Below, piece by piece: positions 1-64,000 of a stretch of DNA of 64,000 bases. The position numbers and the translations under genes were made by a program. Below the pieces are notes generated by a model. The model worked only from the letters and a program-made list of their open reading frames with translations. It had not been told where the DNA came from and made no database searches. Position 1 is the stretch's first letter. Each line of letters begins with the position of its first letter. This DNA comes from Endozoicomonas numazuensis (GTDB lineage: Bacteria > Pseudomonadota > Gammaproteobacteria > Pseudomonadales > Endozoicomonadaceae): contig NZ_JOKH01000002.1 in assembly GCF_000722635.1 (NCBI RefSeq), positions 874,756-938,755 on the forward strand. The letters run 5' to 3'.

Positions 1-2
1 TG

Positions 3-1079
3 CAAAAATTATTGATAAGTCTGAAAAAGTGGGCAACTAAACATCATATCTATACCCCAAAATTTGAAGCCAAAGCTTTGTCAGCCGAACAGCTTGGGAG
101 CTCTCTAAAGCAATGGCAAAGTAATCCTAAAGTGCAACAGATGCTGGCTGGCAGTCAAAACGTACTGGATATGAGTGGCTTAAGGTTATCCACAGGTTTC
201 CCTGAGAACACAAAACTGAGCAGTTTCTTCTCTGATGACTCTGGACAAGTGAGATTACCCGTCGTTCTCAAACATGTTGATTTTTCAGGCGCCGACTTAA
301 GTGATCTGGACCTCACAGATGTCATCTTCGAAGAGTGTGATTTCAGTCATGCAACGCTCAATCGCACTAAGATGGGAAATGCTGCCTGTACTCGCTGCAA
401 TTTCGACAGTGCCGATATGAAAGGTCTCATAGCTAACAACCTGACACTGGGTGACTGCAGGCTGAATCACACAAAAATGGGAGGCGCCAGAATGACTGAC
501 TGTGTTGCCTATGGCTGTAAAGTGGACAGTCATACTGATCTGACAGCTGCCATTATCAACGATAGTGATATTCGAGGTATAGATGTCGGCACCGCAAACT
601 TTTCGCAGGCTCGAATGACCAAAACCAGAATCAATCAGTTAGCTTTAGGGCATACCTTAGCCGGAGCAACTCTGGATACCGTTAAGTATGGCTCCGTTGT
701 ATTACCCACAGATATCGGAGGAGTAAACACCCTGACACTGAGAAACATGAAGCTTCATTTGGGAGTGGGTCGAGGTGATGCCAACATGCAGGATCCTGTG
801 GGTAAAATGTATCACTGTCATTTCGAGAACTGTGACGTAAAGCTGCATGGTTATCACTATATTGCCAGGGACTGCACCTTCAATGACTGTGATCACCTTA
901 GCCTGCAGGTCGGCGAACGTTCAATAATTGAAGGCTGCACATTCACTAGTAATAAAGGGATGGAAACATCCAAGTTAGGCTACAGCTCTTCCTTTTCTGA
1001 CAATATCGTTAGCGACTGTAACTTTCCTTCTCAACTTCTTGAGCATGTCAGGCAGAAAACAGGCAACACAGGGATATAA
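3..1079 (+). CDS. pentapeptide-repeat protein (5' end possibly outside window)
   Basis: Cytoplasmic-looking protein of about 355 residues with no signal peptide. From about residue 85 it shows pentapeptide-repeat character, with short units such as VDFSGADLSDLDLTD, CDFSHATLNRTKM and CNFDSADMKGL that place F or L at the centre of each five-residue step; such proteins fold as a right-handed quadrilateral beta helix. The last third (CHFENCDVKL, CTFNDCDHLSL) keeps the periodicity and is rich in Cys. The reading frame is open to the window edge; the first possible start inside is a TTG at 12 with no clear ribosome binding site, so the true start may lie upstream. Function is unknown; known members include topoisomerase-protecting proteins and host-directed effectors, and nothing here decides between them. 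Confidence 0.75.
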   Translation, partial: QKLLISLKKWATKHHIYTPKFEAKALSAEQLGSSLKQWQSNPKVQQMLAGSQNVLDMSGLRLSTGFPENTKLSSFFSDDSGQVRLPVVLKHVDFSGADLSDLDLTDVIFEECDFSHATLNRTKMGNAACTRCNFDSADMKGLIANNLTLGDCRLNHTKMGGARMTDCVAYGCKVDSHTDLTAAIINDSDIRGIDVGTANFSQARMTKTRINQLALGHTLAGATLDTVKYGSVVLPTDIGGVNTLTLRNMKLHLGVGRGDANMQDPVGKMYHCHFENCDVKLHGYHYIARDCTFNDCDHLSLQVGERSIIEGCTFTSNKGMETSKLGYSSSFSDNIVSDCNFPSQLLEHVRQKTGNTGI

Positions 1080-1133
1080 CTCTGAATGGATAAAGCCATT
1101 CTCTGGATATAGACCAGCCCTGACCATAAAAAA

Positions 1134-1165
1134 GCCCGCTACTGTATTCCAGTAGCGGGCTTTTT
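1134..1165. terminator. bidirectional intrinsic terminator
   Basis: A perfect 11-bp stem (1134-1144 with 1150-1160, GCCCGCTACTG and its complement) with a 5-nt loop is followed by TTTTT on the plus strand and preceded by AAAAAA, which is a T-run for the minus strand. It can end both the pentapeptide gene and the aceEF transcript that converge here. Confidence 0.93.
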
Positions 1166-1184
1166 ATTCACCGGAGTGTTGGGA

Positions 1185-3275
1185 TTACAACAGCAGACGA
1201 CGAATGTCTGCCAGCAGGCTACCCAGCATGGTAGTGAAACGAGCCGCATCAGCACCATTAACTACACGATGATCGTAAGACAGTGACAATGGGCACATCA
1301 GGCGCGCATCAAAGTCTTTGCCATTCCAGACAGGCTTCATGGATGCCTTGGAGATACCCAGAATAGCCACTTCAGGCGCATTCACGATTGGGGTAAAGGC
1401 AGTGCCACCGACTGAACCCAGGCTGGAGATGGTGAAACAACCGCCTTGCATTTCTGCAGGCTTCAGCTTCTTGTCACGGGCCTTGCCAGCCAGCTCGATG
1501 CATTCTCTGGACAGATCCCAGATACCTTTCTGATCAACATTCTTGATGACAGGTACCAACAGACCGTCTGGCGTATCTACGGCTACACCAATGTTGATGT
1601 ACTTTTTGTAGATAACAGACTCGCCGTCTTCACTCAGGGAAGAACAGAAGATGGGCATCTCTTTCAGTACATAAGCGACAGCCTTCAGGAAGAACGGCAG
1701 CGGAGTCAGCTTGGTGCCCTGAACTTCCGCCAGCGCCTTGTTGGCCTTACGGAAAGCTTCCAGTTCAGTGATATCAGCTTCATCAAACTGGGTCACGTGA
1801 GGCACGTTCAACCAGGAGCGCTGGAAGTTCTGAGCCGCAACTTTACGCAGACGGTTCAGAGCCTTTTCTTCGATCTCACCCCACTTGGCATAATCCTGCG
1901 CCGGTACCGGAGGAATACCTGCCCCACCGGTTGCAGCTTGAGGCTTGTTCGCTTCTGCCAACTTGGCCTTAACAAAGGCTTGCACGTCTTCTTTCAGAAT
2001 ACGGCTGCGTGGACCAGTGCCTTTTACAAGCTCCAGGTTTACGCCAAATTCGCGGGCAAGTCTGCGAACTGCAGGGCCTGCGTGGAAGTTACGATTAGCT
2101 TTTTCCAGTTCAACCAGATTCTTGGCAGGTGCCGGGGCCGCAGGAGCTTTGGCAGCCGGAGCTGGAGCTGGTGCAGCGGCTTGTGGTGCCGGAGCAGGTG
2201 CAGCAGCACCGCCCTTGGTCTCAACCTTAACAATCAGGTGACCCTGACTCAGCTTGTCACCTTCTTTAACGCAGATCTCTTTGACGGGCACGTCTTCTGC
2301 ACCAATATCAGGAACAGTCACTTCCTGAACACCACCAGCAACAGGTGCAGCTACCGGAGCAGGTGCAGCAGCACCGCCCTTGGTCTCAACCTTAACAATC
2401 AGGTGACCCTGACTCAGCTTGTCACCTTCTTTAACGCAGATCTCTTTGACTACGCCAGAGAAAGGAGAAGGTACTTCCATCGTCGCCTTGTCAGACTCCA
2501 GAACAATCAGGGAGTCTTCTTCAGCAACCTCATCACCTACCGCTATGCAGATTTCGATGACGGGCACGTCTTCTGCACCAATATCAGGAACAGTCACTTC
2601 CTGAACACCACCAGCAACAGGTGCAGCTACCGGAGCAGGTGCAGCTGTCGGTGCCGGAGCAGCAGCTTGTGGCGCTTGAGCCTGAGGCGCAGCAGCAGCC
2701 ACTCCACCGGTCGTTTCAACGCGAACCACCAGGTCACCCTGATTCATCTCGTCGCCTTCTTTAACGCAGATCTCTTTCACTACGCCAGAGAAAGGAGAAG
2801 GCACTTCCATCGTCGCCTTGTCAGATTCCAGAACCACCAGAGAATCTTCTTCAGAGATCACGTCACCTACGGCAACACAAATCTCGATCACAGGCACATT
2901 TTCAGCACCAATATCAGGAATCAGCACTTCCTGAATACTGCTGGCTGCAGCTGCCACAGGAGCAGCAGGCGCAACTGGCGCAGGGGCTGATGCCGGCTGT
3001 GTAACCGGGGCTGGGGCTGGAGCCGCTTCTACAGCAGTACCGGCTGCAGCCATTTTCAGCATGTCATCACCTTCAGACACACTGTCGCCTACCTTCAGCA
3101 TGATCTCAGTGATCTTGCCATCACGTGGAGCAGGCACTTCCATGGATGCCTTGTCAGACTCCAGAACAATCAGGGAGTCATCGGCAGAAACGGAGTCGCC
3201 GGGAGCAACGCAGATTTCAATAACCTCTGCACTGCCACTGCCGATGTCCGGGACCTTGATAATTTCATCGCTCAT
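1185..3275 (-). CDS. aceF: dihydrolipoamide acetyltransferase, E2 of pyruvate dehydrogenase
   Basis: E2 core of the pyruvate dehydrogenase complex; it moves the acetyl group from E1 through lipoyl-lysine arms to CoA. Domains in the 696 residues: lipoyl 1 (about 1-76, lysine 42 in ESDKASMEV), lipoyl 2 (about 114-190) and lipoyl 3 (about 224-298), both with ESDKATMEV, then a short fourth copy (about 315-353) that lacks the lipoyl-lysine segment. A peripheral subunit-binding domain (about 393-433, FHAGPAVRRLAREFGV) and the acetyltransferase domain (about 458-696) follow, with catalytic DHRVVNGADAARF near the end. Domains are joined by Ala/Pro-rich swinging linkers. The E. coli protein has three lipoyl domains in 630 residues; the extra length here is the partial copy and longer linkers. 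It lies 142 bp downstream of aceE, in the same orientation. Confidence 0.97.
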   Translation of the reverse strand: MSDEIIKVPDIGSGSAEVIEICVAPGDSVSADDSLIVLESDKASMEVPAPRDGKITEIMLKVGDSVSEGDDMLKMAAAGTAVEAAPAPAPVTQPASAPAPVAPAAPVAAAASSIQEVLIPDIGAENVPVIEICVAVGDVISEEDSLVVLESDKATMEVPSPFSGVVKEICVKEGDEMNQGDLVVRVETTGGVAAAAPQAQAPQAAAPAPTAAPAPVAAPVAGGVQEVTVPDIGAEDVPVIEICIAVGDEVAEEDSLIVLESDKATMEVPSPFSGVVKEICVKEGDKLSQGHLIVKVETKGGAAAPAPVAAPVAGGVQEVTVPDIGAEDVPVKEICVKEGDKLSQGHLIVKVETKGGAAAPAPAPQAAAPAPAPAAKAPAAPAPAKNLVELEKANRNFHAGPAVRRLAREFGVNLELVKGTGPRSRILKEDVQAFVKAKLAEANKPQAATGGAGIPPVPAQDYAKWGEIEEKALNRLRKVAAQNFQRSWLNVPHVTQFDEADITELEAFRKANKALAEVQGTKLTPLPFFLKAVAYVLKEMPIFCSSLSEDGESVIYKKYINIGVAVDTPDGLLVPVIKNVDQKGIWDLSRECIELAGKARDKKLKPAEMQGGCFTISSLGSVGGTAFTPIVNAPEVAILGISKASMKPVWNGKDFDARLMCPLSLSYDHRVVNGADAARFTTMLGSLLADIRRLLL
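2189..2450. repeat. direct repeat inside aceF creating a partial lipoyl domain
   Basis: The 97 bases at 2189-2285 are identical to 2354-2450 (offset 165 bp, exactly 55 codons), and 2282-2369 (88 bp) is identical to 2558-2645. The hybrid copy keeps the start and end of a lipoyl domain but lacks its centre, including the lysine. Confidence 0.9.
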
Positions 3276-3378
3276 TCGGGATAACCTTATGTCGTAAAAA
3301 ACACTTTACCGCGCAGCTTTCCATATCTGAAGATGGCGCAAAAATGTTTTCCTCTCGCTATGTGCATTGTGCATGTCA

Positions 3379-3407
3379 TCCGGCGCCACTCTCATCGTGG
3401 CGCCGGA
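3379..3407. other. intergenic hairpin between aceE and aceF
   Basis: A perfect 11-bp GC-rich stem (TCCGGCGCCAC at 3379-3389 and its complement at 3397-3407) with a 7-nt loop lies just after the aceE stop. There is no T-run on the minus strand, so it looks like an mRNA processing or stability element setting E1:E2 ratios rather than a full terminator. The function is inferred. Confidence 0.6.
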
Positions 3408-3417
3408 CTGCATAAAA

Positions 3418-6075
3418 TCAGCAGTACAGTGGGTTAGCTTTGTCGCCGTCAATGTTGAACTTCTTCATGGCGTCTTTCAGTACAGACGCTTCCAGTTCAC
3501 CATCTTTAACCAGACCGTACAGAGCAGCAATGACAACAAAGTAGCGATCCACTTCGAAGAACTCACGCAGCTTCCCACGGGTATCGGAGCGACCGAAACC
3601 ATCAGTACCCAAGGCAATAAAGGTACCAGGTACGAACTCACGGATCTGGTCAGAGTAAATCTTCATGTAGTCTGAGGCAGCAACGACTGGCCCTTTACGG
3701 CCTGCCAGTTTTTGCTCTACCCAGCCTACCTGCTTCTCAGCATCAGGATTCAACATATTGTAACGAGCTGCCGCCATACCATCACGACGTAGCTCATTGA
3801 AGCTTGTAGCACTCCAGATGTCAGACTCAATACCGAAGTCATCACGCAGGATGTCGGCTGCTGCACGTACTTCCTCAAGAATAGTGCCACAACCCATCAG
3901 CTGAACTTTCAGGCCATCGTTCTTGGAGTTTTCCTCGAAGCAGTACAGCCCCTTAACAATGCCTTCGATAACGTCATTGCCTTCTGGCATGGCGGGCATC
4001 TTGTAGCTGTCGTTCATGGTGGTGATGTAGTACCAGACGCTTTCATTGTCGCCGTACATGCGACGCAGACCGTCTTGAATAATCACCGCCAGCTCGTAAC
4101 CGTAAGACGGATCGTAGCTTATGCAGTTTGGAACAGTAGAAGCCAGAATGTGACTGTGGCCGTCCTGATGCTGCAAGCCTTCACCATTCAGAGACGTACG
4201 GCCAGAAGTAGCCCCGATCAGGAAGCCGCGAGCCTGTATGTCACCTGCAGCCCAAGCCAGATCACCCGTACGCTGGAAACCAAACATGGAGTAGAAGGCA
4301 TAGAAAGGAATCATCGGTACGTTATTGTTGCTGTATGACGTTGCAGCAGCAATCCAGGCAGCATGGGCGCCTGCTTCGTTAATTCCTTCTTCCAGAATCT
4401 GGCCTTGCTTGGATTCTTTGTAGAACATCACCTGATCGGAATCAACTGGCTCATACTTCTGACCTTCTGCAGAGTAGATGCCCAGCTGGCGGAACATACC
4501 TTCCATACCAAAAGTACGAGCTTCGTCAGGAATAATTGGCACAATGTGCTTACCAATTTTTTTGTCTTTCGCCAAAGCAGCCAGAACACGAACGTAAGCC
4601 ATAGTGGTAGAGATTTCGCGCTCGCCACTGCCTTTCAGAACAGCTTCAAAAGCAGTCAGCTCAGGAATCTCCAGCTGTACTTCAGACTGCTGACGACGCT
4701 GAGGAATGAAGCCACCCAGTTTTTCACGATGCTTGCGCATGTAAACCATTTCCGGGCTGTCTTCTGCTGGCTTGAAGTAAGGCAGGCTGGCCAGATCTTC
4801 GTCTTTGATTGGCAGGTCAAAACGATCACGGAACTGCTTCAGATCATCGATAGGCAATTTCTTAACGTTGTGACTGACGTTGGACGCTTCACCGGTGGTA
4901 CCTGTACCGTAGCCTTTAACAGTCTTGGCCAGAATAATAGTCGGTTTGTCCGTTGTATTTACAGCCGCGTGGTATGCAGCATAAACCTTATAGGGATCGT
5001 GACCACCACGGTTCAGACGCCAGATGTCGTCGTCTGACAGATGCTCTACCATCTTTTTGGTTTCAGGATAACGACCGAAGAAGTTTTCGCGAGTCCAGCC
5101 GCCACCTTTGGCTTTACAGTTCTGATAGTCGCCGTCTACGGCTTCATCCATCAGTTTCTGCAGCATGCCATCTTTGTCCTGGGCAAACAGTTGATCCCAA
5201 TGACGTCCCCAGGTCACCTTGATAACGTTCCAGCCAGCACCCCGGAATACACCTTCCAGTTCCTGCATGATCTTGCCGTTACCACGAACCGGTCCGTCCA
5301 GACGCTGAAGGTTGCAGTTAACAACAAAGACCAGGTTATCCAGCTTTTCACGACCAGCCAGAGAAATGGCACCGGTGGACTCCGGCTCATCCATTTCACC
5401 GTCACCCAGAAAAGCCCAAACCTTACGGTTCTGCTCTGGCGCCAAACCCCGGTTGATCAGGTACTTCATGAAGCGCGCCTGATAGATGGCCTGCAGAGGA
5501 CCCAGGCCCATAGATACGGTCGGGAACTGCCAGAAGTCGGGCATCAGATGTGGATGCGGGTATGAAGACAGACCTTTGCCTTCTACTTCCTGACGAAATC
5601 CATCCAGCTGTTCTTCACTCAGACGGCCTTCCAGGAAAGCACGGGAGTAAATACCCGGTGCAGTATGACCCTGGTAGTAAACCAGATCACCTTCACGGTT
5701 GTTGTCGTATCCGTGGAAGAAGTAGTTATAACCAATGTCATACAGAGTGGCACTGGAGGCAAAGGAAGAGATATGGCCGCCCAGAGAGCTGTCTTTCTGG
5801 TTGGCACGCATTACCATTGCCAGCGCGTTCCAACGAACCAAGGAACGGATTCTGCGTTCCATGAACAGGTCACCCGGCATTCTCGCTTCTTTTTCAGGCG
5901 GAATGGTGTTGCGATAAGGGGTAGTAATCGCATAGGGCAGCTGGGTACCTTTCGCCCTGGCATGCTGAGAAAGACGAGTCATCAGGTAATGAGCTCTGTC
6001 TTCTCCTTCTTTTTCCAGTACGGAATCCAGGGCTTCCAGCCACTCCTGGGTTTCGATGGGATCGATGTCGTGCAT
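3418..6075 (-). CDS. aceE: pyruvate dehydrogenase E1 component, homodimeric
   Basis: Thiamine-diphosphate enzyme that decarboxylates pyruvate and acetylates the lipoyl arms of AceF. At 885 residues it is almost the same length as E. coli AceE (887). The ThDP/Mg site is visible at about residues 223-255, running from GDGEMDEPESTGAISLAG to NCNLQRLDGPVRGNGK. The N-terminal IETQEWLEALDSVLEKEG region is also typical of the homodimeric gammaproteobacterial type. The start is supported by GGAG placed 8 nt before the ATG. It is the first gene of an aceE-aceF unit. No pdhR-like regulator gene lies next to it; in Pseudomonas, too, aceE sits divergent from glnE. Confidence 0.98.
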   Translation of the reverse strand: MHDIDPIETQEWLEALDSVLEKEGEDRAHYLMTRLSQHARAKGTQLPYAITTPYRNTIPPEKEARMPGDLFMERRIRSLVRWNALAMVMRANQKDSSLGGHISSFASSATLYDIGYNYFFHGYDNNREGDLVYYQGHTAPGIYSRAFLEGRLSEEQLDGFRQEVEGKGLSSYPHPHLMPDFWQFPTVSMGLGPLQAIYQARFMKYLINRGLAPEQNRKVWAFLGDGEMDEPESTGAISLAGREKLDNLVFVVNCNLQRLDGPVRGNGKIMQELEGVFRGAGWNVIKVTWGRHWDQLFAQDKDGMLQKLMDEAVDGDYQNCKAKGGGWTRENFFGRYPETKKMVEHLSDDDIWRLNRGGHDPYKVYAAYHAAVNTTDKPTIILAKTVKGYGTGTTGEASNVSHNVKKLPIDDLKQFRDRFDLPIKDEDLASLPYFKPAEDSPEMVYMRKHREKLGGFIPQRRQQSEVQLEIPELTAFEAVLKGSGEREISTTMAYVRVLAALAKDKKIGKHIVPIIPDEARTFGMEGMFRQLGIYSAEGQKYEPVDSDQVMFYKESKQGQILEEGINEAGAHAAWIAAATSYSNNNVPMIPFYAFYSMFGFQRTGDLAWAAGDIQARGFLIGATSGRTSLNGEGLQHQDGHSHILASTVPNCISYDPSYGYELAVIIQDGLRRMYGDNESVWYYITTMNDSYKMPAMPEGNDVIEGIVKGLYCFEENSKNDGLKVQLMGCGTILEEVRAAADILRDDFGIESDIWSATSFNELRRDGMAAARYNMLNPDAEKQVGWVEQKLAGRKGPVVAASDYMKIYSDQIREFVPGTFIALGTDGFGRSDTRGKLREFFEVDRYFVVIAALYGLVKDGELEASVLKDAMKKFNIDGDKANPLYC

Positions 6076-6187
6076 ATAGTTTGCTCCGAGAATTGAGCGC
6101 TGTGATCGGTTCGAAAAGAGGCATCAACTGAATGGGTCATCTACCGGCTGATGAGTCCTTCCCTTTCGATTCCCCAGACAAAAGCAC

Positions 6188-6216
6188 ACTATGGTTATAC
6201 AGTCCTGAGTTGGAAA
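6188..6216 (-). promoter_or_regulatory. possible aceE promoter
   Basis: On the minus strand TTTCCA (6211-6216) and CATAGT (6188-6193) are 17 bp apart, each matching four of six sigma70 consensus bases, about 110 bp before the aceE ATG. This is weak evidence from position and spacing only. Confidence 0.3.
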
Positions 6217-6862
6217 TACCGTCTCATTCTGTCCTACAAAAACGCCACAACCTTTCATATGACGGCATTTTCATAGAAACACCAGTGAAATTCTGTTTGT
6301 CAGGATAGTCGAGGCTTACCTCTGATGGACTGCTTTTTTCAGCCCTGGTCATCAGTGAAAACCAATGATCGAACGACGTGAGCCTCAGGAGTCCGGACAA
6401 AGGCAGACAACTCAGCCTAAATTCCAATAAAACGGTTAGATTACTCAATGAATTTGATTAATCTGAATCGCTTTACTGAACTCTATGCTCGCGCACTATC
6501 TTTGTCGTGGCTCCCAGCGCCAAACTGTTATCCAATGTTAACTGTCTGAGCCTTCAACCAAACTCCACACCCAGGAGGGTGATGAGTGAAATTGTTCACC
6601 ATAAGCCTTTGCAAATAAAGGGGTCTTTTGCAGCTCTTGAGCAGCCCTGAGCACATACAGCCCTGAGCCCGAACAGTGCCAGGCATTCTTTGCAATGAAT
6701 TTGAGTGGGGCAAGCCTCAGCCTGAAACAAATCCAATGAAAAATCTGCCCTGTCTGTTGGAGCTTAATGTTCGACCACCATCGCCATCAGGCTTCCAGCC
6801 GGGTGATCGCGCCCGGGTGGATTTTTAACTTGGTGAGAAGAAGACAGAGTTTAAACCTTCAA

Positions 6863-6884
6863 AAAATTGATATCGATCAATTTT
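6863..6884. promoter_or_regulatory. perfect FNR/ANR-type binding site
   Basis: A 22-bp perfect palindrome contains TTGAT (6867-6871), four bases, then ATCAA (6876-6880), which is the full consensus of the oxygen-responsive FNR/ANR regulators. It lies about 300 bp upstream of the toxin-island start and about 790 bp upstream of aceE. A good -10 box at the usual distance (site centred near -41.5) is not obvious on either strand, so its target is unclear. Confidence 0.6.
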
Positions 6885-7132
6885 GTAATTGAACTACAAG
6901 ATAAGCAAAATCCGCAATGAGTACCAGTACTTAGGTGTAGTAAAGTTACAAAAATATATCAAAAGCTGCTACAAAATCACATACCTCGATGAAATCTGCT
7001 TACAAACCCTTCAAAGGACAAGAAAAAACACTGCCAGCGCATACCCTCATAACAATTTCCGCCCTGATTCTCACCTCGCCTTTACGAAATAAGAATTCTT
7101 CAGAAAGAGACTGTCTGTTCGGTTTTTTAACT

Positions 7133-7138
7133 ATAATT
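7133..7138 (+). promoter_or_regulatory. -10 box upstream of the C58/toxin gene
   Basis: A consensus TATAAT ends about 41 bp before the ATG at 7180. No good -35 hexamer is seen at 16-18 bp. Confidence 0.4.
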
Positions 7139-7179
7139 GGCCGCCAAACCGAGGTTCTTACCAATTTTTTAGGTATTTT

Positions 7180-7668
7180 ATGGCTACCACTCCTGCTTTT
7201 TCTTCAGTTTTGCGGAGTACACCATACTGCCTGTATCTGTTCCTGACATTCATCTTCATCTCATTCAACCTCTGGGCAGACAGTCATGGCAGCGTTATTA
7301 ACAGCAGCCCCCTTTCCGGATATTTGCACAGCACAAACCAAATTTGCGAGGCCTCTGCCGATCATCCCGCCCTTGAGCATTTTCAGGAAAACAGCCATTA
7401 CTTACTTCCTCCTACAAAAAAAGATTCAAAAAAGGAAGGGCTCTGTTTTGGTATGGCCTGCGCCTATCTCCAGGCCGCCCTGTCAGAACCGGACAGCCGC
7501 CCAACGTTCAGCCAGCGGCTCCAGATCTGTAGCCGACCAACCGAAACAGGCTGGCAGTATAACAACCATCACTGGGACAGCCTTGAAGCCGCAGCGACCG
7601 AAGCGGTATCTCAATATAACCGGTTCAGGATGACCCTGGGTTTACCCGACAGCACGGAATCTCTCTAG
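7180..7668 (+). CDS. N-terminal part of an interrupted C58 (YopT-like) protease polyprotein
   Basis: Codes for 162 residues ending at an amber codon (7666-7668). The N-terminus has a hydrophobic segment (about residues 14-32) that looks like a signal peptide or membrane anchor. GLCFGMACAYLQAAL at 87-101 carries a Cys (89) in the setting of the catalytic Cys of family C58 cysteine proteases. The same frame stays open after the TAG and continues, with no other stop, to 9366. The matching His and Asp of the triad lie beyond the stop, so this fragment alone should not be an active protease. A TATAAT lies about 41 bp upstream and AGGT just before the ATG. Either a nonsense-mutated gene, a sequencing error, or a readthrough site. 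Confidence 0.6.
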   Translation: MATTPAFSSVLRSTPYCLYLFLTFIFISFNLWADSHGSVINSSPLSGYLHSTNQICEASADHPALEHFQENSHYLLPPTKKDSKKEGLCFGMACAYLQAALSEPDSRPTFSQRLQICSRPTETGWQYNNHHWDSLEAAATEAVSQYNRFRMTLGLPDSTESL

Positions 7669-7773
7669 GCTTTTTCTGAGCAGTCACCCGAACTGGCTGA
7701 GCTGATCAATATTCACACCTGGGTCAGATGGCTCTATCAGGTACAAAAGCGTCAGCAGGGGTGTCCAGCCGTT

Positions 7774-9366
7774 GTGGATGAAGCTGACACCCACGAAGCC
7801 GAACGCAATTTGAAAATGACTCAGGCCTGGCCGGTGGCAACAACACGGGCCAGCATGAAAGGGTGGCTCAGGGAGCTCTCAAAATTACCTACACCTTCTC
7901 ACTATCTTCTGACTACCGGACGCCATGCTATCGCCCTGAGCGTTGAGGAAGAGCACCTTTTGCTGTTCGATCAGAACAATCCCTGCTACTTTCTCCAGGT
8001 TAAACGATCTTCCCCGGATGACATAGCCGAAGCCCTGTTTAATGCGCTGCTGCCACCACTGAGCTGCGAAAACGTCCATATTTCGGGTGAATATGCGAAA
8101 GTGGAATGCGGAACATTTAAAAGTCGACCGCCTTCCAAGCAAGACGAACCCCGGAACGTCAACCCTCACAGTTTTCTTAAAGCCTTCCAGACTGACGCCG
8201 TTTTTACGGTTCAGGCAGCCTTCTCCCACGGTGCTCCACAACAATCTCTGGACGAAGCGGATGAGAATCTGGAATGGCTGAGTGCACGCATTGACCAGGC
8301 CTTTCCTTCGCCCGTCGATGCAGCCGACGCCCTGGGGGTAACCCGCTTGCACCTGGCCAGCCGTTCCGGCAACCGTGACGTCGTTGAACATTTGTTGAGC
8401 ATGGGCGCTAACCCCAATGCGGTGACGGAGGATGGCATAACGGCCCTGACTCTTGCCAGAAGTCGAGACCACCAGGATATTGTCCAGCTGCTGGAAGAAA
8501 AAGGCGCGATAGAACAGGTTATTGAAAAGGGGCATTCATTTCAGCCTGAACTCTATCAACGGTACTCTCCGCCAATGGAACGCGAGGTGCCGGACAACCT
8601 TCAGGACTACCACGCCCAGGAACGGCAGAGAGGCTTGCACTTACCGGGCGACTCACCGTCTGCCCAGAATAGTTTTAACCAACATTGCACAGCAGGTGAC
8701 TGTGGGCTAAGTTCACCTGTCATTGGCGACAGTCCCCGTGGATTCCGTTTTCGCAAGGCTTTGGGCTCTATAGGCCGTGGAGAAGATCCTGTATCCCGGT
8801 TTGTAGACAGGGTAGAACAGGTTCAGGACAACGTTGTCAAACTGGTCACCGAACGACACCCGACGCTTGCAGCCATATCCATCGTCTCAAAACAGGTGGC
8901 TGGTGAGTGGGTTGCAGAGCAGGTAGACTTGCTGGACAGGGCGACCGGGAGGGTTGTCGTTGACAGCTGGAACAACCTGGACCCAAACCTGAGGGATGAG
9001 CTGAACGGGCTGCTGAAGGTGGCTTCGGTAGTGCCGGGTGGTAAGGGGTTGACAATAATAAAGTGGACTCCTCATGCTTATAAACACTTTCCTCCTGGCA
9101 ACAAAAAATGGAGTCAGATAATTGATTCCACAAGAAATGGCCCTGCCAAATACAAACCTGAAACTCAAATAGAAGAACTTGAACGAAGTGTCTGGAAAAG
9201 CGGAAAAAAAGTTTCCAACGGAAAAAATTGGAAAATTCAAGAATTTGAGCACGAAATTGGAGCAAGCAGAGGTAAGTCAAGCCGCTGGATCAGAGTTGAG
9301 AACTCAGGTGATACCATACACGGCCACCCCATAACCAGAGAAGAATACCAAAGGCTGGAAAAATGA
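7774..9366 (+). CDS. C58 protease C-terminal half, ankyrin repeats and C-terminal toxin-like module
   Basis: In the same frame as the upstream fragment; the GTG at 7774 is only the first possible start after the amber codon, and the joined protein (7180-9366) would have about 728 residues. In joined numbering GRHAIAL has His 249 and LLLFDQNNP has Asp 264, matching the C58 His and Asp. About 382-444 are two ankyrin repeats (GVTRLHLASRSGNRDVVEHL, then DGITALTLARSRDHQDIVQL). About 538-618 is a helical module that is duplicated downstream at 9747-9989. The last 109 residues (IIKWTPHAYKHFPPG to GDTIHGHPITREEYQRL) are compact and rich in His, Trp and Arg, and look like a polymorphic-toxin tip; I cannot assign its family. 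The stop overlaps the next gene by ATGA, as toxin-immunity pairs often do. Confidence 0.7.
   Translation: MDEADTHEAERNLKMTQAWPVATTRASMKGWLRELSKLPTPSHYLLTTGRHAIALSVEEEHLLLFDQNNPCYFLQVKRSSPDDIAEALFNALLPPLSCENVHISGEYAKVECGTFKSRPPSKQDEPRNVNPHSFLKAFQTDAVFTVQAAFSHGAPQQSLDEADENLEWLSARIDQAFPSPVDAADALGVTRLHLASRSGNRDVVEHLLSMGANPNAVTEDGITALTLARSRDHQDIVQLLEEKGAIEQVIEKGHSFQPELYQRYSPPMEREVPDNLQDYHAQERQRGLHLPGDSPSAQNSFNQHCTAGDCGLSSPVIGDSPRGFRFRKALGSIGRGEDPVSRFVDRVEQVQDNVVKLVTERHPTLAAISIVSKQVAGEWVAEQVDLLDRATGRVVVDSWNNLDPNLRDELNGLLKVASVVPGGKGLTIIKWTPHAYKHFPPGNKKWSQIIDSTRNGPAKYKPETQIEELERSVWKSGKKVSNGKNWKIQEFEHEIGASRGKSSRWIRVENSGDTIHGHPITREEYQRLEK
8793..9035 (+). repeat. pre-toxin module, copy 1
   Basis: These 243 bp recur almost unchanged at 9747-9989 (constant offset of 954 bp, same reading frame). 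Identity stops abruptly at GTGCC, where the two C-terminal parts diverge completely. Confidence 0.92.
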
Positions 9367-9686
9367 CTCCACAGAGCTTCCTCACGACTAAGGATTTTTA
9401 CCCAGGAACTATCGAGTTTTTTGATTGTGATATTAATCCTGAAATAAGCTTAGATGAGCAGTTAGACTCTCTTAAGGAAGACATGTGTCAAGTTCGCTAT
9501 GGCAATAATCTAATATTGGATTTCGGGTGGTATCCTTCTTTTAGCGCACCTGGTTGCTTTCAGATCAGAGTGATCAAGAACTACAACTGGGAAGACCCCA
9601 TCTTAACCAAAGAAGCAAGAAACTTGGTCAGCCTCAAGCAAATGATAATTGATGCTGTAAAATTAATATGCAAATTAAATGAGTGA
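9363..9686 (+). CDS. putative immunity protein
   Basis: A 107-residue acidic protein with no signal peptide or membrane segment, whose ATG overlaps the toxin gene stop (ATGA). Small size, acidity and translational coupling to a C-terminal toxin-like module are the usual marks of a cognate immunity protein in polymorphic toxin systems. I do not recognise the family. Visible features are a Trp in FGWYPSF, a Cys-containing APGCFQIRVI strand, and a C-terminal helix (VSLKQMIIDAVKLICKL). It is followed directly by the displaced module at 9730, which has no immunity gene of its own. The assignment rests on context. Confidence 0.65.
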   Translation: MTPQSFLTTKDFYPGTIEFFDCDINPEISLDEQLDSLKEDMCQVRYGNNLILDFGWYPSFSAPGCFQIRVIKNYNWEDPILTKEARNLVSLKQMIIDAVKLICKLNE

Positions 9687-9729
9687 TTCAGCTGTACACA
9701 TTTATACGAACTAAATAGACCGAATAGGA

Positions 9730-10212
9730 ATGATGAAGGCCTCAACATCCCGATTTACAGACAGGGTAGAACAGGTTCAGGACAATGTGGTCAAACTGGT
9801 CACCGAACGACACCCGACGCTTGTAGCCATATCCATCGTCTCAAAACAGGTGGCTGGTGAGTGGGTTGCAGAGCAGGTAGACTTGCTGGACAGGGCTACC
9901 GGGAGGGTTGTCGTTGACAGCTGGAACAACCTGGACCCAAACCTGAGGGATGAGCTGAACGGACTGCTGAAGGTGGCTTCGGTAGTGCCAGTGATGCCTG
10001 CCGGGGTAGGCTTGCGTGTTATTACCGGAAGGGGGAAATACCTGCAGGATACGCTCGCTAAAGCAAAACCCAACGCCCGACACCTTCTCTATCAGGCTAT
10101 TGCCTCGTTCCTGTACTCTCACTTTCACGGTAAACTAATCCTCTATACACGTTCCCGCCTATGGAGAGCTTCCACTCATGGAGTTGCCTGGTCACAACCT
10201 TGGGCTAATTAA
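9730..10212 (+). pseudogene. displaced (orphan) toxin module, truncated
   Basis: The open frame starts MMKASTSRF and repeats the pre-toxin module of the main gene (residues about 7-86 match, from RVEQVQDNVVKLV to LKVASVV), then changes to an unrelated tail beginning VMPAGVGLRVITGRGKYLQ. It has no N-terminal delivery or protease domain. The last 35 or so codons run into the glnE promoter and start, so the real end is probably decayed. Such headless modules sit downstream of polymorphic toxin genes and can swap with the active tip by recombination in the shared segment; here it is inferred to be the remnant of an earlier tip. No immunity gene follows. Confidence 0.6.
9747..9989 (+). repeat. pre-toxin module, copy 2
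   Basis: Near-identical to 8793-9035 with only scattered base changes; see that entry. Confidence 0.92.
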
Positions 10213-13105
10213 CAGTCCTGCATCGGTTAAAACAATTATCAATAACCAGTGGGACGAGTTTGTGGACACCTGCCGGACGAAAAATCTGACCGACAGGCCT
10301 GACACACTCTCCTCCGAATTTCTCTCACAACTCTTCAAAACCTGGGCAGGCAGTGACTTTGCTTTTGAGCAATGCCTGAAACACCCGGATCTGGTATTCA
10401 AACTTCATCAGAATCAGGATTTATTGCGATTCCCCAAACCCAGCCGGCATCAAAATGCACTCTATAAACTGATTCAGGAAACGCTCAACGAAAACGACCT
10501 GATGCACAAGCTCAGGGTTTACAGAAATCGCGAAATGGTCAGAATCATTTGGCGTGATCTTAACCGCTTATGCACCATGCAAGAAACGACACTTGATTTA
10601 TCGGCAATGGCCGACGCCTGTGTTGATCAGTCACTGGGCTGGCTCTATGAAGACGCTTGCAAAACATTGGGGACACCCATGGGGTCCGCCTACGGGGCGG
10701 TTCCACAACCCCAAAAAATGGTGGTACTCGGCATGGGCAAGCTGGGTGCACACGAACTAAACCTTTCCTCTGACATTGACCTGATGTTCACCTATCCCCA
10801 TAAAGGTGAAACGGTAGGTGGCACACGCACTTTAGATAACCAGGAGTTTTTCATCAGGCTTGGTCAACGACTGATCAAAGTACTGGACAGCCAAACGGTC
10901 GACGGTTTTGTTTTCAGGGTAGATATGCGACTCAGGCCTTACGGTACCAGTGGCGCTCTGGCCATGAGCTTTTCTGCAATGGAGCAGTATTATCAGGATC
11001 AGGGGAGAGACTGGGAACGCTACGCCATGATCAAAGCCAGAGCGATTGCCGGAGACATCAACGAAGGTCAGAACCTGCTCAACACGCTCAAACCATTTAC
11101 TTACAGGCGATATATCGATTTCAGCGCCATTTCTGCCCTGAGGGATATGAAAGCCCTGATTCAGAGAGAAATAAAACGCAGAGGAATGCAAAGCAATATC
11201 AAGTTAGGGCCCGGCGGTATTCGAGAGATCGAATTCATTGCCCAATCCTTTCAGCTCATCCATGGTGGTCGTGATCGAAGCCTTCAGGAAAAAGCGTTGC
11301 TGACCGTCCTTACACGCCTCTCACCTCACCATTTACCTGCGGAGGTCACCAAAGAACTGCACGAGGCGTATGTATACCTCAGGAATATAGAGCATGCTAT
11401 TCAGGCACTGCAGGATAGACAAACTCAGGACTTACCAACAGATCCCATACAACAAGACCGGATTGCTTTTAGCATGGGTCATGAGGACTGGCCCGCGCTG
11501 ATGTCTTCACTGGACCACTACAGGAAACAGGTCGCCCATCACTTTGATCATGTAGTTTCAGCACCTGAAGAATCTAAAAATCAGCAGCACACCATTCAGG
11601 AACAATGGAAACTGTTATGGCAGAACAGCCTGACTGAAGACGAAGAATTAAAACAGTTTCAGGAAAACCACTTTTCTGAAGCTGAAGAGTCCAGGCGACT
11701 CTTGTTAGCACTTAGAGATGGTAAAGCCATTACCAGAGTTCGACGCCAGAGCCGGGAGCGGCTCGATAACTTCATGCCATTGCTGCTGGAATATATAACC
11801 CATAGCAAGCAGCCAGATTTAGCTCTGGCACGCATCCTTCCATTGATTGAAGGCGTTGTGCGCCGGACCGCCTACCTTGTTCTGCTAATGGAAAACCCCA
11901 AAGCACTGGGACACCTGATCAGCCTCTGTACTGCCAGTCCCTGGATCGCAGATCAAATATCTCGACATCCCGCTTTATTGGACGAGTTTCTTGATATCGG
12001 AGACCTGTATAATCCGCCAGAAAAAGCCGAACTGGAACATGATCTCAGACAACAGCTGACTCATATCCCCGAGGACGATCTGGAAGCCCAGATGGAAGCC
12101 CTGCGCTACTTCAAGATGTCACATCTTCTGAAAGTCGCTGCCGCTCAGGTCGCAGGTACTTTGCCACTGATGAAAGAAAGTGATTACCTGACCTGGATTG
12201 CCGAAGCTCTATTAGATCAGGTCGTGGGCCTCGCATGGAAAACTATAATTGAACGTCACGGACACCCTGTTGGTGAAGATGGCTCCCTATGCGAGCCTGG
12301 TTTTATTGTCATTGGCTATGGCAAACTCGGTGGTATAGAGCTCAGCCCAGGCTCCGATCTGGACCTGGTATTTGTGCATAATGGCGCGACCAACAAGGAA
12401 ACAGACGGCCTCCGACCCATTGAAAGCTCAACGTTCTATACCCGTCTGGGCCAGAGAATCATACACATACTCACTACTCATACGCCTTCTGGAAGGCTTT
12501 ATGAAGTGGATATGCGACTGCGCCCTTCAGGTGCATCAGGCATGCTGGTCAGCTCTCTGGCCTCTTTTGAAAAGTATCAGCGCAATGAAGCCTGGACCTG
12601 GGAGCATCAGGCTCTGGTTCGAGCCAGAGCTGTGGCAGGCGATAAACACCTGACCACTCAATTTGAAGCGCTTCGAAAAAGTATTCTGGCCATTGAAAGA
12701 GACCCGGTCAGCTTAAAGAAAGATGTCGTTCAAATGCGCCAGAAGATGCAAGAACATCTGACAAAGTCCCGGCAAGACAAGCAGGGGCAACCACTTTTCC
12801 ATTTGAAACACGATCGTGGTGGTATTGTTGATATCGAATTTTTGATGCAATACGCAGTATTAGCCCATTCCCACGCCCATCCGGAGGTTGCCCACTTTCC
12901 AGACAACATTCGAATCTCCGAGTCTCTGGAAAAAGCAGGTTACCTTACTCATGAAGAAGGTAACGAGCTAAGAGAAGCTTACAAAGTGCTCAGAAAAGCG
13001 GCTCACTCAAAAGCTTTGCAAAATGAGCAACCTTTTGTTGAAACACTTTTGGTCGAACCCTTTACTCAGCATGTTGAAGCGCTCTGGCAGCAATGGATGG
13101 AATGA
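10178..13105 (+). CDS. glnE: glutamine synthetase adenylyltransferase / adenylyl-removing enzyme
   Basis: Bifunctional nucleotidyltransferase that adds AMP to, and removes it from, glutamine synthetase in response to PII. Both nucleotidyltransferase halves are clear in the 975 residues: GMGKLGAHELNLSSDIDLMF (from about residue 184) in the adenylyl-removing half and GYGKLGGIELSPGSDLDLVF (from about 711) in the adenylylating half, each with the G-K-x-G-x-x-E and SD-x-D metal-binding pattern. PGGIREIEF and RGGIVDIEF motifs follow each half. It is slightly longer than E. coli GlnE (946). GGAG lies 11 nt before the ATG. Gene order aceE / glnE-ilvE-waaF matches Pseudomonas. Confidence 0.97.
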   Translation: MELPGHNLGLINSPASVKTIINNQWDEFVDTCRTKNLTDRPDTLSSEFLSQLFKTWAGSDFAFEQCLKHPDLVFKLHQNQDLLRFPKPSRHQNALYKLIQETLNENDLMHKLRVYRNREMVRIIWRDLNRLCTMQETTLDLSAMADACVDQSLGWLYEDACKTLGTPMGSAYGAVPQPQKMVVLGMGKLGAHELNLSSDIDLMFTYPHKGETVGGTRTLDNQEFFIRLGQRLIKVLDSQTVDGFVFRVDMRLRPYGTSGALAMSFSAMEQYYQDQGRDWERYAMIKARAIAGDINEGQNLLNTLKPFTYRRYIDFSAISALRDMKALIQREIKRRGMQSNIKLGPGGIREIEFIAQSFQLIHGGRDRSLQEKALLTVLTRLSPHHLPAEVTKELHEAYVYLRNIEHAIQALQDRQTQDLPTDPIQQDRIAFSMGHEDWPALMSSLDHYRKQVAHHFDHVVSAPEESKNQQHTIQEQWKLLWQNSLTEDEELKQFQENHFSEAEESRRLLLALRDGKAITRVRRQSRERLDNFMPLLLEYITHSKQPDLALARILPLIEGVVRRTAYLVLLMENPKALGHLISLCTASPWIADQISRHPALLDEFLDIGDLYNPPEKAELEHDLRQQLTHIPEDDLEAQMEALRYFKMSHLLKVAAAQVAGTLPLMKESDYLTWIAEALLDQVVGLAWKTIIERHGHPVGEDGSLCEPGFIVIGYGKLGGIELSPGSDLDLVFVHNGATNKETDGLRPIESSTFYTRLGQRIIHILTTHTPSGRLYEVDMRLRPSGASGMLVSSLASFEKYQRNEAWTWEHQALVRARAVAGDKHLTTQFEALRKSILAIERDPVSLKKDVVQMRQKMQEHLTKSRQDKQGQPLFHLKHDRGGIVDIEFLMQYAVLAHSHAHPEVAHFPDNIRISESLEKAGYLTHEEGNELREAYKVLRKAAHSKALQNEQPFVETLLVEPFTQHVEALWQQWME

Positions 13106-13205
13106 TTCTTCCGGCACAGATATCAACCAGGTATCAATGCAGGCAGAGCGGTTTGGAATCAGTAGCAAAATATGATCCAATACTCTCCTGTCTGCAGATA
13201 ACCGA

Positions 13206-13237
13206 AGTGCCAACAGCCCATAGTGCCAACAGCCCAT
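13206..13237. repeat. 16-bp tandem direct repeat
   Basis: AGTGCCAACAGCCCAT occurs twice head to tail. Confidence 0.9.
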
Positions 13238-13475
13238 AGAGAGCAGACAGAACCATGGCCGCCCAATCCAAAGCGGCCTGCCGGCCAGGACTGAGACCCG
13301 CCCAGCCGAGCAGTCACATCCCTGAAGTCCGGGAGCGCCCCATTGGCTATGCTCTATCTGACTTCTGAAAACAAGTCGGGATTGTTCTCGGACATCATTT
13401 GAACTGATGTCCAAAACAGCCATGAGCGAAGAAAATCATTTCGTCACCCAAAGGGATGAAAGACATTTTCACTAT

Positions 13476-13560
13476 AAACAGCCATGAGCGGGAAATGCAG
13501 CTCACCCCGAAACATGAAAATGGCTGCAGGGTCTGAGAGAGCTGTATTTTCATAGAAAAC
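13476..13560. repeat. dispersed palindromic element, copy A
   Basis: About 80% identical to 58082-58168. Inner ends form an inverted repeat (GGAAATGCAGCTCA near the left, GAGCTGTATTTTC near the right). No open frame; it resembles a small non-autonomous repeat (MITE- or REP-like). Confidence 0.75.
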
Positions 13561-13674
13561 AGGGTCTTCAACAAGATCACAATACCGCCATGAGAAAACA
13601 AGGCTGCCCATTTGATAATGAAAATTGCAGCATTCTTATGGTTAAAATAACTGGATTGCACCGGGAGTTTTCGC

Positions 13675-14610
13675 ATGTCCTTCGCCGATAGAGATGGCGT
13701 TATTTGGTTTGATGGCAAGCTGGTTCCATGGCGAGAAGCACAAACCCACGTTCTGACCCATACCCTGCACTACGGCATGGGCGTCTTTGAAGGTGTCCGC
13801 GCCTACAACACAGACGCAGGTCCCGCGATTTTCCGACTGGAAGAGCACACTGATCGACTGTTTAGAAGTGCTCACATTCTGGGAATGACCATCCCATACT
13901 CCCGTGAAGAGCTGATAGAAGCCCAAAAGACGGTAGTCCGTGAAAACGGTTTGGACAGTGCCTACCTCCGCCCTATGTGTTTCCTGGGCTCTGAAGGTAT
14001 GGGGCTGCGCGCCGAAGGTCTGAAAGTTCACTGCATTATTGCTGCATGGGACTGGCCATCTTACATGGACCCTGACGCCAAAGAAAAAGGCATTAAGATC
14101 CGCACCTCTTCCTATACTCGTCACCATGTCAACATTACCATGTGTAAGGCAAAGGCCAATGGTAATTACATGAACTCCATGCTGGCACTTCGTGAGGCTC
14201 TGGACAGTGGCTGCGAAGAAGCCCTGCTACTGGATAATGAAGGTTACGTGGCCGAAGGCAGCGGTGAAAACATCTTTATTGTGAAAGAAGATGGCATTCT
14301 CTACACGCCAGAGCTGACCTCCTGCCTGGAAGGTATCACCCGTGACACGATCATCCGGTTTGCCCAGGACCTGGGGCTGGAAGTGAAAGAAAAACGCATC
14401 ACCCGTGACGAAGTCTATATTGCCAAAGAAGCGTTCTTCACAGGCACTGCCGCCGAGGTACTGCCCATTCGCGAACACGATGGACGCACCATCGGCAATG
14501 GTCAGCGAGGCCCAATCACTGAACAATTACAAACCATGTACTTTGACCAGGTGACAGGCAAGCGTGAAGTCTATCCAGAATGGCAGGCCCATGTAAATCA
14601 GGCTGGCTGA
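13675..14610 (+). CDS. ilvE: branched-chain amino acid aminotransferase
   Basis: Class IV PLP aminotransferase for the last step of Leu, Ile and Val synthesis, using glutamate as amino donor. 311 residues, the usual length. The PLP lysine is Lys160 in KAKANGNYMNSMLA, the same number as in E. coli IlvE. EGSGENIFIVKEDG, CLEGITRD and AFFTGTAAEVLPIREHDGR are the other family blocks that bind the cofactor phosphate and substrate. GGGAG lies 7 nt before the ATG. A 15-bp hairpin follows the gene. Its position between glnE and waaF matches Pseudomonas. Confidence 0.97.
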   Translation: MSFADRDGVIWFDGKLVPWREAQTHVLTHTLHYGMGVFEGVRAYNTDAGPAIFRLEEHTDRLFRSAHILGMTIPYSREELIEAQKTVVRENGLDSAYLRPMCFLGSEGMGLRAEGLKVHCIIAAWDWPSYMDPDAKEKGIKIRTSSYTRHHVNITMCKAKANGNYMNSMLALREALDSGCEEALLLDNEGYVAEGSGENIFIVKEDGILYTPELTSCLEGITRDTIIRFAQDLGLEVKEKRITRDEVYIAKEAFFTGTAAEVLPIREHDGRTIGNGQRGPITEQLQTMYFDQVTGKREVYPEWQAHVNQAG

Positions 14611-14632
14611 CCAAGGCTTGATCGCTACACAA

Positions 14633-14677
14633 CCCCAATGACACTTCCATCGTTATTCTCTCGAAGTGTCATTGGGG
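14633..14677. terminator. hairpin between convergent ilvE and the 14.7-kb exported protein gene
   Basis: A perfect 15-bp stem (14633-14647 with 14663-14677, CCCCAATGACACTTC and its complement) with a 15-nt loop. Downstream on the plus strand is T-rich but not an immediate T-run, so it is a likely but not ideal terminator. Confidence 0.65.
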
Positions 14678-14685
14678 CACTCACT

Positions 14686-15168
14686 TCATTTTTCTTCTTT
14701 CAAGAATACGTATGAATCAACGTCGTTGGTTCCATACAGCTGCGACCCCTGGAACTGGAAGGTCAGCACAACATTACTGTCATCCGAGTGGTGGTCTGAT
14801 ATTGATACCTTGAACTTGGTGCCATCCCGGCTCAAGGTCATCGTATTTGAAAAAGAGTGACCATCGCATGAAGGCAGCAAATCCTTGCAGGCTTGAACCT
14901 TCTTGGGAACATTACTTTTCTCGGTAGGATCAGAGAGTGTTATTTCAACATTATTGGGATCATCTTTCGTGGTACCAATGTCCATATCAATCTTACAGTG
15001 GCAATCAAGATGACCCAGGTCCTCTGTCGACTGCAGCGACTCATAGGTTCCATCCCACTTGCCCTGAAAGGGCTCACTGCTGGCATTTCCGGGATCAGCA
15101 TTCGTCTGGGCCCAGCTTGCAGCCACCAATGCACAGACAGAAGTTCTTTTTAAGATGCTCAACAACAT
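14686..15168 (-). CDS. secreted protein of unknown function
   Basis: 160 residues. The ATG at 15168 is preceded by GGAGG at a good distance, so it is preferred over an in-frame GTG 12 nt upstream. The first 20 or so residues (LLSILKRTSVCALVAASWA) form a signal peptide. The mature part has four cysteines in two pairs (LDCHCKIDM and QACKDLLPSCDG), which fits periplasmic disulphides, and alternating hydrophobic strands near the end (FKVSISD, VVLTFQFQG), suggesting a small beta-rich domain. It lies 56 bp downstream of the LVIVD-repeat gene on the same strand and may be co-transcribed with it. I do not recognise the family. Confidence 0.7.
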   Translation of the reverse strand: MLLSILKRTSVCALVAASWAQTNADPGNASSEPFQGKWDGTYESLQSTEDLGHLDCHCKIDMDIGTTKDDPNNVEITLSDPTEKSNVPKKVQACKDLLPSCDGHSFSNTMTLSRDGTKFKVSISDHHSDDSNVVLTFQFQGSQLYGTNDVDSYVFLKEEK

Positions 15169-15224
15169 AGCAGCCTCCACTCATGGGTAAGCTTGATGGG
15201 ATTAATTGAAAACACGATGCTGGA

Positions 15225-16544
15225 TTAATCAGCGGTCAACTGAAGAATAGCCATGTTTGAGTCTGTAGCCCCGAAAATGTACGCATAAGCAGACTTATCA
15301 TCATGGCTTTTGATCATCATGGCATAAGGGTGATTGATCACCTGCCCATGGTCGTCAGCAATCTTGGGGATAACTTTGATCAATTCAGGCTTTTTAGGGT
15401 CAGTCACATCCACTATGCCTAAAGTGCCAGGTACCGCTTCTTGTGGGAGGAAGGCAAAGTTATTCCATAACTTGACCCGATTCGCCTTGCTCAACTCAGG
15501 CTTGACCACCCGCGCTATTTCGACAGGATTAGCAGGTTCTGCCAGATCAAACACCAGCAAACCACCGGGACTTCCCCAGCCAGCGGAATAGAGCAGGTTA
15601 TTATATTCATCACGGGGTTCGATCATCGATACCATTTGATCATAATCCTTGTCATCCAGACTCTTAACTACTTTTAACTGCTTATGCCCAATCTGACTCA
15701 GATCGACCACAACCAGTTTTGAGCCGTGGAATGCGCCACAATAGGCATAGTGATCATGAATATAAATCCCCTCTGCACCCTCGCCGTCAGGCAAGGGACT
15801 AAAGCCCAGATCGACTTCAGCGATTTTGTCCGGATGTTCTGGATCAGTAATATCAATGGCAATAAGGCTGTGCCTTTGTGGCGAAGTCACCAATGCATAC
15901 TGTTTATCATCCGTGACATAAACTTTGACATGCAGTAGCTGCATAAAAGGAATGGAGATAAACCCGCCAATACTAAGGTTGCCCTTTTCAACCGGCTTGG
16001 CCGGATCTGAAACATCCAGAAGATGCACTGTTCCCGTATAAATAGAAAGGACGATCAATATATCTTTATATTTATCCTGCCCTTCCATGACGTTCTTCAG
16101 GTAAGGCCAGGCCACAAACTGGCTATTTGTTGAGTTGCCGACCGTTATGGCCAAAGGTGTACCTGCTGTTGGTAACTCAACATTATCCAGAGACTCTGGC
16201 TTCCAGCTGGAGAGGCGCTTGGGCTCTTCAGGCTTGGAGAGGTCAAAGATACTTAAACGACCATGATTACCCAATTCATCACTGCCTCTTGAAGTGGTAA
16301 AGAGCAGATTGGGATGATCAGAATAGCTTTTTGCCCGCGTCACATAGTTGGTATTGTCCTGATCCTGAATAATTTTCAGGACTTTGACATCGACATTCCG
16401 GGCATAGCTTTGATGACTACTCACAACCAGCCCAAGGGTGAGCGTCATCAACCCCCATATTCGGAACACCCCATGATGCTTTAATACCTTGAATAAATAA
16501 TGAAACTTGAGGAAAACCGTTTGGCAGTTCAGTGAGATATTCAC
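15225..16544 (-). CDS. exported LVIVD-repeat beta-propeller protein
   Basis: 439 residues. The GTG start is supported by GGAGG 8 nt upstream. A long N-terminal leader (about 48 residues, hydrophobic MTLTLGLVVSSHQSYA) should direct export. The mature part holds at least six LVIVD-type repeats: GRLSIFDLSKPEEPKRL, GTVHLLDVSDPAKPVEKG, HSLIAIDITDPEHPDKIA, SKLVVVDLSQIGHK, GGLLVFDLAEPANPVEIA and GTLGIVDVTDPKKPELIK. The D-x-[ST]-D-P-x-x-P pattern marks blades of a propeller of six or seven blades. Such proteins act outside the cytoplasm, usually in binding or adhesion; no enzyme motif is visible. It is inserted between ilvE and waaF, which are adjacent in Pseudomonas. Confidence 0.75.
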   Translation of the reverse strand: MNISLNCQTVFLKFHYLFKVLKHHGVFRIWGLMTLTLGLVVSSHQSYARNVDVKVLKIIQDQDNTNYVTRAKSYSDHPNLLFTTSRGSDELGNHGRLSIFDLSKPEEPKRLSSWKPESLDNVELPTAGTPLAITVGNSTNSQFVAWPYLKNVMEGQDKYKDILIVLSIYTGTVHLLDVSDPAKPVEKGNLSIGGFISIPFMQLLHVKVYVTDDKQYALVTSPQRHSLIAIDITDPEHPDKIAEVDLGFSPLPDGEGAEGIYIHDHYAYCGAFHGSKLVVVDLSQIGHKQLKVVKSLDDKDYDQMVSMIEPRDEYNNLLYSAGWGSPGGLLVFDLAEPANPVEIARVVKPELSKANRVKLWNNFAFLPQEAVPGTLGIVDVTDPKKPELIKVIPKIADDHGQVINHPYAMMIKSHDDKSAYAYIFGATDSNMAILQLTAD

Positions 16545-16967
16545 ATCAGTTGCCTCCAGCTAGGGAAGAGAAAAATGGCCAGCTTAGTATAGCGTCTTGA
16601 AAGTGGGTGATCGGAAAGAAAGAAGCACACTAGTACCAATATAACTTCAACAATTTTTGTCGACGTCAATCCAGCAGGGTGTCCATTTCGCTGGACTCCA
16701 AGCATCATTACATGTACAACCCCTCAGAGATCAGTAGGTAGATTGTGGCGATACGGCATTGGCGTATAATCTTCACCATACCTACTGTATGGAAAGGCTT
16801 GGCCCATAACGCTTTGAGTAAGTTATAGCCAAGTGTTTAAAACTGAACGCTTTCCAAACAACATAACTCTGCAATCGGTGACAGCTTGCTCTCACTGAGG
16901 GCGGTAGCGTGCCAAAATTTTAAGCAGCCACCCTCAAAAAGTGGCTGGAAACAGGAACTGCTGCAAC
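16545..16967. other. intergenic region upstream of waaF
   Basis: No supported gene. It carries the divergent start regions of the LVIVD protein gene and waaF, a likely sigma70 promoter (16743-16770), and a short 7-bp hairpin (16925-16931 with 16941-16947) just before the waaF start. Confidence 0.6.
16743..16770 (+). promoter_or_regulatory. likely promoter of the waaF operon
   Basis: TTGTGG (16743-16748), a 16-bp spacer, and a perfect TATAAT (16765-16770), about 200 bp before waaF. Confidence 0.5.
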
Positions 16968-18011
16968 GTGAAGTACTTGATTGTCGGTCCCTCCTGGGTG
17001 GGGGATATGGTGATGGCCCAGACCTTGTTCATTGCCCTGAAACGACAACATCCGGATGCCATCATTGATGTTCTGGCCCCGGCATGGAGCCGCCCTATTA
17101 TTGAGCGGATGCCTGAAGTTCGTAGCGGGATAGATATGCCTGTAGGACACGGCAGTCTGAATCTTGGTGTGCGCAGTAAAATAGCCAAAAACCTTAAAGC
17201 TGAAGGTTATGATAGAGCCATTCTTCTGCCTAACTCATTGAAGTCAGCCCTGATTCCTTTCCTTGCCGGAATTCCCGTAAGAACCGGTTGGCGGGGAGAA
17301 ATGAGATACGGGCTGCTCAATGACCTGAGAGTTTTAGATAAAGCACAATACCCTCTGATGGTTGAGCGCTTTATTGCTCTGGCTTACCCGGATAAATCCC
17401 CCTTACCATCACCTCTCCCAAAGCCATCACTGAATGTAGAAAGCGATAATGTTGTCAATGCATTACATCGCTATCAACTTTCTAAAGATTTACCCATCCT
17501 TGCTCTTTGTCCTGGTGCTGAATTCGGCCCTTCAAAACAGTGGCCAGCCGGTTATTACGGTGAAGTGGCTTTGACAATGATCCAGAAGGGCTGGCAAATA
17601 TGGCTATTCGGTTCAGAAAAAGATCAGCCTGTAACAAATGAAATCATGGGATATCTACCCAGGAACTTGCAGGAACGCTGCTTTAATCTCGCGGGGCAAA
17701 CCACTCTGGCCGATGCCGTTGACCTGATGTCTCAGGCCAGCGCGGTGGTTTCAAATGATTCTGGTCTTATGCATATTGCCGCAGCGCTTTCCCGACCATT
17801 AGTTGCTGTTTATGGCTCAACCACTGCTGCTCATACTCCTCCCATGAATGACAACAGTGAAACTCTCTGGCTGGGACTGGATTGCAGCCCTTGTTTCAAA
17901 CGTGAATGCCCACTGGAACACCTTAACTGCATGAAAAAGCTGGGACCGGAAATGGTGTTGGATGCCCTGGAACGTTTGTCTGGTGAACAGACTCTGGAGA
18001 TTCAGGGTTGA
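16968..18011 (+). CDS. waaF: ADP-heptose:LPS heptosyltransferase II
   Basis: GT9 enzyme that adds the second heptose to the LPS inner core at the cytoplasmic face of the inner membrane. The GTG at 16968 gives VKYLIVGPSWVGDMVMAQ, aligned with the N-terminus of E. coli WaaF; an earlier GTG at 16941 would add nine unrelated residues. Other family blocks: DVLAPAWSRPIIERMPEV, LPNSLKSALIPFLAGIP, RTGWRGEMRYGLLNDLRVLD, CPGAEFGPSKQWP and VSNDSGLMHIAAALSRP. First gene of waaF-waaC-waaG; its TGA overlaps the next start. Confidence 0.97.
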   Translation: MKYLIVGPSWVGDMVMAQTLFIALKRQHPDAIIDVLAPAWSRPIIERMPEVRSGIDMPVGHGSLNLGVRSKIAKNLKAEGYDRAILLPNSLKSALIPFLAGIPVRTGWRGEMRYGLLNDLRVLDKAQYPLMVERFIALAYPDKSPLPSPLPKPSLNVESDNVVNALHRYQLSKDLPILALCPGAEFGPSKQWPAGYYGEVALTMIQKGWQIWLFGSEKDQPVTNEIMGYLPRNLQERCFNLAGQTTLADAVDLMSQASAVVSNDSGLMHIAAALSRPLVAVYGSTTAAHTPPMNDNSETLWLGLDCSPCFKRECPLEHLNCMKKLGPEMVLDALERLSGEQTLEIQG

Positions 18012-19015
18012 GAGTGCTTATTGTTAAGACTACTTCTATGGGAGATGTTATTCATACTCTTCCCGCCCTCACCGATGCAGCTGCAGCTATCCCGGGCATT
18101 CGTTTTGACTGGGTAGTAGAAGAAGGATTTGCAGAAATCCCCCGCTGGCACCCTGCCGTTGATAAAGTCATACCAGTAGCCGTACGTCGGTGGCGAAAAT
18201 CGATCCTGAATACAGTGCGATCAGGAGAATGGCGCAGATTTCGAAAAGACCTTAAGGCCCGAGAATATGATGCAGTCATTGATGCTCAGGGCTTGCTGAA
18301 AAGCGCTCTGATTACCCGCATGGCAAAAGGTCCAAAATACGGGCTGGATAGAAACTCTGCCCGTGAGCCTGTCTCAGCAAAGCTCTACGATCACCCAAAA
18401 ACAGTTCCTTGGGGACAACATGCAGTAGAACGTGTCCGACAACTGTTTGCTCAAGCTTTAAACTATGAGCTGCCAGAGCAACCTGGACAATTTCTGCTCG
18501 ACAAATCCAGATTTGATAATGACATGGTAAACAACAAACCCTATATCATGTTTATCCACGGCACTACTTGGCCTACGAAGCACTGGCCAGAGGCCTACTG
18601 GTGTCAACTTGCCCAAAAAGCGGAAGCGGCAGGGCTTCATATTGTCATTCCATGGGGCAGTGAAAAAGAGAAAGAGCGCGCAAACTGTATCGCTAAAAGT
18701 TCAAACAGCATCGAAGTGTTACCCAGACTCAGTCTGGCAGGTATTGCTGGTGTCATAGCCAATGCCAAAGCGGTTGTTGCAGTAGATACAGGATTAGGCC
18801 ATTTGACAGCAGCTCTGGAAACACCTGCCGTTTCTCTTTACGGGCCTACTAATCCAGATCTTGTGGGTGCCTATGGAAAATCTCAGGTTCACTTGACCGT
18901 CAACCAATGTCCTAAGAGCCAGCTTCCGAAAGCAGACCCTGAAATCTTCACTCCTATGACACCGGATTATGTCTGGTCTTACCTGGAGAATATTCTTCAG
19001 GAGGGATCCTCATGA
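18008..19015 (+). CDS. waaC: ADP-heptose:LPS heptosyltransferase I
   Basis: GT9 enzyme that adds the first heptose to Kdo2-lipid A. 335 residues. The start is a TTG overlapping the waaF stop (TTGA), giving MRVLIVKTTSMGDVIHTLP, which matches the E. coli WaaC N-terminus. FDWVVEEGFAEIPRWHPAVD, VIDAQGLLKSALI, FIHGTTWPTKHWPE and VDTGLGHLTAALETP are characteristic blocks. The rare start codon and overlap suggest translational coupling to waaF. Its last codons overlap waaG (ATGA). Confidence 0.97.
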   Translation: MRVLIVKTTSMGDVIHTLPALTDAAAAIPGIRFDWVVEEGFAEIPRWHPAVDKVIPVAVRRWRKSILNTVRSGEWRRFRKDLKAREYDAVIDAQGLLKSALITRMAKGPKYGLDRNSAREPVSAKLYDHPKTVPWGQHAVERVRQLFAQALNYELPEQPGQFLLDKSRFDNDMVNNKPYIMFIHGTTWPTKHWPEAYWCQLAQKAEAAGLHIVIPWGSEKEKERANCIAKSSNSIEVLPRLSLAGIAGVIANAKAVVAVDTGLGHLTAALETPAVSLYGPTNPDLVGAYGKSQVHLTVNQCPKSQLPKADPEIFTPMTPDYVWSYLENILQEGSS

Positions 19016-20154
19016 CTCTGGCTTTTGCCCTGTATAAATACTTCCCTTTTGGTGGGTTACAAAGGGACTTTTTAAGAATTGCGCTCGAATGCCAGAAAAG
19101 AGGACACAATATCCTCGTTTTCACTACCAGCTGGCAGGGTGATCAGCCTGATGGCTTTGATATCCGCTTTCTGGAAGTAAGTGGCAACTCAAATCATGTC
19201 CGGATGCTGAATTTTCAACAACAAATCAGCAGTACTTTAAAGAATCAGCCAAAAGTAGCCCTGGTAGGATTTAATAAACTGCCAGGACTGGATATCTATT
19301 ATGCGGCAGATACCTGTTATCTAGATAAAGCTCAATCGAAAGGCTGGTTATACCGACTGACATCACGCTTTCGTTATTACAAAGCATTTGAAGAAGCCGT
19401 ATTCTCTCAACAAAGCCATACTGTCTCCCTCCTGATATCAGCCTTGCAAAAGCCTGTTTTCCAGCAGTATTACCACACCCCTGACGAACGCATTCATTTG
19501 CTTCCCCCCGGCATCTCAAGAGATAGATGCCGACCTGATAATGCTGAAGCAATAAGAATGGATTTCAGAAAAGAGTTTGGACTCACGAATGAGGATAAAC
19601 TGATCTTGATGGTAGGCTCTGGATTCAGAACCAAAGGTTTAGACCGGGCTATCAAGGCTGTCGCCTCACTACCGAGCTCTTTGAAACAAAAAACCCGGTT
19701 CTTTGTAATCGGTCAGGACAAACAAAAACCCTTTGCCTCCCTGGCCAGGCAGGCAGGTATTCAAAATCAGTTGCATTTTTTTGCCGGTCGCGACGATGTT
19801 CCCCGCTTCCTGTTAGGTGCCGACTTGCTGATTCATCCTGCTTATAACGAAAATACCGGCACCGTCCTTCTTGAAGCTCTGGTAGCAGGATTACCTGTAC
19901 TAACTACCGATGTTTGTGGCTATGCGCACTATATCAATGACGCCAATTCTGGAACTGTAGTACAAAGCCCTTTTGCACAAGAGGCTCTTAATCAGTCTTT
20001 GTCCACAATGCTTACTTCGAAGACTTGGCAAGCATGGCAAAATAACGCCATCGCATTCAGTCATCAAGAAGATCTGTACAGCATGCCAGAACGTGCTACC
20101 GATATCATTATTGAACAAGCTCAACAAAAATCTGACCATGCTTCTTTTCTATGA
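19012..20154 (+). CDS. waaG: LPS core glucosyltransferase I
   Basis: GT4 enzyme that adds the first outer-core hexose to heptose II. 380 residues starting MTLAFALYKYFPFGGLQRDF, a WaaG hallmark. VGFNKLPGLDIYYAADTCY, LLPPGISRDR, LHFFAGRDDVPRFLLGADLL and the nucleotide-sugar motif ENTGTVLLEALVAGLPVLTT are present. The start overlaps the waaC stop by ATGA. The name is by similarity to enterobacterial WaaG; the sugar donor could differ. Confidence 0.95.
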   Translation: MTLAFALYKYFPFGGLQRDFLRIALECQKRGHNILVFTTSWQGDQPDGFDIRFLEVSGNSNHVRMLNFQQQISSTLKNQPKVALVGFNKLPGLDIYYAADTCYLDKAQSKGWLYRLTSRFRYYKAFEEAVFSQQSHTVSLLISALQKPVFQQYYHTPDERIHLLPPGISRDRCRPDNAEAIRMDFRKEFGLTNEDKLILMVGSGFRTKGLDRAIKAVASLPSSLKQKTRFFVIGQDKQKPFASLARQAGIQNQLHFFAGRDDVPRFLLGADLLIHPAYNENTGTVLLEALVAGLPVLTTDVCGYAHYINDANSGTVVQSPFAQEALNQSLSTMLTSKTWQAWQNNAIAFSHQEDLYSMPERATDIIIEQAQQKSDHASFL

Positions 20155-20189
20155 ACCTTCCAACCTAAAGACAATAGGAGTCAAAATGT

Positions 20190-20909
20190 GTGAGTATGCA
20201 CACTAAAAAGATTCATTACTGCTGGTTTGGCGGGCCCCTCCCAAAACAAGAACAAGCCTTTATTAAAGAGTGGCAGACTGCCTTTCCTGATTATGAAGTC
20301 ATCCATTGGAATGAAGACAACATTCCCAGAGGTCATCCATATCTTGAAAGCATGCTAAAAAACTGCCAATGGGCCTTTCTTGCTGATTACGTCCGCCTTT
20401 ATGCTCTCTACCATCACGGTGGTATCTATTTCGATACAGATATTGAAGTTAAACAGAATTTTGAACACGAACTGCAAGACGATACCAGCTGTCTGTTTGG
20501 ATTTGAATCCGACGAAACCCATCGCAGGTGCTACGTAGGAACTGCAGTGATTGCTGCAAAAAAACAAGATCCTTTCATCAAAATTTTTATGGATCAGTAT
20601 GATATAGGGCTCGCCAAACGAGTCCTCCGAAAGGACCACCTAACTGGCCCTAAGTTACTGACCCGATTATTACAGGCAAAAGGGCTTAACAGGGCTACGA
20701 CCCAGAAGATTGACGGGATAAAACTGCTCAACAGGGCGTTAATGTACCCGGATCAGAGCAGTCCTTATGAGACTGAGCATTGTTACACCATCCATCATGA
20801 AGCAGGTTCCTGGGTACTCCCTTCAAGTACAAGGTCCCTCAAAGAAAAGTTTTTCAAAAAAAAGAGAAAGCTTTCTGACTGGTTCGACAATTCCTTCAAA
20901 TCCCGCTGA
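20190..20909 (+). CDS. GT32-like sugar transferase (DXD type)
   Basis: 239 residues resembling the glycosyltransferases with a DXD motif found in capsule and LPS loci. FLADYVRLYALYHHGGIYFD is followed by TDIEV, giving the metal-binding D-x-D. IHYCWFGGPLP at the N-terminus and HHEAGSW near the end are typical. AGGAG lies 9 nt before the GTG start at 20190, which is preferred over the ATG at 20196. It ends in a Lys-rich tail. It sits 35 bp after waaG and before the core kinases, so it probably adds a sugar to the core; donor and acceptor are unknown. Confidence 0.85.
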   Translation: MSMHTKKIHYCWFGGPLPKQEQAFIKEWQTAFPDYEVIHWNEDNIPRGHPYLESMLKNCQWAFLADYVRLYALYHHGGIYFDTDIEVKQNFEHELQDDTSCLFGFESDETHRRCYVGTAVIAAKKQDPFIKIFMDQYDIGLAKRVLRKDHLTGPKLLTRLLQAKGLNRATTQKIDGIKLLNRALMYPDQSSPYETEHCYTIHHEAGSWVLPSSTRSLKEKFFKKKRKLSDWFDNSFKSR

Positions 20910-20942
20910 TGACTTTTCCCCGGATACTGAATTCCAAGCCTT

Positions 20943-21752
20943 ATGCTTTACCTTAGAGATGATTTTAAAAAAGCCTGGCAGGGTAAAGACCCGCAAACAC
21001 TGTTGGAAACAATGGATGGCGAGGTCTACAGAGCCCTTGAAGCTCGACGCACTTTTCGATTTGAACTGAACGGTAAAGGCTACTTTGCCAAAGTTCATGG
21101 TGGCGTGGGCTGGTATGAAATTCTGGAAAACTTTCTGCACCTGCGTAAACCCGTTCTGGGTGCCCGGCATGAATGGGAAGCTCTGAACAAACTCCATGAG
21201 GTTGGCATTGATACCATGACGCCCGTGGCTTACGGAGAAACCGGTAATAACCCTGCCACTTTGCGCTCTTTTCTGGTGACAGAGGAGCTTGCGGATATGG
21301 TGACTCTGGAAGATTTTTGTGAGCAATGGAAGAACCATCCGCCCTCTTTTCGATTGAAGCAAGCCATCACTTTGAAGTTGGCTGAAATCAGCAAAAAACT
21401 CCATGACCATGGCATCAATCATCGTGATTACTATCTCTGTCACTTCATGATGCCCAACACTGACACCCCTGACCCAGAATGCCTGAAATTCTATTTGATC
21501 GACCTTCATCGCGCTCAAATCCGGGATGAGATACCCGACCGTTGGCGATTAAAGGACCTTTCGGGCCTGTATTTTTCAGCCATGGATTACGGCATCACAC
21601 GGAATGATATTTTTCGTTTTCTAAAAGCCTATACCGGGCTGCCTCTTAGAGACACATTAAAAAAGCACAACACCATACTCGAACAAATTGAAAGAAAAGC
21701 AGTAAAACTGTACCAACGAATGGAACGCAAAGCGGGACAAGGCGGCTATTAA
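20943..21752 (+). CDS. waaP: LPS core heptose I kinase
   Basis: Phosphorylates the first heptose of the inner core, which stabilises the outer membrane through cation bridges. 269 residues with the WaaP blocks FELNGKGYFAKVHGGVGWYE (ATP-binding lysine), GARHEWEALNKLHEVGI, the catalytic loop INHRDYYLCHFM and metal-binding LIDLHRAQIR. It follows the GT32-like gene and precedes two further kinase-fold genes, as waaP does in the Pseudomonas core locus. Confidence 0.94.
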   Translation: MLYLRDDFKKAWQGKDPQTLLETMDGEVYRALEARRTFRFELNGKGYFAKVHGGVGWYEILENFLHLRKPVLGARHEWEALNKLHEVGIDTMTPVAYGETGNNPATLRSFLVTEELADMVTLEDFCEQWKNHPPSFRLKQAITLKLAEISKKLHDHGINHRDYYLCHFMMPNTDTPDPECLKFYLIDLHRAQIRDEIPDRWRLKDLSGLYFSAMDYGITRNDIFRFLKAYTGLPLRDTLKKHNTILEQIERKAVKLYQRMERKAGQGGY

Positions 21753-21767
21753 GCCTCAAAAATAAAC

Positions 21768-22532
21768 ATGCAAATACCTTTTTTGATGTCGTCCAGTTGG
21801 ACGCTGATAGAGTCCTATAAGAATACCCCTGTCGGTAAAGCTGTCTCTACATTAGAAAGCACCTTTGCCATGGAGGGGGTAGAGATTACCCGGGATATCA
21901 TCAGTTCCATGAGCCGCACCCAGATCGATGGTAAAGGATACTATCTAAAGCGATATACCGGAGGAGGCAAAAACCTTCGCCGGTACATTGGCAGAAGTCG
22001 TATTCGGGGAGAATGGGAAAGCATGCTGTTTTTCCATGAAAACGGTATTCCAGCGGCAAAAGTGGTCGCGTTTGGGCAAGATATTCAGTGGGGCATCATG
22101 ACTCGTGGTGCCTTGGTCACAGAAGAAGCGCCAAACACTCTGGATCTTCGCCAAATGGTCAGGGACAGTATCCCCTGGCTGAAAGACAGAAACTGGATAG
22201 CAAAGGTCATTGAACAACTGGCTCCAGCGGTCAAAACCATGCACAGTCAGAGCTTTATTCATACCGACTTGAAATGGCGCAATATCCTGGTCACCCAGGA
22301 AAAAAACCCGGAGATCTGCTTCATTGATTGCCCTGCCGGACAGAAAGTTCTGCCTTTTTTTATTGAACGGGGCATTATTAAAGACCTCGCTTGTCTTGAT
22401 AAGATGGGTAAACAACACCTCTCACGCACTCAGCGTCTGAAGTTTTATTTACTCTATTGCGGTGGCCAGTTGAAGCCAAGTGACAAGGTGCGTATCCGGA
22501 AGATTCTGAACTTTTTTGAAGGCAGAGAATAA
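21768..22532 (+). CDS. LPS kinase family protein (second of the cluster)
   Basis: 254 residues with the Kdo/WaaP kinase fold: a lysine in YYLKRYTGGGKNLRRYIG, RIRGEWESMLFFHENGIP, the catalytic loop FIHTDLKWRNILV and metal-binding FIDCPAG. In Pseudomonas the genes after waaP encode core kinases of this kind, and this one probably phosphorylates another core position. Exact substrate not determined. It starts 16 bp after waaP, and its stop lies just before the next ATG. Confidence 0.85.
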   Translation: MQIPFLMSSSWTLIESYKNTPVGKAVSTLESTFAMEGVEITRDIISSMSRTQIDGKGYYLKRYTGGGKNLRRYIGRSRIRGEWESMLFFHENGIPAAKVVAFGQDIQWGIMTRGALVTEEAPNTLDLRQMVRDSIPWLKDRNWIAKVIEQLAPAVKTMHSQSFIHTDLKWRNILVTQEKNPEICFIDCPAGQKVLPFFIERGIIKDLACLDKMGKQHLSRTQRLKFYLLYCGGQLKPSDKVRIRKILNFFEGRE

Positions 22533-22533
22533 T

Positions 22534-23463
22534 ATGCCTGACGCATTCCTTCAAAAATGGCAAACACTGAACACCCATCAAGACAGATCCGCCTTCATTC
22601 ATCAGGCTCTTTCTGACAAAGAATCACCCAATAGCTTTGCCAGACTTATGCCAAAGTTTGATCGCCTGCTTGAAGAGAATCAGGCGCCACCTGAACTGCT
22701 CAATGCAGTACAGCGTGTTCGTAAGCAGCAAGAGCTAAAGCTGGAAGACTGTCTGAAGCCTAGACGGGGGTTTACCTGCCAAAAAAGCTGGGACCAGCTG
22801 GTCATTACTGACCAGAGAGATGAGTGCCCGGAGCTTTCAAATATCATCAATCATCCAGACACCTTCATTCAGCAAGGCAAGATTATAAAGTCAGGAAAAG
22901 CAACGACTGTTGCTATTATTTCATCCGGTCAAAAGCAGTATTTCATCAAAAGGTACAACCCCAAAGGCTTTCTTTATAGCCTGACCCGTAGCCTGATTCC
23001 GTCACGAGCAGCAGTGACCTGGCATGCTGCTCAGCTATTGGAAAGTATTGGAATTCCTACGGCACGACCGGTAGCTTTGCTGGAAAAACGCTGGGGGCCC
23101 TTTAAGCAAACCAGTTATGTAATCCATGAGTACATAGACAGTATTCATGCCATGAAATACTTTGCAGAAGGGGCAAATCCCCAACCAGAATGGAAAGAGG
23201 CTGCAAAAGAAATCAGTGATATTCTTTATACACTAAAGCGTTCAATGATCATTCATGGCGACCTGAAAGCCCATAATTTCATTATCCAAAATCATCATGC
23301 TTACTTGATTGACCTTGACTCATTACAATCTTTTCAATCAGTTAGCCATTTTTCCAAAAAACGTTCTAAAGACTTGGAACGTTTTCAGCGAAACTGGAAC
23401 GAAGAGCCTGAAATAAAATTACTATTTTCAAGACTAGATAAAGAGCTTCGTGATTATGCATGA
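22534..23463 (+). CDS. LPS kinase family protein (third of the cluster)
   Basis: 309 residues from the ATG at 22534. The N-terminal 90 residues are helical and not kinase-like; the kinase domain follows, with YFIKRYNPKGFLYSLTRSL, the catalytic loop IIHGDLKAHNFII and metal-binding LIDLDSL. It resembles the larger kinase of the Pseudomonas core locus. Role in core phosphorylation is inferred. The last codons overlap the next gene, so it is probably translated with it. Confidence 0.82.
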   Translation: MPDAFLQKWQTLNTHQDRSAFIHQALSDKESPNSFARLMPKFDRLLEENQAPPELLNAVQRVRKQQELKLEDCLKPRRGFTCQKSWDQLVITDQRDECPELSNIINHPDTFIQQGKIIKSGKATTVAIISSGQKQYFIKRYNPKGFLYSLTRSLIPSRAAVTWHAAQLLESIGIPTARPVALLEKRWGPFKQTSYVIHEYIDSIHAMKYFAEGANPQPEWKEAAKEISDILYTLKRSMIIHGDLKAHNFIIQNHHAYLIDLDSLQSFQSVSHFSKKRSKDLERFQRNWNEEPEIKLLFSRLDKELRDYA

Positions 23464-24391
23464 GAGAAAAAAACCTAGTGAGAAGCCTCTTTTCAGTATA
23501 ATTATTCCGGCTTATAACTATGCACACACACTTGAAAGAGCTATTCGATCCGTATTAAATCAAAACTCAAACAAATTTGAGCTACTAGTAATCAATGATG
23601 GTTCTAAAGATAACACTACTGAGACTCTAAAGGGATTACAAAAAAAATTAACTGATACATTTCGAGTCATTAATCAATGCAATAAAGGTCAGTCTGCTGT
23701 CAGAAATTTGGGTATAAAGGAAACTTCTGGTGAATATCTTATATTTCTAGATGCAGATGATGAGCTAGCAGAAAATGCGCTAAAAAATCTCGAGACATTT
23801 ATCAAAGAACACAAAAATACTGATGTTATCATCGGTGCACACATTTCAGTAACACCAGAAGGAATACAGCGATACCGACCTAGGCTCCCTTTACCACTAG
23901 ACCCAGAAGAAAGATTTAAGAAGTACTTGATTAAAGATGAGATTCCCGTTTCTCACGGAGCATCAATGATGCATCGTCGTGTATTTGATCAATACGAGTA
24001 CCCGGAACACTTTCGATGTGTTGAGGACATTCCTGTGTTTGCTTATGTGCTAGCCAATTTTAATTGCCTAGCACTTAACAAGCCAATAGCTAAAATACAC
24101 AAACATTCAGCTAGTATGAGACATAATGTAGACAGAGATCTATCTATTGGACTTGAGCTTGTCGATGAAATATTTTCAAATGGTAGGATTCCAGAGAACA
24201 TGATGAAGTACAAATCAAGTTATACTGTACTACGCCTATTATCTCTATCTAGATCTCTATATGCAGCAGGCAGATATAACGAATCCATCTCTTACTATTG
24301 CAATGCAATTAAATTGTCACCTTCAGCCCTACTACACTTGTCGTCCCTAAGAAAAGCCATCCGTTCAGTAATATATTATATATTCAAGTAA
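23456..24391 (+). CDS. glycosyltransferase family 2
   Basis: About 311 residues. GT-A fold blocks: FSIIIPAYNYAHTLERAIRS, LLVINDGSKDNT, NKGQSAVRNLG, and the metal-binding D-x-D in YLIFLDADDELAEN. It starts at the ATG at 23456 (or GTG 23450), overlapping the kinase gene. The gene is noticeably richer in A and T than the waa genes before it, which suggests separate acquisition. Sugar and acceptor unknown; likely core or O-chain assembly. Confidence 0.85.
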   Translation: MHERKKPSEKPLFSIIIPAYNYAHTLERAIRSVLNQNSNKFELLVINDGSKDNTTETLKGLQKKLTDTFRVINQCNKGQSAVRNLGIKETSGEYLIFLDADDELAENALKNLETFIKEHKNTDVIIGAHISVTPEGIQRYRPRLPLPLDPEERFKKYLIKDEIPVSHGASMMHRRVFDQYEYPEHFRCVEDIPVFAYVLANFNCLALNKPIAKIHKHSASMRHNVDRDLSIGLELVDEIFSNGRIPENMMKYKSSYTVLRLLSLSRSLYAAGRYNESISYYCNAIKLSPSALLHLSSLRKAIRSVIYYIFK

Positions 24392-25720
24392 CACCTAGTG
24401 TAGAAGCTTATAAAAGAATATTTCATTAGCTCTAACTGACTTCCTAAAAAACTCATCCTCCCCATAGTCAGGTTGATAAGAGCTTTTTGAAGACGCTTTC
24501 TCAACCACTTCTTGAATCGAACAGGCCTTCTAAGATCATGATTCATCTCAAGCGCCATAATCTTATCTTTTTGTTCTGCTTCATTCAGGGTGTATGAGAA
24601 CACACCTGAGAGCTTCACTGTATCCCCTGTGACTGGGGGCAAAGACACAAGTGATCCGGAAGGCCGAATGGATGCATATTGGTATTTGAAAGATGGTTAG
24701 CATAAAACATAACAAATACATCAGTATGCCCACTCTTAATAATCGCCTCACGGACAGCCATAGTACTGTATTGGTGATCCTGATGAGCATCAACATGGAT
24801 ATGAGGCGTTACCACATAATCCGGTCGAAAATGGTCAACGATTTCAGCCAGATCGTCTACTGGCTGAGTCATGGCTGTCTGAAGCTAATTTGAAGTGGTT
24901 AAACTCCCTGGAAGTTCTGGAATCTGCAACCCCTGCATACTCGGAAGTCACAACCGTCTCAGGGCTATCATGCATTTTCTTCAGGTGCTCGCAAAAATAA
25001 CCAAGCTGAATCACCCGGTCACTTTTTAGCCCTGCCCACTGGGGGATCGTAATACTGTCCCAGGCTCGTACTCTGCCTTTCAAAATAGAAGCCTGCTTTC
25101 TATCACGAATATAACGATCAAATGCTTCTGGCTCTGCTTCTCCCGCAGTAATCGTAACCACAAGACTGTCTGTATTCTTGTAAAGACCAAAAGCAGCGAT
25201 TTCAGCATCATCAGCATGAGGGGAGATGTAAAGAACTTTCTTTCCGGCTAATTCTGGCTTTTTAAAAGCAATTAGTTCAGCCCCTTCTTTGGTGAAATGA
25301 CAATGCCTTCCTCTCAGACTTAATGTTTCTTCACCTTTAAGCATTTCTATAGCAGGGGTTAAATTGATATACCGGTAACCTTTACAGCCACGCTCAAAAA
25401 AATTGAACATGTCTCTGTGCAACTGACAGTATTCTGAGAGCTGGATCAAAGAGCTTTCCAGAAAGCCTTGCCCTGACTTTAATCTTGAGAAAAACACTAA
25501 ACTCCTCAGATCTCAATGTTTCAGGCAACAGCAATACAGGACCATCAAAAATAGCTTTCTGACAGTCTTTATCACTCACTTTCCACTTATAGTCACAGCA
25601 CCGGCGATAATAGATATGATCTGCAAACAGCGTCTCATGCAGAATATACGTAATGAAGAAAAAAACGATCCAGAGCAAACTGGGATACAGATAAATTCCT
25701 GCGCCCAATATAGTGACCAC
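24376..25720 (-). pseudogene. PIG-L (LmbE-like) deacetylase gene broken by three frameshifts
   Basis: Four pieces on the minus strand in changing frames together make one protein. 25720 to about 25490 gives an N-terminal membrane segment and ILHETLFADHIYYRR. The frame changes near 25490, and the next piece (to about 24885) carries the PIG-L zinc motif YISPHADDAEIAAFGL. It changes again near 24880 into a piece with HIHVDAHQDHQYSTMAV, the second metal-binding motif. A last change near 24663 leads to the C-terminus ending at 24376. Each break can be repaired by one base. Intact relatives remove N-acetyl groups from sugars. Located among glycosyltransferase genes, it would have modified a glycan; it looks inactive or is affected by sequencing error. 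Confidence 0.8.
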
Positions 25721-25814
25721 TGACTGTAAGAATACTTAACAGTTTTAGAGCCCTGAATAACGATTTCATCTTCTAATTTATCCAGTATTTAGGTGCATTG
25801 TTTATAGCTGAGCT

Positions 25815-26942
25815 TTACTGCATAAGCATCTTATCCATCAGGTCACGATAGGCTTCCCGGAAATCAGCAATATTATGCCTTTCACAAAGTGCCTCATATA
25901 GCTGTTGACCTTGCTCTTCCAGAGCTTCAGCTGGACTGGAAAGATAATACCCCATCGCCTCAGCCAGGCTCTTTGAGTCACCTACTTTACATATTTGCCC
26001 CAGACCCTGGATATAAGGCTTGATAGTATCAATATCAGAACCAATGACAGGTAAAGCCCCAGACATACCTTCCAAGAGAGCAAGCGGTAAGCCTTCCGTG
26101 AACGAAGGCAGAGTAAATACATCAAATGCTCTGACATATTTAATGGCCTCTTCTCTTTTTCCCAAGAGAAAAACACTGTCTTGCAAGCCAAGCCGAGCAA
26201 TCTGTTGTCTAAGATTTTGCTCTTCTTCACCCCACCCAATAATAGCCACTGCAGCGTTAGGGTATTGCCGGATAATGTCAGACAGCGCATCAATCATCAC
26301 AGCATGACCTTTTATCTCTACCAACCGTCCTATGGTACCAAAGATAAAGCGATCTTCAGGCAGCCCAAGCTCTGACCTTGCCTGCTCCCTGCTCAATTGA
26401 ATGGAAACGGCCTGGTCAATATCAATGGCATTATTGATCGCCAGAGTGTTTTGCTCATTCATGCTGCCAGTCGTGCTGATGAGATAACTCTTGACTGGCT
26501 TAGAGACACCGACAAAGCACCAACGTTCATCAATCAGCCTGTTGACCAGCTTTTGCCGATAGGAACGATCGTAATCACCAAACCCATGAGCAATACTTAT
26601 AAAAGCTTTGGTTTCCAGCTTTTTAGTCAGGTTAAGCATGATATGAGTGGGCTTAAATCGATGACATATTATGCCGTCAAAATGATTATCCCGACAAAAA
26701 CGAAACAGTTTTCGTATAGCAAACCAGCGACGAATACCTTTTAATTGCTTGCTATTAAAGTCGAAATAGACGGAGCGCCCGGCAGCACTGACCGCCTGAC
26801 CATCTTCCGGCTTCCCTTTCAGAAAAGCGGTTGTAATTTCATACTGGTCGGCAGGCAGTGCCTTAATGATTTGTTCCGCCAGATCAGAGGACATGACGTT
26901 ATAACTATTTTGAAGCTGTAAAATCTGCTTCCTGTCACTCAC
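25815..26942 (-). CDS. glycosyltransferase family 4
   Basis: 375 residues with a GT-B fold: an N-terminal acceptor half (ICHRFKPTHIMLNL, ISIAHGFGDYDRSYRQKLVN) and a C-terminal Glycos_transf_1 half with FIFGTIGRLVEIKGHAVMID, AVAIIGWGEEEQNLRQQI, VFLLGKREEAIKYVRAFDVF and the donor-binding PSFTEGLPLALLEGMSGALP. It is in the same direction as a GT2 gene 46 bp upstream. Probably a core or O-chain hexosyltransferase. Confidence 0.88.
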   Translation of the reverse strand: MSDRKQILQLQNSYNVMSSDLAEQIIKALPADQYEITTAFLKGKPEDGQAVSAAGRSVYFDFNSKQLKGIRRWFAIRKLFRFCRDNHFDGIICHRFKPTHIMLNLTKKLETKAFISIAHGFGDYDRSYRQKLVNRLIDERWCFVGVSKPVKSYLISTTGSMNEQNTLAINNAIDIDQAVSIQLSREQARSELGLPEDRFIFGTIGRLVEIKGHAVMIDALSDIIRQYPNAAVAIIGWGEEEQNLRQQIARLGLQDSVFLLGKREEAIKYVRAFDVFTLPSFTEGLPLALLEGMSGALPVIGSDIDTIKPYIQGLGQICKVGDSKSLAEAMGYYLSSPAEALEEQGQQLYEALCERHNIADFREAYRDLMDKMLMQ

Positions 26943-26988
26943 TGTGATAGGCCTCCGGACTCTATAACCTGATTAACCCAGCCAGGGA

Positions 26989-27840
26989 TTACCTCCCAAC
27001 CAAGAGTTTAAAAATTCCCCTGAAGGTTTTACCACAGTAAGCACTAAGGGGAATCATTGAGAGGATTTTTCTGGCAAGCTGTTTATCTGACTTTGCGGCC
27101 ATTAACAAATAACTGTGCAAAGTTCGCTGCCTCATTTGTTCATATTGCGGGTGGTCAGAAAAACAGTCATAAGTAGCCAGCACTGCATCAAGCATAAGCT
27201 CAAGATTCTTATAAGTATTAGTATCGTGTATACGATAATAGGCGAGAACATCATTGAGCATACCTATCTGATAGCCCATAGAGGCGATCTTGAACTCAAT
27301 GTACAAATCTTCCAAACGAATATCTGGATTGAAGCCCTCTGCTTCAAGCAACACCTTTTTCCTGAACATTAGAGTAGGTGCAGGCACTCCTTTTTCGCGA
27401 TTCATATAAATATCATCAAAACCTAACACTCGTGCCGGGTAGATTTTCTGCACCTTATGAAGCTGACTCTGTCCATCTATGCAAAGTATATTCCCTCCGC
27501 TGATACCCAGTTGAGGAGACAACTTCATATAGCTGGCCTGTTTTTCGAGCCGATCCAGCATCATAATATCATCAGATCCGAAAGGAGCTATAAACTCGCC
27601 GGATGCCAGACTCACCGCCTTATTGAGCGTTTTAGCCAGCCCCATATTATCTTGCACGATAAACTGAAACTTATGCTTTTTCTGTAAAGCCTGAATAACC
27701 TCAACACTGTTATCCGTTGAGCCATCATCAATCACGATCAGCTCGAAATCCTGAAAAGTTTGCCTGACTACACTCTCAATCGATTGAGCTATGTATTGAG
27801 CATGATTGTAAGACGCTATGATGACAGATACTGATGGCAT
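26989..27840 (-). CDS. glycosyltransferase family 2
   Basis: 283 residues: VSVIIASYNHAQYIAQSIES, LIVIDDGSTDNS, MGLAKTLNKAVSLASGEFIA, and a divergent D-x-D region FGSDDIMMLDRLEKQ. A C-terminal LEDLYIEFKIASMGYQIGML matches the acceptor-binding part of polysaccharide GT2 enzymes. First gene of a minus-strand GT2-GT4 pair. Confidence 0.87.
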   Translation of the reverse strand: MPSVSVIIASYNHAQYIAQSIESVVRQTFQDFELIVIDDGSTDNSVEVIQALQKKHKFQFIVQDNMGLAKTLNKAVSLASGEFIAPFGSDDIMMLDRLEKQASYMKLSPQLGISGGNILCIDGQSQLHKVQKIYPARVLGFDDIYMNREKGVPAPTLMFRKKVLLEAEGFNPDIRLEDLYIEFKIASMGYQIGMLNDVLAYYRIHDTNTYKNLELMLDAVLATYDCFSDHPQYEQMRQRTLHSYLLMAAKSDKQLARKILSMIPLSAYCGKTFRGIFKLLVGR

Positions 27841-28032
27841 TTTTCTGTTTTACTCGAACTTCGAAGCATCATCATTGTATCATACAGTCTTGCCTCTAAC
27901 AGAAAGGCCACGCACTGCTGTGCCAAAACAATTTCTGAAGAGCCTTTGCACATTAGAATATGGTGCAGACTTAAACTTTACCTGTCACTGACTACTATAC
28001 TCTCTTGCTTGGTTAATTATTAACACCCTCTA

Positions 28033-29310
28033 ATGATTGCTTCTCGAATAGACAATAACCTGGTGCGGTTCATACTCCCGCTAGGGCTTCTCATCCAGAT
28101 ATCTGGTATTCACTGGCTTGGCCGTGGGGCTGATATCAGCCAAACCTACACCTGGTTACTGTTTCCTGCACTGGTTTGCTTTCTGCTTAACATTAAAAGT
28201 CTTAGAGACTGGCGGCCGGATTGGCAAGAAATATGTATTGCAGGCTTCCTTATTACGGCTCTTGCATCCTGGTGGTGGAGTCCATCTGAGAAACCCTGGA
28301 TAGATGTGCTGAAAAAATGCCTGTACATATCTATGTACCTCTACGCACTGGTCCGGTTGTCTCAAAAAGGGCGCTTGCTCGAAAAGACACTGGTTGCCTC
28401 TGCCATTATTGCTGTACTGGGAGCAGCTGTTGCCCTGATCAATCAATACGTAATTCAGGATCACAGTTTAAGCTACCGATCCTACAGAATATCCAGCATG
28501 GGGATCGCCCGGTTTGGCGATATGGGCAACCCTATACCTGCAGGCATTTACTTTGGTGCTATTGCAGCCCTGCTCTTCAGCTGGACCTGTACAACTTTGC
28601 TTAAGCCATGGCAGTTGATCCTTTCCATAACAGGTGTATGCACTCTACTGCTTTATGTTCTTATGACGGGTTCCAGAGGCCCACAGCTGGCAACAGCAGT
28701 AGCATTTCTCGCTGCATGCCTCGTCATTAGAAACAAACGAACCAAGCTGTTTCTGGGTTTAGGTCTGATTACAGCCATCATTGGCCTGTATCTTTTCCAG
28801 GAAAGTTTTTTCGAAATCAACAAAGATTCCACCCTTAACGGACGAGTTCCCATCTGGCTGTCGACCTTAAAGCACATCTCTGATAGCCCATGGATTGGTC
28901 ACGGGCTGGGCTATAAAATGTCCAATCTTTGGCAAGGAACTCACTTTATCTATGCCCACAATTACTATCTACAGTCCGCCCTAAATTACGGACTTCTGGG
29001 TTTTTCTTTATTTGCCGGCATCATTGGCTCCACTTTGTTCTTGATAAGAAAACATTGGCACAACACACTGATAAAAATCAGCTTCTTTCTTCTCATTTAC
29101 GGAATGACCTGTATGTTGACGGAAATATCCCGCCTTATCATCATTCCAGATGAAGCCTGGCTGATTTTCTGGCTACCTGTTGGTTTAGTGGTCGGAGCAA
29201 AATACCGATCAGACAACAATACCCGGTACAAGAGCGTTCATACGGCTGAATACAGCGTATCTCAAAATATTAAAACTGCATCGACTGAAAAAAAGGCCTT
29301 CAACAAATGA
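28033..29310 (+). CDS. waaL: O-antigen ligase / WaaL-type membrane protein
   Basis: 425 residues with about ten to twelve hydrophobic membrane segments. The Wzy_C/WaaL domain is marked by [18 protein letters not shown], the periplasmic loop with [14 protein letters not shown] and IGHGLGYKM, and [16 protein letters not shown], where His (about residue 309) fits the catalytic His of WaaL. It would transfer lipid-linked O-chain to core-lipid A at the periplasmic side. An O-polymerase (Wzy) is the alternative; position next to core genes favours ligase. The stop overlaps rmlB by ATGA. Confidence 0.8.
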
Positions 29311-30374
29311 AAATCATGATCACCGGAGGAGCCGGATTTATTGGTGCAGCCTTGGTGAGGCATATCATTCGCCATACCGAGCATCAAGTGATCAACGTTG
29401 ACAAGTTGACCTACGCAGGGAATCTTGATTCATTAGCTGAAACCGTTGAAAGTCCTCGCCATAACTTTCATCAGATTGATATCTGCCAGACTCAAGCCAT
29501 TGAAGAACTGCTGGCCCATTACCAGCCTGACGCCATTATGCACCTTGCTGCTGAGTCTCACGTGGATCGCTCCATTGATGGCCCTGCAGACTTTATTCAA
29601 ACGAATATTGTAGGCACATTCACCCTGCTGGAAGCAGCCAGAAAATACTGGCTCGGACTATCAAAAGAGGCCAGAGAGCATTTCAGATTTCACCACATCT
29701 CTACTGATGAGGTGTACGGCGATTTAGGCGATACAGGTCTCTTTACGGAGCAATCCCCCTACGAACCAAGCTCTCCCTACTCAGCCTCCAAAGCCTCCTC
29801 TGACCACCTGGTACGGGCCTGGCAGAGAACCTATGGACTCCCGATACTGATTACTAACTGTTCGAATAATTATGGACATTACCAGTTCCCAGAGAAGCTA
29901 ATTCCTTTAGTGATCCTCAATGCTTTGGAAGGAAAGCCTCTGCCTGTGTATGGTGAGGGGCAACAGGTTAGAGACTGGCTCCATGTTGACGACCATGCTC
30001 GTGCACTTCTTAAAGTTCTGGAAGAAGGAAAAGTAGGCGAAACCTACAATATCGGCGGACATAATGAGCGTCAAAACATTCAAGTTGTTGAGGCTATCTG
30101 CTCTTTACTTGACGAGCTTCATCCAGAAAAAAAAGATGGTATCAGCAGCTATTCAGAACTCATCACATTTGTAAAAGATCGTCCGGGACATGATGTTCGT
30201 TATGCGATTGATGCCAGCAAAATAGCCAGAGAGCTGGGCTGGACTCCGGAAGAAACCTTTGAATCCGGTATTCGCAAGACGGTCATCTGGTATCTGGAGA
30301 ACCAACCTTGGTGTCAGGCTTTACAATCTGGCAGCTACCAGCGGCAACGTTTAGGTACAGGGAGCGCACCATAG
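29307..30374 (+). CDS. rmlB: dTDP-glucose 4,6-dehydratase
   Basis: Extended SDR enzyme that converts dTDP-glucose to dTDP-4-keto-6-deoxyglucose. 355 residues: NAD-binding [41 protein letters not shown], the YxxxK pair in [17 protein letters not shown], and [18 protein letters not shown]. Starts by ATGA overlap with the ligase gene and is one base from rmlA. rmlC and rmlD do not follow, so the product could go to another deoxysugar or be finished by enzymes encoded elsewhere. Confidence 0.96.
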
Positions 30375-30375
30375 T

Positions 30376-31242
30376 ATGAAAGGGATTATCCTTGCAGGCG
30401 GGTCTGGTACACGCCTTTACCCAGTCACTCAGGCTGTATCCAAGCAGTTAACTCCTGTTTATGACAAGCCCATGATCTATTACCCTCTCAGCACGCTCAT
30501 GCTGGCGGGTATCAGAGAGATTCTTGTCATCACGACACCTGAAGATCAGATTCAATTCCAGCGTCTTTTAGGCGATGGAAAGCAATGGGGATGCTCTATC
30601 CAGTATGCTGTGCAACCATCTCCCGACGGCCTGGCACAAGCTTTTATTATTGGTTCCGAATTTCTAGGTAACGATCCCTGTGCTTTGGTGTTGGGGGACA
30701 ACCTGTTTTTTGGTGACAAGCTCGCAGGTATGATGCAACAGGCTGTTCAGCGCAGCAATGACTGCGCCACTGTCTTCGCCTACCCTGTTCAAGATCCAGA
30801 GCGCTATGGTGTTGTTGAGTTCGATGATGAAGGCACCGCTATATCTATTCAGGAAAAGCCCGCTCACCCAAAGTCACGGTACGCTGTGACAGGGCTGTAT
30901 TTCTATGACAATCAAGTCATTGATATTGCAAAAGAAGTACGCCCTTCTGAGCGAGGAGAACTGGAAATAACATCAGTAAACCAGATGTACCTGGAGCAAC
31001 AAAAGCTTAAAGTCGAAGTGATGGGTAGAGGTATGGCCTGGCTCGACACAGGTACCCACGACGCTCTTCTTGAAGCTAGCCACTTTGTACAAACCATTGA
31101 GAAACGTCAGGGCTTAAAGATTGCAGCCCTGGAAGAAATTGCGTGGCGAAATGGCTGGATTAACGACTCAGAGTTCCAAGAGCAGGCCACTGGCCTTCTA
31201 AAAAGTGGTTACGGTCGATACTTGCTTTCTCTACTGGACTGA
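30376..31242 (+). CDS. rmlA: glucose-1-phosphate thymidylyltransferase
   Basis: Makes dTDP-glucose from dTTP and glucose-1-phosphate, the step before RmlB. 288 residues with [20 protein letters not shown] (nucleotide-binding), [49 protein letters not shown] and [18 protein letters not shown]. The length and all motifs are standard. The rmlB-rmlA order is common in O-antigen clusters. Confidence 0.96.
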
Positions 31243-31281
31243 AAGTCTATTTTTATCAGGCATGTTAATCCACTGATCATG

Positions 31282-31295
31282 ATTGGCATGCCAAT
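31282..31295. promoter_or_regulatory. 14-bp perfect palindrome upstream of the ACP gene
   Basis: ATTGGCATGCCAAT, about 110 bp before the ACP start, could be an operator. Only symmetry and position support this. Confidence 0.3.
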
Positions 31296-31403
31296 ATCCG
31301 TGGCTTGATGCTAACTCTGAAACTCTATAAAGTTGCGCGACAGATTTATTTGTACAGCTTGTTCATGGGCCAAGCTCCAGTTCAACAGTACCAGGAAACA
31401 TAC

Positions 31404-31643
31404 ATGGCAAAGATTGACGAACTCAAAACGATACTGGCGGAAGTGCTGGAAATAGATACCCAAGCCTTTGATGAAGAGACCCCACTTTTGGGTGACCTTC
31501 CTGAGTTTGACTCTATGGCCGTGGTAGGAGTGATTACAGCAATGGAAGAGTCTTTTGGCATCAGCGTAGCCGATGATGATATTGATGCTACTATCTTCGA
31601 GACTGTTGGTAGCTTGCTGAACTATATCAACCAGACTTCCTGA
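31404..31643 (+). CDS. stand-alone acyl carrier protein
   Basis: 79 residues from the ATG at 31404, which has AGGA 7 nt upstream; an earlier in-frame start lacks such a site. Four-helix ACP pattern with the phosphopantetheine serine at Ser37 in LPEFDSMAVVGVI (DSM instead of the more common DSL). Strongly acidic. It is convergent with a minus-strand set encoding a GNAT enzyme, a PLP decarboxylase and an AMP-forming ligase, which suggests that it carries a dedicated acyl or aminoacyl group rather than serving general fatty acid synthesis. Confidence 0.9.
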   Translation: MAKIDELKTILAEVLEIDTQAFDEETPLLGDLPEFDSMAVVGVITAMEESFGISVADDDIDATIFETVGSLLNYINQTS

Positions 31644-31670
31644 ATTATCGGTTATTCTGAACATCCTCCT

Positions 31671-32525
31671 TCAGGGTGTTGCCAGTACTACGAGTTCTGA
31701 ATAGCTGGCATTCACCCTTTCGGCAGGAATGCTTCCTTTGTACTGTTTAGGCTGAGGAAAGTGCTTCAAACGAGAAAGTAACAGCTTTTTACCTTCAAGA
31801 AATCGCTCATCCACCTGCAGGCTCTTAACATCAATTTCTTTGCAGAGACGCCACCGAACCTGAGCTATTGACTCTCTGAACAGCTCAATGTCTCCTACTC
31901 TTTGTATATGTCCTCGCCCTAGACGACGAAAGCCTAATAAATAACAGATACAATCTTCTTTCTTAATCACACACTGCCAAACGTCCAGAGAAGCATGGTC
32001 ATCAAAACTCTGACGCTCCTGCTCACTTAATAAGCTCCTAACTTGTTCGGGTTCTGTGATCAACTCAACATTACTCATAAAAGCAGGGAATGGATAAATA
32101 ACTCTTGCCGCAGTATCAAGATCTTTAAAGCCCAGCTTTTTATAAACAGCGTAGGCTTCTGGAGAAGAAGTCAGACTGGTCAACACCACTGTTTTTTGAC
32201 GTAAAAAAGGCATTAATAACATCATTGAGGCACTGCGATATTCTTCCTCAACAATCCAGGCGGTTAGATTACAAACAACCTGACTTTGGTTCCCACTCAT
32301 TGTTTCGGAACAAATCCCACCCAGAAAACCCACAATCTTTTCGCCTGTGTCGAGCACATAGCCTGGTGACCCATTTTCTTGCTCCCACAGATTGGTAAAA
32401 AGCCTTTTCCAAATAGCTTTGGTAAAGCGTGTGTTATTCAGCTGCTGCAACAATGGATAGACTTGATCAAAGTCTTCAGCAACCGCCGCCCTCACTTTGG
32501 CTTTTGGTAAATCTGAAGCCGGCAT
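31671..32525 (-). CDS. GNAT-family acyltransferase
   Basis: 284 residues; the N-terminal 150 have the GNAT fold (VRAAVAEDFDQVYPLLQQL, AWIVEEEYRSASMMLLMPFL at the acyl-donor loop, SPEAYAVYKKLGFKDL at the end of the domain). The C-terminal half is less familiar and may bind the acceptor. The gene touches the decarboxylase gene (TAATG-like junction near 32525) and is the last of three. In context it could move the acyl group from the carrier protein to a sugar or amine; this is inference. Confidence 0.75.
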   Translation of the reverse strand: MPASDLPKAKVRAAVAEDFDQVYPLLQQLNNTRFTKAIWKRLFTNLWEQENGSPGYVLDTGEKIVGFLGGICSETMSGNQSQVVCNLTAWIVEEEYRSASMMLLMPFLRQKTVVLTSLTSSPEAYAVYKKLGFKDLDTAARVIYPFPAFMSNVELITEPEQVRSLLSEQERQSFDDHASLDVWQCVIKKEDCICYLLGFRRLGRGHIQRVGDIELFRESIAQVRWRLCKEIDVKSLQVDERFLEGKKLLLSRLKHFPQPKQYKGSIPAERVNASYSELVVLATP

Positions 32526-33751
32526 TACACCAACAGCTCCCTAACGTATGGGTGGCTGAGAAAACCCTGAGGGCTGGCTGTTGCTCCGTAAGCACCCGAC
32601 TGGAATACGACGACAAGATCGCCTACTTCAGCAATAGGTAGATCAAGCTTTGCCCCGACAATATCCAGTGGTGTACATAAAGGCCCTACAATCTCGACCT
32701 GTTCTTTTTCTTCGCTATCAACCCGATTAGCGATCAATACCGGATAGTTCTTTCGAATCACCTGGCCAAAATTACCTGAATTTGACAAGTGATGATGCAG
32801 ACCTCCATCAGTCATCAGAAAAGTCTGTCCCCGGGACTCTTTTTTATCGGTAATCTGACAAAAATAGTAGCCAGCCTCACCAACCAGATATCGCCCCAGC
32901 TCCATCACTATCTCGGAATTCTTAAAACATCCGGTACGGGCAAGCATCAGTTCTTTAAGGTGCTCAGCAACAACAGCAACATCAAGGCTCTGTTCACCAG
33001 GGAAATAAGGAATACCTAACCCCCCTCCTATATTGACATGCCGTACAGGGACTGGGGCTAGTTCGCAAAGTCGTTCGGCTAATTCAAATGTTTTATCATG
33101 TGCATCGATCAAAGCCTCTGGCTTGAGATTCTGAGACCCAGAGAAAATATGAAAGCCATAAAAGTCTACTTTACCTGTATCCAACCCAGCTAAAACTTCA
33201 GGCATTAACTCGGCATCAATACCAAATTGCTTTGGGCCTCCGGCCATTTTCATTCCAGAAGACTTAAGCTCAAAATCAGGGTTAACCCGAAAAGCCACTC
33301 TTGGCTTAATTCCAAGTTCCTCAGAGAGCTCATACAGCCTTTCCAGCTCCAAACAGGATTCAACATTGATGACTATATTGGCAGCAACTGCGGACTTAAG
33401 TTCTTCGACTCTTTTTGCAGGCCCGGCAAAACTGATGGCTTCAGGATCAATACCTGAACCAATAGCAACCATCAACTCCTTCTGTGAAGCTACATCCAGG
33501 CCATCCACAAGAGCAGCCATATGCTGAACAACAGCAGGCATAGGATTAGCTTTGATAGCGTAATGCAGCTTCAACTCAGAAGGCATCATTGAGCGGAGAG
33601 TCTCTACACGCTTAGTAAGAAATTTCCTGTCGTATATATAGCAGGGTGTGCCTCCGGCCATGGTCACCAATTGACCAGCAGAACGTCCCGCCACCTGCAG
33701 AACATTGTCTTTCACTGTAATTCTTTTTAGACGATCATGCTCCTTGCTCAT
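32525..33751 (-). CDS. PLP-dependent decarboxylase, DAP/ornithine decarboxylase fold
   Basis: 408 residues of the alanine-racemase-fold decarboxylases. The PLP lysine is Lys67 in LHYAIKANPMPAVVQ; NIGGGLGIPYFPGEQ binds the cofactor phosphate, and GPLCTPLDIVG holds the active-site Cys. It resembles the decarboxylases found in exosortase-A gene clusters and BtrK of butirosin synthesis, which acts on an aminoacyl group held by a carrier protein. lysA of primary metabolism is less likely because of the ACP/ligase neighbours. The gene overlaps the ligase gene by 4 nt. Confidence 0.85.
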   Translation of the reverse strand: MSKEHDRLKRITVKDNVLQVAGRSAGQLVTMAGGTPCYIYDRKFLTKRVETLRSMMPSELKLHYAIKANPMPAVVQHMAALVDGLDVASQKELMVAIGSGIDPEAISFAGPAKRVEELKSAVAANIVINVESCLELERLYELSEELGIKPRVAFRVNPDFELKSSGMKMAGGPKQFGIDAELMPEVLAGLDTGKVDFYGFHIFSGSQNLKPEALIDAHDKTFELAERLCELAPVPVRHVNIGGGLGIPYFPGEQSLDVAVVAEHLKELMLARTGCFKNSEIVMELGRYLVGEAGYYFCQITDKKESRGQTFLMTDGGLHHHLSNSGNFGQVIRKNYPVLIANRVDSEEKEQVEIVGPLCTPLDIVGAKLDLPIAEVGDLVVVFQSGAYGATASPQGFLSHPYVRELLV

Positions 33752-35334
33752 TCATTTTCTCCGGATACAAACAGATTTCCATACTCTGAAGCCAGTGCTT
33801 TTCGGTCTATTTTACCATTAGGATTTCTGGCTAGAGCATTTTGGGTAACGACTCTGGAAGGCACCATATAAGACGGCATATACTTCTGAAAATGTTTGAT
33901 AACTACTTTTTCTTCGAACGGCTCATCATTGACAGGCACAACAATCAGAACAATTGCCTGACCCAGACGATGATGGGGGACACCAATAGCCACTACTTCT
34001 GAGACCAGCCCAGAAGCGTACAATAATTCTTCAAGCTCACTGGGACTCACTCGATAGCCCGAAGTCTTGATCATGTCATCCTTACGCCCTACAAAATAGA
34101 GATACCCTTCTTCATCCTGGGTCACAATATCTCCTGACCAAACCGCCAGCTCTGATGTTGGAATTTCCTGAATGGATAAAGGTGCGGGTTTGAAGCGCTC
34201 TGCTGTTCGTTCAATATCGTTCCAGTAACCCAAGGCCACCAGACTTCCCCTATGAACCAGCTCTCCCGGTTCATGAGCCTTACATGGCTGCCCATTCTCA
34301 TTAATGACCAACAACTCAGCATTAGGAATCGCTTTTCCCATGGAATTCGGACGAGCATCAATCTCTTCTGGTGGAAGATAGCTGGATCGAAAAGCTTCTG
34401 TAAGGCCATACATTAAATAAGGCGATGCTGCCGGTATTTTATTTCGAAGAGCAGTCAGTGTTGACGTTGGCATGGCTCCCCCCGAATTAGTGAAATACCT
34501 CAGGCACGCAGCAGCTTCTTCAGGCCAATTCATTTCAGAGAGTTGCACCCACAGAGGCGGAACCAGAGCCAAACCTGTAATTTTTTGCTGAGCCACCTGC
34601 TTGATAATATCAGTGGGCAAGAGATATTCCAGCAGATAACAACTGGCACCAGAGGCAAAAGCGGTGGTCAACTGACTGAAACCGTAGTCAAAGCTGAATG
34701 GCAGTACACAGAGAAGCTTGTCTTGCTCGTTGTTCTCAAGATACTCAGCAACACTATGAGCACCTGCAACCATATTTCGATGGGACAGTATTACCCCTTT
34801 GGGTTTACCCGTACTGCCTGAGGTGTAGAGAATAGCTGCCATATCCATATCTATAGCCGCTGACTCGTCCCAAAGCGACGCTTCCATAAGGAAATCTGTC
34901 CAGTTTGTAACCAGGCTGGTTCTTTCTTCTTCTGAGTGCCCATCCACCAAAATGACATGATATAGATCAGGGCAGTCTTGCAGGCTGCCTTCCACTTGCT
35001 TATAACGAGCTTTATTAGTAATCAGGATTTTGGCTTTGCAGTCTGTCAGAATATGGAGAACCTGAGGTGCCTTTAAAACCGGGTTAACCGGAACCATGAC
35101 ACCGCCAGCCGCCGTTGCTCCAAAGTAACTGAAAACAGCTTCAGCCGTTTTTGGCAAATAAACAGCTACTCTCTCAGACCGTAACAAGCCCAAGCTTTGT
35201 AGGCCTGCCGCTACACTTTTCACATGTAGGGCAACCGAAGCGTAATCATAGCACTGAGATTTCACTCCCAGAGCCTGGGATAGAGGTCTTTTCTCAGCCT
35301 GATCAAACAGCAAATGGTGTAACAGCTGGCTCAT
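33748..35334 (-). CDS. AMP-forming acyl/aminoacyl ligase
   Basis: 528 residues of the ANL superfamily. AAILYTSGSTGKPKGVILSH (P-loop), LMYGLTEAF, VWSGDIVTQDEEGYLYFVGR, KDDMIKTSGYRVSPSELEEL and the C-terminal catalytic lysine region NPNGKIDRKAL are all present. It should adenylate a carboxylate and load it on a thiol, probably the nearby ACP. Similar ligases are annotated in exosortase-A clusters; no exosortase or PEP-CTERM gene is seen in this window. First gene of the minus-strand set. Confidence 0.87.
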   Translation of the reverse strand: MSQLLHHLLFDQAEKRPLSQALGVKSQCYDYASVALHVKSVAAGLQSLGLLRSERVAVYLPKTAEAVFSYFGATAAGGVMVPVNPVLKAPQVLHILTDCKAKILITNKARYKQVEGSLQDCPDLYHVILVDGHSEEERTSLVTNWTDFLMEASLWDESAAIDMDMAAILYTSGSTGKPKGVILSHRNMVAGAHSVAEYLENNEQDKLLCVLPFSFDYGFSQLTTAFASGASCYLLEYLLPTDIIKQVAQQKITGLALVPPLWVQLSEMNWPEEAAACLRYFTNSGGAMPTSTLTALRNKIPAASPYLMYGLTEAFRSSYLPPEEIDARPNSMGKAIPNAELLVINENGQPCKAHEPGELVHRGSLVALGYWNDIERTAERFKPAPLSIQEIPTSELAVWSGDIVTQDEEGYLYFVGRKDDMIKTSGYRVSPSELEELLYASGLVSEVVAIGVPHHRLGQAIVLIVVPVNDEPFEEKVVIKHFQKYMPSYMVPSRVVTQNALARNPNGKIDRKALASEYGNLFVSGENE

Positions 35335-35629
35335 GCAGGAATCCGTAAATACCGATACTGACCCGCTATTGTATCAAACATCATTTCACCATGTAGCTAC
35401 AAAGTACCAACATGCATATTCTTGCCGAAACAGTCATGTTCAAGAAAACATAGACCTTCAGGAGCAATATTAGAGCTCTGCCAGCATTACCTGCTCATAG
35501 TAAAAAGCGCTTGCAATTTTACCTGAACACTGGATTAATCGTCGATCCATCAGATGGTTTGAATTTTAATCATTCCTCGCCATCTACTACCTCCAGACTC
35601 ACGAAACCCTGAAAGAAAACAGCCGTTCT

Positions 35630-36361
35630 ATGCAGCATAATTTTGAGCCCGATGTATCCCAACTTGAAAAAAACATTCTTCCTGAGAATTGGGAATGGAT
35701 CCGTTGCTCCAAACAGGCAAAAATGGCGCGATATAAAAGTGACCCTGTTTGCTATTTCAAGGAATTTATCCCTAAAAGTCAGCTGGAAGTCATTAAATCA
35801 AAATTCAGGGGTAGCCGATGTGAAATCTGGGTAGAACAGGCAAAAGTGGCTATGAATGCAGGCTTTGATGTACCAGAAATTTTAGCCTATGGCATTCTTC
35901 AGAATAAACATCACTATCTGATCACTGCTTCAGGGCCTGATGGGGCTGCTTCAGACTATCTGATCAAGAAGCCAGACAACAATGAGACAAAGAGACAGCA
36001 ATGGATAAAAGCCTTCGGTGAATATATTGGCCAAATGCATAAAGCAGGCATTGTTCATGGCGACTTACGTGCTGGAAACATTCTAATGGAACCCAGTTCC
36101 CCCCCCCATTTTGTCATGATTGATATTGAACGAAACAGCCATCATAAGATTGTGCCCCTTTCACTTGTCAGAAAGAATCTGGTACAGCTGATAAAGAGAA
36201 TATCTTTCAAAGATTTTACAGCAAAAGACCGAGTCTTGTTTTTCAAACATTATAACCAAAGCTATAACCGATTTGATAAAAAAGATCAGAAGAAACTCGC
36301 AATCGAAGTCATAAATCTTGTAAAAAAACAAAACCTTTGGGGTGGAAACCAGAATATATAG
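35630..36361 (+). CDS. LPS kinase family protein (fourth in the window)
   Basis: 243 residues, kinase fold: ARYKSDPVCYFKEFIP with the ATP-binding lysine, IWVEQAKVAMNAGFDVPEIL, the catalytic loop IVHGDLRAGNILM and metal-binding MIDIERN. Separate from the three kinase genes at 20.9-23.5 kb and preceded by about 300 bp of non-coding DNA, so it is likely transcribed on its own. It may phosphorylate an outer-core or O-chain sugar. Convergent with a GT2 gene. Confidence 0.8.
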   Translation: MQHNFEPDVSQLEKNILPENWEWIRCSKQAKMARYKSDPVCYFKEFIPKSQLEVIKSKFRGSRCEIWVEQAKVAMNAGFDVPEILAYGILQNKHHYLITASGPDGAASDYLIKKPDNNETKRQQWIKAFGEYIGQMHKAGIVHGDLRAGNILMEPSSPPHFVMIDIERNSHHKIVPLSLVRKNLVQLIKRISFKDFTAKDRVLFFKHYNQSYNRFDKKDQKKLAIEVINLVKKQNLWGGNQNI

Positions 36362-36386
36362 CGGTATTCCACCCAGTGCTTTTGTC

Positions 36387-37394
36387 TTAACCGATCACTT
36401 TTATAGGTATTTTATAGTGCCTACATACCATCTTAGCGATTAAAACATTAAGGGAAAGCCTACTCAGACTTCCGTCAACCCAAAGCTCAGTTGTTTTAGT
36501 ATATGGCCTTTTTTTACCACGAATGACAGAGCGGTTGAGAAAGCTAATAATTCGACTTAGACGAAGCTGCCGATATTCAAATCGTTTATTGGGTATAAGT
36601 GACTTTTCATCGTTTGAAAAGAAAGAAACCCTTCCTCCTTTAAGACAAATATCGTAACACTTTTCGCCCGTTATACCATGAGTCGAGAGACTTAAATCTT
36701 TTGTAAGAAACATTATCTTTCTAGTCGATTCTGGATACATATTTCTGAAGATAGGGGCATTCCTCTCTTCCAGTTTAACTCTCTGCTCTGTAGGAAAAGA
36801 TTTTGACCCTGCATGATGAAGAACGGACTTAATACATACACCAGTATAACATCCCCCTTTATTAAGCTCACGACCTAAAGCTGCATCTTCAAAATACCCT
36901 TTACCAAAAACAGAATTAAAACCACCAACATTTAAAAAGGCATTCTTCCTGATTAAAAATGCATATCCTGAAAGCATGAAAGTTTTTACAACATGGTGGT
37001 GATTTTCATATTTATTAAAACTATCGACATCGAAAGGAAACATGGGATTCAAGGCCATAAGGCCTGACAAATTCTCCATAGATTTAATGAGTGGGCCAAG
37101 GAAATCATTTTGGGCTAATGTATCCGAATTCAAGACAAGCACCAACTCTTTTTCAGAAAACTCGAACCCTCTGTTTACATTGGCACCATAACCCAGATTT
37201 TCCTCATTCCTCACCAGCATGATCTCAGGATTAATAAGTGACTCCAGATACTTTCTGGTTTCATCTCCTGAGCAGTCGTCCATAATGATAATTTTATTCA
37301 CATGATGAATCACATGCTTATACAACGATTCAATACACGCCTTGGTGAAATCCAAAGCATTGTACACAGGAATAATTACATCGACTTTTTGCAT
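36387..37394 (-). CDS. glycosyltransferase family 2
   Basis: 335 residues: VDVIIPVYNALDFTKACIES, IIIMDDCSGDET, NLGYGANVNRGFEFS and the D-x-D-like LVLNSDTLAQNDFLGP, then GYFEDAALGRELNKGG in the acceptor site. This resembles rhamnosyltransferase-type GT2 enzymes. Low G+C, like the split gene upstream of it. Upstream, 37395-37628 is AT-rich DNA with no gene. Confidence 0.85.
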   Translation of the reverse strand: MQKVDVIIPVYNALDFTKACIESLYKHVIHHVNKIIIMDDCSGDETRKYLESLINPEIMLVRNEENLGYGANVNRGFEFSEKELVLVLNSDTLAQNDFLGPLIKSMENLSGLMALNPMFPFDVDSFNKYENHHHVVKTFMLSGYAFLIRKNAFLNVGGFNSVFGKGYFEDAALGRELNKGGCYTGVCIKSVLHHAGSKSFPTEQRVKLEERNAPIFRNMYPESTRKIMFLTKDLSLSTHGITGEKCYDICLKGGRVSFFSNDEKSLIPNKRFEYRQLRLSRIISFLNRSVIRGKKRPYTKTTELWVDGSLSRLSLNVLIAKMVCRHYKIPIKVIG

Positions 37395-37628
37395 AGAAAT
37401 GCCATTAATTTTATCATTTAATTATCCTTAAAGACGCTATAAATCCATATATAGAGGCTGATTATAATGCATACCCGCTGCTTTCTAATCATGAAAAATG
37501 TTGCTCTCTGTTAAAACGCATCGTATTTTTCCATTTTCACCAACTCTGTACATTTTAACCATCAGAGAAGCCTTTAATGATATAAAAAAGGTTACTTAAC
37601 TCTAACAAGTAAATTAAAATTGATCTAT

Positions 37629-38784
37629 TTACAAGAAACCATCCTCTCGTATTTCAACCAATCTTTCTTCAAGCTTATTAAAGTGTTTTAAGTTAGGCTT
37701 AGTCCACAGACCAGGAATAGAATATACATTTTCCAAATAGCCTAAAAAAGACCTTCTTAACTCCTCATTCACAACCCATTCATCCAAACAATTTACTAAC
37801 GATGCCAATTCAACTTCTGAATCCGCATGATTAACTAAACCGTCAATATTATAAAAAGCATCTCCTATCGTAATAACCTTTTTCCCATAAATAAGGGCTT
37901 CAATACCAACCGTTGAATTAATTGTCACCACTGCCTCAGCTTTCCTTATCAACCACTCAGTGCTTAAGTTGTTTAAAAAAAAAACAATTATCCGTTTGAT
38001 CGTCTTCTAGCTCTTTATATTCGAATGGACTTGAGGGGTGCTCTTTAAACACGAATTTTATACTTTTATCATCAAGTATTTTATGAGTCCTCAAGGCAAC
38101 AACAAATAGATCCTTCATGTTTTTCACCCACTTGGAGTGATTAATAATTTGCGAATCACTATCAACCTGAAATGGAAAGAAGACATACTTACCTTCCAGC
38201 TTCTTGCTAGAACCAATTCTTTCAACACCCTCAATTTGATTTCTTAAAGACAACCCTTCTTCTCTTTCAATATTAAAACCAAAACAATTACTTTTATAAA
38301 AACCACTTTCTCTTGGAACTGAATTATTAAAGTTAACACCTTTTCCGTCTGCAACTGTTGTTCTTGGGATAATACCATTTTCCATATAGGCAACAGATAC
38401 ACCCATCAATTTAGCCACTTCCGACACCAACCTTTGTGTCATCCGGCTGCCGTTCCAAATTACAACCAGGCTGTATCCGCCAGAATTAATCAAATTAAAT
38501 ATTCTCAGAGCACTCAAAAAACAATTAAACTTGTATTTTTCCGCTCTAACTCTCGATATCTTCTCCTTTCCACGCATGATGCTTTTATATTTAATCTTGA
38601 AGTCAATTATTTCCCCAAGGTCAAGACGTAATGCTAATTTAATGAACTTGAAGTCTGGCCCAGGAAGACCCTGTCCAAATCGAAATACTTCACACTGAAG
38701 ATTACTGGAGACATTTTCAGAAATTGACTGATAATACTCATCCAGTCGATGGCTGGTCGAATAAAGCAGTACCTTCATAATCAC
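37629..38784 (-). pseudogene. capsule-type polysaccharide biosynthesis gene split at an A10 tract
   Basis: Two minus-strand pieces: 38784-37957 (starts MIMKVLLYSTSHRLDEYYQS, contains YMENGIIPRTTVADGKGVNF and FKEHPSSPFEYKEL) and about 37970-37629 (EAVVTINSTVGIEALIYGKK and VITIGDAFYNIDGLV). Together they match the layout of capsule polysaccharide biosynthesis (KpsS/KpsC-like) proteins, whose C-terminal half has the S-x-[TV]-G-x-E-A signature. They are out of frame by one base at ten A residues (37975-37984, T10 in the gene); nine would join them as CFFLNNLSTEWLIRKAEAV. The gene is AT-rich. It may be a phase-variable gene in the off state, a pseudogene or a base-count error. Confidence 0.8.
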
Positions 38785-38822
38785 TACTCAATTGCCTTCA
38801 AAGACATAGCGAATAAAGCAGA

Positions 38823-38846
38823 TGGCGCCTATCAATGAAGGCGCCA
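38823..38846. other. small hairpin downstream of argH
   Basis: TGGCGCC (38823-38829) pairs with GGCGCCA (38840-38846) over a 10-nt loop. There is no T-run, so a terminator role is uncertain. Confidence 0.35.
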
Positions 38847-38922
38847 GACCATGAAAGTATAAGATGATTTACGAGAAAGCTAACTATAAGCGACAGATAT
38901 CACATAAAGACCTGTCAAAAAC

Positions 38923-40308
38923 TTACGATTCCTCCCCTCGTGCAGCCTTAACAGCCAGCCTCACCTGATTGGGAGCAGTCCCTCCGATATGATCCCGAGC
39001 AGCTACAGAACCCTGTAAAGTCAGTACGTCAAACACATCTTCTTTAATTGTGTCTGAGAATACTGCCAGTTCTTCCAGGCTCATCTCTGACAGGTCTTTT
39101 TTCTCTGCAAGACCGTAGGCCACTGCTTTGCCTACTACTTCATGGGCATTACGGAAAGGCATTCCCTGCCTTACCAGGTAGTCTGCCAGATCAGTAGCTG
39201 TGCTGAATCCACGCCGGGCAGCTTCTTCCATACTGTCCTTCTTCGATTCTATATGTGGAATCATGTCAGCAAAAGCACGCAGGCAGTCTTTGAGAGTATC
39301 CACTGTATCAAACAAGGGTTCCTTGTCTTCCTGGTTATCCTTGTTGTAAGCCAAAGGCTGCGACTTCATCAAAGTCAGAAGACTGATCAGATGTCCATTA
39401 ACTCTTCCTGTCTTCCCTCTAACCAGTTCTGGCACGTCCGGGTTTTTCTTCTGAGGCATAATAGATGAGCCGGTGCAGAAACGGTCAGGTAGATCGATAA
39501 AATCAAACTGGGCCGACGTCCACAATACCAGCTCTTCTGACATACGCGACAGGTGAGTCATAATCAATGCGCCCACTGAACAGAACTCTATTGCAAAATC
39601 CCTGTCGCTTACAGAGTCGAGCGAATTTCTGGTTGGACGATCAAAACCCAGCGATTTTGCGGTAAATTCACGATCAATAGGGTAAGTAGTCCCCGCCAGT
39701 GCTGCAGCTCCCAAAGGAGATACATTTACTCTTTTCCTGCAATCTTGCAGACGCTCACTGTCTCTTACCAGCATCTCATACCAAGCCATCAGATGATGCC
39801 CAAACGTCACTGGTTGTGCGGTTTGCAGGTGGGTAAACCCTGGCATAATAGTGTCTGCTTCTCGCTCAGCGAGATCCACCAACCCCGTCTGAAGTCTCTT
39901 CAGTTCAGCTCCCAGTTGATCAATCTCTTCCCGAAGCCATAAACGAATATCGGTAGCCACCTGATCATTTCTTGAGCGCCCAGTATGCAGTTTCTTACCC
40001 GCATCACCAATCCTGTCGGTCAATCTGGCTTCAATATTCATATGAATATCTTCCAGCTCGATAGACCAGTCAATTTTGTCGTTTTCTATATCTTCCAGAA
40101 TACCTTCAAGACCACCAACAATTGCAGACAGTTCATCCTGGCTCAGGATACCTGACTTCTGCAGCATACGCGCATGAGCAACCGAACCTTCAATATCGTG
40201 ACGATACAGACGGCGATCAAAGTCTATCGAGGCTGTAAATCGTGCGACAAACGCATCCACACCTTCGCTAAACCTTCCGCCCCATTGCTGATTGCTGCTA
40301 TCAGACAT
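38923..40308 (-). CDS. argH: argininosuccinate lyase
   Basis: Last enzyme of arginine synthesis; splits argininosuccinate into arginine and fumarate. 461 residues with the fumarase/aspartase-family signature [12 protein letters not shown] (about residue 278), [20 protein letters not shown], and [20 protein letters not shown]. Standard length. Divergent from algZ, the same arrangement as in Pseudomonas. Confidence 0.97.
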
Positions 40309-40417
40309 TATCTACCTCTTATCTCATCTGGTTGCGCAGACAAACTTCTTTCAGTCTGCAAGCGTCATTATTCTGATTTTTCTGGCCAGCCTGTGGATGA
40401 CTGAAGCTGGCTACGGC

Positions 40418-40423
40418 ATTATA
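40418..40423 (-). promoter_or_regulatory. -10 box of a likely argH promoter
   Basis: A perfect TATAAT on the minus strand about 110 bp before the argH ATG; the -35 region is weak. Confidence 0.45.
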
Positions 40424-40584
40424 GGGGGAACCGGGTTACTTTAGATAGCTCACCCAAACCATAGAATAATTATGCAAAATAACTAAATTTTTATAAATAT
40501 TCAAACAACAAGAAGCTGTGCCTTCGTTTTCTGGTCAGCTCCCTTATTTAAACAGGACGTTTCCTTTTGCCATTTAAAGTGACC

Positions 40585-41667
40585 ATGACCAAAGATGAAG
40601 ATGACTTTTTCCTGCCGGACTTATGCTCTCCCGGCGCGGTCTTTATGCTGGTATTGGTCTCTGAGCTATTTGTCCTGATTCAGGTACTCGCTCTGCCTGG
40701 CCCCGGGGACCTTGACTGGAACCGACTGGCCATGACCTCCATGTTTGTACAATGGATATCTCTGGTGTCAGGTGCCGTTCTTTGTCGGCTAAGACCAATC
40801 CTGTCGGATAAGAAACTGGTCGTTATTGTCAGCAGTTGCCTGGGGGTTGTAGGCACAATCACCCTGATATTCACTCTGGCAGCTCAATGGTTTCTTTGGC
40901 GCGATGCTTTTATAGATACTTATCCTGAGTGGACCCAACTGGTCAGACACATCACCGTTTCTCTGATCATCACCGCTATGTTGTTGCGTTACTTCTATGT
41001 TCAGCAGGAAGCCAAAAAGGAACAGAAAGCGAGCCACGCAGCCCGCTTTGAAGCTCTGCAGGCCAGAATCCGCCCACATTTCCTGTTCAATAGCATGAAC
41101 ATCATCGCCAGCCTGATACATATTGATCAGGACAAGGCAGAACAGGCCGTAGAAGATTTGTCAGATCTTTTTAGATCCAGCCTTCAGGATCACGGTAATA
41201 GCATTGCCCTGAGCCGTGAAATCGAGCTCTGTCAGCGATATTTGAGAATTGAACAGCACAGACTGGGAAGCCGTCTGCAAACCCAGTGGAATATTGAGTT
41301 AATCCCTGAAGATGTTCACATTCCACCGCTAACATTACAGCCCATTGTTGAAAATGCGGTTTATCATGGCATCCAGCCGCTGGAAAAAGGTGGCACTGTG
41401 AGTGTAGATATTGCCAGGAGCAACGATAACATCATTATCAGAGTACGAAACCCGGTTCATAGTGCCCCTTCCAGCTTTGCAAAAGGGGCCCAGGGAAATC
41501 AGTTAGCTCTGGAAAACATCCGCTCCAGACTGAACATGCTTTTTGGCAACAAAGCCAGTGTAGAAGCTCAGCTGTTTGAAGGTGAGAGTGGACATACTCA
41601 GGAGTTTGAAACATTGATCACTTATCCTTACGGTGGCGATAACCATGAACATACTGATCACCGATGA
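40585..41667 (+). CDS. algZ: AlgZ/FimS-type sensor histidine kinase
   Basis: 360 residues from the ATG at 40585 (a TTG at 40567 would add six). Four hydrophobic segments in the first 140 residues anchor it in the membrane. The cytoplasmic part is a His_kinase (LytS-type) domain: ARFEALQARIRPHFLFNSMN with the phospho-accepting His in RPHFLFN, LQPIVENAVYHGIQPLEKGG (N box) and LALENIRSRLNMLFG. It overlaps algR by 23 bp, so the two form a two-component pair. In Pseudomonas the pair controls alginate, twitching motility and virulence genes. Confidence 0.92.
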   Translation: MTKDEDDFFLPDLCSPGAVFMLVLVSELFVLIQVLALPGPGDLDWNRLAMTSMFVQWISLVSGAVLCRLRPILSDKKLVVIVSSCLGVVGTITLIFTLAAQWFLWRDAFIDTYPEWTQLVRHITVSLIITAMLLRYFYVQQEAKKEQKASHAARFEALQARIRPHFLFNSMNIIASLIHIDQDKAEQAVEDLSDLFRSSLQDHGNSIALSREIELCQRYLRIEQHRLGSRLQTQWNIELIPEDVHIPPLTLQPIVENAVYHGIQPLEKGGTVSVDIARSNDNIIIRVRNPVHSAPSSFAKGAQGNQLALENIRSRLNMLFGNKASVEAQLFEGESGHTQEFETLITYPYGGDNHEHTDHR

Positions 41668-42379
41668 TGAGCCGCTGGCAAGAGACCGCCTGCGCCACCT
41701 GCTGGGACGATTGGAGGGCTTTCAGGCTCTGGAGTACGATGCAGGGAATGGTATAGAAGCTCTGGAGCTTTGTCGTAAGTACCAGCCAGATATTGTCCTG
41801 ATGGATATCCGCATGCCGGTTATGGGCGGGCTGGAAGCCGCTGCTCATATCAGCAAGCTTGAACGTCCACCGGCAGTGATTTTCTGTACAGCTTATGACA
41901 CTCATGCCATTGAAGCTTTTCAGGTTCAGGCTGTGGGTTATTTGTTAAAACCGGTAAAGCTAGAAGACCTCCAGCAAGCCCTGAGCGGTGCAGCTAAAGT
42001 AAATCGACTGCAACTGGCCAGCTTGAGAGACGAGCTTAATGATAATTCCCGAAGCCATATTGCAGCCAAAACTCTCAAAGGGATAGAGCTCGTCCCGCTG
42101 GACGATATTTCCTACTTTATGGCTGACAGTAAATACGTCACCGTCTATCACAAGAATGGTGAAGTTCTCATAGACGACCCCTTGAAAGATCTGGAATCAG
42201 AATTCAATTCAAGATTCGTAAGAATTCACAGGAATGCTTTGGTAGCCAGAAAGGCAATAGAAAGAATGACTCGTGACGAACAGGGTCACTACTTTATTCA
42301 ACTCAGTGGTGTTGAAGAGCCTCTTTCGGTTAGCCGTCGACATGTCCCCTTGATGAAAAAATTCATGCAGTCGCTCTAG
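41645..42379 (+). CDS. algR: LytTR-type response regulator AlgR
   Basis: 245 residues from ATG 41645 (MNILITDDEPLARDRLRHLL). The receiver domain has the acidic pair in TDDEPL and the phospho-accepting Asp in PDIVLMDIRMPVMGG, then FCTAYD and YLLKPV. The C-terminal LytTR DNA-binding domain (ISYFMADSKYVTVYHKNGEV, FVRIHRNALVARKAIERM) binds DNA through beta strands. It is translated from inside the end of algZ. A 14-bp hairpin follows at 42416-42453. Confidence 0.95.
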   Translation: MNILITDDEPLARDRLRHLLGRLEGFQALEYDAGNGIEALELCRKYQPDIVLMDIRMPVMGGLEAAAHISKLERPPAVIFCTAYDTHAIEAFQVQAVGYLLKPVKLEDLQQALSGAAKVNRLQLASLRDELNDNSRSHIAAKTLKGIELVPLDDISYFMADSKYVTVYHKNGEVLIDDPLKDLESEFNSRFVRIHRNALVARKAIERMTRDEQGHYFIQLSGVEEPLSVSRRHVPLMKKFMQSL

Positions 42380-42415
42380 GAGCCTGGCCAAGAGTGCCAG
42401 ACTAAGCCTTCCCAA

Positions 42416-42453
42416 AGAAATGCTTTTCCTGTCTGATGTGGAAAAGTATTTCT
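42416..42453. terminator. hairpin after algR
   Basis: A 14-bp stem with one G-U pair (42416-42429 with 42440-42453) and a 10-nt loop. No T-run follows, so termination would be weak. Confidence 0.45.
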
Positions 42454-42621
42454 ATCCCACCCTATTGCTCCCTCCTTTCGCTTTCCAACAGTGCGGTGAT
42501 TTTTCACGTTAAATGTTGGTCACACTTACAGACTATCGTATTATCCCAAACACTGAATCTCGTCAGTTATAAGTGAATTTGTATACTGGCTTTATCCTGG
42601 TATGGAGCAGACAACTCCACA

Positions 42622-42693
42622 GGAATCTGATCGAGAATAGTGCTTGAGCTTAACGTTCAGCAGCACTGAGCTGTCTATTCTCAATCAGGTTCC
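42622..42693. repeat. 72-bp imperfect palindrome upstream of hemC
   Basis: Arms 42622-42640 and 42675-42693 pair over 19 bp with one G-U and one mismatch; AGTGCT and AGCACT just inside extend the fold with a bulge. It lies about 50 bp before the hemC ATG. Confidence 0.6.
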
Positions 42694-42741
42694 CAATGCA
42701 ATTCAGCAACCGTTGTCCTTTTTATTATTGAAAACCTCTTC

Positions 42742-43662
42742 ATGAAAACCGTCCGCATCGCTACAAGAAAAAGTGCCCTGGCCCTCTGGCAGGCTGAATA
42801 CGTAAAAGAGCGTCTGGAGCACTTTCATCCGGGTATCCAGGTGGAACTGGTTAAAATGACCAGTAAGGGAGACCGGATTCTGGATGCCCCCCTCGCCAAA
42901 ATTGGTGGCAAGGGTCTGTTTGTCAAAGAGCTGGAAACCGCCATGCTGGAGAACAGGGCCGATATAGCCGTGCACTCCATGAAAGATGTTCCCATGGAAT
43001 TTCCCGAAGGGCTTGAACTGGGGGTTATCTGTCCTCGTGAAAACCCGCTGGATGCTTTTGTTTCCAATACTTACAACCATCTGGACCAACTTCCTGAAGG
43101 CGCTATCGTAGGCACCTCCAGCCTTCGCCGCCAATGCCAGATACTGGCCAAAAGACCGGATCTGAAAATTGAGTTCCTGCGAGGCAATGTCAATACACGC
43201 CTGGTCAAACTGGATGAAGGTCAGTATGACGCCATTATTCTTGCCGCAGCCGGATTAATACGGCTGGGCATGGAAGAGCGGATTAAAACAACGCTGCCAT
43301 CAGAGCTGAGCCTGCCGGCTGCAGGTCAGGGTGCAGTCGGCATAGAGATTCGCACCAACGATGATGCAATCAAACAACTCTTAGCGCCACTGCACCACGA
43401 AGAGACCGCCATACGGGTTCTGGCAGAAAGAGCTATGAACCGAAAGCTGAATGGCGGCTGTCAGGTACCAATTGGCTGCTATTCCGAGCTGGTTGATGGT
43501 CAACTCTTCATCCGTGGACTCGTAGGCCAGCCCGATGGCAAGTTATTGCTGAGTGCAAAAGTCTATTGTGCTCCTTCAGAAGGAGAAAAAGGCGGCATCC
43601 AGCTAGCGGAATCCCTGTTAGAGCAAGGTGCAGACCGTATTCTCTCTGAGTTGCTGCATTAA
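42742..43662 (+). CDS. hemC: hydroxymethylbilane synthase (porphobilinogen deaminase)
   Basis: Links four porphobilinogen units into hydroxymethylbilane in haem synthesis. 306 residues with [71 protein letters not shown] and the dipyrromethane-cofactor Cys240 in NGGCQVPIG. First of hemC-hemD-hemX-hemY, downstream of algR as in Pseudomonas. Confidence 0.97.
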
Positions 43663-43704
43663 CATGAGCCATGCCATGATTAACAGCCATGAGGCAAAGT
43701 TCGA

Positions 43705-44493
43705 GTGACACTGTCAGGAAGTGATATCAGGGCTCTGGTCACGCGCCCACAGGAGCTGGCTGAGCCACTGGTTACCATGATTCAACAGCTGGGCGGCGGC
43801 GCGTGGTCTTTGCCCATGATTCATATTCAGCCCATGGCAGAAAATCAGACGCTTCGAAACCAGGTACTGCAACTGGATCAATACAGCAAAATCATTGTCA
43901 TCAGCCAAAACGCTGCAAGGCTTGGTCTGGAACATATAGAGAATTACTGGCCACAGATGCCTTTAAAGATGACTTGGTATGCTGTGGGTTCAAAAACACT
44001 TCAGTGGCTTAAAAGTTATGATATTGAGGCTACCTGCCCAGAAATATCTATAGAGAAAAATAAGTCAGCGGACAGCGAAGCTCTGTTGCAGCTGGAAGGC
44101 CTGCAGCAGGTCAGTGGTGAGAAAATTCTGATTCTGAAGGGAAAGGGTGGCAGAGAGCTGCTTGAGACTACCCTCAGAAATCGGGGAGCCCAGGTGGATT
44201 GCCTGGAGCTATATGAGCGTCAGAAACCGGATTATCCGGAAAATTGTCTGAACAGACTGATCAAAGAGCATGCTATCAATGTCATACTGACCAGCAGTGG
44301 CGAGATTTTGGCCAATACCGCGGACTACCTTTCTCCGGCATTAAGTCAGGAGTGTTGCCTGGTAGTCCCCAGCGAAAGAATTGCCAGAATGCCAGAAGCT
44401 CAAGCATTCAAAAGGGTCTATACCGCCCAGGGCGCCGACAATCACGCCATGATCTCGGTATTGAACCTGATTAACAGCGAAGGGTTAACGTGA
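43705..44493 (+). CDS. hemD: uroporphyrinogen-III synthase
   Basis: Closes hydroxymethylbilane with inversion of ring D. 262 residues from a GTG start; a fast-evolving family recognised by ALVTRPQELAEPLVTMIQQL, IVISQNAARLGLEHI, KILILKGKGGRELLETTLRN, CLELYERQKPDY and ILTSSGEILANTADYL. Its stop overlaps hemX (GTGA). Context between hemC and hemX makes the call firm. Confidence 0.94.
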   Translation: MTLSGSDIRALVTRPQELAEPLVTMIQQLGGGAWSLPMIHIQPMAENQTLRNQVLQLDQYSKIIVISQNAARLGLEHIENYWPQMPLKMTWYAVGSKTLQWLKSYDIEATCPEISIEKNKSADSEALLQLEGLQQVSGEKILILKGKGGRELLETTLRNRGAQVDCLELYERQKPDYPENCLNRLIKEHAINVILTSSGEILANTADYLSPALSQECCLVVPSERIARMPEAQAFKRVYTAQGADNHAMISVLNLINSEGLT

Positions 44494-45893
44494 GCAAGAA
44501 AGATCAGAACTCCAGGAAACTCGAGCAAACCGAACTGAAAGAACCGGCAAAGCCTATAGAGCCCTCTAAAAAAGAGGCCGCCAAACCGGCTTCAACAGGC
44601 TCCAGAAAACAGCCTCAAAAGTCAGCTCCAAAATCAGGACAAGGGCTGACTATCCTGGCCTTGCTGATTGCCATCATTGCACTGGGATTGAGTGGTTATA
44701 TTGGTTGGCGTGCGATGCCGCTGGAGCAGAAACAACCGGCTCTGATAGAAGGGCAGGAGCAACAGCAAACCCAGATTGCCCGGCTACAGGCAAGACTGAC
44801 TGAAGTTAACCGTGAGCTTTCTCCGATTAACACCGGACTCAATGAACTGGAAGATCGAAGTAAACGCTTGCTCAGTCGAACCGATAAACTGACCAGGAGT
44901 CTGCAGGAAGTTTCTGGCACCAGTCAGGAAGGCTGGAAGCTGGCAGAAGTCGAATATTTACTCAGGCTTGCCAACCAGCGTCTATTGATGTCCTCTGATA
45001 CCAAAGCAGCGAAGGCTCTGCTCAACAGTGCCGACCAAATACTGCTTGAGCTGGACAACTATAACCTCTATTCCATGCGGGAAGCTCTGGCAGAAGATAT
45101 TGCATCACTCAATAATCTTCCGGACTTCGACCAGGAAGGTCTGTACCTGAAACTTGAAGCACTCACCCGCCAAGTCTATCAACTCCCCCTGATGGAGAAA
45201 GAAACCCTTCAGGCTCCTTTCGAGAAGGCATCAGAAGCATCCAAGCCCTCTTCAACAGACAGCTCTAACTGGCAGACCATAGCCCTCTCAATGCTTAACA
45301 ACACCTGGGAAAGCTTTGTCAGCCTGTTCAGGTTCACACCTGATCGTGAGCAAACCGTCACATCACTGTTATCACCTGAGGAAAACATTCTGATTCGTCA
45401 GAATCTTCAGCTGATGTTGGAACAAGCCAAACTGGCCGCACTTTCCAGAGATCAGGCTATATACAACAGCAGCCTTCAACAAGCTTCTGACTGGATAGAA
45501 AAATACTTCTCTCTGGCCGGGCCAAAAGCAACGGCATTATTAGACGAACTGAAATCACTGGGCGCCATCACGGTTAAGCCTGCCACAACAAATATCAGCC
45601 GCGCTTTGGACTTACTCAAGTCTCGCCAGGTAGCAGAGCCCCTTAAAAGTGAGCAGGCCTCTTCTGTGAAGAAGGCTGCACCGACAGAAAATAGTCAGCC
45701 CGTTCAGACAAGCCCTGTCAGCGAAGCATCTCCAGTTACAAAAGAGTCTGCGGCACAAGACCAGATAGAAAGCCCACAGACCTCCTCTGAGAGCCTTCAG
45801 CCACAAGATAACGCTCAATCACTGAACGAGCAAAACAACAACTCTCAGCCCTCTGAAGCGCCTGCAGAATCAGCAGAGGAGCCTCAGGCATGA
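44490..45893 (+). CDS. hemX: HemX-type membrane protein
   Basis: 467 residues. A Lys/Pro-rich cytoplasmic head, one membrane segment (ILALLIAIIALGLSGYIGWR, from about residue 54), then a coiled coil and a helical periplasmic domain (WKLAEVEYLLRLANQRLLM is the family signature). The C-terminal 90 residues are low-complexity Ser/Glu/Gln. Often annotated as uroporphyrin-III C-methyltransferase, but no methyltransferase motif is visible. It overlaps both neighbours (GTGA and ATGA), so hemD-hemX-hemY are coupled. Confidence 0.9.
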   Translation: MSKKDQNSRKLEQTELKEPAKPIEPSKKEAAKPASTGSRKQPQKSAPKSGQGLTILALLIAIIALGLSGYIGWRAMPLEQKQPALIEGQEQQQTQIARLQARLTEVNRELSPINTGLNELEDRSKRLLSRTDKLTRSLQEVSGTSQEGWKLAEVEYLLRLANQRLLMSSDTKAAKALLNSADQILLELDNYNLYSMREALAEDIASLNNLPDFDQEGLYLKLEALTRQVYQLPLMEKETLQAPFEKASEASKPSSTDSSNWQTIALSMLNNTWESFVSLFRFTPDREQTVTSLLSPEENILIRQNLQLMLEQAKLAALSRDQAIYNSSLQQASDWIEKYFSLAGPKATALLDELKSLGAITVKPATTNISRALDLLKSRQVAEPLKSEQASSVKKAAPTENSQPVQTSPVSEASPVTKESAAQDQIESPQTSSESLQPQDNAQSLNEQNNNSQPSEAPAESAEEPQA

Positions 45894-47137
45894 AGAGCTT
45901 TATAATCTTCCTGGTGATATTAGGCATTACCTTTGGCTTGGCTAACGCCATGGTCAGTGACAATGGCTATGTGCTGATCTCTTACAACACAGCGACTTTT
46001 GAAAGTACTTTGTGGGGGTTATTTCTACTCATAGGGCTTGCCATAGGCGCTGTCTGGCTGGTCTGGATCATCCTCAAACTGATCTTTGGCATCACGGGTT
46101 TTATCTACCCAATGACGCCCACTGCCAAAGAGAGACAAGCTCGGAAAATGACAACTCGTGGCTTTGTTGAGTTTACCCAGGGACACTGGAAAAAAGCAGA
46201 GCGGATGCTGTCTCAAGCCGCTGATTATGGCAGCTCACCGTTGCTGAACTATCTGGCTGCGGCCAGAGCTGCTCATGAAAACGGCGACCTTGAAGCTTCT
46301 GCTGAATACCTTCGACGTGCCGATCACAAGGAGCCTGGCGCCGAGCTGGCAATAGGGATTACCCAGGCTCAGCTGCAGCTGGCATCAGGTCAGTTAGAGC
46401 AGGCATTAGCTACCCTGACAAAACTGCACAAACAGGTTCCACGGCATGCCTACGTCTTGAAAATGCTGAAGCAGTCCTATAGCCGTCTAAATGATTGGCA
46501 GTCGCTTGCAGCTCTGCTGCCCAAACTAAAAAAACAGAAAGTCGTTTCCGATGAAGAGTTTCGCACTATTGAGCTTCAGTGTTTTGAAGCACTCTTCAAG
46601 CAGGCTTTTAACAATGGTCGTAGTTTCACCTCATTGGACCAGAGAATAAAACCTGCCGCTCAAGTCTGGAACAGCCTGTCGTCTAGTCAAAAACGCCATT
46701 CCGCCATGATATACCGTTATGGAAAGTGTCTGACCGACCTGGGAGCGGAAGACAAGGCCGAGGCTTTGCTTCGCGATAACCTGAACAAGCATTACAGCAG
46801 CGACATTGTTCTGCTGTACGGAAAGATCAAAGGCAAGGATCTGAGCAAACAACTGCATTTTGCGGAAGCCATGCTAAATGAAAGACCAAACGACGCTGAT
46901 TTATTACTGACTCTGGGTCGCCTTGCTTTGCGAAACGAACTCTGGGGTAAAGCCAGAGAATACTTTGAAGCCAGCCTGAGACTCAGCAAGCGTATTGACA
47001 CTTATAACGAGTTAGGACGCCTGCTGGCTCATATGGAAGATCACGAGAGCAGCTCTTTGTTCTTCCAGGAAGGTCTTCGTTTGGCAGCCGGCAGTGTGGT
47101 TGACCTCCCTCTTCCAGGTAGCCATACACGACTTTAA
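45890..47137 (+). CDS. hemY: HemY-type TPR membrane protein
   Basis: 415 residues: two N-terminal membrane segments (IIFLVILGITFGLANAMV, and WGLFLLIGLAIGAVWLVWII) followed by a HemY_N region (ARKMTTRGFVEFTQGHWKKA) and tetratricopeptide repeats to the C-terminus (LLLTLGRLALRNELWGKARE is one). Conserved partner of HemX in gammaproteobacteria; thought to assist late haem synthesis at the membrane, though the biochemical role is not settled. Confidence 0.92.
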   Translation: MKSFIIFLVILGITFGLANAMVSDNGYVLISYNTATFESTLWGLFLLIGLAIGAVWLVWIILKLIFGITGFIYPMTPTAKERQARKMTTRGFVEFTQGHWKKAERMLSQAADYGSSPLLNYLAAARAAHENGDLEASAEYLRRADHKEPGAELAIGITQAQLQLASGQLEQALATLTKLHKQVPRHAYVLKMLKQSYSRLNDWQSLAALLPKLKKQKVVSDEEFRTIELQCFEALFKQAFNNGRSFTSLDQRIKPAAQVWNSLSSSQKRHSAMIYRYGKCLTDLGAEDKAEALLRDNLNKHYSSDIVLLYGKIKGKDLSKQLHFAEAMLNERPNDADLLLTLGRLALRNELWGKAREYFEASLRLSKRIDTYNELGRLLAHMEDHESSSLFFQEGLRLAAGSVVDLPLPGSHTRL

Positions 47138-47161
47138 ATAAATAATTTTAAGCGGCAGTTG

Positions 47162-47190
47162 AGTCCAGATACCCCTTCAGTGTCTGGACT
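47162..47190 (+). terminator. hairpin after hemY
   Basis: AGTCCAGA (47162-47169) pairs with TCTGGACT (47183-47190). Only a short T-rich tail follows, so it is a weak terminator candidate for the hemCDXY transcript. Confidence 0.4.
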
Positions 47191-47227
47191 TATTCTCATC
47201 AACAGCCTTCTAATCTGAATAGCCACT

Positions 47228-47608
47228 ATGACTCGATTTTATCTGTTATCTGGGGCCCTTGGCGGGCTTCTGTCTGTCGCTCTGGGAGCTTTTGGGGCTC
47301 ATGCGCTGAAAGCACAGTTGTCAGAGCGCTATCTCGAAGTCTGGGGTACCGCAACGGATTACCAGCTCTATCACAGCCTGGCTCTGGTTTTGGTTGCTGT
47401 TCTTTCAATACTGTTCAAAGACTCCAGAAAACTGAGATGGAGCGCCAGGCTGTTCTTGACGGGCATCATCCTTTTTTCCGGCAGCCTCTATATTCTCGCT
47501 ATCACCGGAATTAGCTGGCTGGGCGCCATTACACCGCTGGGTGGCGTTTCGTTAATGCTGGGCTGGCTTTTTCTAGCCATCTTCTCAGTGACAGAAATTT
47601 CAGATTAG
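47228..47608 (+). CDS. DUF423 (YgdD-like) inner-membrane protein
   Basis: 126 residues with four hydrophobic segments. LLSVALGAFGAHALKAQLSE and TATDYQLYHSLALVLVAVLS are the conserved DUF423 blocks; the C-terminus has GITWLGAI-like ISWLGAITPLGGVSLMLGWL. Function unknown. It lies about 90 bp after hemY and may have its own promoter. Confidence 0.9.
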   Translation: MTRFYLLSGALGGLLSVALGAFGAHALKAQLSERYLEVWGTATDYQLYHSLALVLVAVLSILFKDSRKLRWSARLFLTGIILFSGSLYILAITGISWLGAITPLGGVSLMLGWLFLAIFSVTEISD

Positions 47609-47639
47609 GTGAGCCCCTGGGACCAGGTTAGACACAAGA

Positions 47640-47683
47640 AAAATAGCAACCACCCCTATGTAAAACCGACGAGTTGCTATTTT
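47640..47683. terminator. terminator-like inverted repeat between DUF423 gene and trmB
   Basis: AAAATAGCAAC (47640-47650) and GTTGCTATTTT (47673-47683) pair over 11 bp around a 22-nt loop; the stem ends in T4. Confidence 0.6.
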
Positions 47684-47741
47684 CAAATGCATCATCAATC
47701 GGTATCGTACGACCCATTTTTAATTCAGATGATATGCCTTC

Positions 47742-48461
47742 ATGAGTGACTCTGTTGTCGACGAAGCCCTTGAACACCCCCCGATAGTAAAGAGAGAAAT
47801 CAAAAGTTTTGTCCTGCGCGCAGGCCGTATGACCACAGGACAGCGCCGTGGCTGGGATGAATGCTGGGACAAATGGGGCCTTCAAAAAGAAGACGGTCCC
47901 TTAAACATCAGCGAGGCATTCGGTCGAGAGGCGCCTGTTGTTCTGGAAATCGGATACGGCATGGGTCTGTCACTGGTCGCTATGGCTGAGGCCGAAAGCG
48001 ACAAAAACTTTATCGGTATCGAAGTTCACCGCCCGGGTGTTGGCTGCCTGCTTAACGAATGTCAGTTGGCTGGCGTCAATAATGTTCGCAGTTATTGCGA
48101 CGATGCTGTTGAAGTCCTGCGCGACTGCATAGCTGATGGCAGCCTCTCCAGGGTTCAGGTTTATTTCCCTGATCCCTGGCACAAAAAGCGTCATCAAAAG
48201 CGTCGTTTGATCCAGCCTAAATTTATTGAAGCGATCAAACCCAAGCTGGCTATGGGTGGAGTCATTCACCTGGCTACAGATTGGGAAAACTATGCTGAGC
48301 AGATGATGGAAGTGATGACTGCAGCTAAAGGTTTTAACAATCAGGAAGGTGAAGGCCAGTACTCACCAAGACCTGATTTCAGACCTCTGACCAAGTTCGA
48401 AAAACGTGGTCACCGGTTGGGCCATGGTGTATGGGATCTACTGTTTGAAAGAACGGAATAA
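47742..48461 (+). CDS. trmB: tRNA (guanine-N7)-methyltransferase
   Basis: Methylates G46 in the variable loop of tRNAs using S-adenosylmethionine. 239 residues: [20 protein letters not shown] (SAM-binding), [35 protein letters not shown] (family signature) and [17 protein letters not shown]. The N-terminal extension with [18 protein letters not shown] is usual. In Pseudomonas trmB is followed by the same DUF3392-type gene and hemW/rdgB/metWX genes. Confidence 0.97.
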
Positions 48462-48481
48462 ACTCTACACCCCGTTCAAAT

Positions 48482-48511
48482 GAGCAAAAGGCTTTAGAAA
48501 GTCTTTTGCTC
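48482..48511. terminator. hairpin between convergent trmB and DUF3392-like gene
   Basis: GAGCAAAAGGCT (48482-48493) pairs with AGTCTTTTGCTC (48500-48511), 12 bp with one G-U, 6-nt loop. The position suits a shared terminator although no long T-run follows. Confidence 0.6.
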
Positions 48512-48517
48512 GTCTCC

Positions 48518-48847
48518 TTAACGCCCCAGCTTTTCTGCCAGCATCCCCACACAAAAGCCTATAACCAGTAACACAGGCGCCAGAGTGTAATTATTAAAGT
48601 AACCCAGGAGATTTTCCAGCCAGTGGGGAACAAAGTAAAAAACAGCCCCAAACAAGGCAAGATTCACGACGGCTCTGGCAGGAATTCTCAGTACTGCATG
48701 AAGGCGATTTAGCCAACTGCTGCTCCATGAAGCAATAAATCGGCCTGAAAACACCACAGCAACCGCTGTCAAAGCCATAGCCAAGAGATCAAGATGATCC
48801 CGGGCCAGTTTTGACAGAAAGATAATCCCGTCTGTTATCCACTCCAT
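48518..48847 (-). CDS. DUF3392-like small inner-membrane protein
   Basis: 109 residues with three hydrophobic segments (LLAMALTAVAVVFSGRFIA, VVNLALFGAVFYFVPHWLE, and LAPVLLVIGFCVGMLAEKL). It resembles the small membrane protein encoded between trmB and hemW in Pseudomonas. The family name is from memory of that neighbourhood and of the sequence pattern; function unknown. Confidence 0.7.
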   Translation of the reverse strand: MEWITDGIIFLSKLARDHLDLLAMALTAVAVVFSGRFIASWSSSWLNRLHAVLRIPARAVVNLALFGAVFYFVPHWLENLLGYFNNYTLAPVLLVIGFCVGMLAEKLGR

Positions 48848-48930
48848 AGGTTCCCCTTAATCGTAAAAATCTTTCATCTCTGCTGTTTCACAGCAGATAG
48901 CGAAAAATGGTTTCTACGGCTTATGGTTGC

Positions 48931-50064
48931 TCAGGAGAAAATCTCCAGTAAGTTATTCAAAAACAACCTTCCCTGCTTCGTTGGCTGTAGACGATCAGGT
49001 TCCAGTAAGCCTTTCTGAATGGCTTGCCGACACTGAGATTCTATATCAGAAAACATCATCCCTGTTCTCTCTTGAAACAGCGAAATATCAACACCCTGAT
49101 TCAGTCGCAGGACATTCATCATAAACTCAATCGGCAGATCATTCACATCCAGCACTCTACTGCCAGCCTCATAAGGCTTATCCTTTGCCAGATAATCAGA
49201 AGGCACCCGGGTTTTCCAGTTTCGATAAATTTTGCCAGACTCTTGCTCAGTGATCTTGCCATGAGCTCCAGCACCAATTCCAATATAATCACCAAACTGC
49301 CAATAATTAAGATTATGTCTTGCCTGCTTTCCCGGCTGACTATAAGCAGAAATCTCATACTGGCGATAACCCGCATTGTCTAACAGGTCCCACCCCTCTT
49401 CCTGAATAGACCAAAGCGTATCATCCTCAGGCAAAATCGGTGTTTTTGAATAAAAAACAGTATTGGGTTCAATAGTGAGCTGATACCAGGAAATATGGGT
49501 AGGGTTCAGTGCAATCGCTTTCTGAAGATCCATGAGACCATCGTTGATACTCTGGTCCGGTAATCCATGCATCAGATCAATATTGAAATTGTCAAAGCCC
49601 ATACCCCTTAGAGATTCAATCGCCTTGCACGCTTCATCCGAGCTATGAATACGACCTAATGCCTTAAGCTTTTCATCTTGAAAGCTCTGAACCCCCAATG
49701 AAAGTCGGTTGATTCCAGCTTTTCGGTAATCTCTGAAACGATCATGCTCATAGGTGCCAGGATTAGCTTCCATGGTGATCTCAATATGTGGGGAGAAACG
49801 AATCCTCTTTTCCAGTTCTGAGAGAAAACGATCAAAACCTTTGGCCGACATCAGGCTGGGAGTACCACCACCAAAGAAAATCGTATGAAGCTCTCTCCCC
49901 TGGATTGTAGTGACTTCACTGTCAAAATCTTCCAGCAAGGCATCAACATAAGCCTCTTCAGGAATGCCGCCACTGAGGGCGTGGGAATTAAAGTCACAAT
50001 AAGGACACTTTTTCACGCACCAGGGAATGTGCACATAAAGGCTCAGGGGAGGGAGTTCGGGCAT
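48931..50064 (-). CDS. hemW: radical SAM heme chaperone HemW
   Basis: 377 residues from the ATG at 50064 (MPELPPLSLYVHIPWCVKKC), preferred over an upstream TTG because family members start close to PPLSLY. The CX3CX2C cluster motif is WCVKKCPYCDFNSHA. FFGGGTPSLMS, EITMEANPGTYE, NRLSLGVQSFQDEKLKALGR and IGIGAGAHGKI follow. It lacks the extra N-terminal residues of true coproporphyrinogen dehydrogenase HemN, so HemW is the better name. Last gene of metX-metW-DUF4426-rdgB-hemW. Confidence 0.93.
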   Translation of the reverse strand: MPELPPLSLYVHIPWCVKKCPYCDFNSHALSGGIPEEAYVDALLEDFDSEVTTIQGRELHTIFFGGGTPSLMSAKGFDRFLSELEKRIRFSPHIEITMEANPGTYEHDRFRDYRKAGINRLSLGVQSFQDEKLKALGRIHSSDEACKAIESLRGMGFDNFNIDLMHGLPDQSINDGLMDLQKAIALNPTHISWYQLTIEPNTVFYSKTPILPEDDTLWSIQEEGWDLLDNAGYRQYEISAYSQPGKQARHNLNYWQFGDYIGIGAGAHGKITEQESGKIYRNWKTRVPSDYLAKDKPYEAGSRVLDVNDLPIEFMMNVLRLNQGVDISLFQERTGMMFSDIESQCRQAIQKGLLEPDRLQPTKQGRLFLNNLLEIFS

Positions 50065-50142
50065 ATAGGGAGTCAAGCCAAATGATTGAGGCAGCCAGAT
50101 GACAGAACCGACTGCAGAATGAAAAAGTAAAAATGCTTCCAG

Positions 50143-50183
50143 GAGCCTGTCGAAGGGCGCTGGTCATGCACTTCGGCAGGCTC
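50143..50183. repeat. palindromic repeat between rdgB and hemW
   Basis: GAGCCTGTCGAAG (50143-50155) pairs with CTTCGGCAGGCTC (50171-50183), 13 bp with one G-U, followed by AGTGCG. The form is like the short palindromic extragenic repeats common in gammaproteobacteria. Confidence 0.7.
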
Positions 50184-50216
50184 AGTGCGAAAAACACTTG
50201 GCTGTAGCAGCTTCTA

Positions 50217-50825
50217 TCAGGAACGTTGCTTTAACTGTTCCAACAGAAGCGCCATGGCTTTAGCCCGATGACTCACACTGTTCTTCTGTTCACGACTCAG
50301 CTCAGCCGCAGCACAGTTCTGATCAGGCACATAAAAGAGGGGATCATAACCAAACCCCTGATCACCAGAAGGTTTGTCCAGAATATAACCCTCCCAGCTG
50401 CCATGACAAATCAGAGGTGTAGGATCTTTTGCATGACGCATAAAAACCAGAACACTGTGAAAGCGAGCAGTACGTTGCTCTCTCGGCAACCCTTCCAGTC
50501 TTTGCAATAGCTTCTGGTTATTTTCCTGATCCGTTGCCTCTTCACCGGCAAAGCGTGCTGAGTATATGCCTGGCTGACCATTCAGGGCATCCACTTCAAT
50601 ACCAGAATCATCAGCAATGGCGGCAAGGCCAGAAATTTCTGCCGCATTTCTGGCCTTGATCAAAGCATTTTCTACAAAAGTCAGTCCTGTTTCCTCAACG
50701 GAATCTACATTAAACTCACTTTGTGGCAGCACTTCAAAATCAAGCCCTGAGAGCATTTGCTGAAGCTCTCTTAACTTGCCTTTATTCCCACTGGCCAATA
50801 CGACTTTTTTTTCGAGTGACTTCAC
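50217..50825 (-). CDS. rdgB: XTP/dITP diphosphatase
   Basis: Ham1/RdgB house-cleaning enzyme that hydrolyses non-canonical purine nucleotides. 202 residues: [67 protein letters not shown], and [16 protein letters not shown]. All catalytic and base-specificity blocks are present. Its ATG overlaps the stop of the DUF4426 gene. Confidence 0.97.
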
Positions 50826-51415
50826 TTGCCATCCTCGTAGAATGTCTGGCTGAATTGAACGGTCTGACTCAAACTGGAGCCTTCAGGTTGCACCTTGACG
50901 CTGAATTTTAGCATTTCCTCATGACTGAACCGGAAGCCCGCCAGATAATAAATAGCATCACCTTCTTTGATTTCTTTGAATTTCAGAGCAGACTGCTGAC
51001 CGAGCAGGTTGACAGTTTTCCCTTCAAAAGTGGCTTTTACTGCCTTACCTTCTGCACTGTTCTTAACATTTCTAACGGCAATGTTAACCAGACCATTTTT
51101 TGGCCCTCGTTCAAGGTCATACGTTTTGGCGATATCGGGCTGAATAAATGTACTGGGGAATGCACTGTAGAACACTTCGTAATCGCCAAACCGGACCGGT
51201 TTGTCATTCATGACCCGAGCCTCTGGAACCGGAGCTGCATGAGCGACAGAAATAACAGAAAAAGCCAGCAGAAAACTGAACAGCCTTGAGCGAATAGAAA
51301 TAGTTTGCGAGTCTCTTGAATAGGACAAGCAATGAATCAAACTATTTTTCACGGTCAATGCTCCGTTTCCCATATAACGTTTTAACAATAAACCGGCCAG
51401 CGCAATGCTTTTCAT
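50822..51415 (-). CDS. exported DUF4426-family protein
   Basis: 197 residues. The ATG at 51415 has GGGGAG 9 nt upstream, inside the end of metW. It has a long leader with hydrophobic [18 protein letters not shown] acting as signal sequence, then a beta-rich periplasmic domain ([38 protein letters not shown]). It occupies the same place, between metW and rdgB, as the DUF4426 gene of Pseudomonas. Function unknown. Confidence 0.85.
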
Positions 51416-51421
51416 GAGAAT

Positions 51422-52024
51422 TCACTCCCCTCGGGTCAGGTGATAGATAGCAACTTCTCCCATCAGATTGGGAAACAAGTGAGTTCTCCAACCTCCCCTG
51501 TTGGCGTTATCCGTCACCATTCGATTAATGATCTTCAGCTTTTTCTGACGACAAAGATCTTCAAAATCCTTAAACGTACAGAAGTGTATATTAGGCGTGT
51601 CATACCAGGTGTAAGGCATAAATCTGGACACAGGCATTCTGCCTTTGGTGGCCAGATGCCAGCGGCACCGCCAATGACCAAAGTTTGGGAAGGTAACGAT
51701 ACATTCACGACCTACTCTCAGCATTTCATCCAGAGCCAAATGCGGAAATTGCAGAGCCTGCAGAGCTTGAGCCATCACAACAGTATCAAAACTCTGGTCT
51801 TCAAAGTTTCCCAACCCCTGATCAATATTTTGCTCAAGAACACTCACACCCTTCTCAATACAATTCTGGATATTCTGGGGGTTAATCTCCAAACCATACC
51901 CCCTGACCTGCTTGTCTTTACTCAAATCAGCCAGCAGAGTGCCGTCGCCACAGGCCAGATCCAGGATGTGGCTGCCCTGGTCAATCCAGTCACTGATGAT
52001 GGCAAAATCAACACGAGTACTCAT
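51422..52024 (-). CDS. metW: methionine biosynthesis protein MetW
   Basis: 200 residues, class I methyltransferase-like: SHILDLACGDGTLLADLSKD (SAM motif I), GYGLEINPQNIQNCIEKGVS, SFDTVVMAQALQALQFPHLA and VGRECIVTFPNFGHWRCRWH. Works with MetX in homoserine acylation; its own reaction is not established. Its ATG directly follows the metX TGA, so translation is coupled. Confidence 0.95.
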   Translation of the reverse strand: MSTRVDFAIISDWIDQGSHILDLACGDGTLLADLSKDKQVRGYGLEINPQNIQNCIEKGVSVLEQNIDQGLGNFEDQSFDTVVMAQALQALQFPHLALDEMLRVGRECIVTFPNFGHWRCRWHLATKGRMPVSRFMPYTWYDTPNIHFCTFKDFEDLCRQKKLKIINRMVTDNANRGGWRTHLFPNLMGEVAIYHLTRGE

Positions 52025-53182
52025 TCAGACAGAAGCCTCCTTGCACTCGTCGGCGACTCGTTTCATATAGCCGGCAACAGCATTGACATATCGGGGAATG
52101 TTCATCAGGAAAGCATCGTGCCCCTGAGGTGCATCCACTTCCATATAAGAGACCTGTTTACCTGCTTTCAGAAGTGCGTCTGTAATCTCTCTGGAACGCT
52201 CTGGAGAGAATCGCCAGTCCGTAGTGAAAGAGACCAGCAGAAAGCGCGCTTGAGCCGGAGACAGCGCCTGAGAGAGGTCATCATTAAATTGACGAGCCGG
52301 ATCAAAGTAATCCAGCGCCCGGGTCATCAACAGATAGGTGTTGGCATCAAAACTACCAGAGAAGTTTTCTGCTTGATAACGCAGATAACTCTCTACCTGA
52401 AACTGAACCCCGTAATCAAAACTGAACTCTTCATTCTTGAGTTCACGTCCGAACTTCTGTCCCATGGCATCATCAGAAAGATAAGTGATATGCCCTACCA
52501 TTCTTGCCAACCCCAAGCCACTTTTTGGAAGTGTACCTTGTTCAAGATACTGGCCGCCCCGGAAGTTTTCATCAGACATAATGGCCTGACGAGCGACTTC
52601 ATTGAATGCAATATTCTGTGCAGAAAGTTTGGAAGCAGAAGCAACCACAATAGCATGTCTCAACCGGTCAGGATAAGCCATGGACCAATAAAGGGTCTGC
52701 ATGCCACCAAGACTGCCTCCAACGACAGCAGCCCATTGTTCGATACCCAGATGATCAGCAAGCCTCACCTGGCTATCAACCCAGTCTTCCACAGTTACGA
52801 TGGGAAAATCTGAACCATAGAGTTTGCCCGTTACCGGGTTACTGCTGGTAGGGCCGGTGCTGCCATGACAGCCCCCGAGGTTATTCAGACTGACAATAAA
52901 AAAGTGATCGGTATCCAGTGGTTTGCCCGGACCAATAAAGTTATCCCACCAACCTGGCTTTCTATCCTCCATAGAATGGTAGCCTGCTGCATGGTGGTGG
53001 CCACTGAGAGCATGGCAAATCAAAACACCATTATTTTTTTCGGTATTCAGTTCACCATAGGTTTCAATTACCAGGTCATATTCATTCAGTGTCTGACCAC
53101 AACTTAACTGCAGGGGCTGATCAAAATGAACCGTTGTCGGTTCAACCAGGCCCACCGAGTCAGCGGGAATAGTGTCTGGCAT
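52025..53182 (-). CDS. metX: homoserine O-acyltransferase
   Basis: Alpha/beta-hydrolase that activates homoserine for methionine synthesis. 385 residues: [35 protein letters not shown], the nucleophile Ser in [20 protein letters not shown] (about residue 155), and [11 protein letters not shown] with the catalytic His. In MetX/MetW gammaproteobacteria the donor is usually succinyl-CoA, in others acetyl-CoA; I cannot decide from sequence. First gene of the minus-strand operon. Confidence 0.95.
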
Positions 53183-53809
53183 AATTACTTATCTATCACT
53201 TGTTACCGTGAAACACTTTTCACCCTGTTGAGTGATGAAAAATTGTTCTTCTGCTCATGGTGGTTTCCACGGATTACCCATCGGCATGCAGGATCATCAG
53301 AAAACCAGGAACCCACAAGCTTAAGCGCTTGAGCATAAGTCTGAAGGTTCTCCGGGTATACGTTACCCCAGGAGGCTGTCGGACTTAAGACAAATTCGGT
53401 CTAAAGTCCGACAGACTCCCAGCCACAGCATCATACTGACAATACCTGTGGCAGTTTTCTGGATAATGGCCCAGCCCCTGATCATCAGACTGATCACACT
53501 CAGTCTGGAAGCCCGATCTGCATTTACATTCGGAACGGGGGAGTGTATCGATTTGGCAGATAGTTGTCAGTATGCAGCAAGATATCAAAAGGGGCTGATC
53601 CAACAAACCCCCCCCAATACATCGATTCTATCGTTTGGACCTTTCATACAGGAATCGTGGATGATAGAAACGATTCTTGCCCATAGGGAAAATCATTGGC
53701 TCATTCTTGGCCGCATACTACGTAATAAGAAATGCTTTATTGATCTCTTTTTCCGAAAAAAAAAGAATCATTGAATGTAAATACTGAGTCGTGATTTCAG
53801 GTTTTACAT
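53183..53809. other. intergenic region downstream of the unknown gene and upstream of metX
   Basis: No gene is clearly supported. A 108-codon open frame at 53448-53774 has no family resemblance or ribosome binding site. The region has a 39-bp palindromic element (53376-53414) and a C9 run near 53610. Confidence 0.5.
53376..53414. repeat. palindromic element upstream of metX
   Basis: CTGTCGGACTT (53376-53386) pairs perfectly with AAGTCCGACAG (53404-53414) around a 17-nt loop; the flanks GGAGG and ACTCC partly extend the pairing. It resembles a dispersed extragenic palindrome. Confidence 0.65.
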
Positions 53810-54037
53810 TTATCGAGTGTGCAGAAAACAACGATCAAGAGCCAGCTCAGTCAACGCTAGCAAATGGCTTAGAAAGACACCTTCAACCTGACGTGAAGAA
53901 AAATAAAGATGCTGATCCTGAATGTATTCGTCCACACTTTGATTGCAGGTCAGGGAGATATAAAAAGCCCTCATAGCCTCATCCTCAACATTGAGGATAG
54001 AGACAATCGTTGCGGAGGGTATTGTCGTTTCGCTCAT
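53810..54037 (-). CDS. small protein of unknown function with a strong ribosome binding site
   Basis: 75 residues from the ATG at 54037, which is preceded by AAGGAG at 6 nt, one of the best ribosome binding sites in the window. An open frame 19 codons longer exists but lacks such a site. The protein (MSETTIPSATIVSILNVEDE to ALTELALDRCFLHTR) is soluble-looking, mildly acidic, with a likely helical C-terminal half and two cysteines. No family recognised. Stands alone between metX and the ZapB-like gene. Confidence 0.55.
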   Translation of the reverse strand: MSETTIPSATIVSILNVEDEAMRAFYISLTCNQSVDEYIQDQHLYFSSRQVEGVFLSHLLALTELALDRCFLHTR

Positions 54038-54582
54038 GCAAAACTCCTTGAGGCATTCCACCTCATACACAGGTGATACAAGTGTCCTGTGCAATTCAGA
54101 AGAGCATCAAGGTTTCCGGTCGGCATTTAATAGAGTTCTGACGAGCCATTTTTACAGCCCTGTTGTCCAAAAAACGCCTTCGGTGATCTGATTTTTGAAT
54201 AGAACCCGCAGCAAAAAACAATTGGCCGCAACAGGTATTTGATTAGTATCAAACAGTCAAATTCAGTATCCGATGCCCGTCGTTTTTTAAGTCACTTCAG
54301 AAGCCATAACAATGGTCACTGAAATAAACCCATAAAAATTCGCTTACCACTCACTCTCTTTTGTAATTACTTCGCAAGTATAGCCTGCATATACGTAACT
54401 TATCTGAACTTAGCCTGAACTATGTGCTATCGTAGAGCTCAGTGCAAAAGCCACTCTGAACCTTTGCAGAAGCTTGCCAGATTAATGCTTTATGAAAATC
54501 TATCGGAGAGCATGGCGGGTAGCGGTTGGTTGCAGGCAGGCTGATTTCGTCCGAACTATTTCCTGGTGATAAAGTAACAGTT
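54038..54582. other. intergenic region upstream of the ZapB-like gene
   Basis: About 540 bp with divergent start regions. I see no further gene, repeat or clear promoter. Confidence 0.5.
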
Positions 54583-54816
54583 ATGTCCATTGAATCCTTA
54601 GGTCAACTGGAAGCCAAACTTCAGAATCTTATCGACAAACTTGAGCTCACTCGAATGGAGCTTGAGGAACTGCGTTCATCAAACACTCGTCTTGAAGATG
54701 AAAATTCTCATCTGAAACAGGAGCTAAGCTCTTGGAGTGACAGAGTTGGAGCTCTGCTCGGCAAGCTCGATAGCGTATCTGACGAAGCTGAAGAAGTCGC
54801 ATACGAGCAAGCATAA
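54583..54816 (+). CDS. ZapB-like coiled-coil protein (TIGR02449 type)
   Basis: 77 residues from ATG 54583 (MSIESLGQLEAKLQNLIDKL). Almost the whole length is a heptad-patterned coiled coil (LELTRMELEELRSSNTRLED), with SSWSDRVGALLGKLD near the end, as in the small proteins encoded next to zapA in Pseudomonas-type genomes. Such proteins are similar to the cell-division factor ZapB. An in-frame start 57 nt upstream would add an unrelated leader. No zapA follows here. Confidence 0.8.
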   Translation: MSIESLGQLEAKLQNLIDKLELTRMELEELRSSNTRLEDENSHLKQELSSWSDRVGALLGKLDSVSDEAEEVAYEQA

Positions 54817-54844
54817 CGGTCATTTTCACATTTACGACCCATGT

Positions 54845-54980
54845 CTTCAGGAGTGTAATGTCTGCTTTCATCGCACCAGGCAATGAGAAAGCCAGAAAGC
54901 CTATGACGGCTTATAGCGCATTACCTCTCACATACAGAGACACTCCTGAACTTTACCGCCTGATCACTCTCAGGCGGTAA
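54845..54980 (+). ncRNA. highly structured segment, possible small RNA or short ORF
   Basis: TTCAGGAGTGT (54846-54856) pairs perfectly with ACACTCCTGAA (54940-54950), closing an 83-nt interior, and a second 9-bp hairpin (54954-54962 with 54971-54979) follows directly. In this place Pseudomonas-type genomes often carry zapA and 6S RNA, but I do not recognise 6S features. An alternative is a 40-codon ORF (54858-54980, begins MSAFIAPGNEKARK) with AGGAG just upstream. The stem would hide that ribosome binding site. Both readings are tentative. Confidence 0.35.
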
Positions 54981-55036
54981 CCATCAATCGCAGTTCATCA
55001 CTAAAATTGTAAAGTGATATATAAACTCATAATGGT

Positions 55037-56938
55037 TTATTCACTTTCCATTTCTTCAAGTTTTTCCAATGCTTCCATCCACTCTTCTTCGATATCGCCG
55101 ATGGCCATTTTGTATTGCGTTTGTTGATCCAGCAAAGCTTTTAAACGCTCTTTTGCAGAATGCTCATAAAGCTCTGGATTCGCCAGTTCAGACTCTATAT
55201 CAACCAATAAAGACTGCTGCTTCTCGAGTTTTTTCTCCAAAGACTCGACTTTCTTTTTCATCGGTCTGAGTTGCTTGCGACGCTCGGCATCCAGGCGTTT
55301 CTGCTCTTTTCTGGCTTGTGCAGAGTTTGAAGACTGGAGTGTTTCAGAAGCTGGTTCTGACTTTTCTTCCTGCCGCTGTTGAGTCAGCCAGACACTATAG
55401 TCTTCCAGATCACCTTCAAACGCTTCCACCCTGCCACCATGAACCAGGAAAAGATCATCCGTAGTGCTGCGCAGGAGATTACGATCGTGCGACACCAGAA
55501 TCATAGCGCCTTCAAACGTCTGTAGAGCCATCGTCAGAGCGTGACGCATATCAAGATCAAGATGGTTGGTCGGTTCATCAAGCAATAACAGGTTGGGCTT
55601 ATGCCAGGCGACGATAGCCAAAGCCAGCCTTGCCTGTTCTCCACCAGAAAAACCTTCGATCTTTTCCAGCGCTTTGTCACCATGAAAGCCAAAACCACCC
55701 AGAAAGTTTCTTAACTCCTGCTCTCTTGCTTCAGGCGACAATCGTTGTAGATGAAGCAGTGGGCTGGCGTCTGCATCCAATTTTTCCAGCTGATGTTGAG
55801 CAAAATACCCAATTTTCAGATGCTCACCGTCATGCCGCTCTCCCGCCACAAGAGGAAGTTCACCTGCCAGTGTCCGGATTAATGTTGATTTACCAGCACC
55901 ATTAGCCCCCAGCAAACCTATACGACTGCCGGGCAGAATGTTCAGCTTCATCTTGATCATAGCGTTGCCTTCATACCCCAGCTCTGCTTTATCCAGAGTC
56001 AATAAGGGCGAAGACATTTTGTCGGGATCAGGAAAACTGAAACTGAAAGGGGAATCCACATGCGCCGGAGCAATTTCTTCCAGCCTGGCCAACGCTTTTA
56101 ATCGACTTTGAGCCTGCTTGGCTTTAGTCGCCTTGGCACGAAATCGTTCAACAAACTTTTCCATGTGTGCACGTTGCTTTTGTTGTTTTTCAAAAGCAGC
56201 CTGCTGTTGCTGAAGACGTTCTGAACGCATACGTTCGAAAGCAGAATAGTTGCCTCGGTAGGTATTCAGCTTCTGATGTTCAATATGAATGGTGACATCA
56301 ATCACCTCATCCAGAAAATCACGGTCGTGAGAAATAATAATCAGCGTACCCTGATAACGCTTCAGAAAGCTTTCCAGCCAGACAATGGCATCCAGATCAA
56401 GGTGGTTAGTAGGCTCGTCCAGAAACAGTAAGTCAGAGGGACACATCAGAGTACGTGCCAAATTCAGCCGCATTCTCCAACCACCGGAGAAATCTTTTAC
56501 GCTGCGCTCGATTTGTTCATGGGAAAATCCAAGACCATGCAGTAATTGTTCTGCACGCGAACGCGCAGTATAACCATCAGCCTGCAGCAACTTTTCATGA
56601 AGTTCAGCAAGCTTGCCATGCTCTTCATCGCGTTCAGCCTGCTCAATCGCTTTTTCTATTTTTCGAAGTATTTCATCGCCATCCAGCACATAATCCACAG
56701 CTTTCTGATCAAGGGCCAGTACTTCCTGGGCCATATGGGCAATCCCTCGGCCAGGATCGATGCTGATATCACCCTTATCCGGTTGAAAGACACCCATAAT
56801 CAGCGCCAGCAAACTCGACTTGCCGCACCCATTGGCACCGACCAGTCCGACATGCTGGCCGTGATGAATCATTGCACTGGTTTCTTCCAGCAAAACCTTG
56901 CCAGAACGCAATAAACTGACTGAATTCAAATTAATCAT
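55037..56938 (-). CDS. yheS: ABC-F family ATPase YheS
   Basis: Soluble twin-ATPase that acts on ribosomes, not a transporter. 633 residues from ATG 56938 (MINLNSVSLLRSGKVLLEET); six residues upstream are not family-like. First ATPase: GLVGANGCGKSSLLALIMG, signature DFSGGWRMRLNLARTLMCPS, LLFLDEPTNHLDLDAIVWLE. Linker RFRAKATKAKQAQSRLKALA. Second ATPase: IGLLGANGAGKSTLIRTLAG, FSGGEQARLALAIVAWHKPN, LLLLDEPTNHLDLDMRHALT. The C-terminal coiled coil completes the match to E. coli YheS. Confidence 0.95.
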   Translation of the reverse strand: MINLNSVSLLRSGKVLLEETSAMIHHGQHVGLVGANGCGKSSLLALIMGVFQPDKGDISIDPGRGIAHMAQEVLALDQKAVDYVLDGDEILRKIEKAIEQAERDEEHGKLAELHEKLLQADGYTARSRAEQLLHGLGFSHEQIERSVKDFSGGWRMRLNLARTLMCPSDLLFLDEPTNHLDLDAIVWLESFLKRYQGTLIIISHDRDFLDEVIDVTIHIEHQKLNTYRGNYSAFERMRSERLQQQQAAFEKQQKQRAHMEKFVERFRAKATKAKQAQSRLKALARLEEIAPAHVDSPFSFSFPDPDKMSSPLLTLDKAELGYEGNAMIKMKLNILPGSRIGLLGANGAGKSTLIRTLAGELPLVAGERHDGEHLKIGYFAQHQLEKLDADASPLLHLQRLSPEAREQELRNFLGGFGFHGDKALEKIEGFSGGEQARLALAIVAWHKPNLLLLDEPTNHLDLDMRHALTMALQTFEGAMILVSHDRNLLRSTTDDLFLVHGGRVEAFEGDLEDYSVWLTQQRQEEKSEPASETLQSSNSAQARKEQKRLDAERRKQLRPMKKKVESLEKKLEKQQSLLVDIESELANPELYEHSAKERLKALLDQQTQYKMAIGDIEEEWMEALEKLEEMESE

Positions 56939-57106
56939 GGCGCGCATTATAAACACTGTTTCACTGGCATTCCTACGGGAATATCAGACACGAATAGATT
57001 CAGGGTTCAGGAAGCACAATGGAGTGAATAAGCAGTAGACGAATCAGGATATTTTCAGGGTCTGGGAATATAGTGGTAACTCAGCTTGTACACCTTCCCT
57101 AGACAG

Positions 57107-57133
57107 AAAAAGTGGCAACTGGAAGATTGCCAC
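57107..57133 (-). terminator. intrinsic terminator of algP
   Basis: On the minus strand GTGGCAA pairs with TTGCCAC (57112-57118 with 57127-57133, 8-nt loop) and is followed directly by TTTTT (57107-57111). Confidence 0.8.
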
Positions 57134-57227
57134 AAGGAAGTACTCGCTGATAGCGGGCGAGAGGGAGACAGGTATTTGGAATTATTGCAGGAGAGGATAC
57201 CCCCTCCTGCAGAGACTGCTAGAGCGA

Positions 57228-57758
57228 TTAACGCTTCGCTTTCTTCTTAGCTAGAGCCTTTTTAGCAGCAGCCTTGGGAGCTGGAGCTTTTTTCTTAGCT
57301 ACAGCTTTCTTGGCAGCCGCTTTACGGACTGGGGCTTTTTTCTTAGCAGGCGCCTTTTTCTTGGCAGTGGCTTTTTTCGCTACAGGTTTCTTTTTAGCAG
57401 CTGCCTTCTTAGCGGGTGCTTTTTTCTTGGCAGTTGTTTTCTTAGCGGTAGTCTTTTTCTTAGCCGGTGCCTTTTTCTTGGCTACTGTCTTTTTAGCGGT
57501 CGCTTTTTTAGCAGGCGCTTTTTTCTTGGCGGGTGCTTTCTTCTTGGGAGTGGCTTTAGCTTTAGCCTTTGCTTTCTTCAAAGACTCTTTAGCCTTATCC
57601 AGTTTTTTCTTAAGAGCTTCAATTTCTTTTTCTAGCGTCTTAACTGGATCTACCTTGCGGGTAGTCTTCTTAACTGCAGTTTTTTTAGCTGCTGGTTTTT
57701 TAGCTGCTGGTTTTTTAACAGCCTTCTTAACGGCTGGTTTCCTTTTAGCTACAGGCAT
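57228..57758 (-). CDS. algP: AlgP-type histone H1-like protein
   Basis: 176 residues, almost entirely Lys, Ala and Pro. The N-terminal 75 residues include a helix (VKTLEKEIEALKKKLDKAKE), then a long array of imperfect KKAPAKKA / KKTTAKKT units to the C-terminus. AlgP of Pseudomonas has the same plan and binds DNA. Repetitive DNA here makes the opposite strand open too, which is a by-product. Next to an FKBP gene and rsd, as in Pseudomonas. The repeats can change length by recombination. Confidence 0.9.
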   Translation of the reverse strand: MPVAKRKPAVKKAVKKPAAKKPAAKKTAVKKTTRKVDPVKTLEKEIEALKKKLDKAKESLKKAKAKAKATPKKKAPAKKKAPAKKATAKKTVAKKKAPAKKKTTAKKTTAKKKAPAKKAAAKKKPVAKKATAKKKAPAKKKAPVRKAAAKKAVAKKKAPAPKAAAKKALAKKKAKR

Positions 57759-58180
57759 TTGTCATCCCTCGTCATTGCCTTTAGAAGTACTTCTATATAA
57801 AAGCTGAATAATTTATATCCAGTTTTAATTAGAAAAATAGAGTGCTTATCACACGACTGCAAATTTTTTTATACATTTTTTTTATATAAGATGAAATTAT
57901 TTCTTCAAAAAAAACTTGTCGTATTTAATTTTATTTTTTAGAAAAGTCATTTTACCCTTAAATTTAAGGCCTTTTTGTAAAACTGCTACTTCTGAACACT
58001 TGCTATCTCTTAACGTTTGCACAAAGATGGATTATTACCTGTGCTAAAAAAAAATTTGACTCATCTGTGTCGAGCTAACACAAACAACCATGAGCCGGAA
58101 ATACAGCTCAAACCGGAATATGAAAATAGTGACTGCAAAGTCTGAGTGAGCTGAATTTTCATAGTAAATAGAGAGACCCC
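57759..58180. other. algP-FKBP intergenic region
   Basis: Very AT-rich DNA holding the divergent promoters of algP and the FKBP gene, and the dispersed palindromic element at 58082-58168. No other gene. Confidence 0.6.
58082..58168. repeat. dispersed palindromic element, copy B
   Basis: About 80% identical to 13476-13560, sharing AAACA-x-CCATGAGC at the left end and GAGCTG-x-ATTTTCATAG at the right. It ends 12 nt before the FKBP gene start, so it forms the leader of that mRNA. Confidence 0.75.
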
Positions 58181-58867
58181 ATGAGACTAAAAGTGCTTGC
58201 TGGCATCGCCCTGATGTCCTATTCCCTGCAATCAGTTGCTGCTTTGGATACGAAAGCAGACAAGCTCAGCTATAGCCTGGGTGCGATTTTGGCTGAGCAA
58301 CTCAAGCAGTTCGAGAGCATTAACGCAGACGCATTGTCTCAGGGTATCAAAGATACTCTTGAGAACAAACCTCTCGCTCTGGACAAGCAAGAAATGTTTA
58401 AGCTGATTGAAACAGCTCGTCAGGAACAACTCACTGATGAAGCTAAAAAGAACCTTGAAAAAGGTCAGGCCTTCCTGAAAGAGAATGCAAAAAAGCCCGG
58501 CATAAATACACTGGAAAGTGGCCTTCAATACAAAGTAATAAAAAATGGTCAAGGTGTTAAACCGCAGGAAAACAGTGAAGTGACTGTCAATTACGAAGGA
58601 CGCCTTCTGGATAACAAAGTCTTCGATAGTTCTTACAACAGAAATCAGCCTGCAACCTTCAAGCTGAATCAGGTTATCAAAGGCTGGACAGAAGGCCTGA
58701 AACAGATGTCAGAGGGTTCTGTCTGGGAACTCTACATTCCTGCTGATCTTGCCTATGGACCCGGAGGCATTCCCGGAAGAATAGGGCCAAACGAAATGCT
58801 GACTTTCAAAGTTGAGCTGCTGAGTGTGAAAAAAGACTCACTGGGAAAAGAAGAGAAAAAGAAGTAA
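58181..58867 (+). CDS. FKBP-type peptidyl-prolyl isomerase (FkpA/Mip type), exported
   Basis: 228 residues. Signal peptide MRLKVLAGIALMSYSLQSVA, an N-terminal dimerisation domain (KLSYSLGAILAEQLKQFESI, typical FKBP_N), a linker helix and a C-terminal FKBP domain: VTVNYEGRLLDNKVFDSSYN, FKLNQVIKGWTEGLKQMSEG, WELYIPADLAYGPGGIPGRI and NEMLTFKVELL. A periplasmic chaperone-isomerase. The equivalent Pseudomonas gene lies between algP and algQ, as here. The tail is Lys/Glu-rich. Confidence 0.94.
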   Translation: MRLKVLAGIALMSYSLQSVAALDTKADKLSYSLGAILAEQLKQFESINADALSQGIKDTLENKPLALDKQEMFKLIETARQEQLTDEAKKNLEKGQAFLKENAKKPGINTLESGLQYKVIKNGQGVKPQENSEVTVNYEGRLLDNKVFDSSYNRNQPATFKLNQVIKGWTEGLKQMSEGSVWELYIPADLAYGPGGIPGRIGPNEMLTFKVELLSVKKDSLGKEEKKK

Positions 58868-58941
58868 ACAACCCGTCATAGACTGAGCTGTTTCCTTCAT
58901 ACTGCTGGCAGATATCCATGCTATCTGCCACTTCTGCAGCA

Positions 58942-59412
58942 TTACTGCGAAGAGAGCAATTCTCTGTGGGATTCGTGTAGCACTTCAATCATTTGATCTT
59001 CCAGAGAAAACCTTTCCTCCAGTGCTTCACCCAGGTCGGAGAGGTGGGTCTGTAGCATGGCAACACTGCTGACGGACTCACAACCGTCGTTAAAATCCAG
59101 ACAAATCTGTGTATTTTTTTCCAGTCTGGGCAGAATAGATTGAGCCATTTCTACTCCCCCATCATTAAATTCCATACCTTCCTGAACCAGTTGTTCATAG
59201 ACTTCAAAATGCCCAGCTGAAACATAATCAACCAGGATCTGGCACATTTCTTTCAATTTATTTGCAACAGGCCTTTTATCATCGTGAAATTGATTCACTC
59301 CATTGATTGAGCAGTAAAGAACAATCAGTTCCTGCCGCTCGTTAAGCCAGCGATCAATAATTTGTGATACGCCACCCCAACGTTCTCTGGCCGTTTTGCA
59401 CCCCTCCAGCAT
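58942..59412 (-). CDS. rsd: anti-sigma70 regulator Rsd/AlgQ
   Basis: 156 residues from ATG 59412, preceded by AGAGGA at 7 nt (an in-frame start nine codons upstream is less likely). CKTARERWGGVSQIIDRWLN and ERQELIVLYCSINGVNQF match the Rsd/AlgQ family, which binds region 4 of sigma70; FYEQLVQEG-like FEVYEQLVQEGMEFNDGGVE is in the centre. In Pseudomonas algQ sits beside algP and an FKBP gene, as here. Confidence 0.93.
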   Translation of the reverse strand: MLEGCKTARERWGGVSQIIDRWLNERQELIVLYCSINGVNQFHDDKRPVANKLKEMCQILVDYVSAGHFEVYEQLVQEGMEFNDGGVEMAQSILPRLEKNTQICLDFNDGCESVSSVAMLQTHLSDLGEALEERFSLEDQMIEVLHESHRELLSSQ

Positions 59413-59948
59413 GACAATTCCTCTTCGTTTGGATCTCATCTACTCGAAACGGGATCACTTTCTCGCCGCTTGAAATGGCGACTCAGTTGCTAGGTTATGA
59501 CAGTGGATTTTTTGCGGCAAGGGGTAATTTCAATTTACTGTAAATTTCGATATTGATTATATTTGGACACTCGCACTAAAAGTCGTTTTTTTCAGGGTTT
59601 TAACCGTTTTTTAATTCTAATACGGATAAGAAAGGAAGCTTTGATTAAAAAAGATTATTTAAAAAAGAAGCAAAAAAGACAGATTATCGTCTCAATCCGG
59701 CTAATTTCAATTGCATTCAAAAACCTGAAAGCAAACCTTTTACCTGCTTCCATACTAAAAAAAACCAATAAGACCTCTTTAAATCAAGCTTTACTTTCTA
59801 TTTAAAAAAGCCAAGCAACCCAGAATTTCACCCAATATAGAAAATAAAAATATACTCAGGCTCTGGGAAGAGCTCTTCTAAAAACCTCAGCAGGTTCCAG
59901 TAGGAATAGACCCACTCTCAAGAACCTGCCCATGAGATTTAATTTCAA
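59413..59948. other. AT-rich region between rsd and gshA
   Basis: An 80-codon Lys-rich open frame (59563-59805, plus) looks like chance in AT-rich DNA. The gshA terminator lies at 59880-59929. Nothing else is seen. Confidence 0.55.
59880..59929 (-). terminator. gshA terminator
   Basis: GCAGGTTC (59890-59897) pairs with GAACCTGC (59922-59929); on the minus strand the stem is followed after five bases by TTTTT (59880-59884). Confidence 0.6.
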
Positions 59949-61523
59949 TTACTCTGACTCAAAGTAATGTTTCAAAAATTCATCAAAGTCAGTGGTATCT
60001 AATGCTTTCAGATGCTCCTGGTCTGCTCTTGACTCAGCAGCTATTCGTCCGAAATACTCCAGTCTTTCAGGCTGAATTTCCTGTTGACTGAAGTAGTGAG
60101 AATGTATTTCTGATTGCTTAAGCATCCAGTCGATATAACTGTCTCCACTGCTTTTCAGTGCCTGCAAAATTTTTGCTGATGGCGTACTTTCTGAATCCAG
60201 TAACTTCTCTCTTTGCTGCTCCAGAGACTCTGAGAACAGGCTCGAATCATTGGCTTGATCGAGCATTTCAGCAACCGGAACCATTTTGTCGATCAACCGA
60301 AGTCCCCAGTGAGTGAGAACGACCGGGCCTTGTTCATCATTTAACTCCAATCCCGGACGCCTTCCTTCTGAAACCGTTCGAGCAAAGTTTTCAGTCACTC
60401 TTTGGCATTCTTCATGATCAATTTCAGGGCTATCCATCAGTGCTACAAAGACCAGAAAAACATCCAGAAAAGCAGCATCAACCGATGACAAACCCAGAGG
60501 CTCCAGAGGATTGATGTCCATACAGCGCACTTCTACATACTCAACGCCATATTTCGATAATGCGGTCAGAGGCTTTTCACCCCGCTTGGCAATTCGCTTG
60601 GGCCGAATGTTGCTGTAATACTCATTTTCAATCTGGAGCAGATTGGTATTCAGCTGTAGATAACGATCCTGATTTTTGAGCCCAATCGCTTCATAAGGCT
60701 CATAAGGTGTTTTAATCGCTGCTGAAAGACTGGAGACGTACTCTCCCAATGTGTTGTAACAAATACTTAAAGAAGACTGCGCGTTATTGGTATAACCAAG
60801 ATCACTCATTCTCAGTGAGGTTGCCCAAGGCATATAGAGCGTATCCTCATCGAGCTGGTCGAGAGTCTCGCTGGGCGCTTCCTGAGTAAAAAAGCTTTTA
60901 CTCACCGCAGGAGACGCTCCGAATAAATACATCAGTAGCCAGGAATAACGGCGAAAATTTCTAATTAAGGCCAGGTAGGACTCTGACTGGAAATCTTCCA
61001 GCGAGTGATCCATTGACTCAGCATCAGACAGTAACTGCCAGAGCGACTCGGGCAATGAAAAGTTATAGTGAATTCCGGCAATAGTTTGCATGGCCTTACC
61101 ATATCGATGAGCCAGACCTTCACGATAAATATACTTCATCTTGCCTGGATTGGAGTCACCGTAACGGGCAATAGGAATACTTTGCTCACCTTCCAGAAAA
61201 GCCGGCATACTGCCTGCCCAGAGCGCTTCACCGTCAAGGTTTCTACAGGTATAACTGTGCAGCTCTTCAAGAAACTTCATGACATCTTCTACCTTGCAAT
61301 AAACCGGAGTAATGAACTCCAGCAAGGCTTCCGAGTAATCGGTCGTAATATAGGGATGCGTCAGAGTCTTGCCCAGCACTTCCGGATGAGAAAGCTGTGA
61401 CAGGCGTGCGTCAGCCGATACCCGCAACCCTTCCCTTTCGATTCCGTGTCGTATACCACTGAACAGGTTTTGGTTGGACGACTGCTGAAGTAGTTGCAGA
61501 CGACTCTCATACTGGCTAGTCAA
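59949..61523 (-). CDS. gshA: glutamate-cysteine ligase
   Basis: First step of glutathione synthesis. 524 residues, E. coli-type (518). GIRHGIEREGLRVSADARLS, LTHPYITTDYSEALLEFITP, LWAGSMPAFLEG, IAGIHYNFSLPESLW and YVEVRCMDINPLEPLGLSSV are the typical blocks for substrate and metal binding. Transcribed alone, with its own terminator. Confidence 0.96.
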   Translation of the reverse strand: MTSQYESRLQLLQQSSNQNLFSGIRHGIEREGLRVSADARLSQLSHPEVLGKTLTHPYITTDYSEALLEFITPVYCKVEDVMKFLEELHSYTCRNLDGEALWAGSMPAFLEGEQSIPIARYGDSNPGKMKYIYREGLAHRYGKAMQTIAGIHYNFSLPESLWQLLSDAESMDHSLEDFQSESYLALIRNFRRYSWLLMYLFGASPAVSKSFFTQEAPSETLDQLDEDTLYMPWATSLRMSDLGYTNNAQSSLSICYNTLGEYVSSLSAAIKTPYEPYEAIGLKNQDRYLQLNTNLLQIENEYYSNIRPKRIAKRGEKPLTALSKYGVEYVEVRCMDINPLEPLGLSSVDAAFLDVFLVFVALMDSPEIDHEECQRVTENFARTVSEGRRPGLELNDEQGPVVLTHWGLRLIDKMVPVAEMLDQANDSSLFSESLEQQREKLLDSESTPSAKILQALKSSGDSYIDWMLKQSEIHSHYFSQQEIQPERLEYFGRIAAESRADQEHLKALDTTDFDEFLKHYFESE

Positions 61524-61973
61524 AATACAATTCCAATCCAGGTGCGTTTTTTCGAGATAAACCTTTTGCTCTGTCGCCCTTCAAATTTGAGGGCAGTGAA
61601 AAGGCTTGTCTTCGCTCATGGCTGTTGTGTGAAATATCTGTAAGCGAGCAAAAAATGTTTGCAATCGCTAAAGGCTATAAACATGTCTTGAGGCGGACTA
61701 TATAACGTTAGAATCTACCTTGCACCTATCGAGATAGATTCATTCTGAAAAGACTCTTTACAAATCAATGGTTCTTTATCCCATATCACCATCGGTGCAA
61801 ATGAATTCAAACTATTCAGAAGACCTGCCTGAACATCAGCATTTCATTCTGACAATCACAGACCTCAAGCATCCCGAAGTCGTTTGAACTTTAGCGAACA
61901 CTGCCGATGAAATCATTCACAAAGCTCACAAATACCCATTGCTCAAAAACCACTTAAAGGGAGCCCGGCCATT
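61524..61973. other. intergenic region between gshA and the BLUF gene
   Basis: Divergent promoters expected. On the minus strand 61609-61626 carries AACAGCCATGAGCGAAGA, identical over 18 nt to 13415-13432. No gene. Confidence 0.6.
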
Positions 61974-62403
61974 ATGGAAAACACGCTTTTCTGTATGGTT
62001 TATACCAGCACAGCTTCTGAGCTTTTCGATGAAGATGCCTTGGAGAAACTACTCAGTGTGGCAAGAGAGAATAATAAAAAAACAGACCATCACAGGGATG
62101 CTGCTATACAGTGAGGGCGTTTTCATCCAGGCTCTGGAAGGAGAAAAACAGCAGGTTGCAGCACTTTATAAAGTCATTGCCAAAGACCCAAGACACTTCG
62201 GCGTCATCATGTTAAACCAGTCTTTTATTGAGACTCGTCAGTTTCCTGAATGGCAGATGGGATTTAAAAAAACCAGCCGAAAGAAACTGGCAGAAAGCAG
62301 TAGCTTCACAGACTTTCTGAGCCCGGATTTTGATACCCGGCTCTTGCAGAAACAACCTTCAATAACCATGAAATTGTTTCTGTCCTTTCGCAAAAACATA
62401 TAA
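61974..62403 (+). pseudogene. BLUF blue-light receptor gene with a one-base frameshift
   Basis: The ATG at 61974 (AAGGGAG about 10 nt upstream) starts MENTLFCMVYTSTASELFDE, a BLUF N-terminus with the flavin-side Tyr10 in VYTS. The frame runs to VARENNKK and is then lost at seven A residues (62076-62082). With six A it reads on as QTITGMLLYSEGVFIQALEG, with the conserved Gln, and PRHFGVIMLNQSFIETRQFP. The rest is intact to TAA at 62401. BLUF proteins bind FAD and sense blue light. As written the product is truncated at about 40 residues of native sequence; pseudogene or base-count error. Confidence 0.82.
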
Positions 62404-62430
62404 AAGAGGCTGCCCGCAAAGACAGCCTCT
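62402..62430 (-). terminator. tex terminator
   Basis: AGAGGCTG (62405-62412) pairs with CAGCCTCT (62423-62430); on the minus strand the stem runs into TTTT (62402-62405). It overlaps the BLUF gene stop and can serve both genes. Confidence 0.8.
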
Positions 62431-62438
62431 CGATCAGC

Positions 62439-64000
62439 TTACTTTCTCAGCTTTTTAGCATTGGCAAACAGATCAGCAAATGAGCCTCCGGCAGACTCTT
62501 TTTTACCCTGATTACTGCTTTTTTTACCGCCACGGTTCTGCTGTGGTTTTCCAGCACCAGAACGTTCCCCTCTGGGCTGCTGTCTTGCCTGAGCCACTTC
62601 TTCAGCTTTGTCACTCATACGCATTGAGAGACCAATACGCTTGCGCTGGACGTCTACTTCCATCACTTTTACCTTGACGATATCACCTGCCTTAACCACT
62701 TCAGCCGGATCTTTCACAAAGGTATTAGACAGGGCCGAAATATGCACCAGACCGTCCTGATGTACGCCGACATCAACAAAAGCACCAAAGTTGGTGACGT
62801 TGGTGACAACACCTTCCAGCTCCATGTTCAGCTTCAGGTCACTGATCTTAACAACACCTTCCTGAAATTCCGGAGCCTTGAATTCAGGTCTGGGATCTCG
62901 CCCTGGCTTATCCAGTTCTGAAATAATGTCAGTGACTGTTGGCAGTCCAAAGGTTTCATCTGTGAAACTTTTTGGATCCAGAGATCTGAGGAACAGAGAG
63001 TCGCCAATCAGGCCATGAACCGCACGCTCGGACTGGCTGGCAATTTTTTCCACGACAGGATAAGACTCCGGGTGAACTCCAGAAGCATCCAGAGGATTTG
63101 CACCATTCATGACACGAAGGAAGCCCGCTGCCTGTTCAAAAGCTTTAGGTCCAAAGCGATCCACTTTCATAAGTGTTTCACGATCTGAAAACACACCGTT
63201 CTGATCACGAAATGCAACAATGTTATCTGCCAGCGTTCTGTTCAAACCGGAAACACGAGTCAACAGGGCACTGGACGCGGTATTTACATCAACACCTACC
63301 GCGTTTACACAGTCTTCTACTACTGCTTCCAGAGAACGTGACAACTGAGTTTGGCTGACATCATGCTGATACTGACCTACACCAATCGCTTTTGGTTCAA
63401 TCTTCACCAATTCAGCCAGTGGATCCTGAAGACGACGGGCAATAGATACCGCGCCTCGGATAGAAACATCGAGATTAGGGAATTCACGCGCCGCAAGCTC
63501 AGAGGCAGAATAAACCGATGCGCCGGCTTCACTGACGACAATTTTGGTCAGACCCAGTTTTGGATAAGCTCGCATGAGCTCAGCAACAAGACGATCGGTT
63601 TCACGGGACGCTGTACCATTACCAATACTGACCAGCTCTACACCGTGTGTCAGACAGAGCGTTGCCAGTGTTCCCAAAGATTCTTTCCATTGACGTTGAG
63701 GAGCATGTGGAAAAATAGTCGTATACTCTACCAGCTTCCCGGTACCATCAACCACCGCCACTTTCGTTCCCGTACGAAGACCCGGATCCAGTCCCAGAGT
63801 AGGACGCAGGCCTGCCGGTGCAGCCAAAAGAAGATCTTTCAGGTTTTTAGCAAAGACTTTGATCGCTTCTTCCTCTGCACTTTCACGTACACGAGTCATC
63901 AGATCAGTTTCCAGCTGGGTCAGGAGTTTGACTCTCCAGGTCCAGCGCACAACATCTTTAAGCCATTTGTCTGCAGCTCTTCCCTGATCAGAGATTTTCC
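62439..64000 (-). CDS. tex: Tex-family RNA-binding transcription accessory protein (5' end outside window)
   Basis: The frame stays open to the window edge ([20 protein letters not shown] just inside), so only the C-terminal 520 residues are present. YqgF-like domain: [20 protein letters not shown] and [20 protein letters not shown]. Helix-hairpin-helix region: [20 protein letters not shown] and [18 protein letters not shown]1 domain: [20 protein letters not shown]-like block with [20 protein letters not shown]. The Gly/Lys/Gln-rich C-tail is typical. It binds RNA and affects transcription and stress tolerance. Confidence 0.95.

Follow-up and report, generated by a model that had tools for sequence, protein, structure and literature searches.

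We propose that a four-gene set lying among LPS genes loads an acidic amino acid on a carrier protein, decarboxylates it there and decorates an LPS glycan with the product, an explanation that we regard as evenly balanced when taken as a whole; for its central element, namely that an acidic amino acid is decarboxylated while bound to the carrier, our confidence is good. The set is located in the window, i.e., the whole stretch of 64,000 nt that was analyzed (NCBI RefSeq GCF_000722635.1, NZ_JOKH01000002.1, 874,756-938,755 of the forward strand). With regard to substrate, order of steps, acceptor and role of the GNAT-like protein, we infer that the ligase would adenylate L-aspartate and couple it, via the side-chain carboxyl, to the ACP pantetheine, that the PLP decarboxylase would then strip the free alpha-carboxyl, yielding beta-alanyl-ACP, and that the beta-alanyl group would decorate an LPS glycan in a lineage without detected exosortase; in the own genus, the GNAT-like protein would be the likeliest transferase, acting on a sugar amine or hydroxyl. 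If this is true, natural-product chemistry, in which aspartate is loaded and decarboxylated on a carrier, would equip surface glycans with a positively charged beta-alanyl group, and two families listed as hypothetical equivalogs in the NCBI annotation would gain a testable substrate and product. Aminoarabinose, phosphoethanolamine and D-alanine are amine decorations of LPS, and the route proposed here would be a different one. The genes of the set are as follows:

31404-31643, + strand: ACP, stand-alone, 79 aa, with a PEFDSMAVV motif
31671-32525, - strand: GNAT-like protein, candidate transferase, 284 aa, sub-threshold GNAT Pfam matches only
32525-33751, - strand: PLP decarboxylase (TIGR03099)
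33748-35334, - strand: ANL ligase with VinN-type pocket (TIGR03098)

All four ORFs were confirmed at 31404-35334, and the set of ACP, AMP-ligase, PLP-decarboxylase and GNAT described in the earlier sequence-only reading is thus real and correctly placed, with only the GNAT label being weak. The ligase, decarboxylase and GNAT-like genes are joined by ATGA and TAATG overlaps and are therefore read as one operon, to which the ACP gene is convergent; the latter starts with ATG, preceded by AGGA seven bases upstream. The ACP matches PF00550 (E 3.8e-10) with its serine inside the DSM motif, and its family profile finds 2lki at 5e-29 and the next ACP at 7e-11. The decarboxylase is present in 11/11 genomes of the own genus and in 10/11 of the sister genus, and both ligase and ACP adjoin it in every locus of the 20 positive relatives from the two genera (ACP kept in 20/20), which excludes chance. 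PADLOC gave no match for the ligase, the decarboxylase or the GNAT-like protein, and a defence system was dropped as a candidate.

The decarboxylase reached 577 bits with TIGR03099 (curated cut-off 478), and its best solved match was BtrK at 242 bits, as compared to 160 bits for 6knh, deposited as a probable diaminopimelate decarboxylase and presumably SbnH, and 159 bits for 2p3e, the best chain named plainly as LysA. The RPSxYxAxH and CETGD stretches of LysA are replaced in this protein, which shares with BtrK stretches that are absent from LysA. Phylogenetically, the 21 decarboxylases of the own and the sister genus group together (100/100), and the sister of this clade (99/94) comprises the decarboxylases of two MAGs. 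A branch with 100/100 support separates LysA from the present decarboxylases, and BtrK falls with the latter, on a long branch that leaves its place unsure. We give next to no credence to the alternative that the enzyme is an ordinary diaminopimelate decarboxylase: the 254 bits scored with the lysA model speak for it but lie below the cut-off of 298, the LysA stretches are missing, and the genome encodes a separate LysA of 531 bits followed by a dapF-like gene. A second LysA was thus rejected, as was the idea that this gene could be the only LysA of the genome, and the nearness to BtrK suspected earlier is borne out by the bit scores and by the side of the tree.

The ligase matched TIGR03098 at 746 bits (curated cut-off 592) and PF00501 at E 5e-76, which identifies it as an AMP-binding enzyme of the AMP-forming ANL type. 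When its pocket segment (residues 205-330) was compared with 177,635 distinct PDB sequences and matches were considered to E 0.001, VinN was the best match (E 4.4e-12), followed only by 4-chlorobenzoyl-CoA ligases at 1.7e-4 or weaker. In VinN, according to a review (PMC11253843, in excerpt), D230, F231, S299 and R331 together with a short loop recognise 3-methylaspartate as a beta-amino acid; D216, Y217, S284 and R316 of the ligase align with these residues, and the ligase thus carries the VinN-type signature of an Asp for the amine, a bulky residue next to it, a Ser opposite and a short-loop Arg. VinN K330 corresponds to F315, so that the contact pair is kept only in part, and this substitution was counted against the main explanation. 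Equivalents of VinN Asp230 and Arg331 were present in 33/33 ligases recovered from 46 loci; the pocket Ser is replaced by Thr in the sister-genus ligases, and the ligases of other TIGR03099 carriers and of the MAG lineage have the same pocket. As described in the excerpted text of PMC11284099, VinN loads VinL, VinO acts as a decarboxylase on the acid only after loading, VinN takes 3-methylaspartate and, weakly, aspartate, and FlvN recognises aspartate. An AMP-forming ANL ligase with a VinN-like pocket makes aspartate to beta-alanyl likelier than glutamate to GABA, and the lack of any match for a glutamate mutase E subunit in the own genome likewise leads us to predict beta-alanyl-ACP.

The VinN-type pocket and the BtrK-like decarboxylase together support as probable that an amino acid is loaded on the carrier and decarboxylated there, as had been suspected. 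The predicted route from aspartate to beta-alanyl is favored somewhat over its alternatives, and the gamma-aminobutyryl-like decoration suggested earlier gives way to it. That the ligase would instead load glutamate, giving gamma-aminobutyryl-ACP as in butirosin synthesis, is improbable: among solved structures the decarboxylase matches BtrK best and shares stretches with it, but the ligase pocket resembles that of an enzyme for 3-methylaspartate and, weakly, aspartate (PMC11284099, in excerpt), and the ligase is AMP-forming. The butirosin enzyme BtrJ, for its part, is an ATP-grasp ligase. More improbable still is a carrier-bound supply of free beta-alanine for pantothenate, which would agree with the beta-alanyl thioester as predicted product but would leave both the LPS setting and the GNAT-like protein unexplained.

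Concerning the target, beta-alanyl decoration of LPS is suggested by the neighborhood, which comprises a heptosyltransferase family, Kdo-type kinases, glycosyltransferases and an O-antigen-ligase-type protein; LPS genes adjoin the set in both the own and the sister genus, and the LPS context named in the sequence-only reading holds accordingly. The neighbors considered are:

16941-19015, + strand: two heptosyltransferase-family genes (PF01075), waaF/waaC-like, names our own
24410-25769, - strand: PIG-L-type de-N-acetylase, broken into six pieces
29307-31242, + strand: rmlB-like and rmlA-like genes immediately preceding the ACP gene, named from sequence alone
35630-36361, + strand: Kdo/WaaP-family kinase (PF06293, E 1.4e-13)

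The Kdo/WaaP-family kinase is found in 6/20 relative loci, all of the own genus, and in some relatives rmlB-/rmlA-like homologs are found close to the set. For the sister genus, the heptosyltransferase genes adjoin the ACP gene in 8/10 loci and argH adjoins the ligase gene in all ten. The six pieces of the PIG-L gene, when compared with a 466-aa relative, each lie in another frame than the next, and PF02585 was above cut-off in all five intact relatives scanned; in relatives, the enzyme may generate an acceptor amine. The broken state of this possible amine exposer in the own genome was counted against the main explanation.

No Pfam model reached its cut-off with the GNAT-like protein, the lowest E being 0.018 in the window and 0.0002 for one ortholog; four of five homologs scanned showed sub-threshold GNAT-model matches and the fifth none, and the best PDB match of the profile (E 0.016) was a GNAT chain over 43 residues. 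A full-length match is present in the own genome and 9/10 genus relatives, the gene being decayed to a C-terminal remnant in one relative, and in 10/11 genomes of the own genus no more than 0.4 kb separates it from the decarboxylase gene. The sister genus keeps ligase, decarboxylase and ACP in 10/10 genomes without it, neither the loci nor searches of the same ten whole genomes yielding a homolog. In the two MAGs that are sister in the decarboxylase tree, a homolog is found close to the set: it follows the ligase gene at a distance of 1.7 kb, with a tRNA-modification gene in between, and precedes kdsC-, kdsB- and kdsD-like genes. The adjoining radical SAM gene was rejected as a partner, as it is the tRNA-modification enzyme TIGR01212. 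The homolog heads a kdsC-kdsB-like run in four MAGs, two of which have it in a Kdo-type operon without a TIGR03099 match above cut-off. Among 369 genomes of the class, the GNAT profile matched four, namely the own genome and three distant ones (one over residues 5-136 only); the regions surrounding the three distant genes contained no recognisable ligase or decarboxylase, one of these genomes (G379) having TIGR03099 about 200 kb away and the other two no match at 1e-60.

The absence from all ten sister-genus loci and the two MAGs lacking TIGR03099 above cut-off were counted against the main explanation, as was the decay in one relative; the first two also weaken the earlier view of the GNAT as the natural transferase, for which it is still a candidate. 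To judge from sequence, beta-alanyl transfer to LPS by this protein would be plausible, and our estimate for the GNAT as transferase falls somewhat short of even. Close to even is the alternative that it is a separate LPS enzyme, e.g., a sugar acetyltransferase, travelling with the set while the true transferase is encoded elsewhere, which is compatible with the main explanation; the sister-genus and kds-run findings agree with this, but the start-stop overlap with the decarboxylase in the own genome, the close spacing within the genus and the distance of less than 2 kb from the ligase in the sister MAGs do not.

TIGR03098 and TIGR03099 are 'exosortase A system-associated' families with no assigned function. 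The lack of an exosortase, noted before for the window, extends to the whole genome, in which neither exosortase PF09721 nor PEP-CTERM PF07589 was matched at E up to 1, and a complete exosortase system elsewhere, which might have accounted for the set, was therefore rejected. Nor did an exosortase exceed the cut-off in any of the 20 relatives from the two genera that carry the set (one sub-threshold match, 19.5 vs 25.7 bits). Of 369 genomes sampled from the class, 43 contain the decarboxylase family at E up to 1e-100, and in 37 of these it passes the cut-off; of the 42 further gammaproteobacterial genomes that encode the decarboxylase, 32 have an exosortase, as do 4/4 of the MAG lineage. In G040, PrsT and hydrolases 1 and 2 accompany the set, and in MAG L027 the set lies near the XrtA-system ATPase. 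The 32 exosortase-bearing genomes and these two sets, along with the naming of both families for exosortase A clusters, speak for the alternative that the same carrier chemistry serves a small molecule, a protein or an exopolysaccharide and that the LPS site is a chance landing kept by descent. We consider this unlikely, since two genera without above-cut-off exosortase keep the set by LPS genes with differing neighbors and since no ORF called in the window or in any of the 20 relative loci had an XrtA-locus probe protein as its best match. Since the MAG lineage and most TIGR03099 carriers combine an exosortase with the same pocket, the original role of the set may have been in exopolysaccharide and not LPS; for the present target, LPS or a related glycan stands at an even chance. 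That TIGR03098/TIGR03099 represent a widespread carrier-bound beta-alanyl donor engine, which in the two genera would serve the LPS inner core, where Kdo or a neighboring (de-N-acetylated) sugar would receive beta-alanyl from the GNAT, is a doubtful but arguable extension.

In the literature searched, which lay mostly outside the subscription journals, nothing joined exosortase with a ligase plus decarboxylase, with BtrK, or with a decarboxylase plus ACP, and 'exosortase A system-associated' was unmatched; in the one paper matching broader terms, exosortase is mentioned, in the excerpts, apart from any such ligase or decarboxylase, and beta-alanyl and 4-aminobutanoyl were absent among the matches listed.

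As compared to known systems, the set resembles VinN/VinL/VinO of vicenistatin and FlvN of fluvirucin B2 in its ANL ligase, with all but one pocket residue the same, in its stand-alone ACP and in a PLP decarboxylase for the loaded acid, the likeness to VinO being one of described function; those systems, however, make polyketide starter units in actinomycetes, and the glutamate mutase of the vicenistatin pathway was sought and not found in the own genome. The butirosin parallel to BtrI/BtrJ/BtrK stands for the ACP and the BtrK-like decarboxylase but was rejected for the ligase, an AMP-binding enzyme and not of the ATP-grasp BtrJ type, and aspartate is predicted here in place of glutamate. DltA/DltC D-alanylation likewise uses an ANL ligase and a small carrier for a surface polymer, but a decarboxylase is present here and the DltA model NF003417 gave only 176 bits against a cut-off of 476, so that a Dlt system was rejected. 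Finally, the set is like the exosortase-A-associated ones in that its ligase and decarboxylase pass both family cut-offs and that sets of this kind have a same-family ACP encoded on the other strand, which in L027 is directly convergent and in L024 is separated by two hydrolase genes; it differs from them in that its genome gave no exosortase or PEP-CTERM match and in that hydrolases 1 and 2 were not found in the locus, where LPS genes are the neighbors instead.

The four ORFs of the set lie exactly at the positions that the sequence-only reading had claimed for them in the window:

31404-31643, plus strand: ACP, above the PP-binding cut-off
31671-32525, minus strand: GNAT-like protein, a name based on sub-threshold GNAT matches only
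32525-33751, minus strand: decarboxylase, TIGR03099, 577 bits against a cut-off of 478
33748-35334, minus strand: ligase, TIGR03098, 746 bits against a cut-off of 592

The three minus-strand genes are joined by start-stop overlaps (ATGA and TAATG), and the ACP gene is convergent with the GNAT-like gene. Since the GC content of the set matches that of the window (0.457 vs 0.462), the set is not an obvious foreign insert. The flank with the genes that look by eye like rmlB and rmlA also has an O-antigen-ligase-type protein (PF04932), two genes of the heptosyltransferase family, glycosyltransferases and Kdo-type kinases. Another Kdo-type kinase lies on the opposite flank, together with a glycosyltransferase, argH, hem genes and a histidine kinase with a response regulator. 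Elsewhere in the window, a capsule-synthesis-like protein (PF05159; 37629-38784, minus strand) is apparently split into 275-aa and 107-aa ORFs in different frames, and a minus-strand ORF at 57228-57758, with a low-complexity FFLA-rich repeat on the opposite strand, perhaps encodes a protein rich in lysine and alanine that resembles AlgP or histone H1 (by eye). In NCBIfam, TIGR03098 and TIGR03099 are both 'hypoth_equivalog' families associated with the exosortase A system. The ACP family profile retrieved 2lki from the PDB at 5e-29 (next ACP at 7e-11); 2lki is probably the holo structure of a carrier protein from Nitrosomonas.

The sequence-only reading had named as one of its refuters the decarboxylase being the only LysA of the genome, and this does not hold. 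The genome encodes three proteins of the decarboxylase fold, including the one in the set: a second protein reaches 531 bits with the lysA model, and a dapF-like gene comes immediately after its own, while the third reads as speA (by eye) and adjoins a spermidine-synthase-like gene. The closest solved chain to the set decarboxylase is BtrK (242 bits), followed by 6knh (160 bits), which bears the deposited name of probable diaminopimelate decarboxylase but is presumably SbnH, and LysA 2p3e (159 bits). The LysA stretches RPSxYxAxH and CETGD hold the far end of diaminopimelate; they are replaced in the set decarboxylase, which shares KMxGxPxQFGxD, HHH and CTPxD with BtrK. Identity of the set decarboxylase with LysA was therefore rejected.

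An exosortase, noted earlier as absent from the window, was not detected in the whole genome either (6.34 Mb, 31 contigs, listed completeness 100%), where neither PF09721 nor PF07589 gave a match at E up to 1. TIGR03099 occurred in 11/11 genomes of the genus, 10/11 of the sister genus, 0/15 other genomes of the family and 1/21 of the wider order. Among the 21 TIGR03099-positive relatives searched, only G040, from the wider order, had an exosortase above cut-off; a match in G027 was sub-threshold (19.5 vs 25.7 bits). TIGR03099 was present at E up to 1e-100 in 43 of the 369 genomes sampled from the class and, own genome left out, 32 of 42 carriers had an exosortase, so that exosortase-free sets are a minority; eight of the ten exosortase-free genomes are listed as at least 98% complete. 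Exosortase-free sets fall at several places in the decarboxylase tree, which has long outgroup branches and a midpoint root only. The own and sister genus contribute 21 sequences, which group together in a single clade (100/100) that lies within the exosortase-bearing sequences and has two MAG sequences as its sister (99/94). In two near-complete genomes with no exosortase match (G215 and G325; loci L093 and L098) the decarboxylase is divergent and does not reach the TIGR03099 cut-off; the one in L093 adjoins a ligase whose pocket is the same (YGLTEAFRA).

In the sister genus, the core of ligase, decarboxylase and ACP sits between heptosyltransferase genes and argH: the ligase adjoins argH in 10/10 loci and the ACP a heptosyltransferase pair in 8/10, the other two contigs ending about 0.6 kb or less past the ACP. 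Within the genus the surroundings are longer and variable, with homologs of the window's LPS-region genes in 10/10 loci. A full-length GNAT match was found in the own genome and nine of ten genus relatives (less than 0.4 kb from the decarboxylase in G002 and G003); G004 retains a C-terminal remnant only. No GNAT was detected in the ten sister-genus loci or in the same ten genomes searched whole. In the G003 locus, a small ORF between decarboxylase and GNAT (L035, 10245-10490) is Phd-type antitoxin-like (by eye). Four gammaproteobacterial MAGs (L025, L026, L027, L028), all with an exosortase, carry a GNAT homolog (36-37% identity) ahead of kdsC-/kdsB-like genes, followed in three by a kdsD-like gene (the fourth contig ends), these names being assigned from HAD, CTP_transf_3 and SIS-CBS domains. 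A radical SAM gene precedes the homolog in all four (TIGR01212 in L027). In two MAGs the set is nearby, the ligase lying 1.7 kb off on the other strand with the TIGR01212 gene between; the lack of a TIGR03099 match above cut-off in the other two is weak evidence because the MAGs are incomplete. LPS as the target of the set product, and the role of the GNAT in the set, are put forward as hypotheses. A deacetylase freeing an amine and a transferase re-acylating it would fit as a matching pair, and the window contains a candidate for the former:

24410-25769, minus strand: broken PIG-L-type de-N-acetylase gene, several pieces in shifted frames

Intact PIG-L-type proteins of relatives have about 450-470 aa. 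Long matches were found in 8/10 genus loci, the last 93 residues only in G004, none in the 19 kb fetched of one genus locus and none in the sister-genus loci. Because the window copy is broken, a need for this deacetylase was counted against.

In full-length searches with the ligase, a multi-domain gramicidin synthase came first and VinN (3wvn) was the best stand-alone enzyme, PDB codes being assigned to VinN in excerpts of PMC11253843. With the pocket segment alone, VinN ranked first in the PDB, its E-value of 4.4e-12 being over seven orders of magnitude below the next (1.7e-4), and no other beta-amino acid ligase was among the matches at E up to 0.001. According to the same excerpts, VinN takes 3-methylaspartate as a beta-amino acid, with the amine met by D230, K330 and R331 placed on a loop that is shorter by one residue, and the bulkier F231 and S299 opposite; from their wording 'key residues', we read R331 as contacting the substrate carboxylate. 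An offset of 16 sets the aligned-chain D, F, S, K and R at 230, 231, 299, 330 and 331, which align with D216, Y217, S284, F315 and R316 of the ligase, the loop without a gap; K330 is thus not conserved. D216, Y217 and R316 are invariant in 18/18 aligned ligases, and the Asp and Arg were recognised by motif in all 33 ligases recovered from 46 loci, exosortase-bearing genomes included. In one of these, from G164, the Tyr is replaced by Ala and no Ser motif was recognised; ligases of the sister genus carry Thr at the position of Ser284.

Since no glutamate mutase E subunit was matched in the own genome, 3-methylaspartate is an unlikely substrate and L-aspartate a likely one; in the available text of PMC11284099, aspartate is recognised by FlvN of fluvirucin B2 biosynthesis. 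The side-chain carboxyl of aspartate would be held in the ACP thioester, leaving free the alpha-amino and alpha-carboxyl groups that the PLP decarboxylase would require, so that loading followed by decarboxylation is a chemically sensible order. The predicted product is beta-alanyl-ACP. As the ligase and decarboxylase families are named, widespread and functionally blank, the prediction extends beyond this genome. The same order is described for vicenistatin in the available text, where VinN charges the stand-alone ACP VinL with 3-methylaspartate and decarboxylation by the PLP-dependent VinO comes after loading (PMC11284099). The sequence-only reading, an amino-acyl decoration made on a carrier protein, was right in kind, with VinN/VinL/VinO replacing BtrI/BtrJ/BtrK as the precedent and a beta-alanyl group replacing the gamma-aminobutyryl-like one as the predicted product.
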